DNA from: a virus
Reading direction: 5' to 3' (one strand)
DNA: 24,579 nt
Virus record (IMG/VR): IMGVR_UViG_3300047463_000062
Coordinates: 1-24,579 of that record
The position numbers were made by a program, and so were the translations under genes. Every line of letters begins with the position of its first letter. Positions within the stretch are counted from its first letter, which is position 1. Below are positions 1-24,579 of the stretch, one piece after another. Below the pieces are notes generated by a model. That model was not told where the DNA came from and did not search any database. It saw only the letters and a list, made by a program, of their open reading frames with translations.

Positions 1-1
1 T

Positions 2-340
2 ATTAACAATTTAGATTTAAATAAAAAATTAGATGCTTTGTTTGGTTCTAATGCTGAAACTTTACGAAATATTGCAAAAACAGGAAGTTATGTAGAAGCT
101 AGACCAAAAGGTTCTTTTGTAAATGAATCTAATACTGCCGTTGCACAATTTGCTAAAGAATATGGAAGTAAACTATTAGAAAAAGTTCCTGGTGTTAAAT
201 ATGTAGCTACTCCTGTAAATGTTGCTAGAGAAGTGTTGGCTGAAAGAAAATTAAAAAAAGAAATTACAGAATCTTTAAAACCTGGTGCTGGTGTTGGAAC
301 TAAATTAAAAGACTTAGGAAAGAAAAATGGCAACCGTTAA
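2..340 (+). CDS. C-terminal end of a probable virion protein (partial, 5' end outside window)
   Basis: An open frame runs from the left edge (first full codon at position 2) to a TAA at 338-340, giving the last 112 residues of a longer protein. The piece is lysine- and alanine-rich and looks alpha-helical, with no cysteine and no membrane segment. It includes the stretches LFGSNAETLRNIAKTG and SLKPGAGVG. Its place directly before tail and lysis genes suggests an internal virion, ejection or tail protein, but I recognise no domain and this is inference from position only. It overlaps the start of the next gene by 14 nt. An internal TTG at 38 should not be taken as the start, because the frame is open upstream of it. 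Confidence 0.75.
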   Translation: MNNLDLNKKLDALFGSNAETLRNIAKTGSYVEARPKGSFVNESNTAVAQFAKEYGSKLLEKVPGVKYVATPVNVAREVLAERKLKKEITESLKPGAGVGTKLKDLGKKNGNR

Positions 341-1139
341 TTTATCCCCTTTATTTAATGGTCAAACTGTATTTGGCCCTACTGGTTTGCCATTGGCAGG
401 CGGTCAAATTTACACTTACCAAGCTGGTAGCTCTACACCTTTGACAACTTATACAACTTTTAATGGCAATATTGCTAATACCAATCCTATTATTTTAGGG
501 TCAGATGGCAAACTTCCTCAAGAAGTATGGCTTCAATATGGTTATTCATATAAATTTATTGTAGAAGATGCTAATAGTGTCATTATTGATACTTATGACA
601 ATATTGCAGGAATCATTACACAAATTCCTGCTGCTGTTCCTACCATTCCTAGTGGTTGTATTGTTATATGGAGTGGTTCAGTTGGTTCTGTTCCTAGTGG
701 CTGGAATCTTTGTGATGGCACAAATGGCACTCCTGATTTACGCAACTCGTTCATATTAGGAGCTGGTAATTCTTACACAGTAGGTCAAACAGGCGGTTCA
801 ACAGATGCTATTGTTGTTACTCATACCCATACAGCAACATCAAGTGTTTCAGACCCAGGTCATAATCACTCAGTTAACTTTAATGACCCTGGACATAATC
901 ACTTATCTAACGCTGTTGGTTTGACTCAAAGCAATATTAACTGGGTTGGAGCTGGTGGTGGTGGATATAACAATCAAAACAATACCTATACTGGAAATGC
1001 TCAAACTGGCATTTCTGTTTCTAACAATCCTGCTTCAACAGGAATTACTGTTGGAACAAGCAACGCTTATGCTGGTCAAAGCGGTGCAGGCGCTAATATG
1101 CCTCCTTATTTTGCATTAGCTTATATCATGAAGCTATGA
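327..1139 (+). CDS. Tail fibre / tail-collar domain protein
   Basis: This 270-residue protein probably forms part of the adsorption apparatus. Residues 1-95 are a beta-rich N-terminal domain (LFNGQTVFGPTGLPLAGGQI) of the kind that attaches phage fibres to the tail. Residues 108-160 match the phage tail-collar signature: PSGWNLCDG near 123-131, then TPDLRNSFILGAG and GQTGGSTD. The C-terminal part has repeated H-x-H motifs: HTH at 166-168, and two copies of DPGHNH at 176-181 and 187-192. In T4 gp12-like trimers such histidines coordinate a metal ion inside the fibre; the same role here is inferred. The gene overlaps the preceding one by 14 nt and starts with ATG. It is followed by the lysis cassette. 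Being short for a fibre, it may be a tip or accessory fibre. Confidence 0.85.
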   Translation: MATVNLSPLFNGQTVFGPTGLPLAGGQIYTYQAGSSTPLTTYTTFNGNIANTNPIILGSDGKLPQEVWLQYGYSYKFIVEDANSVIIDTYDNIAGIITQIPAAVPTIPSGCIVIWSGSVGSVPSGWNLCDGTNGTPDLRNSFILGAGNSYTVGQTGGSTDAIVVTHTHTATSSVSDPGHNHSVNFNDPGHNHLSNAVGLTQSNINWVGAGGGGYNNQNNTYTGNAQTGISVSNNPASTGITVGTSNAYAGQSGAGANMPPYFALAYIMKL

Positions 1140-1146
1140 GGTCATT

Positions 1147-1377
1147 ATGTCTTTTGATTTTGACCCAGTTAAATATGGTGTGCTTTGGCAAAAAGTAGAA
1201 GGTTACGAAAGTAAATTTGCCGATATGTCTAAAAAAATGGACAAAATGGAATCACAGCTTGATGAACTTGTAGCTCTTGCTAACAAAAGTCGTGGTGGCT
1301 TTTGGATGGGAATGGCTATTGTTTCAGGAATAAGCGGTTTAATTAGTTTTTTTGCTGGTTTATGGCATGGAAAATAA
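1147..1377 (+). CDS. XhlA-like coiled-coil/membrane protein of the lysis cassette
   Basis: This 76-residue protein has a helical, charged N-terminal half with heptad character (residues about 15-47, FADMSKKMDKMESQLDELVAL). A single membrane segment follows at about 51-73 (FWMGMAIVSGISGLISFFAGL), then a short basic tail. This layout is typical of hemolysin XhlA-type phage proteins encoded next to holins, where they may help holin or endolysin function; family assignment rests on layout rather than a catalytic motif. A GAGG ribosome-binding site lies just upstream of the ATG. The gene sits between the collar protein and the holin, which supports a lysis role. Confidence 0.7.
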   Translation: MSFDFDPVKYGVLWQKVEGYESKFADMSKKMDKMESQLDELVALANKSRGGFWMGMAIVSGISGLISFFAGLWHGK

Positions 1378-1396
1378 TCTTTAACAGGGATTTAAT

Positions 1397-1894
1397 ATGG
1401 AATGGCTTAAACAGATTGCTCCAACTATTGCTACTTGTCTTGGTGGCCCTCTTGCTGGTTTGGCTGTTACTGCTGTTTCTAAAGCTCTTGGTATTGGGGA
1501 AGATGAAGTTCAAAATGTCATTGATAGTGGCAAACTTAATTCAGACCAAATTACTTCTATAAAACAAGCGGAAATTGAATTACAAAAATCAGCTCAAGAA
1601 CTTGGTTTAAATTTTGAACAACTAGCAGTAGATGACCGCAAATCCGCAAGGGATATGCAAACTGCTACCCAAAGCATTGTGCCACCCATTATGGCTTTTG
1701 GCGTAACCATAGGCTTTTTTGGAATTTTGTTTGGACTAATGACAGGCAAAGTAGATTCGTCTAACCAAGCTTTAATGATTATGTTGGGTAGCCTTGGCAC
1801 AGCTTGGGTTTCTATTATTAGCTTTTATTTTGGTTCTTCTAGCGGTAGTCAGAAAAAAGACCAAATGTTATATAACTCTACTCCAAACAAATGA
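1397..1894 (+). CDS. Holin-like protein with three hydrophobic segments
   Basis: This 165-residue protein has a hydrophobic, glycine-rich N-terminal stretch (about 8-30). A soluble central helical part follows (about 36-85, GIGEDEVQNVIDSGKL to ARDMQ), then two strong membrane segments (about 93-115 and 123-147) and a polar tail. The order and the MQTATQSIVPP-to-membrane transition resemble the 'holin of 3TMs' family found in phages and gene-transfer agents. It would form the membrane lesion that releases the endolysin. It overlaps the next membrane protein by 4 nt (ATGA), indicating translational coupling within the lysis cassette. The ribosome-binding site (AGGG) is weak. Confidence 0.8.
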   Translation: MEWLKQIAPTIATCLGGPLAGLAVTAVSKALGIGEDEVQNVIDSGKLNSDQITSIKQAEIELQKSAQELGLNFEQLAVDDRKSARDMQTATQSIVPPIMAFGVTIGFFGILFGLMTGKVDSSNQALMIMLGSLGTAWVSIISFYFGSSSGSQKKDQMLYNSTPNK

Positions 1895-2112
1895 CCAAAG
1901 CTAAATTAGTTAGTCTAGTAGCTATTATTGTAACTATTACGCTTTCTACCATCATTATTGCTATGTCTTTTGCTATGGTTATCGGCTTATTTAATGAAAA
2001 AGTCAGCAATGAAGAAATCTTTAAAATATTAGCGCCTACATTTTCTACTGTTGTAGGTGGTTTTATTGGATTACTTTCAGGAATTAAAATAGGTCAAGGA
2101 ACTAATGACTAA
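1891..2112 (+). CDS. Small two-segment membrane protein, probable second holin or antiholin
   Basis: This 73-residue protein has two hydrophobic segments (about 6-32 and 48-66) separated by a short charged loop (NEKVSNEEIFK). Small proteins of this size and topology next to an endolysin are commonly holins or antiholins. No sequence motif settles which. The ATG overlaps the stop of the upstream holin-like gene (ATGA), and its own end overlaps the endolysin start by 8 nt. The three genes are therefore translated as one unit. Two holin-like genes in tandem would fit a holin/antiholin pair that times lysis, which is inference. Confidence 0.7.
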   Translation: MTKAKLVSLVAIIVTITLSTIIIAMSFAMVIGLFNEKVSNEEIFKILAPTFSTVVGGFIGLLSGIKIGQGTND

Positions 2113-2701
2113 CGAACAATTACAAGCATTAGGAATTGATGCTAAATGGTTAGAACCCCTTAACGACACTTTTGCTAAATATGGGATTTCTACCCTTAAA
2201 CAGCAAGCTTCTTTTATAGGGCAATGTCAACATGAATCTACTAATTTTAGAGTATTGGAAGAAAACCTTCATTACTCCGCTAATGGACTTATGGCTGTTT
2301 GGCCCAGCCGATTTCCTAGTGCAGATGTGGCTCAACAGTATGCAAATAATCCTGAAAAGATAGCTAATAAAGTCTATGGTGGCAGAGCCGACCTTGGAAA
2401 TACTGAAGATGGCGATGGTTGGCGGTATCATGGCAGAGGGGTTATACAGCTTACAGGAAGGGCTAATTACAAGGTCTGTGGGGATGCCCTAGGGCAATCT
2501 TTTACAGAGCATCCTGAGCTTCTTTTAGAGCCTTTATGGGCTTGTATGAGCGCAGGCTGGTTTTGGAACAAAAAGAATCTAAATCCGCTTGCAGATGTAG
2601 AGGATTGGGAAACCATGACTAAACGCATTAACGGTGGCACAAATGGTCTACAAGACCGCATTAATCGCATTCACAAAGCAATGGATATTTTAGGAGCGTA
2701 A
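2105..2701 (+). CDS. Endolysin, glycoside hydrolase family 19 (chitinase-like lysozyme)
   Basis: This 198-residue enzyme cleaves the glycan strands of peptidoglycan at the end of infection. It shows the GH19 phage-endolysin pattern. The catalytic acid lies in GQCQHEST (E44), followed by an ENLHYSANGL segment (residues 53-62). The family signature YHGRGVIQLTGRANY comes next, and the C-terminal part has MSAGWFW and RINGGTNGLQDR. There is no signal peptide, so release across the membrane would depend on the upstream holins. Length is normal for a single-domain phage endolysin. It overlaps the preceding membrane gene by 8 nt and is followed within 2 nt by a 46-residue gene. No Rz-like spanin pair is apparent nearby. 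Confidence 0.93.
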   Translation: MTNEQLQALGIDAKWLEPLNDTFAKYGISTLKQQASFIGQCQHESTNFRVLEENLHYSANGLMAVWPSRFPSADVAQQYANNPEKIANKVYGGRADLGNTEDGDGWRYHGRGVIQLTGRANYKVCGDALGQSFTEHPELLLEPLWACMSAGWFWNKKNLNPLADVEDWETMTKRINGGTNGLQDRINRIHKAMDILGA

Positions 2702-2702
2702 T

Positions 2703-2843
2703 ATGGAAATGGAAACTAAAGCGCAGCAAAAGAAAGAAGATAAGCAATTTATACAGCTTAGACATGGTTTGATTGAAGTCAAGCGTGATTTAAAAAAGCA
2801 TAAAGAAATGCCAATGGATAAGGCGCATCCTCAAAAAAAGTAG
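2703..2843 (+). CDS. Small basic hypothetical protein after the endolysin
   Basis: This 46-residue open frame (MEMETKAQQKKEDKQF...) starts 2 nt after the endolysin stop, with a good AGGAG ribosome-binding site overlapping the end of that gene. It is highly charged, lysine-rich and predicted helical, with no cysteine, lipobox or membrane segment. It is therefore not an obvious spanin. It is the last gene of the rightward lysis cassette before the convergent region. Function unknown; coding is supported by the ribosome-binding site and tight packing only. Confidence 0.6.
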   Translation: MEMETKAQQKKEDKQFIQLRHGLIEVKRDLKKHKEMPMDKAHPQKK

Positions 2844-2967
2844 GGCATCAATTTGGCAACTACTAGCTGTAAGGTGGAAAGCCGAAAAAACCCTTACTTG
2901 TTGCATCCTTGATAGGTCGGCTTAACAGCCCCTAAGAGGAGACTTCCCTCTTAGTATGCCTTTATTT
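2843..2967 (+). other. Candidate structured RNA in the convergent intergenic region
   Basis: This is the only sizeable non-coding stretch between the rightward lysis genes and the leftward early operon. On the + strand it can form a closing stem (2842-2848 with 2956-2962). A 7-bp stem pairs AAGCCGA (2879-2885) with TCGGCTT (2917-2923), extended by GCTGT (2866-2870) with ACAGC (2925-2929). GTAAGG (2869-2874) can pair with CCTTAC (2892-2897), and GCAAC (2856-2860) with GTTGC (2900-2904). The last two pairings would make a pseudoknot with the 7-bp stem and partly compete with the extension. A strong hairpin follows at 2932-2954. It matches no RNA family I recognise. It could be a real RNA element or simply a structured terminator region. 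Confidence 0.35.
2932..2967 (+). terminator. Probable terminator hairpin of the lysis transcript
   Basis: CTAAGAGG (2932-2939) pairs perfectly with CCTCTTAG (2947-2954) across a 7-nt loop. It is followed by a T-rich but imperfect tail (2961-2967). The site lies between convergent genes, where a terminator is expected. The weak T tract makes efficiency uncertain. The leftward transcript lacks a T tract directly after this hairpin. Confidence 0.5.
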
Positions 2968-3126
2968 AATATATTTTTCCATTATTTCATGAGCTTCTCG
3001 AATTAATTCTTGTAGCTTAATAATTCGTTTGGTTTGTTGGCCCATTCTGTCTAAAGCGCCTTGGTATTCTTTTAAAAGTTCTTTATATCGAGCTTCATAA
3101 GTAACCCTAATTCGCTTTTTCTTCAT
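2962..3126 (-). CDS. Small hypothetical protein, helical
   Basis: This 54-residue leftward frame (MKKKRIRVTYEARYKELL...) ends with TAA at 2964-2962. It is highly charged and probably a single long helix or coiled coil (KELLKEY, RIIKLQELIREAHEIME). Its ATG overlaps the stop of the upstream 62-residue gene (ATGA), which is good support for real coding in this tightly coupled operon. It is the last gene of the leftward early transcript. Function unknown. Confidence 0.6.
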   Translation of the reverse strand: MKKKRIRVTYEARYKELLKEYQGALDRMGQQTKRIIKLQELIREAHEIMEKYIK

Positions 3127-3311
3127 ACCAAATGAATAACTGGTTTTTTATTTTCTACATGGTCTAAAGCTGCTTGCCAGGCTTGAGTCCACAAAGTCAA
3201 CGCAGTAGAGCCTTCATAAAAAAAATCAGGATAAAGCGCAAAAAACGCTTCTTCACAATCATCGCTAGGCACTTTCATATTGCCTGCAAATGGTATTCCT
3301 TCATTTGTCAT
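3123..3311 (-). CDS. Hypothetical early protein, acidic and aromatic-rich
   Basis: This 62-residue protein (MTNEGIPFAGNMKVPSDD...) is rich in aromatic and acidic residues, including AFFALYPDFFYEG and LWTQAWQAALDH. No domain is recognised. It overlaps the tiny membrane-protein gene upstream by 11 nt and the next gene by 4 nt (ATGA). It therefore belongs to the chain of coupled early genes. A nonspecific early host-takeover role is possible but not shown by the sequence. Confidence 0.65.
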   Translation of the reverse strand: MTNEGIPFAGNMKVPSDDCEEAFFALYPDFFYEGSTALTLWTQAWQAALDHVENKKPVIHLV

Positions 3312-3396
3312 TCTGTTGTCCGATTATGTATAAAATAATGATTCCCATGCAAATCATGACAATTATTCCAAAAGCCATTGCTTCATCGTTTGTCAT
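3301..3396 (-). CDS. Tiny single-segment membrane protein (31 residues)
   Basis: The frame MTNDEAMAFGIIVMICMGIIILYIIGQQNDK consists of a short acidic N-terminus, one hydrophobic segment (residues about 8-25) and a short polar tail. Its ATG overlaps the TGA of the upstream 95-residue gene (ATGA) and its end overlaps the next gene. Such coupling on both sides argues that it is translated. It could sit in the inner membrane. Function unknown. Confidence 0.5.
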   Translation of the reverse strand: MTNDEAMAFGIIVMICMGIIILYIIGQQNDK

Positions 3397-3680
3397 AATT
3401 TTTTCTTTTTAATGCCTGCTGCTCTGCGTAAGTCATGAGAATGAAGCTTTTTGCCAACTGACTTAGGCACTTCACCAGCAGCCTCTGCTACTTTAGCTGC
3501 GGTCTTACGATTTACAATTTTACCGTTAGAAAGCTCAAACTCATGTTTTGCGCCTTTAGCTTCTTTGCCCATGACCTTTTTAATTTCGTCATGACTCCAA
3601 GCTTTGCTAGGCGCTGCAATTTTTTTGCCTGATTTTTCTTTAATCGCTGCTGCTAATACTTTTAGTTTAGTAGCCATCAT
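3393..3680 (-). CDS. Basic hypothetical early protein, possibly nucleic-acid binding
   Basis: This 95-residue protein has a lysine-rich composition (MATKLKVLAAAIKEKSGKK at the start, AAGIKKKKL at the end). Its middle holds FELSNGKIVNRKTAAKVAEA and LHSHDLRRAAGI. The charge suggests binding to nucleic acid, but no domain is identified. The start codon overlaps the upstream stop (AAATGATG), with a GAGG ribosome-binding site 5-8 nt upstream. A second ATG follows immediately, so the start could be one codon later. It lies downstream of the recombination genes in the leftward operon. Confidence 0.7.
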   Translation of the reverse strand: MMATKLKVLAAAIKEKSGKKIAAPSKAWSHDEIKKVMGKEAKGAKHEFELSNGKIVNRKTAAKVAEAAGEVPKSVGKKLHSHDLRRAAGIKKKKL

Positions 3681-3883
3681 TTAATCCTCATAACTTTTGC
3701 TTTACGCAAAACCGCTTCATATTGCTCTTTGGCTGCATCATCCAACTGACGCATAGGAAGATTTTGGTAATACCGCCACTTATCTCTATATTCCTGAATT
3801 TCAGATGGAGGAGTCCAGCCTAAAGCTCTCCAGCGAATTGTAATATCTGTTCCTGGTGCAGTCCAAATATATTCGTTATGCAT
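3677..3883 (-). CDS. Hypothetical early protein, 68 residues
   Basis: A small soluble protein (MHNEYIWTAPGTDITIRWRA...) with tryptophan- and tyrosine-rich N-terminal half (IQEYRDKWRYYQNLP) and a helical, charged C-terminal half (DDAAKEQYEAVLRKAK). No family is recognised. It has one of the best ribosome-binding sites of the operon (AGGAGG, 7 nt before the ATG). It overlaps the following gene by 4 nt. It lies 8 nt downstream of the SSB-like gene, so it probably shares that transcript. Confidence 0.7.
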   Translation of the reverse strand: MHNEYIWTAPGTDITIRWRALGWTPPSEIQEYRDKWRYYQNLPMRQLDDAAKEQYEAVLRKAKVMRIK

Positions 3884-3891
3884 ACTGCCTC

Positions 3892-4134
3892 CTAAAAAGG
3901 AATATCGTCATTAGGCATAGAGTCTTTTTCTTGGCCCTTTTCTTCAGGAACATTTAAGTAACCCCAAATAGCGCCTTCTTTCATTCCCAATAAGGGTAGC
4001 ATTTCTAGCTTAAACATTAAATCCCCTTTTTTGGTTTCGGTAACGATGCCAATAGTTTGATAGCGCTTTTTGGTTTCGCCAGCTTTATCTGTGTATTCGG
4101 ACACAGGAGTTTTTAAGTAGTATTTGATTCCCAT
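3892..4134 (-). CDS. SSB-like protein with acidic DDIPF tip
   Basis: This 80-residue protein has a compact beta-rich body (KYYLKTPVSEYTDKAGETKKRYQTIGIVTE, MFKLEMLPLLG). A short polar linker follows, ending in the acidic-hydrophobic tip PNDDIPF. That tip is the hallmark of bacterial and phage single-stranded DNA-binding proteins, where it docks partner enzymes. The body is shorter than a classical OB-fold SSB (about 110 residues), so it may be a reduced OB protein. Directly upstream lie a YqaJ exonuclease and a DUF1071 annealing protein, so an SSB role in the same recombination reaction is consistent. The assignment rests on the C-terminal tip, the beta-rich body and the context. The start follows AAAGGG by 6 nt. 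Confidence 0.65.
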   Translation of the reverse strand: MGIKYYLKTPVSEYTDKAGETKKRYQTIGIVTETKKGDLMFKLEMLPLLGMKEGAIWGYLNVPEEKGQEKDSMPNDDIPF

Positions 4135-4815
4135 TTACATCCCTTTCATTTGATTTACTTCGATTTCTACTTCTTTCAAAAACACTTCAATTTCGCCTTC
4201 CATGTCCGCTATGAACTGGTTATCTCGGTCAACTCTGACAATTAAAAGCTGACTGCGCTCAGGCATTCTTGGGTCAAAACTAACAAAATCGCACCATTTA
4301 GCGCCTGTGCAAGCCATCTGCGCTTGCATCTGAATAACATATTTGGTTGGTGGTCGGTTGTATTTAAAGTAATCCCAATGCGTAGCTGAATTAGGGCATT
4401 TGATTTCTACTAAACCATCACCTACAAGACCATCAGGAGAGCAACCAAACCAAGCAATAGTAGGATGGTCTACAAAAGCTATTTGGTCTACAAAATTGCC
4501 TGTTCTGACTTCGTATGCCACTCGTGCTTGGGGTTCAGTTTGAGTTCCCCATTCCATTGCGCTATTGGAGTAAGATTCTTGAATGACCCCTGTAGTTCGC
4601 TGTAGGGCAAGTTCTATAAGGTAATTCTGCCGACTTGCAGAAGGCCCAGTCTTTGTCTTTGCTAGTATGTCAGCAACCCTACTTGCAGTTACTTTTCCCA
4701 AGCGCATTTGATGCCATTCAGCAGAGCGCTGTTCTACATTGACAGTAAAAGAACCATCTTTTTCCGCATGAATGCGGTCATCTGTTGTGAAAGTAGTAAT
4801 TTTAAATTCCTCCAA
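4135..4815 (-). CDS. YqaJ-family (lambda-type) recombination exonuclease
   Basis: This 226-residue nuclease resects double-stranded ends 5'-to-3' to feed single strands to the annealing protein. It shows the YqaJ/lambda-Exo signature: QRSAEWHQMRLGKVTAS (residues 29-45) with the conserved E-W, and the metal-binding residues D128 in CSPDGL and E137/K139 in LVEIKCPN. The downstream QMQAQMACTG helix completes it. The ATGs available are too late to keep the N-terminal motif, and an in-frame TAA lies two codons upstream of TTG 4815. The start is therefore TTG at 4815 or another non-ATG codon just after the GGAGGA at 4812-4807. It overlaps the tiny membrane gene upstream. It is the middle gene of the annealase-exonuclease-SSB set. 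Confidence 0.92.
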   Translation of the reverse strand: MEEFKITTFTTDDRIHAEKDGSFTVNVEQRSAEWHQMRLGKVTASRVADILAKTKTGPSASRQNYLIELALQRTTGVIQESYSNSAMEWGTQTEPQARVAYEVRTGNFVDQIAFVDHPTIAWFGCSPDGLVGDGLVEIKCPNSATHWDYFKYNRPPTKYVIQMQAQMACTGAKWCDFVSFDPRMPERSQLLIVRVDRDNQFIADMEGEIEVFLKEVEIEVNQMKGM

Positions 4816-4900
4816 ATCTTAACGCTAATCGAATTGCAGCCATCAAAATAATGGCTGCTATGGCTATGGTTGTTATTGCTACTTTGTCAGCCCAATTCAT
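4802..4900 (-). CDS. Tiny single-segment membrane protein (32 residues)
   Basis: The frame begins MNWADKVAITTIAIAAIILM and ends in RLALRFGGI. It is one hydrophobic segment (about 7-23) followed by two arginines. Its ATG overlaps the TGA of the annealing-protein gene (ATGA) and its 3' end overlaps the exonuclease start by 14 nt. It therefore physically bridges two recombination genes. Translation of this frame may also serve to couple them. Function unknown. Confidence 0.5.
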   Translation of the reverse strand: MNWADKVAITTIAIAAIILMAAIRLALRFGGI

Positions 4901-5442
4901 GCTTGTAGAGCCATAAGAGTGCCTTTTTGAGAGTCTTTAGCCCTAGAGATATGCTCTACTGCTTTAGGGTCTTTAGATAACTCTTTATAAGCTGAACCAT
5001 AAACTTCTTTTAGTTCATCCATTGTTTTTGAGGCTAACAGTCGTTTTACCCAAGCATTAGATTGCTCGGACAAATCAGGAGCTTCTTCATCAGGAATATC
5101 TTCACCAGCATAGATATACAAACCAAGACCATGCAAAGCGATGGCTTTAGCTAGGCATCGTTGCATTGCTGTATTGACTTGGAAAGCATCAGGATTAGGA
5201 ATAGCTTTATTCATATTCATGACAGGCAATTGAGCAGTCATGGTTTTGCCAAAAGCGGTAACAGAACAAAAGACCATCAAAGTTTCGTTAAAGTAAACAG
5301 GGTCTTTGTATTCCCATGTAGCGGTTGGGTCTAGCTGTAAAAGTTGGTCTACAGCCCAAGCCCAAGATAGATAAGTAAATTTGCCTTTCTTTTCAGTATG
5401 CTCATTTACATTAATTTTGCGGATTTCTTCATATTTAATCAT
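4897..5442 (-). CDS. DUF1071-type single-strand annealing protein
   Basis: This 181-residue protein would anneal complementary single strands during phage recombination and replication. The N-terminal block KYEEIRKINVNEHTEKKG, the FTYLSWAWAVDQLL segment, and the later MNKAIPNPDAFQVNTAMQRC and LAKAIALHGLGLYIYAGEDI are the features of DUF1071, a Rad52/Erf-like annealase family. The C-terminal 45 residues are helical and less conserved. I chose the ATG at 5442 because AAAGGA lies 8 nt upstream; an upstream ATG at 5460 has no comparable site. It overlaps the preceding gene by 8 nt and is followed by a tiny membrane gene and the YqaJ exonuclease. Together with the SSB-like protein this is a complete SynExo-type module. 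Confidence 0.85.
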   Translation of the reverse strand: MIKYEEIRKINVNEHTEKKGKFTYLSWAWAVDQLLQLDPTATWEYKDPVYFNETLMVFCSVTAFGKTMTAQLPVMNMNKAIPNPDAFQVNTAMQRCLAKAIALHGLGLYIYAGEDIPDEEAPDLSEQSNAWVKRLLASKTMDELKEVYGSAYKELSKDPKAVEHISRAKDSQKGTLMALQA

Positions 5443-5701
5443 CACTTTTCCTTTCATCAAATTTAGGTGGCCATGAATAAAATTTAGGTGTTCCGTAATA
5501 TGGATTATTACCTCGTGTAGCTTCAGATACTATGACCATCATATCTGCAAGATGATATGCGTATTCGGCAACCAAACCTAAGCAATGGTCATTAAATTCA
5601 AAAGGTTCATCATCATCATTTTGGTCAGATAAATTCCATTCTTTCCAATGTTGCATTGCTAATGGCAAAGCTTGCATTGCAAACATATCTCTTTTTTCCA
5701 T
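5435..5701 (-). CDS. Hypothetical early protein, acidic
   Basis: This 88-residue protein (MEKRDMFAMQALPLAMQHW...) begins with the R-D-x-F-A-x-Q-A-L pattern seen in many small phage early proteins of unknown function. An acidic stretch follows (SDQNDDDEPFEFNDHC), then a helix (LVAEYAYHLADMMVIV). I chose the ATG at 5701 because AAGGA lies just upstream in the same AAGGA-AAAGTGATG context as two neighbouring genes. A longer form starting further upstream lacks such a site. Function unknown. Confidence 0.7.
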   Translation of the reverse strand: MEKRDMFAMQALPLAMQHWKEWNLSDQNDDDEPFEFNDHCLGLVAEYAYHLADMMVIVSEATRGNNPYYGTPKFYSWPPKFDERKSDD

Positions 5702-5711
5702 CACTTTTTCC

Positions 5712-6017
5712 TTAGTCATCAATTTCACTTTCTGCTGCACGAATAGCAAAATGCTTCATATATTCTTCAGACATCATCATGATTTTTAAGCCAATCTTGG
5801 CATAATCGCCTGTATCAATAATTGCTTGTAGGGATTCAGCTTGTTCAGTTCCCATGTCGCTTAAAGCCTCTGAGATTCTCCCTGCGGTGCGCCAATCAAA
5901 CTTAGCACCAACTTTCATCAGATGCCAAGCTCGTTCTTCGATTTCATCGGTGCGGTCATCGTAGTCATCAGGCTCGTAATATCTATCGTGCATGAGGCTG
6001 TTTAAGTTATATCCCAT
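5712..6017 (-). CDS. Hypothetical early protein, acidic and helical
   Basis: This 101-residue protein starts MGYNLNSLMHDRYYEP with GGAGG 8 nt upstream of the ATG. The upstream ATGs in this frame lie inside the preceding tiny gene and lack such a site. It carries an acidic run (DDYDDRTDEIEERAW) and three probable helices, with many methionines near the end (KIMMMSEEYMKHF). No domain is recognised. It is the second gene of the leftward operon; a regulatory or host-interaction role is possible but unsupported. Confidence 0.7.
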   Translation of the reverse strand: MGYNLNSLMHDRYYEPDDYDDRTDEIEERAWHLMKVGAKFDWRTAGRISEALSDMGTEQAESLQAIIDTGDYAKIGLKIMMMSEEYMKHFAIRAAESEIDD

Positions 6018-6018
6018 G

Positions 6019-6102
6019 TTAAGCACCTCCATAGACAAACATTGCAGCCAATACAACCGCTAGAACTATTACACCGATTGTTTCTAAGATTTTGTGTTTC
6101 AT
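6019..6102 (-). CDS. Tiny single-segment membrane protein (27 residues), first gene of the leftward operon
   Basis: The frame MKHKILETIGVIVLAVVLAA (then MFVYGGA) is a short basic N-terminus followed by one hydrophobic segment. It has a very good ribosome-binding site (AAGGAG, 7 nt upstream). It ends within 2 nt of the next gene's start, whose ribosome-binding site lies inside its last codons. It is thus the first translated gene behind the leftward promoter. Function unknown. Confidence 0.55.
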   Translation of the reverse strand: MKHKILETIGVIVLAVVLAAMFVYGGA

Positions 6103-6137
6103 CACTTTCTCCTTCATCAACTTGTTTAAGAGCCTTC

Positions 6138-6164
6138 AGTATATACTAAAAAATCACAAATCAA
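6138..6164 (-). promoter_or_regulatory. Probable leftward early promoter
   Basis: Reading leftward, TTGATT (6164-6159) is followed after 15 nt by TATACT (6143-6138). The -10 is a good match to the sigma-70 consensus; the spacer is short. It lies 36 nt ahead of the first leftward start codon. No other candidate of similar quality is seen for this operon. Confidence 0.5.
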
Positions 6165-6185
6165 CACTTTTATTTAATATTTTTA

Positions 6186-6200
6186 TAGGGACATTCCCTA
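6186..6200. promoter_or_regulatory. Inverted repeat, probable operator of the divergent control region
   Basis: TAGGGA (6186-6191) and TCCCTA (6195-6200) form a perfect 6-bp inverted repeat around a 3-nt centre. It lies between the leftward promoter and the gene for a Cro/YdaS-like regulator. A symmetric site here is the natural binding site for that HTH protein or for a repressor outside the window. Only one copy is visible. Confidence 0.5.
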
Positions 6201-6220
6201 ATATAGATTGTGTTAAAATG

Positions 6221-6229
6221 TGGTAATAT
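6221..6229 (+). promoter_or_regulatory. Possible extended -10 of the rightward early promoter
   Basis: TGGTAATAT reads as TG-n-TAATAT, an extended -10 element, 21 nt before the ATG of the regulator gene. No good -35 is found at 16-18 nt. An alternative -10 (TAAAAT, 6214-6219) overlaps a weak GACATT. A rightward promoter must lie in this interval, but its exact position is uncertain. Confidence 0.35.
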
Positions 6230-6250
6230 CGCCTCAGAAAAGGAGAATTT

Positions 6251-6448
6251 ATGGATATTTTTACCGAATTAAAGGTGGAATTTGGGTCGCTTTATAAGTT
6301 GGCTATGCTACTGGGCATAAGGGAAACAGCCGTTTATCAATGGCGAAAAAGGGGTATCCCAATCAAACATTTACGAAAGGTGGTTGAGCTATCAGAGGGT
6401 CGTATTACAAGAGAAATGCTAAGACCTGACATTTTTGCAAAGGACTGA
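6251..6448 (+). CDS. Cro/YdaS-like helix-turn-helix regulator
   Basis: This 65-residue protein binds DNA and probably acts as the Cro-type switch. The HTH region is clear: FGSLYKLAMLLGIRETAVYQ followed by WRKRGIPIKHL. The C-terminal VELSEGRITREMLRPDIF is the usual end of YdaS/Cro-superfamily proteins. Length is normal for the family. A strong AAGGAG ribosome-binding site precedes the ATG. It is the first rightward gene after the divergent region and ends 1 nt before the replication gene. It probably acts at the inverted repeat at 6186-6200, which is inference. Weak similarity to toxin-antitoxin antitoxins is a family feature; no toxin is seen nearby. Confidence 0.85.
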   Translation: MDIFTELKVEFGSLYKLAMLLGIRETAVYQWRKRGIPIKHLRKVVELSEGRITREMLRPDIFAKD

Positions 6449-6449
6449 T

Positions 6450-7208
6450 ATGCATTACTATCCCCATAACATAGGCGATTATCGGAAAGATACTGGGCAT
6501 TTAACCTTGTTAGAGCATGGTATTTATCGCCAGTTGCTTGATAGTTATTACCTTGATGAAGTGCCATTAAGCAATGACCTTGCTAAACTTATGCGTTCGC
6601 ATAGCGTTCGGTCTGCGGATGAACAACAAGCGCTTCAAAATGTATTAACTGACTTTTTTGAGCTTACAGAAAAAGGCTACATTCATAAGCGATGCGACAA
6701 AATTATTGAGCAGTTTCATGGCAAATCCGATAAAGCTAGGGCATCTGCTATGGCTCGTTGGGCTAATAAAAACAAAGACTTAGATGCGAACGCATTGCCA
6801 ACGCAATCCGAAGGGTATGCTAACCAAGAACCAATAACCAATAACCATAAACCAATAACCAAAGAAAACCTATATATGTCGGAATCCAAGATTCCTCCTT
6901 GTCCGCATCAAGAAATTATTTCTCTTTATCACGAAATACTGCCTGAGTTACCAAGAGTGGTTAGTTGGAACAAAACTCGTGAAAGCTATTTAAAGCAAAG
7001 ATGGAGAGAATTGTTTGCAGAGTTCGAGTGTAAAAGCTCACAGGAAGGCTTAGATTGGTTTAGGAGCGATTTTTTTCCCTATGTTAAGGGGTCAGCCTTT
7101 CTGACAGGAAAAATCGCCTCAAAAGACCGCAAACCATTTTTAGCAGATTTGGAGTGGATGTTAAAACCGAGCAACTTTACCAAAATCATAGAAGGGAAAT
7201 ACAAATGA
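6450..7208 (+). CDS. DUF1376 (YdaU-like) phage replication protein
   Basis: This 252-residue protein probably opens or organises the phage replication origin. The N-terminal 95 residues match DUF1376: YYPHNIGDYRKDTGHLTLLE, then GIYRQLLDSYYLDEVPLSND and GYIHKRCDKII. A low-complexity N/P/T-rich linker follows (about 115-145). The C-terminal domain (about 160-252) has WNKTRESYLKQRWRELF and FLADLEWMLKPSNFTKII, resembling the C-terminus of phage replisome-organiser proteins. The ATG at 6450 follows AAAGGA by 5 nt; a longer reading from 6435 overlaps the regulator and is less likely. The linker might also contain origin iterons: AACCAATAACCA-type repeats are present at about 6824-6861. Confidence 0.85.
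   Translation: MHYYPHNIGDYRKDTGHLTLLEHGIYRQLLDSYYLDEVPLSNDLAKLMRSHSVRSADEQQALQNVLTDFFELTEKGYIHKRCDKIIEQFHGKSDKARASAMARWANKNKDLDANALPTQSEGYANQEPITNNHKPITKENLYMSESKIPPCPHQEIISLYHEILPELPRVVSWNKTRESYLKQRWRELFAEFECKSSQEGLDWFRSDFFPYVKGSAFLTGKIASKDRKPFLADLEWMLKPSNFTKIIEGKYK
6824..6861 (+). repeat. Short CCAATAACC direct repeats inside the replication gene (possible origin iterons)
   Basis: The linker of the DUF1376 gene contains closely spaced copies of an A/C-rich unit: CCAATAACC appears at 6832-6840 and 6852-6860, with related AACCA steps between them. In lambda-like phages the origin lies inside the initiator gene as iterons. The units here are short and encode a low-complexity linker, so an origin role is only a possibility. 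Confidence 0.3.
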
Positions 7209-7447
7209 AATTAACTTTAAAAAAATCAACTGAAGAAAAAAGCGAGTATGCAGGGTTGAAATGCGGTCATTTTGGCTGCGACAACATTGGCACAATCAGT
7301 CATGGAACGGATGGCAAAAGCCCTTTTTATTGCCGAATCCATTATCGCAATATTGGGCAAACTGAGGGACAAGTAACTCCAGGTGTAGGAAACGATTTTT
7401 TAGCAAGAATTTATGAGCATTTGAATAAATCTAAGGATAAATTTTGA
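7205..7447 (+). CDS. Small cysteine/histidine protein, possible zinc binder
   Basis: This 80-residue protein has C-G-H-F-G-C in LKCGHFGCDNIGTISHG and a second cluster in FYCRIHYRNIG. The spacing would allow a zinc knuckle. The C-terminal third (PGVGNDFLARIYEHLNKSK) is helical. Its ATG overlaps the stop of the replication gene (ATGA) and its end overlaps the methyltransferase start by 4 nt, so it belongs to the replication operon. No family is recognised; binding to DNA or to a replication partner is plausible. Confidence 0.65.
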   Translation: MKLTLKKSTEEKSEYAGLKCGHFGCDNIGTISHGTDGKSPFYCRIHYRNIGQTEGQVTPGVGNDFLARIYEHLNKSKDKF

Positions 7448-8523
7448 ACAAAGTATATTTTGGGGATTGTCGTGATTCTTTGCGCCAAATGAAACAAGAA
7501 GGAATAGTTGTGCAAACTTGCATTACAAGCCCTCCTTACTATGGTTTAAGAGATTACGGAACTGGAACTTGGATTGGTGGTAATAGCAGCTGCTCCCATA
7601 AAAGAGATAGCAAATTTTCATCAAAAACGATTACTGGTCATATAAACATGGGTGGCGCAGTAGGTGATGGAATATACAAAAAAGTTTGTAAAAACTGCGG
7701 AGCTATAAGACAAGACCTTCAAATTGGGCTTGAAGAATCTCCTCAAGAGTTTATTAATAATCTTGTAGAAGTTTTTGCTTGTGTTTGGGATGTTTTGGCT
7801 GATGACGGAACTTTATGGGTCAATCTTGGTGATAGTTATTACAACTACAGACCAGGCAAAGGTCAGTCTTTAAATAAACAAACTGTAGCAAATAATGACC
7901 AAAACTTGCCTCAAGAATGCGCTAGAAGGGGAAATAAACTTGATGGGTTTAAAGAAAAAGACCTCATGGGAATGCCTTGGAGATTGGCTTTTGCGTTGCA
8001 GGATTTTGGTTGGCATTTGCGCCAAGACATTATTTGGCACAAACCAAATCCCATGCCTGAATCAGTCAAAGATAGATGCACAAAAAGCCATGAATACATA
8101 TTTCTTTTAAGCAAAAGACCGCATTATTATTTTGATAATGAGGCTATCAAAGAAGAAGCGCATACAACTGATGATACAAACAGAGATAAGGATAGCACTC
8201 GATTAAACAATACCCCTGGCAGAACAAGAATGGCTGGTTTAAAAACCAATCACTATGAAATGAAAAACAAAAGGGATGTATGGAGCATAGCTACAAAACC
8301 CTATTCAGGCGCTCATTTTGCTGTTTATCCTGAAGAACTAGTTCAGCCTATGGTTTTAGCTGGAAGTCGAGTAGGTGATATTGTTTTAGACCCCTTTTTT
8401 GGTTCAGGAACAACTGGCGCTGTTGCTCAAAACTTAGGCAGAAAATGGATTGGTTGCGAATTAAACAAAGATTATGAGCCATTACAAAATGAAAGACTCA
8501 GTCAACAAGGATTTGAAATATAA
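7444..8523 (+). CDS. Site-specific DNA methyltransferase (N6-adenine or N4-cytosine, beta-type motif order)
   Basis: This 359-residue enzyme transfers a methyl group from S-adenosylmethionine to a base in phage DNA. The catalytic motif TSPPY lies at residues 28-32 and the SAM-binding DPFFGSGTT at about 316-324. The order (catalytic motif first) is that of beta-class enzymes. The middle has GMPWRLAFALQDFGWHLRQD and SHEYIFLLSKRP, both typical. An inserted Cys/His cluster (C50, H52, C82, C85) could bind zinc. The start is TTG at 7444 behind AAGGA, overlapping the previous stop. No partner restriction endonuclease is recognisable, although small nuclease genes follow downstream. Likely roles are protection from host restriction or marking phage DNA; the target sequence cannot be read. 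Confidence 0.92.
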   Translation: MNKVYFGDCRDSLRQMKQEGIVVQTCITSPPYYGLRDYGTGTWIGGNSSCSHKRDSKFSSKTITGHINMGGAVGDGIYKKVCKNCGAIRQDLQIGLEESPQEFINNLVEVFACVWDVLADDGTLWVNLGDSYYNYRPGKGQSLNKQTVANNDQNLPQECARRGNKLDGFKEKDLMGMPWRLAFALQDFGWHLRQDIIWHKPNPMPESVKDRCTKSHEYIFLLSKRPHYYFDNEAIKEEAHTTDDTNRDKDSTRLNNTPGRTRMAGLKTNHYEMKNKRDVWSIATKPYSGAHFAVYPEELVQPMVLAGSRVGDIVLDPFFGSGTTGAVAQNLGRKWIGCELNKDYEPLQNERLSQQGFEI

Positions 8524-8686
8524 ACATCAATGCGCTGTTCGGCAAATGTTAGCCTGGCGAGTGGAATGGGGCAAAGTCAAAATGGATAAATATATTGCAG
8601 AGCATCAATTTGACAAACAGTTTTTAAACGATGTTGCAGAGCAATGGATGAAGGGAAATAGAGGAATGACAGGAGATTGGCGATGA
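8489..8686 (+). CDS. Conserved-looking small phage protein, 65 residues
   Basis: The protein starts MKDSVNKDLKYKHQCAVRQM and ends with EQWMKGNRGMTGDWR. A C-x-V-R-x-M/L start and a W-x-x-G-N-x-G-x-x-G-x-W-R end recur in small phage proteins of unknown function near replication genes. It overlaps the methyltransferase by 35 nt. A slightly longer form from the ATG at 8474 is possible; neither start has a clear ribosome-binding site. Its end overlaps the next gene (ATGA). Confidence 0.65.
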   Translation: MKDSVNKDLKYKHQCAVRQMLAWRVEWGKVKMDKYIAEHQFDKQFLNDVAEQWMKGNRGMTGDWR

Positions 8687-9015
8687 ATCTTGAACAATTG
8701 ACAGAAAATAGGGTTGAAGAAGCTTTAATTAAACTTTCTAGCACCGATGAAAGCCATGCAGCATGGGCTGGTCAAGTTAAATACCTCGAGGAAGGCTTAA
8801 AACAGGCTAAGAGCCATGCTTTTCTATTGTCTGAGGGGACAGTAGCAGAAAGAGAAGCAAAGGCTCTATCAAGCGATAAATACGCTCAGGCGGTATTGGC
8901 TTGGACTGAGGCTTTAAAAACTTTTAAAAAAATCGACAATGAACGCAATCATGAAATGCGAGTGATTGATATTTGGAGAACTTTATCTAGCAATCGTAGA
9001 CAGGGGAATGTATGA
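8683..9015 (+). CDS. Helical hypothetical phage protein, 110 residues
   Basis: A fully alpha-helical looking protein (MNLEQLTENRVEEALIKLSS...) with the phage-typical LSEGTVAEREAKALSSDKYA in the middle and a basic end (WRTLSSNRRQGNV). The ATG at 8683 follows AGGAGA by 6 nt and overlaps the preceding stop. A TTG two codons upstream is less likely. Proteins of this kind are common beside phage replication and nuclease genes, but no function is known to me. It overlaps the next small gene by 4 nt. Confidence 0.7.
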   Translation: MNLEQLTENRVEEALIKLSSTDESHAAWAGQVKYLEEGLKQAKSHAFLLSEGTVAEREAKALSSDKYAQAVLAWTEALKTFKKIDNERNHEMRVIDIWRTLSSNRRQGNV

Positions 9016-9167
9016 GAGATTTTAGCCAGCCTTACCTAGAAGCCAAACGCTTACTTGAACAATATTACAGCGCAGCTATTGCTCAAGACAAAGATGCTTT
9101 GGCAAAAATAGCAAATGCTTTAGTTGAAAAAGCATTAAAGCTTGAGGATTTGGCCCATGATGCGTAA
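9012..9167 (+). CDS. Small helical hypothetical protein, 51 residues
   Basis: The frame MRDFSQPYLEAKRLLEQYYS continues as an alanine-rich helix to KALKLEDLAHDA and stops at TAA 9165-9167. The ATG overlaps the upstream stop (ATGA) and follows a GGGG-rich ribosome-binding site. It overlaps the following nuclease gene by 11 nt. Overlaps on both sides support coding. Function unknown. Confidence 0.6.
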   Translation: MRDFSQPYLEAKRLLEQYYSAAIAQDKDALAKIANALVEKALKLEDLAHDA

Positions 9168-9534
9168 CGCATACGCAGCCCATATCGACTACGGTGATTT
9201 TTATGGTCTTATACAAGACAACCAAGGGTTTTTACCTAGTAATGTTGATGGGATTTGTGAGCGCAAAGGTCAGTTTTTGGTAATGGAGTGGAAACGACCT
9301 AATGAGCAAATCAGCAAAGGACAAGAATATTTATTAAAAGCTTTTGCAAAACTGTCCAATTTTATTGTTTTAATTATTTATGGCGATACCGATAATGGGA
9401 CAACTGTAGAAAAGTTTTTTATAGTAAATCCTGATGGTTCATGCCAGTTAGCAGGAACAGGATTTGAAGCTTTAAAACAATATTATCTACAATGGTATGA
9501 CTATGCCGACAAAAGCCCAAAAACAGCGCTTTGA
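9157..9534 (+). CDS. Probable PD-(D/E)XK-superfamily nuclease
   Basis: This 125-residue protein has a compact nuclease-like core: D31 in SNVDGICERKG, then E44-W-K46 in FLVMEWKRPNE on the next strand, followed by the helix ISKGQEYLLKAFAKL. This D-x(12)-E-x-K arrangement is the catalytic signature of PD-(D/E)XK enzymes. The rest is beta-rich (IVLIIYGD, VEKFFIVNPDGSC). The ATG ATG start at 9157 follows AGGA; either methionine could be used. It is the first of three consecutive small nuclease genes in the rightward operon. The family assignment is by motif only; substrate unknown. Confidence 0.65.
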   Translation: MMRNAYAAHIDYGDFYGLIQDNQGFLPSNVDGICERKGQFLVMEWKRPNEQISKGQEYLLKAFAKLSNFIVLIIYGDTDNGTTVEKFFIVNPDGSCQLAGTGFEALKQYYLQWYDYADKSPKTAL

Positions 9535-9808
9535 GCAACTTGCTAGAATTGGCTGTATTTTATGCAAGCAACATGGAATCAAAACCAACGACACACCAAC
9601 GGAAATTCATCATATACGCAGATTCGGTGGTAAAAGGGAGAATGCACCGACAATTGGACTTTGCGCCTATCATCACCGACTTGGAGATACCGCAGTTCAC
9701 TCGCTTGGTCATAAAGGATTCGAGAAATACTGGGGATTTAGCGAATACGACCTCCTAGAAAAAACCGAAGAAATACTCAATGACCTACTACAAAAAACGA
9801 GTGGATGA
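9497..9808 (+). CDS. HNH nuclease similar to phage P1 Ref (RecA-dependent nuclease family)
   Basis: This 103-residue protein has the zinc and HNH elements of the Ref-like family: GCILCKQHG (C20, C23), EIHHIRRFGGKRENAPT with H38/H39, LCAYHHRLGDTAVHSLGHKG with C56 and H59/H60, and the family's FEKYWGFSEYDLL end. P1 Ref cuts DNA at RecA-made displacement loops. It is reduced to the catalytic domain here. It overlaps the preceding nuclease gene by 38 nt and the VRR-NUC gene by 29 nt. The ATG at 9503 two codons further on is an alternative start. It could aid recombination or host DNA breakdown; which cannot be told from sequence. Confidence 0.82.
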   Translation: MTMPTKAQKQRFEQLARIGCILCKQHGIKTNDTPTEIHHIRRFGGKRENAPTIGLCAYHHRLGDTAVHSLGHKGFEKYWGFSEYDLLEKTEEILNDLLQKTSG

Positions 9809-10070
9809 AAACCAAAAAGCCCTTATCCATACCTTTATTGCTCTTGGGGCTAGTGTGCTTAATTTGTCTACTGTTGGTAGGGGTTGTCCTGACCTCCTTA
9901 TTGGGTATCGTGGAAAAACTGTATTGGTGGAAATTAAGCGTGATACGAAAGCGAAATACACAGAACCTCAAGTCAAGTTTATGCAAGAATGGAGAGGCGG
10001 TGCAGTCAGTCGAATAGACTCAGTAGAGGCTGCAATTCGATTAATAAAAATGCTTGACATAGACTCATAG
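9780..10070 (+). CDS. VRR-NUC domain nuclease
   Basis: This 96-residue protein is a single VRR-NUC domain of the PD-(D/E)XK superfamily. Visible features are VGRGCPDLLIG (P37, D38), VLVEIKRDTKAKYTEPQVKF (E51, K53, Q of the Q-x-x-F helix) and the closing RIDSVEAAIRLI, typical of the family. Stand-alone phage VRR-NUC proteins are structure-specific endonucleases that can process branched DNA. The gene overlaps the Ref-like gene by 29 nt. It is the last gene before a promoter whose -35 lies inside its final codons. Confidence in the family is high; the exact substrate is unknown. Confidence 0.88.
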   Translation: MTYYKKRVDENQKALIHTFIALGASVLNLSTVGRGCPDLLIGYRGKTVLVEIKRDTKAKYTEPQVKFMQEWRGGAVSRIDSVEAAIRLIKMLDIDS

Positions 10071-10081
10071 GCACTTAAAAT
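10054..10081 (+). promoter_or_regulatory. Strong sigma-70-type promoter
   Basis: TTGACA (10054-10059) is a perfect -35, followed after 16 nt by TAAAAT (10076-10081), a good -10. The -35 overlaps the last codons of the VRR-NUC gene. It would drive the small genes that follow and perhaps the packaging and head operon. It is the best promoter in the window. Confidence 0.7.
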
Positions 10082-10089
10082 TAACAAGA

Positions 10090-10102
10090 CTACAATTTGT
10101 AG
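10090..10102. promoter_or_regulatory. Palindrome in the initial transcribed region, probable operator
   Basis: CTACAA and TTGTAG form a perfect 6-bp inverted repeat around a single T. It starts 9 nt after the -10, so it covers the expected start of transcription. A bound dimer would block the promoter. With a 1-nt centre it is a poor RNA hairpin, so DNA binding is the more likely role. It differs from the palindrome at 6186-6200. Confidence 0.45.
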
Positions 10103-10127
10103 TTTCTTTTGCAAAAGGAAATTGATT

Positions 10128-10385
10128 ATGATGAAAATGGGCAAAACTACCGACCCAAACAGCACTAAAGGTGTTCCAAGCGTTACTGGCGCTAAAGGCC
10201 CTAAAGGTGCAACAGCTTCTGATACTTCAGGTGAGCGCCACGAGAAAATTCGTGGTGGTGTAGCAATGGGCAAAGAAGATGCGATTGGCTCTGACAAAGA
10301 GTTTAATACTGGTCGCACTTCAGGCATCTGCTATGACCATAAGCGTAATTCATACGCTATGGAAGATAAATACGAGCGTGATTAA
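10128..10385 (+). CDS. Disordered small phage protein, 85 residues
   Basis: The protein begins MMKMGKTTDPNSTKGVPSVT and is rich in G, K, T and D, with AKGPKGATASDTSGERHEKI and SGICYDHKRNSYAMED. It is probably largely disordered. It has its own promoter (10054-10081), a good AAAGG site upstream and a strong terminator directly after it, so it may be made in large amounts. I recognise no domain; a virion or nucleic-acid-binding role is possible. The start could be either of the two adjacent ATGs. Confidence 0.7.
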   Translation: MMKMGKTTDPNSTKGVPSVTGAKGPKGATASDTSGERHEKIRGGVAMGKEDAIGSDKEFNTGRTSGICYDHKRNSYAMEDKYERD

Positions 10386-10387
10386 GC

Positions 10388-10421
10388 GAAAAGCCCTAGC
10401 GTGAAGGTTCTAGGGCTTTTC
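10388..10421 (+). terminator. Strong intrinsic-terminator-type hairpin
   Basis: GAAAAGCCCTAG (10388-10399) pairs perfectly over 12 bp with CTAGGGCTTTTC (10410-10421) around a 10-nt loop. The T4 run sits within the 3' arm. It begins 3 nt after the stop codon of the preceding gene. Partial read-through would be needed to feed the genes downstream, unless another promoter exists in 10422-10449. Confidence 0.8.
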
Positions 10422-10449
10422 TAACCAAACAAGTAATCGGAGAACTTGA

Positions 10450-10683
10450 ATGGCTGTAAGTCAGAATAAAGAAAGTTGTAATTCTTGTCGATTTTATTCG
10501 GCAGAAGATAGGATGGGACTGTGCAAGCGGTTTCCATCCTATGTCCATCATTCAAACAACGATTGGTGTGGTGAATGGTCTATGTCTGACAGCGAAGCAC
10601 TTGCACAATTTGTCCAAATAGCAACGCAGCCTGTGGTTCTCTCTGAGCCTAAAAAACCAAGAGGCAGACCTAAAAAATGCTAA
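10450..10683 (+). CDS. Small cysteine-rich protein with AT-hook-like tail
   Basis: This 77-residue protein has four spaced cysteines in ESCNSCRFYSAEDRMGLCKR and NDWCGEWS, a pattern common in small phage zinc-binding proteins. The C-terminus ends KKPRGRPKKC, containing the R-G-R-P core of an AT-hook, which binds the minor groove of AT-rich DNA. Together they suggest a DNA-associated protein; this is inferred from motifs. A GGAG site lies about 9 nt before the ATG. Its end overlaps the GroES-like gene by 7 nt. Confidence 0.75.
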   Translation: MAVSQNKESCNSCRFYSAEDRMGLCKRFPSYVHHSNNDWCGEWSMSDSEALAQFVQIATQPVVLSEPKKPRGRPKKC

Positions 10684-10985
10684 AACCACTCGCTGACAAA
10701 ATCGTTGTAAAACCTGATGTTAGAGTTCTTTCTGACATTCTTATTATTGAAAACAAAGAACAACCCAACATGGGAACTGTGGTAGCAGTTGGCGCTGGCA
10801 AAAAGCTATCCAATGGTCGTAGGGATGTCATGCCTGTGGAAGTTGGTCAACGAGTCCGCTTTGGAACAATGAAAGACAATCCTGATGACGAATATTTAAA
10901 GTATTTTCCTTATGAAGAAGATGGAGTTAAATACTTAGTTATGAGTTGGCAAGATGTTTGCTTTGTGGAGGAAGAAAATGTTTAA
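10677..10985 (+). CDS. GroES-like co-chaperonin (Cpn10)
   Basis: This 102-residue protein would cap host GroEL to fold phage proteins. It shows the Cpn10 pattern: start LKPLADKIVVKPD, mobile-loop region SDILIIENKEQPN, the MGTVVAVGAGK strand, MPVEVGQRVRFG, and an end with YLVMSWQDVCFVEE. Length is normal for the family (about 95-110). No GroEL-like gene is in the window, so it would work with the host's chaperonin, as T4 gp31 does; large capsid proteins often need this. The gene lies upstream of the packaging and head genes. It overlaps the preceding gene by 7 nt and the following one by 8 nt. Confidence 0.85.
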   Translation: MLKPLADKIVVKPDVRVLSDILIIENKEQPNMGTVVAVGAGKKLSNGRRDVMPVEVGQRVRFGTMKDNPDDEYLKYFPYEEDGVKYLVMSWQDVCFVEEENV

Positions 10986-11265
10986 ATGGCTTAAATCCTT
11001 ATTTAAACGAAAATCTATGACTCCTGAAGAAATATTGAAGTCATGGGCAGAATTTCAAAAAGAACCTCCTCAATCAGTAACCACAAAAGGTAAAAAAATG
11101 GCTACAAAAACTGGGCTTTATGCCAATATTCATGCAAAACAAGAGCGCATCAAAAAAGAAAAAGCTGAGGGTAAACCAGTAGAAAAAATGCGTAAAGTTG
11201 GTTCTAAAGGCGCTCCAACTGAGGCAGCATTCAAAGCAGCAGCTAAAACCGCAAAGAAGAAATAA
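10978..11265 (+). CDS. Basic small phage protein, possible internal second start
   Basis: The frame starts MFKWLKSLFKRKSMTPEEIL behind GGAGG and runs 95 residues. A good internal start lies at 11098, where AAAGG precedes an ATG giving MATKTGLYANIHAKQERIKK and a 55-residue product. That shorter part (ending APTEAAFKAAAKTAKKK) resembles free-standing small proteins in other phages. The first 40 residues look like an added amphipathic, membrane-seeking helix (FKWLKSLFKRK). It may therefore be one fused gene or two nested products. The protein is lysine-rich; function unknown. Confidence 0.65.
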   Translation: MFKWLKSLFKRKSMTPEEILKSWAEFQKEPPQSVTTKGKKMATKTGLYANIHAKQERIKKEKAEGKPVEKMRKVGSKGAPTEAAFKAAAKTAKKK

Positions 11266-11267
11266 TC

Positions 11268-11543
11268 ATGCCTAAACATGACAAACCCATCAGTCATACC
11301 ACTACTGGTAAGGGCAAAAACTACAATCCGACTGAAAAAGGCGCAGGAATGACTGCCAAAGGTAGAGCCGAATACAACAAAAAGAACAACTCTAATCTAA
11401 AGCCTCCTGCTCCAAATCCTAAGACAAAGGCTGATGAAGGTCGTAAAAAGTCATTCTGTGCAAGGATGGAAGGAGTTGTTCGTCATGCTAAAGGCGATGC
11501 GCCTAGAGCTAAAGCTTCATTGAAAAACTGGGGTTGCAAATAA
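11268..11543 (+). CDS. Conserved phage protein with KSFCARM motif
   Basis: This 91-residue lysine-rich protein carries GAGMTAKGRAEYNKKNNSNL, then KPPAPNPKT and GRKKSFCARMEGVV, ending RAKASLKNWGCK. The pattern is seen in many phage proteins encoded between early and packaging genes (it recalls DUF6321, uncertain). Two conserved-looking cysteines (in SFCARM and NWGCK) might bind metal. It starts 2 nt after the preceding gene. A role in DNA binding or packaging is suggested by its charge and place only. Confidence 0.7.
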   Translation: MPKHDKPISHTTTGKGKNYNPTEKGAGMTAKGRAEYNKKNNSNLKPPAPNPKTKADEGRKKSFCARMEGVVRHAKGDAPRAKASLKNWGCK

Positions 11544-11553
11544 AGGAGAAATC

Positions 11554-11697
11554 ATGCCACTCAAAAAGTCCACCAGCGCTAAAGCGTTTAAAGAAAACAT
11601 CAAAACTGAAGTAAAAGCAGGAAAACCCATTAAACAAGCCGTTGCCATCGCTTATTCAGAAAAGCGTGAAGCAGCCAAAAAGAAAGGTAAAAAATGA
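11554..11697 (+). CDS. Small basic protein (DUF6496-like), 47 residues
   Basis: The frame reads MPLKKSTSAKAFKENIKTEV then KAGKPIKQAVAIAYSEKREA and ends with KKKGKK. The pattern KAFKENIKTE-x-KAGKP-x-KQAVAIAYS recurs in small phage proteins; I link it to DUF6496 from memory. The ATG follows AAGGAG by 7 nt, an excellent site. It overlaps the next gene by 4 nt. Function unknown. Confidence 0.7.
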   Translation: MPLKKSTSAKAFKENIKTEVKAGKPIKQAVAIAYSEKREAAKKKGKK

Positions 11698-11867
11698 TTT
11701 CAATTAATTTTGAATCTGTTCAAGAACTTGAAAAAGTATTGCAAGCTTTATCTAAAGAACCTTATGGCAATGTAGCCCCATTAATTGCTAATATTCATAG
11801 TCAAGCAATGCCACAAATTAGCAAAAGCATGGAACAACCTGTAGAAGCGCAAAATGACCAGCCCTAA
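11694..11867 (+). CDS. Small hypothetical protein, 57 residues
   Basis: The frame MISINFESVQELEKVLQALS continues to QAMPQISKSMEQPVEAQNDQP and stops at TAA 11865-11867. It overlaps the previous stop (ATGA) and the next start by 14 nt. It is helical and glutamine-rich with no recognisable domain. Coding is supported by the coupled overlaps and an AAAGG site. Confidence 0.55.
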   Translation: MISINFESVQELEKVLQALSKEPYGNVAPLIANIHSQAMPQISKSMEQPVEAQNDQP

Positions 11868-12054
11868 TATTTATGTGCCTTATCCAGTTCCACAGAATTT
11901 GGATGAAATTCAAGCGGATTTAAGTGCAATCATTAACCAAGATGGAGTTCCTCAAGAACTTCAAGACCAATGGGAAAATGCACAAAAAAGCCCTGAAATT
12001 CAAGCGGATATTGACCAAGCTGAGGCAAATTCTGATAGTATGAGTAACGAATAA
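11854..12054 (+). CDS. Small acidic hypothetical protein, 66 residues
   Basis: An acidic, glutamine-rich protein (MTSPNIYVPYPVPQNLDEIQ then ADLSAIINQDGVPQELQDQW). The first 14 residues are proline-rich, the remainder helical. No domain is recognised. It overlaps the upstream gene by 14 nt and precedes the small-terminase gene by 25 nt. An interrupted TTAAC/GTTAA dyad lies in that gap. Confidence 0.6.
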   Translation: MTSPNIYVPYPVPQNLDEIQADLSAIINQDGVPQELQDQWENAQKSPEIQADIDQAEANSDSMSNE

Positions 12055-12079
12055 TCGTTAACTTAAGGTTAAATGAATC

Positions 12080-12397
12080 ATGAGCTTAGAAACTGAGTCA
12101 GTTGGTAAAAACGAAAAGATTTCTGAAAGCATGAAGGGAAACCAAAATGCGAAGAAAGGGAAACTCTTTGCTGACAGAATCCGCATGGATTTAATGGCTG
12201 ACCCTCAAAAACTATCGAATATTGTAGGAAAACTGATTAAACAAGCTGAAGATGGTGAACCTTGGGCTATTAAAGAGATTATGGATAGAATGGATGGCAA
12301 AGCTATTCAACAAACGGAATTGTCAGGCCCTGATGGTGCAGAATTGGTTAAAGGCATAGCGATTACTTTTGTAGAGCCAAATGCTAAAGGACAGTAA
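12080..12397 (+). CDS. Probable terminase small subunit
   Basis: This 105-residue protein lies directly before, and overlaps by 17 nt, the large terminase gene, the usual place of the small subunit that recognises DNA for packaging. The N-terminal MKGNQNAKKGKLFADRIRMD motif and the helical body (KLSNIVGKLIKQAEDGEPWA, IKEIMDRMDGKAIQQTELSG) match small proteins annotated as terminase small subunits in related phages. There is no clear HTH. Assignment rests on position and this motif. Either of two nearby ATGs could be the start; 12080 keeps the known N-terminal pattern. Confidence 0.65.
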   Translation: MSLETESVGKNEKISESMKGNQNAKKGKLFADRIRMDLMADPQKLSNIVGKLIKQAEDGEPWAIKEIMDRMDGKAIQQTELSGPDGAELVKGIAITFVEPNAKGQ

Positions 12398-13661
12398 TGG
12401 AATTGTTTGGCCTCAGTTCCCTGCCAAACTTAGATGCCTTTTTGAACCAAAAAATAGTCGGTATAGAGTGCTATATGGTGGAAGGGGCGCTGGAAAGTCC
12501 CATTCTGTAGCTAGAGCTTTACTTTGCAAAGGCGCAGAAAATCCTATTCGAGTGCTATGCGCTCGTGAATTTCAAACTTCTATTAAAGACTCAGTTCATA
12601 AGCTTTTAGTAGACCAAATATGGGATTTAGGACTTCAAGCTCATTATGAGATAACCCAAAGCACTATTCGTGGACTAAATGGCACAGAGTTTATATTTTC
12701 AGGCATTAAAAACAATGTAAATAACCTAAAATCTATCGAAGGTATTTCCTATTGTTGGATAGAAGAAGCAAATAATGTGAGTCGGCTTTCGTGGGAAATT
12801 CTAATTCCAACAATAAGAAAAGAAAACTCTGAGATTTGGGTAACATTTAACCCTGAGTTACCGACTGATGAAACTTATCAGCGTTTTGTATTAAATCCTC
12901 CTGACAATGCAATAGTGCAAAAGGTCAATTGGTCAGATAATCCTTGGTTTCCTGAAGTTCTAGATTTGGAGCGTCAAGCGCTTAAAACAAGGGATTTTGA
13001 GGCTTATCAGAATGTGTGGGAAGGCTTTACTCGCTCAACTATTGATGGCGCAGTCTTTGCTAGGGAAATGCAAAGAGCAGAGGCAGATGGGCGCATAACT
13101 AATGTTCCTTATGACCCAGTTAAACCAGTTCATGCTGTATTTGACCTTGGTTGGGCTGATGCAACTGCGGTTTGGTTCGTGCAGTTTATCGGTATGGAAA
13201 CTAGACTGATTCGCTACTTTGAAACCACTCAGACAACGATTAGCGAAATTCTAGGCAGAATGCAGACTTTTGGCTATGTCTACGACACTTTTTACCTTCC
13301 GCATGATGCTAGAAACAAGACCTTAGCTAGTCAAGGCAGAAGCATTGAGGATATTGTGAGAGCTGCTGGTTATAAGACTCAAATATTAGAGCGTATTCCT
13401 GTAGCGGACTCTATTAACGCTGCAAGAACTATTTTTAGTTCGTGTTATTTTGACAAGACTAATTGCGAAGCTGGATTAACTTGTTTAAGGCATTATCGGT
13501 ATGATGTTGACCCTGATACAAAGCAGTTTAGTAAGACTCCTTTGCATGATAATTACTCTCATGGAGCAGATGCTTTCCGATATATAGGTATGGCAATCCA
13601 AGAGAAAAAAGTAGTCAAAAGAAAACCGATGGATTATAGTGTGTCTAGCTGGATGGGCTAA
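12381..13661 (+). CDS. Terminase large subunit (PBSX/Terminase_3 type)
   Basis: This 426-residue motor pumps DNA into the prohead and cuts the concatemer. The ATPase domain shows Walker A GGRGAGKS at 33-40, AREFQTSIKDS near 61-71, and a Walker B-like YCWIEEAN at 124-131, with the coupling WVTFNPELPTDE further on. The C-terminal nuclease domain shows VFDLGWADATAVWF (metal-binding D) and the closing HDNYSHGADAFRY, typical of RNase-H-fold terminase nucleases. Length is normal. It overlaps the small subunit gene and ends 9 nt before the portal gene. All key residues appear intact. Confidence 0.95.
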   Translation: MLKDSNGIVWPQFPAKLRCLFEPKNSRYRVLYGGRGAGKSHSVARALLCKGAENPIRVLCAREFQTSIKDSVHKLLVDQIWDLGLQAHYEITQSTIRGLNGTEFIFSGIKNNVNNLKSIEGISYCWIEEANNVSRLSWEILIPTIRKENSEIWVTFNPELPTDETYQRFVLNPPDNAIVQKVNWSDNPWFPEVLDLERQALKTRDFEAYQNVWEGFTRSTIDGAVFAREMQRAEADGRITNVPYDPVKPVHAVFDLGWADATAVWFVQFIGMETRLIRYFETTQTTISEILGRMQTFGYVYDTFYLPHDARNKTLASQGRSIEDIVRAAGYKTQILERIPVADSINAARTIFSSCYFDKTNCEAGLTCLRHYRYDVDPDTKQFSKTPLHDNYSHGADAFRYIGMAIQEKKVVKRKPMDYSVSSWMG

Positions 13662-13670
13662 AGGAATAAT

Positions 13671-15782
13671 ATGGGCATTTACGACTCAGGCAATGGCGGT
13701 GTCTATTCATCCGATTATGGGGATGACTACGAATCAGGCATTATTGAAACAGCAAAGCAATTCTTACGCTTTTGCTCAGATAACGACTCTAATAATCGAG
13801 TCGAAGCACTTGATGACCTTAAATTTGCTGGTGGTGACCAATGGCCTGTAGAGATTCAAAACAGCCGACTACTTGAATCTAGACCTTATTTAACCATTAA
13901 TAAGATTGATGCGTATTGCCGTCAGATAACTAATCAACAGCGCCAACAGCGACCAAGAATGGTGGCTCATGGCATGAATACTGAATCAGACGAAAAGAAA
14001 GCTGAAATCATTACTGGCATATTGCGCCATATTGAAAACCAATCCGATGCCGATGCAGCTTACGATAATGCGTTTGACTTTGCTGTTCGCATGGGTTGGG
14101 GATATTTTCGAGTCATTCATGACTATCCAAGACCTGATTCAATGCACCAAGAAATTTACATTAAGCGCATTGAAAACCCATTTATGGTCTATTTTGACCC
14201 TAATTCCAATCAACCTGATGGCTCTGATGCTGAAAAAGTCTTGATTACTGAAGTTATCAGCAAAGAAGCGTTCCGCAAAATGTATCCTGGCGCTGACGAT
14301 GGCGCAGGCTTTACTCCAAGAGGCACAGGCGATAGTCAAAGCGAATGGATTACCAGAGAAGATATTCGGATTGCAGAGTTCTTTTGGACTGAGCGTAAAG
14401 AAACCACTCTTTATCTTTTATCCGATGGCACAACTTGTTATGAGGATGAAAAGCCTTCTGAATCCATGATGGCTGATGCTGGTGTTTATGTTGTTTCTAA
14501 GCGTAAAACCATAAAAAAACAGATTCGTTGGGCAAAATTAACAGGAATGCAAATTCTTGAAGAACCAAAAGATTGGACAGGCAGATTTATTCCTGTAATC
14601 CCTGTTTATGGTCAACAACTGATTGTAGATAGTAAGAAAAAGAAATTTGGTCTTACTCGCATGGCAAAAGACCCTCAGCGTATGTATAATTTTTGGTCTA
14701 CTGCCCTTACTGAATCGGTGGCTCTTGCTCCTAAAGCTAAATTCTTGCTTGCAGAAGGTCAAGATGAAGGTCATGAAATGGAATGGAATACAGCCAATAT
14801 TAAATCTATGCCTGTATTGCGTTACAAACAAACCGATAGCGAAGGCAGACCAGCTCCAGTTCCTACTCGAATTCAGCCTGAACCACCGCCAACTGGAATG
14901 GTTACGGCATTAGAAGGTTTAAATCAAGACTTAAAGGCAGTTGTGGGTATTTATGACCCAACTCAGCTTCCAACTGGCAATATGTCAGGCAAAGCAATTA
15001 ATGGAATGCAAGTCCAAACAGACATGACCAATTTCCATTATTACGACAACTTGACTCGTTCTATTCGCCAATGTGGTCGCATCTGTTTAGACCTTATTCC
15101 GCATATTTATAGCGAAGAACGAGTATTACGCATCATTGGCGCTGATGGCAAAGGTGATTTAGTCAACTTAAATCAGCGTGTTTTTAATGAAGAAAAGCAA
15201 GTCTATGAAGTCCTCAATGATGTGACTGTTGGGGAATACGATATTGTGATGGAAACAGGCCCTGGTTATGCTTCCAAGCGCCAAGAAGCTGTAGATTCTA
15301 TGATGACTTTATTGACTGCTGACCCTAATTTAATGGCTCAAGCTGGTGATTTAATCTTTAGAAATATGGATTTCCCTGGCGCAGATATTATTGCTGACCG
15401 CTTGGCTGCTGCGAACCCAATGGCACAAATTGATGATAAATCGGCTGTTCCACCGCAAGTTCAGATGCAATTAGCTAATGCACAGCAACAAATTATGCAG
15501 TTACAACAAGCATTACAAGCTGAACAATTTGATAAGAAATATCGTGCAACAGTCCAACAGCAAGTTCAGCAAGCCGAAACCGAGCGTGAGGCTATGCGCC
15601 TACAAGTTCGCAGAGAAGATACCAAGATGCGAACCGACACTCAAGCTATGGATACAGTTGTTAAGACTGAAACTCAGAAAGAGATTGAGCAAATGAAGGC
15701 ACAATTAGCTTTAGTAATGGCTCAATTAGACCTAAGAACTGAAAGAGCAGCAATGGAAGAAGCAGTAGAGCGTGGTATTTAA
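13671..15782 (+). CDS. Portal protein, P22 type
   Basis: This 703-residue protein forms the 12-subunit ring through which DNA enters and leaves the head. It resembles the P22 gp1 family in length (P22: 725) and in its order: a wing and stem region with LTINKIDAYCRQITNQQRQQ, GWGYFRVIHDYPRP, NPFMVYFDPNSNQ and WTRAV-less helical parts; then VPTRIQPEPPPTGMVTALEG and GNMSGKAINGMQVQTDM; then a barrel-like C-terminal coiled coil rich in Q, A and E (about 590-700). The coiled C-terminus matches the P22 barrel, which suggests a podovirus-type head. AAAGGA precedes the ATG by 5 nt. It follows the large terminase and precedes the scaffold. Confidence 0.93.
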   Translation: MGIYDSGNGGVYSSDYGDDYESGIIETAKQFLRFCSDNDSNNRVEALDDLKFAGGDQWPVEIQNSRLLESRPYLTINKIDAYCRQITNQQRQQRPRMVAHGMNTESDEKKAEIITGILRHIENQSDADAAYDNAFDFAVRMGWGYFRVIHDYPRPDSMHQEIYIKRIENPFMVYFDPNSNQPDGSDAEKVLITEVISKEAFRKMYPGADDGAGFTPRGTGDSQSEWITREDIRIAEFFWTERKETTLYLLSDGTTCYEDEKPSESMMADAGVYVVSKRKTIKKQIRWAKLTGMQILEEPKDWTGRFIPVIPVYGQQLIVDSKKKKFGLTRMAKDPQRMYNFWSTALTESVALAPKAKFLLAEGQDEGHEMEWNTANIKSMPVLRYKQTDSEGRPAPVPTRIQPEPPPTGMVTALEGLNQDLKAVVGIYDPTQLPTGNMSGKAINGMQVQTDMTNFHYYDNLTRSIRQCGRICLDLIPHIYSEERVLRIIGADGKGDLVNLNQRVFNEEKQVYEVLNDVTVGEYDIVMETGPGYASKRQEAVDSMMTLLTADPNLMAQAGDLIFRNMDFPGADIIADRLAAANPMAQIDDKSAVPPQVQMQLANAQQQIMQLQQALQAEQFDKKYRATVQQQVQQAETEREAMRLQVRREDTKMRTDTQAMDTVVKTETQKEIEQMKAQLALVMAQLDLRTERAAMEEAVERGI

Positions 15783-15796
15783 TCGGAGGAAAAACT

Positions 15797-15985
15797 ATGC
15801 CAACAATCACAGGTGATAACGCATTAGAGTGGAAAATGAAAGAAATGGCTCGTAGAGCAGGAAAAAAGTATGAGCCTGAAGTCAAAAATCCATTTGCAGG
15901 AATGAGCAAAGAAGAATTAAAAGCTCAAAAAGATTTGATGAAAGCAGCAAAAAAAGAATTAAAAACATCGGAAGAAAATAAATAG
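15797..15985 (+). CDS. Small basic protein between portal and scaffold
   Basis: This 62-residue protein (MPTITGDNALEWKMKEMARR ...) is lysine-rich and helical, ending KAAKKELKTSEENK. A GGAGG site lies 7 nt before the ATG. Small proteins at this place occur in several P22-like phages without known function. It might help scaffold or portal assembly, which is inference from position. Confidence 0.65.
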   Translation: MPTITGDNALEWKMKEMARRAGKKYEPEVKNPFAGMSKEELKAQKDLMKAAKKELKTSEENK

Positions 15986-16038
15986 ACAATATTTATTTTT
16001 AGTAGTATTTTTAAATTAACTTGGGAGCTTGAGAAATC

Positions 16039-16935
16039 ATGGCCGAAGCAGTAGCAGAAAATGTAGTAACAAGTGATACAGCAGCAACCTTTTATGCAGA
16101 AAGATTAGGTTTAGCTGATTCAGAACCGCCAACTGAGGCTGTCCAAGAGGCAGAGCCAGCGCAACCTGAGCAGAGTGAACCAGTAGCAGAGGGAGAAGCT
16201 AAAGAACAAGACCCTGAAAAGTCGAAAGAGAAGCTAAATAAGCGCTTTGACAAGGTAAGCAAGCGAGCTAAAGAAGCAGAAGCTAAAGCTGCACAACTTG
16301 AAAAAGAGCTTAATGAATTAAGAGCTAAGGCAAACCCTGAGCCACAGGAACAAAAGCCTGTAGGCGATGGTAAGCCAAGAGCAGAGCAGTTCGAAGATGC
16401 TTACCAATATGCGGAGGCATTAGCGGAGTGGTCTGCTGAACAAGCTTTATTGCGTAGGGATGCAGAGGAAGCACAACGAAAAGCCCAAGAAGCTGAAGCC
16501 AAAAGAGCAGAAGCATGGAATCAGAAACTTGAGCAAGCTCGTTCTAAATTAGAAGATTTTGACCGCATCGTTCAATCATCTACTGTGGTTGTTAGCGATG
16601 AGATTAAAAAAGCTATTTTAGAAAGCGATATAGGAGCAGAAATCCTATATGAGTTGGCATCCGATGAAGAATATGCAACAAAGATTGCACAGATGGATTC
16701 TGTGAAAGCGCTTAAGGAAATTGGCAAACTTGAGGCTAAATTGGAAGCTAAGGCTGAGAAAAAACCGAAAGCGGAAAAGATTAGGGAAACTGTTCAAAGT
16801 AGTAAAGCGCCTGACCCTATCAGTCCTTTAACTGGTGGCAAAGCTGGTGCAGATGTTCTTGTAGACACTAATGGTGAATTTTATGGAACATACGCACAAT
16901 GGAAAGCTGCTAGGCAGAACGGTAAGGTCAGATAA
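16039..16935 (+). CDS. Scaffolding protein
   Basis: This 298-residue acidic protein is expected to direct coat assembly and leave the head. It is encoded between portal and coat genes. It shows the hallmarks of phage scaffolds: a disordered E/P/A-rich N-terminus (about 28-65), a long coiled coil (about 60-100 and 140-175, KEAEAKAAQLEKELNELRA), and a basic, helical C-terminal part (KALKEIGKLEAKLEAKAEKK) suited to coat binding. The end GGKAGADVLVDTNGEFYGTY is unusual and may dock on the coat. The 53-nt gap before it is very AT-rich and could hold a weak promoter (TAGACA 15983-15988, TAGTAT 16003-16008, spacer only 14). Confidence 0.85.
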   Translation: MAEAVAENVVTSDTAATFYAERLGLADSEPPTEAVQEAEPAQPEQSEPVAEGEAKEQDPEKSKEKLNKRFDKVSKRAKEAEAKAAQLEKELNELRAKANPEPQEQKPVGDGKPRAEQFEDAYQYAEALAEWSAEQALLRRDAEEAQRKAQEAEAKRAEAWNQKLEQARSKLEDFDRIVQSSTVVVSDEIKKAILESDIGAEILYELASDEEYATKIAQMDSVKALKEIGKLEAKLEAKAEKKPKAEKIRETVQSSKAPDPISPLTGGKAGADVLVDTNGEFYGTYAQWKAARQNGKVR

Positions 16936-16960
16936 AACCTAATTTTTTTGGAGAAATAAA

Positions 16961-18473
16961 ATGGCAAATACCTTGCTAACTATATCCAAAATCACCAACG
17001 AAGCGTTGATGGTTTTGGAAAACGAATTAACTTTTACAAGTGAAGTAGACCGAAATTACGATGACCAATTTGCCGTTAAATGACAGCGGCCTAGCTCTTT
17101 GAGAGTTAGGAAAATTTTCTCTGATTGACTTGGAAGGCTAGAAGTAGCCGACAGGGCGCAAGCGAAAGCAGCGTGAACGACTAAGTGAGAAAACCCCCAA
17201 GGGGGATGCGATAGTCTGAACAGAGCCATAACAAAAGAAAGCTCTGAGTTTGAGTCGAAGAACTTGAACCGCCACGAAAGTGGTCAGTAAGCGAAAGCTG
17301 AAAGTAACAGAATGTGTTGGTGCGAAAATCGGTGCGACAGTTAATGTCCGCAGACCAGGTCGTTTCATCGGCACTACAGGCCCTGCTCTGAATGTGGAAG
17401 ATTTAAATGAAACTTCTGTTCCTGTAACTCTATCAACGCAATTCCATGTGGATACCCAATTTACTACCCAGGATTTGGCTTTATCATTGGATATGTTTTC
17501 GGACAGAATTTTGAAACCTGGCGTGGCCGCAATTGCGAATAAGATAGATTTTGATGGCACAACAACTGCTGCTTTAAATACAGCAAACATTGTTGGCACA
17601 GCAGGCACTCCTCCGACTTCTTTGTTGACTTATTTGAATGCTCAAGCTTACTTAGATTCTGAAGGCGCTCCTCGTGATGGTCGCAGAAGCTGTATCGTTG
17701 AGCCATTTACATCTGCAACAATCGTTGACAGCTTGAAAGGTTTGTTTGTTCCTACTGCTGAAATTTCTTCTCAATACACCAAAGGTTTAATGGGTCGTGA
17801 TTCAGGCGGTATGAACTGGAAGCTTGACCAAAACATTGTTTCACAAACTTTTGGTAACTTCTCAACCAACACCGTAACTGCATCTGTTAACTTGACAACA
17901 ACTGGTGGTATTTTGACTAGCGGTTGGGCATCAAGCTCTACCATCACTTTGAGCGCTGCCAACACAGGCACAATCAACTTGAACGCTGGTGATACTTTCA
18001 CCATCGCTGGTGTGTATGCAACTAACCCACAAAACCGCCAACCCTATGGCACAAACAAACTGCGTTCATTCGTAGTTAAGCAAGCTGTATCTGTAGCTTC
18101 AGGTTCAAGCGTTTCTGTAACTATCAGTCCTGCAATTATCTCTGCTGGTCAGTTCCAAAACGTAAGCATCCCAAGCCCATCTAGCTCTGCTGCTGTAACA
18201 TTCTTTGCAAGCCAATACAACGCAAGCGGTAATGGTGTTGTATCTCCACAGAACATCGTGATGCATAGGAATGCGTATACACTTGCCATGGCCGACCTCG
18301 AGCTTCCTGAAGGAGTCCATTTTGCTGGTCGTGCAAGCGACAAAGAAATTGGATTGTCTTTGCGTGTTGTTAGGCAATATACCATCAATAACGATAGTAT
18401 TCCTACTCGTATTGATGTGTTGTATGGTTGGGCGCCTCTGTATCCTGAACTCGCTTGCCGAGTTGCAGCTTAA
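16961..18473 (+). CDS. Major coat protein, P22 gp5-like, interrupted by a group I intron
   Basis: Coding is join(16961-17076, 17315-18473), giving 424 residues. Exon 1 encodes residues 1-38 and two bases of codon 39: MANTLLTISKITNEALMVLE, then NELTFTSEVDRNYDDQFAV. Exon 2 continues VGAKIGATVNVRRPGRF, then VEDLNETSVPVTL and FTTQDLALSLDMFSDRILKP, the pattern of the P22-type coat family. Joined, DQFAV-V-GAKIG has the spacing I recall for homologues such as FGVEGAKIG. Unspliced, translation from 16961 stops at TGA 17081-17083 after 40 residues. A GTG at 17280 inside the intron opens the exon 2 frame, but that product lacks the N-arm. GGAGA precedes the ATG by 7 nt. The scaffold gene lies upstream and a probable head-associated protein downstream. 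Confidence 0.93.
17077..17314 (+). ncRNA. Group I self-splicing intron (238 nt, no ORF) in the coat gene
   Basis: The intron RNA should excise itself by two guanosine-initiated transesterifications. P1 pairs exon GCCGU (17072-17076) with GCGGC (17086-17090), with the required U.G pair at the cut. P10 pairs the 3' exon TGTT (17315-17318) with GACA (17082-17085), directly adjoining P1. The last intron base is G. P2 is 17091-17097 with 17103-17109. P3 is TTTTCTC (17115-17121) with GAGAAAA (17187-17193). P5 is 17136-17140 with 17145-17149. P7 is GACTA (17179-17183) with TAGTC (17212-17216), the guanosine-binding helix. P8 is the C/G hairpin at 17194-17205, and P9 is CAGAGC (17221-17226) with GCTCTG (17241-17246). 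Two GAAA-loop hairpins follow at 17272-17283 and 17290-17299. No homing endonuclease is encoded. Confidence 0.92.
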
Positions 18474-18503
18474 TTAATTAACGGATAAGAAAGGAAACCA
18501 ATC

Positions 18504-18953
18504 ATGGCAAATCCAGGACCAGCAGTAACCAGTTCAGCCCATCCATCGAATATTACAACTAGCCAAGCTCAACGCTTATTAGGTGTAGTAAGAGGTGTTA
18601 ATGCTAATGCGGTTGCTTCAGTAGCAATGCAAATTAATAACTCGTCAGTATATCTGCCACAAACATTGGTAGTTACTAACTCCAATAATGCTGGCGCATC
18701 TGCTAACGCTTCTTCAGCAGCTTTGTCTATTTACACCGCACCAGGCGGTTCAGGTGGCACAGGCGCAGAAGTATTTGCAAGCACAACTTTAGCTAATTTG
18801 ACTACTAACCTAGGCACACAATTAGTATCTGCTTATGAAAGCGCAACTGCTTTTACTAATCAGATTTTGTATGTTTATGTAGGCACAGCATCAGGCAATG
18901 CAGGAACTGTCGATGTGTATGTCTATGGTTACGACTTCAGCGTATCAAGCTAA
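18504..18953 (+). CDS. Probable head-associated protein, beta-rich
   Basis: This 149-residue protein (MANPGPAVTSSAHPSNITTS...) is rich in A, S, T, N, V and Y, with alternating hydrophobic strands (VYLPQTLVVTNSNN, QILYVYVGTASGNAGTVDVY) and almost no charge. Such composition fits a beta-sandwich virion protein, for example a capsid decoration protein. It lies directly after the coat gene with an AAGGAA site, and a terminator follows it, so it closes the head operon. No family is recognised. Alternative: a tail or accessory head protein. Confidence 0.7.
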   Translation: MANPGPAVTSSAHPSNITTSQAQRLLGVVRGVNANAVASVAMQINNSSVYLPQTLVVTNSNNAGASANASSAALSIYTAPGGSGGTGAEVFASTTLANLTTNLGTQLVSAYESATAFTNQILYVYVGTASGNAGTVDVYVYGYDFSVSS

Positions 18954-18975
18954 TTAACCATGCAGTAAAAGAAAG

Positions 18976-19008
18976 AAAGCCATGCCCAAAAAGTGTGGCT
19001 TTTTTTCT
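18976..19008 (+). terminator. Intrinsic terminator after the head genes
   Basis: AAAGCCA (18976-18982) pairs with TGGCTTT (18996-19002), extended inward by one G-C and two G.U pairs, with a CCAAAAA loop. A long T run covers 19000-19006. Shape and position (23 nt after a stop) are those of a rho-independent terminator. Confidence 0.8.
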
Positions 19009-19017
19009 TATTTAACC

Positions 19018-19023
19018 TATAAT
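19018..19023 (+). promoter_or_regulatory. Possible promoter of the tail gene block (consensus -10)
   Basis: TATAAT at 19018-19023 is a perfect -10, 29 nt before the next ATG and right after a terminator. The -35 at the usual distance (TGGCTT, 18996-19001) is poor and lies in the terminator stem. A separate promoter for the tail block is plausible; an activator or a phage sigma factor may be needed. Confidence 0.4.
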
Positions 19024-19051
19024 GAATTAACCTTTTTTTGAAGGAAAAACT

Positions 19052-19375
19052 ATGCCATCTACCACCATTGCTCGTGGAAATTCACTATCCACTTTTTATG
19101 TTTCAGCACCTTTAGCCCCAACCGCAGTAGCATCTACTTCAGCAACTCAAACTTATCCATTGCCAGGTCTTTTGACTACTGACAATATTTTGGTTGTTGG
19201 TTTAGTTGGCCCTCAAACTGCTGGTATTGCTTATGCAGAAGCTGAATGTTTGACACCTAATGTTTTGAGTATTCAATACATCAATACTTCAGGCGCAAGC
19301 GCAACTCCTGTAACTGGTAACTATGTATTGCAAATTGTTCGTTCTGAAGGCCCTCTACCAGCTACTGCTGTTTAA
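19052..19375 (+). CDS. Small beta-rich virion protein
   Basis: This 107-residue protein (MPSTTIARGNSLSTFYVSAP...) is neutral and beta-rich (NILVVGLVGPQTAGIAYAEA, NYVLQIVRSEGPLP). It has an AAGGAA site before its ATG. It is probably a structural protein of the tail or head-tail region, judged by composition and place before a large fibre gene. No family is recognised. It is the first gene after the terminator and possible promoter at 18976-19023. Confidence 0.6.
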   Translation: MPSTTIARGNSLSTFYVSAPLAPTAVASTSATQTYPLPGLLTTDNILVVGLVGPQTAGIAYAEAECLTPNVLSIQYINTSGASATPVTGNYVLQIVRSEGPLPATAV

Positions 19376-19384
19376 GGAGTTTTT

Positions 19385-19714
19385 ATGTATAACTCAGCCT
19401 TTTCGCCATTTGGCCCTACTTATTTAGTTGGGGTATCGGCTGTTCAGGTTAAATCTAGCAATAATTTTTACCCTACTGGGTATCGTATTGTTAATTTAAC
19501 TAGCAGTATTATTCGAGTTTCTTGGCAACCACAAGAGCCTAATGATGCTTCTGTAACTCCTGTAGTTACAGCGCCTTCTGCTGGAGTTCCTTCTGCTAAT
19601 ACACTTGCTATTCCTGCCAATGGTGTTGGAGTTTTTGCTGGTATCCCACCAAATGCTTGGTTTATTGCAAGCGCTGCATCAGTAGAAATTACCCCAGGCG
19701 AAGGCATTAGCTAA
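19385..19714 (+). CDS. Small beta-rich virion protein
   Basis: This 109-residue protein (MYNSAFSPFGPTYLVGVSAV...) has strands such as YRIVNLTSSIIRVSWQPQEP and a C-terminal AIPANGVGVFAGIPPNAWFI. The pattern resembles small phage proteins encoded beside fibre genes, where a beta-sandwich would decorate the tail. It starts 10 nt after the previous gene, with AAGGAG 7 nt before the ATG. No family is recognised with confidence. Confidence 0.65.
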   Translation: MYNSAFSPFGPTYLVGVSAVQVKSSNNFYPTGYRIVNLTSSIIRVSWQPQEPNDASVTPVVTAPSAGVPSANTLAIPANGVGVFAGIPPNAWFIASAASVEITPGEGIS

Positions 19715-19723
19715 GGAGCATGA

Positions 19724-22700
19724 ATGGCTGACCCAGCAAAGACAGTAGACCAAAATCTACTGCCTGTTCAAGCATATTTTGATGTTTATGGGAACTTTCA
19801 GACTTTTATAGGTCAGGGAAAGCCATTCTATGCTTCTATCAGCCCTTATCAATCAGGGCTAATTATTACCAATAGCACCATTGATTCAACCACAATCGGT
19901 GCTAATGTTCCCTCTACTGGGGTTTTTACTAATGTTTCAGCAACTACTGGGCAAATTTCTACTAGTCCTGTAAATGCGACTGACATTGCAAATAAACTAT
20001 ATGTAGATACAGTCGCTCAAGGATTAAATCCTAAAGCTGCTTGTAAATGTGCCACTTTAAGCAACATTACGCTGTCAGGTCTGCAAACCATTGATGGTTA
20101 TAGCGTTCAAGCTGGTAATCGAGTATTAGTTAAAAATCAAACAAATACTCCTGATAATGGCATTTATGTAGCCTCGACAGGCACTTGGACTCGTGCGGTT
20201 GATATGGATGTATGGGCAGAAGTGCCTGGCGCATATACAGTCGTTTTAAATGGTTCTCAAGCTAATACGGCTTGGGTTTCTACATCAGCAGACACAGGAA
20301 CTATTGGAGTTACTCCAATTACTTGGGTGCAGTTTTCAGGTGTTTCTACTTATTACGCTGGCACAGGGTTAACCCTAGCATCTAATACTTTTAGCATTAC
20401 CAATACTGGAGTTACTGCTGGTGCTTATGGTTCTGCAAATCAGTCTTTGACCGCTACTGTTAATGCTCAAGGTCAATTAACCGCACTAAGCGCTCAAAAC
20501 ATCGCTATAGGCGCTTCTCAGATAACAAGTGGCACTATTTCTTCAAGTTTGATTTCAGGCTCTTATACAGGCATTACAGGGGTCGGAACGCTTACCGCAG
20601 GAACTTGGAATGCAAGCACAATTGGTGTTGCCTATGGTGGCACAGGAGCTACTAGTCTTACTGGATATTTGATTGGAAATGGAACAAGCGCTTTTACTGC
20701 TTCTACAACCATTCCAACAACAGCTTTAAGCGGAACAATTACTAATGCTCAATTAGCTAACTCCACAATCTCAGGGGTTTCTCTAGGCGGTAATTTATTT
20801 AATTTAACCGCTGGTTCTAATATTACTTTTAGCTCAGGAACGACTTATAACGGCTCTGCCGCCATCACAATTAATGCTTCTAGCACTATGGTTTACCCTA
20901 GTGCTGGTATTCCAAATTCCACAGGAAGTGCATGGGGAACAAGCTATTCAACAAGCGGTAGCGGAACTGTAGTCGCTTTAGCTACTGGCGCATCACTTAC
21001 CAATCCTACACAAGCAAGCTATGAAACTTGGACAGCTATTACTGAACCAACTTATAGCGCTGGTCGTATGTGGTATGACTCAACTCAAGATGCAATCGGT
21101 TTTTATGATTCAGTATCAGGAAATGATTGTTTTTTAGGTCGTGAAGTTCAACAAAGAGCCTATAACAATACTGGCGCTACTATTCCGATTGGCTCTATTG
21201 TTTATATTAATGGACAACATTCACAGTTCCCAACTGTTGCTCTGGCACAAGCTAATTCTGCTTCTACAGCTAATGCTTGGGGTTTAGTCAATACCGCTAT
21301 TGCTAATAATAGTTATGGCGATGTGGTTGTTTTAGGTAAATTTACTGGATTAGATACGCATTTATTTAATTCAGGTGATTTACTTTATTTGTCGGCTACA
21401 ACGGCTGGTGGCTTAACTAATGTTGCACCTAGCTCGCCTAATTATGTAGTTCCTATTGGTTATTGCATTTACAGCAATCCATCACAAGGTGTAGTTTCTA
21501 TTACTGTTCCGCTTCCACCACAAGGATTTGCTTCATTGTATGGAACTGCAACTTTAGCTCAAGGTGGAACAAATGCTAGTTTGACAGCAAATGCTGGTGG
21601 AATAGTGTATTCAGGGGCTTCTGCTCTAGCGATTAGCGCAGTAGGCACTACTGGTCAATTCTTGCAATCCAATGGCACTTCTGCGCCTACTTGGGCAACT
21701 CCAGTAAGCTATGCAACAGTAACTGACGATACAACGACTAACGCAACTCGTTATCCTTTATTTGCTAATCAGACTAGCGGAAGTCTTTCAACCGAATATA
21801 CAAGCTCTACAAAGCTTCAATACAACCCTTTTACAGGCTTATTAACTTCTACAAGCTTTAGCGGTTCAGGCGCTTCATTAACCAGTTTAAATGCCTCCAA
21901 TATTAGCTCAGGAACGATTGGTTCTAGTTATGTATCAGGTTCTTATACTGGAATTACAGGAGTTGGAACATTAACTGCTGGCACTTGGAATGCGACTACT
22001 ATTGGCACAGCCTATGGTGGCACAGGACTTACCTCTACCCCCACAAATGGTCAAATTGATATTGGTAATGGTTCAGGGTTTACAAGAACTACTTTAACTG
22101 CTGGAACAGGCATTTCGATTACCAATGGTTCAGGCTCAATTTCGATTGCTTCTACCGTAACTGGTGTCACTATTGCAGACGATACAAGCTCTGCAAGTTC
22201 TTATTATCCATTATTTGCAAGAGTAACAAGCGGAACAGCTACAACCGAATACACTAGCTCGACTAAGCTTCAATACACTCCTAGCACAGGATTATTAGCA
22301 GCAACCACTTTTAGTGGTTCAGGAGCGAATTTAACCAGTATTCCTAATGGCGCTTTGGTTAATAGCTCAATTACTGTTAACTCTACAGCGATTAGTCTTG
22401 GTGGTTCTGCCACTATTAAAGCGGTAAATCCTAATGCTTTAACAATTGGCACAGGATTAAGTGGCACAAGTTATGATGGCTCTAGTGCGGTAACTGTTGC
22501 AATCGCTAACTCAGGTGTATCTTCAGGAACATACGGCTCTGCAAGCGTAATTCCTGTTATTACGGTTAACTCACAAGGTCAAATTACCAGCGTTTCTACT
22601 CAAGCAACAAATGCTCCTGCGTATCAAGGAACTTGGAATGCTTCTACTAATACCCCAACCATTACTTCTAGCGTAGGAACTCAGGGTTATTACTATGTAG

Positions 22701-23713
22701 TTAGCGTGGCTGGCAACACCACAATTGATGGAACTTCAGGTTGGAATGTGGGCGATTGGATTATTTTTGCCAATACTAAATGGGAAAAAATACCAGGTTC
22801 TACTACCGAATCATTCACTAATTTAACTACCACTAATCTTGCTGTTACAGGCTTAACTGGCTATATGTATGCCAATGGAAGCAGTAATATTACGGCTTCA
22901 ACTACTATTCCTACAACCGCATTAAGTGGCACAATTTCCAATGCCCAATTAGCTAATTCAACGATTTCAGGTATATCTTTAGGTTCAAATTTAAATGCTT
23001 TAACCATTGGAACTGGTTTAAGCGGAACAAGTTATAACGGCTCAACCGCAACCACTATTGCTTTAGCAAATACGGCTGTTACTGCTGGTTCTTATACTTA
23101 TGCAAGCCTAACTGTTGATGCACAAGGTCGCTTAACTGCTGCTTCTAGCGGAACTGCTCCAGTTACTTCAGTAAGTGGCACAACAGGACAAATTACTTCT
23201 ACTGGTGGAACAACACCTACTTTGGCTTTGGCTACCACAGCCGTTACCGCAGGAAGCTATACCAACACCAATCTTACCGTAGATGCTTATGGTCGAATCA
23301 CCGCAGCTTCTAGTGGCTCTGCTGGTGGTGTATCGTCATTTAGCGCAGGAACGACAGGATTTACACCTTCTACTGCTACCACAGGGGCTATTACTCTTGC
23401 TGGCACTTTAAATGTGGCAAACGGAGGAACAGGAGTTACTACTTCTACTGGAAGCGGTAGTGTCGTTTTAAATACAAGTCCTAGTTTAGTAACCCCTTCT
23501 TTAGGAGTTGCATCAGCTACTTCAGTAAGCGCAACAGGAACATTAACTGGTGCAGAATTAATTGCCTCAAATGGAATTATTGTGAATAATATGACTATTG
23601 CAGCAAGTTACTCCATTCCTAGTGGTTATGGCGCACACTCAACAGGGCCTATTACCATTGCAAGTGGTCAAACAGTAACTGTGCCAAGCGGTAGTCGTTG
23701 GGTAGTTTTATAA
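19724..23713 (+). CDS. Large tail fibre protein with internal repeats
   Basis: This 1329-residue protein is a long adsorption fibre. The N-terminal 130 residues (VDQNLLPVQAYFDVYGNFQT, NKLYVDTVAQGLNPKAACKC) hold a phage fibre attachment-type domain. Residues about 130-205 include VLVKNQTNTPDNGIYVASTG. The shaft is built of repeats rich in G, T and S such as GITGVGTLTAGTWNASTIG and LSGTITNAQLANSTISG. A different, globular stretch (about 465-600, GATIPIGSIVYINGQHSQ to GLTNVAPSS) interrupts the shaft. The C-terminus ends STGPITIASGQTVTVPSGSR-WVVL, which is shared with the next gene. It is encoded with AAGGAG before its ATG. Receptor and host range cannot be told. It may need a chaperone or trimerise with the products of the following genes. 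Confidence 0.88.
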   Translation: MADPAKTVDQNLLPVQAYFDVYGNFQTFIGQGKPFYASISPYQSGLIITNSTIDSTTIGANVPSTGVFTNVSATTGQISTSPVNATDIANKLYVDTVAQGLNPKAACKCATLSNITLSGLQTIDGYSVQAGNRVLVKNQTNTPDNGIYVASTGTWTRAVDMDVWAEVPGAYTVVLNGSQANTAWVSTSADTGTIGVTPITWVQFSGVSTYYAGTGLTLASNTFSITNTGVTAGAYGSANQSLTATVNAQGQLTALSAQNIAIGASQITSGTISSSLISGSYTGITGVGTLTAGTWNASTIGVAYGGTGATSLTGYLIGNGTSAFTASTTIPTTALSGTITNAQLANSTISGVSLGGNLFNLTAGSNITFSSGTTYNGSAAITINASSTMVYPSAGIPNSTGSAWGTSYSTSGSGTVVALATGASLTNPTQASYETWTAITEPTYSAGRMWYDSTQDAIGFYDSVSGNDCFLGREVQQRAYNNTGATIPIGSIVYINGQHSQFPTVALAQANSASTANAWGLVNTAIANNSYGDVVVLGKFTGLDTHLFNSGDLLYLSATTAGGLTNVAPSSPNYVVPIGYCIYSNPSQGVVSITVPLPPQGFASLYGTATLAQGGTNASLTANAGGIVYSGASALAISAVGTTGQFLQSNGTSAPTWATPVSYATVTDDTTTNATRYPLFANQTSGSLSTEYTSSTKLQYNPFTGLLTSTSFSGSGASLTSLNASNISSGTIGSSYVSGSYTGITGVGTLTAGTWNATTIGTAYGGTGLTSTPTNGQIDIGNGSGFTRTTLTAGTGISITNGSGSISIASTVTGVTIADDTSSASSYYPLFARVTSGTATTEYTSSTKLQYTPSTGLLAATTFSGSGANLTSIPNGALVNSSITVNSTAISLGGSATIKAVNPNALTIGTGLSGTSYDGSSAVTVAIANSGVSSGTYGSASVIPVITVNSQGQITSVSTQATNAPAYQGTWNASTNTPTITSSVGTQGYYYVVSVAGNTTIDGTSGWNVGDWIIFANTKWEKIPGSTTESFTNLTTTNLAVTGLTGYMYANGSSNITASTTIPTTALSGTISNAQLANSTISGISLGSNLNALTIGTGLSGTSYNGSTATTIALANTAVTAGSYTYASLTVDAQGRLTAASSGTAPVTSVSGTTGQITSTGGTTPTLALATTAVTAGSYTNTNLTVDAYGRITAASSGSAGGVSSFSAGTTGFTPSTATTGAITLAGTLNVANGGTGVTTSTGSGSVVLNTSPSLVTPSLGVASATSVSATGTLTGAELIASNGIIVNNMTIAASYSIPSGYGAHSTGPITIASGQTVTVPSGSRWVVL
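20561..20647 (+). repeat. Fibre shaft repeat A, copy 1
   Basis: This 29-codon unit encodes SYTGITGVGTLTAGTWNAST then IGVAYGGTG. A near-identical second copy lies at 21941-22027. Differences are mostly silent or conservative, which shows protein-level selection or recent duplication. Confidence 0.85.
21719..21886 (+). repeat. Fibre shaft repeat B, copy 1
   Basis: A 56-codon unit carrying ATRYPLFANQTSGSLSTEYT and SSTKLQYNPFTGLL, ending GSGASLTS. It aligns without gaps to 22172-22339. Confidence 0.85.
21941..22027 (+). repeat. Fibre shaft repeat A, copy 2
   Basis: Second copy of the 29-codon unit (SYTGITGVGTLTAGTWNATT, IGTAYGGTG), aligned without gaps to 20561-20647. It is directly preceded in the protein by repeat B copy 1. 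Confidence 0.85.
22172..22339 (+). repeat. Fibre shaft repeat B, copy 2
   Basis: A 56-codon unit carrying YPLFARVTSGTATTEYTSST and KLQYTPSTGLLAATTFSGSG, ending ANLTS. Same length as copy 1; about two thirds of residues are identical by eye. Confidence 0.85.
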
Positions 23714-23721
23714 GGATAAAT

Positions 23722-24273
23722 ATGTCTACATTAATATTTGACAGCACCCAAGGAGGCTCAATTAGCCTAATAGGAGCAGACACCAATAATTTTTATACTT
23801 TGAGTGTTCCTGCTGTCAATGGCACTTTTTTGACCCAAGACCTTAATGGTCAAACAACAATTAATGCCAATACTGGATATATTCCATTGACTTTAAAACT
23901 CAATGGAAGCACTTTTTTAACATCCGATATTAATGGCAATTTATTGTCTAGCACCAATATTATTTCTAGTTCTACTGGATATTGGACAGTTCCTAATGGC
24001 ACAACTGTTCAAAGACCATCAAGTCCTGCAACAGGAATGTTTAGATACAACAATACATTAGGTATTTTTGAAGGCTATACAGCAACAGGATGGGGGCCAA
24101 TATCAGGTGGCGGTGGAGCTAGTGCTAATGGAGTGATATATCAAAATTACACTCAAATTGCTAATAATTACAGTATTTCTACAGGAACTAATGGTTTTTC
24201 TGTTGGCCCAATTACAATTTTGGCAGGAGTAACTGTAACTGTTCCTAACAATCAACGCTGGGTTATTTTATAA
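23722..24273 (+). CDS. Second tail fibre-type protein sharing the C-terminal module
   Basis: This 183-residue protein begins MSTLIFDSTQGGSISLIGAD and has an early TLSVPAVNGTFLTQD strand pattern. GYWTVPNGTTVQRPSSPATG and MFRYNNTLGIFEGYTATGWG follow, typical phage fibre tip elements. It ends YSISTGTNGFSVGPITILAG then VTVTVPNNQRWVIL, paralogous to the end of the large fibre. I chose the ATG at 23722 behind AAGGA; an upstream start at 23698 overlaps the fibre gene and lacks a site. It lies 8 nt after the large fibre gene and 9 nt before the next one. A role as alternative or accessory fibre is inferred. Confidence 0.8.
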   Translation: MSTLIFDSTQGGSISLIGADTNNFYTLSVPAVNGTFLTQDLNGQTTINANTGYIPLTLKLNGSTFLTSDINGNLLSSTNIISSSTGYWTVPNGTTVQRPSSPATGMFRYNNTLGIFEGYTATGWGPISGGGGASANGVIYQNYTQIANNYSISTGTNGFSVGPITILAGVTVTVPNNQRWVIL

Positions 24274-24282
24274 GGAATTAAT

Positions 24283-24579
24283 ATGCCATTAGTCTTAGCA
24301 GGAGCTACATCAGGCTCTACCACTTTAACCCCTACAGATGCAGTAACGACTACGCTTACATTGCCTAGCACTACTGGGACATTAGCTTTTAATGGACCAG
24401 CTTTTAGTGCTTATATGGGTTCAAGTCAAACATTGAGCCAAGCAACACCTACCAAACTTTATTTTAATACAAAGTTATTTGATACAAATTCAAATTTTGA
24501 TGCCACAACAAACTATCGGTTTACACCTACTGTAGCTGGATATTATCAAATTACTGGTTCTGCAACACTACAGTCAACT
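24283..24579 (+). CDS. C1q-like tail protein, partial (3' end outside window)
   Basis: The first 99 residues are visible, in frame to the window edge. The N-terminal part (MPLVLAGATSGSTTLTPTDA, TTLTLPSTTGTLAFNGPA) resembles the start of phage fibre accessory proteins. From about residue 43, AYMGSSQTLSQATPTKLYFN then KLFDTNSNFDATTNYRFTPT and VAGYYQITG match the start of a C1q-like (TNF-like) trimerising domain, common at phage fibre tips. AAGGA precedes the ATG by 6 nt. The gene continues the fibre cassette and its full length cannot be stated. Confidence 0.75.
   Translation, partial: MPLVLAGATSGSTTLTPTDAVTTTLTLPSTTGTLAFNGPAFSAYMGSSQTLSQATPTKLYFNTKLFDTNSNFDATTNYRFTPTVAGYYQITGSATLQST

Follow-up and report, generated by a model that had tools for sequence, protein, structure and literature searches.

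A group I intron without an open reading frame in a P22-like phage coat gene, and putative core-less mini-introns in related phages

Background

The 24.6-kb viral contig analysed here (the window, meaning this whole stretch of DNA) encodes, in order, a terminase (Terminase_3), a P22-like portal, a head scaffolding protein and a coat gene. The first coding segment of the coat gene (MANTLL...DDQFAV) runs into AAA TGA, and the longest ORF after it, a GTG-started ORF of 397 aa at 17280-18473, starts within the interrupting sequence. Automatic gene calling would probably give this ORF as the coat gene. What, then, separates the two parts of the coat gene, and how would a complete coat protein be obtained from them? 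The best explanation of the whole, in which our confidence is very high, is that the coat gene of a P22-like podophage is interrupted at positions 17077-17314 by a group I intron without an ORF. The parts of the gene and its splice sites are listed below.

16961-17076, plus strand: coat gene exon 1, codons 1-38 and two bases of codon 39
17072-17076, plus strand: P1 exon strand GCCGU, cut after U17076 (read from the sequence and from a P1 search)
17077-17314, plus strand: group I intron, 238 nt, no ORF
17081-17083, plus strand: in-frame TGA, stopping translation of the unspliced mRNA before the core
17082-17085, plus strand: P10 guide GACA, pairing with exon-2 UGUU (17315-17318)
17086-17090, plus strand: P1 internal guide strand (IGS) GCGGC, with a U17076.G17086 wobble at the cut
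17314, plus strand: terminal guanosine (omega-G), the last base of the intron
17315-18473, plus strand: coat gene exon 2, the remainder of codon 39 through the stop

Intron boundaries and splice-site pairings

Coat proteins of uninterrupted relatives were aligned to genomic DNA, with insertions allowed in any phase and splice rules left unused. This alignment places the insert in the window at exactly 17077-17314, the same limits as given by the rule of a U before and a G at the end of the intron. Uninterrupted coat genes are found in relatives at 72 loci in one set and at a further 77 in another, some of the contigs overlapping, and codons 1-39 of such genes align without gaps to exon 1. The identical site is occupied in four other contigs (L114, L164, L172 and L202) by introns of 239-246 nt with identical junctions. 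The splice sites 17076/17315, which the first-pass annotation had read from the pairings and the reading frame, are thereby recovered independently of splice rules.

Joining 17076 to 17315 (predicted mRNA junction ...TTTGCCGT/TGTTGGTG...) gives a product of 424 aa without stops. It matches the P22 coat protein family PF11651 (E-value = 3.4e-32) over residues 1-421 of the protein and positions 1-420 of the 423 in the profile. This full-length product bears out the earlier assignment to a P22-type coat gene, as well as the join DQFAV-V-GAKIG, which restores the frame.

The P1 of the window consists of five pairs only. Its P10 belongs to a five-pair run conserved at this site, a fifth pair U17081.G17319 extending it to UGUUG/UGACA. 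All 81 distinct full introns of the coat gene follow an exon U and end in G; their boundaries were found without the U/G rule and then shifted by at most two bases. Every insertion site has its own guide, forming a P1 with U.G at the cut. P10, weak or absent at a few sites, has three to five pairs at most of the others. The P1 score under swapping of exons among sites is weak when taken alone (the observed mean is reached in 8% of swaps), and we place no weight on that test.

A covarying group I fold

Downstream of P1 the sequence folds into the helices listed below. P2 is read from the sequence; the other helices come from a covariation analysis of an aligned set of 46 coat-gene introns, covering P3 to P9.2 and including the P3/P7 pseudoknot.

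17091-17109, plus strand: P2 hairpin CUAGCUCU/AGAGUUAG (17091-17098/17102-17109)
17115-17121, plus strand: P3 5' strand, pairing with 17187-17193; two-sided changes in six of seven pairs, 99.1% of cells paired
17129-17155, plus strand: P4 (17129-17132/17152-17155), fully paired and nearly invariant
17136-17149, plus strand: P5 (17136-17140/17145-17149), covarying
17156-17174, plus strand: P6 with P6a loop (17156-17159/17171-17174), 100% paired, two-sided changes in three pairs
17177-17217, plus strand: P7, the guanosine-binding site; A17177-U17217, bulged C17178 beside the G-binding G-C pair, GACUA (17179-17183) with UAGUC (17212-17216)
17187-17193, plus strand: P3 3' strand
17194-17205, plus strand: P8, CCCCC/GGGGG, covarying
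17221-17246, plus strand: P9, CAGAGC/GCUCUG, two-sided changes in five of six pairs, 99.6% paired
17249-17268, plus strand: P9.1, two-sided changes in seven of seven pairs
17272-17283, plus strand: P9.2, CCAC/GUGG

Over the 46 introns 95.1% of the cells are paired and 445 double changes are observed, against 138 in shuffles; slid versions of the structure reach at most 103 double changes and at most 43% pairing. Abundant compensatory change supports P3, P5, P6, P8, P9 and P9.1. P7 is paired and nearly invariant in coat-gene introns, as is P4. Outside the coat gene, four forms of the pair spanning the P7 bulge occur: A-U (bulged C), G-C (bulged A), U-A and C-G. Every Watson-Crick type is represented, which is what a guanosine site should show. 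The P4 part of the core, a nearly invariant helix of 4 bp next to a long J3/4, is backed by conservation, not by covariation. As to subgroup marks, three bases lie between P7 and P3, which leaves no P7.1/P7.2 (the IA marks), and P9.1 and P9.2 are present. The P3, P7, P8 and P9 helices, P1 U.G, P10 and terminal G on which the first reading of an ORF-less group I intron was based are all found in place.

A covariance model was also built from 34 introns of other genes, with no coat introns among them. It gives a single match in the window, at 17108-17218 (121 bits, E-value = 3.6e-27). The model sequences came mainly from a P7-region motif search, and their extraction also demanded TGATTGACTTGG, so that the P4 5' strand is fixed by selection in this model. 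The outcome with the standard model is different. The first-pass annotation had proposed a search with Rfam RF00028 (Intron_gpI) and had counted the lack of a significant covariance-model hit against the intron; RF00028 finds nothing in the window even at E-value ≤10, where only unrelated low-score Rfam matches appear, and by the letter of that proposal the result is unfavourable. Among the records searched, however, just two members of the family match RF00028 (24.7 and 26.6 bits, E-value about 8e-7, model positions 1-253, the full extent of the model), and every RF00028 score in the family lies below the 50-bit cut-off, while the family-specific model succeeds in the window. RF00028 is therefore insensitive to this intron family. 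Its cut-off is a detection threshold, not the definition of a structural class, and the window intron has the secondary structure of the RF00028 class although this copy has no RF00028 match. Empty sites, same-site introns, covariation and the match of the model built without coat introns together rule out chance.

An intron family in capsid genes of aquatic phages

Core motif scans recover at least 119 IMG/VR contigs in each of two scans; elsewhere the yield is small, with only two contigs from 85k species genomes and a few phage records. Within the P22-like coat gene, the matches listed comprise 81 distinct full introns of 215-281 nt, distributed over 18 sites. One coat gene (L354) holds four full introns and one of the mini-introns described below. 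The family also splits several unrelated major head proteins (PHROG 1357, 9953, 14242 and weakly 267), a P22-like portal and ribonucleotide reductase (RNR); carriers outside the coat gene include L180, L249, L179, L118, L126 and L094, with head protein, portal and RNR genes. The family colonises capsid genes of aquatic phages, the window phage being from freshwater.

Two public records carry members of the family. In MW202674 (ctn9Y15; L002) one coat gene, interrupted at codon 85 by a family intron, is annotated as two P22 coat proteins and a hypothetical ORF, an example of how gene callers split coat genes, here with a spurious ORF as well, where the standard model overlooks the intron. In Roseobacter phage CRP-118 (OR420741, about 35.07-35.19 kb; L004) an unannotated family intron splits an RNR annotated as two CDS, and it matches the family R1 model with E-value = 9e-25. 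In another contig (L222:1395-1573 and downstream) the RNR exon past the family intron appears to hold an intein too (CVTPDTLVITENG...).

Some members of the family contain ORFs within peripheral loops (P8 region). GIY-YIG-like ORFs occur in L090, L157, L178, L194 and L199, the last confirmed by Pfam (E-value = 1e-9); HNH-like ORFs, judged by eye only, occur in L103, L108 and L175. Since some relatives carry such GIY-YIG or HNH-like homing endonucleases, the window copy probably arrived by homing from an endonuclease-bearing element or is a deletion derivative of one.

Putative core-less mini-introns in relatives

The coat genes of 54 contigs (20 haplotypes) contain core-less inserts of 32-41 nt at codon 40, three bases downstream of the site of the window's intron; the window itself has no mini-intron. 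These inserts first appeared as interruptions of 34-41 nt in five lineages whose codon 51 is occupied by a full intron, and the total of 54 contigs combines a mini-intron motif scan with a second, independent one that used the codon-51 P1 motif. Carriers include L035 (1074-1107), L147, L106, L113, L196 and L354. By the splice-rule-blind alignment the two ends fall after a U and after a G. Each insert forms a P1 of its own, in which a U.G wobble lies at the cut and one U-U mismatch is constant, as well as its own P10, and leaves no room for a core. The L035 mini-intron reads GCTGTGGT/AAATTAATCCTGCCTCAGTTTAACTGTAGTATTG/AGGAGCC, with P1 CUGUGGU/GCCUCAG and P10 AGGA/UCCU; the predicted junction after excision of a mini-intron is ...GCTGTGGT/AGGTGG....

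Both helices show compensatory changes, and the haplotypes keep every pair except the constant U-U. P1 covaries with mostly synonymous exon changes (GCT/CAG, GCA/CTG, GCG/CCG, and GGT/GCC to GAT/GTC), and P10 is paired in 80 of 80 cells. When partners are shuffled, none of 20,000 trials reaches the observed value for either P1 or P10, values that overstate independence owing to the kinship of the haplotypes.

Eleven codons downstream, at codon 51, all 54 carriers show the 5' splice site of a full intron, whose core is seen in the 50 contigs that are long enough. Conversely, the contigs found through the codon-51 P1 motif all have the mini-intron; two contigs with a different codon-51 intron (L278 and L272) have none. 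Three contigs (24.1, 35.7 and 36.4 kb, completeness not established) yielded no family core other than that of the codon-51 intron, and RF00028 adds none. No second intact coat gene was found in mini-bearing genomes, those checked having a single one. All 26 distinct carriers have GTG as codon 39, compared with 5 of 141 non-carriers. Of the 39 codons of exon 1, 37 vary among the carriers, 31 of these silently, which indicates that the coat protein is still under selection.

We consider it likely that the mini-introns are natural core-less group I introns, excised by the core of the neighbouring full intron in the same transcript. This reading is based on the covarying P1 and P10, the constant company of the codon-51 intron, its being the only core in three contigs, and the single coat gene. 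No covarying pairing was found between the mini-intron and the downstream intron, and docking through tertiary contacts of P1 is therefore assumed.

The position of stop codons suggests a role for these inserts. Among coat introns, an in-frame stop before P3 is present in all 58 that have no upstream mini or micro insert, and is missing in 14 of the 23 that have one (Fisher p = 4e-10 before allowing for relatedness). As stopless introns occur only behind such inserts, a mini-intron likely persists as a removable stop codon upstream of an intron that often has no stop of its own.

Translational bypass of the mini-introns was considered and rejected: their lengths (32, 33, 34, 40 and 41 nt) represent each of the three phases, and TGA invariably precedes the resumed codon, leaving no landing codon that matches a GTA take-off. 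Matches to the mini-intron pattern at 18 loci outside the coat gene are probably due to chance.

The 3' half of a mini-intron, for example in L196, resembles a copy of the end of exon 1 (ACTGTGG vs GCTGTGG), which hints that these inserts may have originated by partial duplication or recombination. A still smaller case may exist in one lineage. Two contigs from sister samples (L230:5927-5937 and L338) have an 11-nt insert, CTATAAACCTG, after coat codon 35; it follows a U, ends in G and carries TAA, and its P1 could draw on exon sequence (GACGAU with GUUGUC). The same codon-35 site holds a full intron in L226, and the downstream full intron of L230 and L338, at codon 48, has no early stop of its own.

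Predicted splicing of the coat transcript

Given the boundaries, covarying fold, P1/P10 complementarity, frame-restoring join and family membership observed in the window, the established chemistry of group I introns would imply two transesterifications with exogenous G. A ribosome on the pre-mRNA would halt at the TGA of 17081-17083, so that the core could fold. P1 (GCCGU/GCGGC) would dock onto the P4-P6/P3-P9 core, and a guanosine bound in P7 would attack after U17076. G17314 would then occupy the guanosine site, P10 would align exon 2, and the exons would be joined to encode the 424-aa coat protein. Stops early in an intron are known to keep ribosomes off the core (PMC3984707), a pattern that the stop of the window fits. 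Judged by its sequence, the window intron is real and almost certainly functional; we infer its RNA splicing, and the dependence of virion production on it.

Three other explanations deserve mention. The intron could be a degenerate copy that no longer splices, the coat gene being broken or the phage defective. ORF-less copies are often late stages of the intron life cycle, which the ORF-less state here would fit. We regard this as very improbable, as all core helices, P1, P10 and the terminal G are intact, conserved introns occupy the identical site in four more contigs, and the joined coat protein is full length without stops. Far less credible still is a structured insertion that stays in the RNA and is bypassed in translation by a frameshift or ribosome hop. 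The frame is indeed broken by stops, as it is in T4 gene 60, but the fold and the covariation at the splice sites are typical of group I introns and the inserts in the coat gene (215-281 nt) occur in all phases. An assembly or sequencing artefact, conceivable for one metagenomic contig, has equally negligible probability, being refuted by same-site introns in four contigs from independent samples and by same-family introns in the isolate phage CRP-118 and the complete genome MW202674.

The group I intron would put the most abundant structural protein of the phage under RNA splicing. Empty and occupied alleles exist together in the swarm of sites in one coat gene, which makes it a natural experiment in intron spread.

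Comparison with known systems

The first-pass annotation called the placement in the N-arm of a P22-like coat gene unusual. For a P22-like coat gene we found no earlier report in open-access papers; in capsid genes at large, introns are precedented. The capsid intron of mycobacteriophage LittleE is spliced in vivo, as seen by RT-PCR (PMC3706429), a capsid-gene intron of Tuc2009 is cited in the same paper, and the major capsid protein (MCP) genes of crAss-like phages hold several introns (PMC7886860). LittleE resembles the window in having a probable group I intron in the major capsid gene, with an exon U and a terminal G, and differs in its homing endonuclease ORF, capsid family and mycobacterial host; the ORF-less tail-gene intron of BAKA (265 bp) is nearer in size to that of the window than is the LittleE intron (PMC3706429). 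In crAss-like phages (PMC7886860) and Jug phage (PMC12363816), too, a single genome has several group I introns, which lie in MCP, terL, nrdD and further core genes. They are, however, gut phages with another capsid family, and their introns were recognised through their endonucleases or with published models of group I subtypes. The RNR intron of CRP-118 is of the same family as that of the window, in a different host gene and not annotated as an intron. The novelty is hence the site in a P22-like coat gene, group I splicing in capsid genes being known; less expected are the 18 sites in one coat gene, among the matches listed, together with several unrelated major head proteins.

As to the mini-introns, a search of the open-access literature brought up no natural group I intron without a core. 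The closest parallels are engineered trans-excision splicing and spliceozymes, in which a short, separate RNA segment is cut out by a group I core (PMC4094466 and references therein). If our reading is true, the mini-introns are the natural counterpart of trans-excision splicing, dependent introns that have shed their ribozyme, a step of the kind that group II introns are frequently proposed to have taken towards the spliceosome. In the engineered systems, as would be the case for the mini-introns, the core removes a short segment from another stretch of RNA; in the former the ribozyme supplies the guide, whereas the natural mini-intron holds its own.
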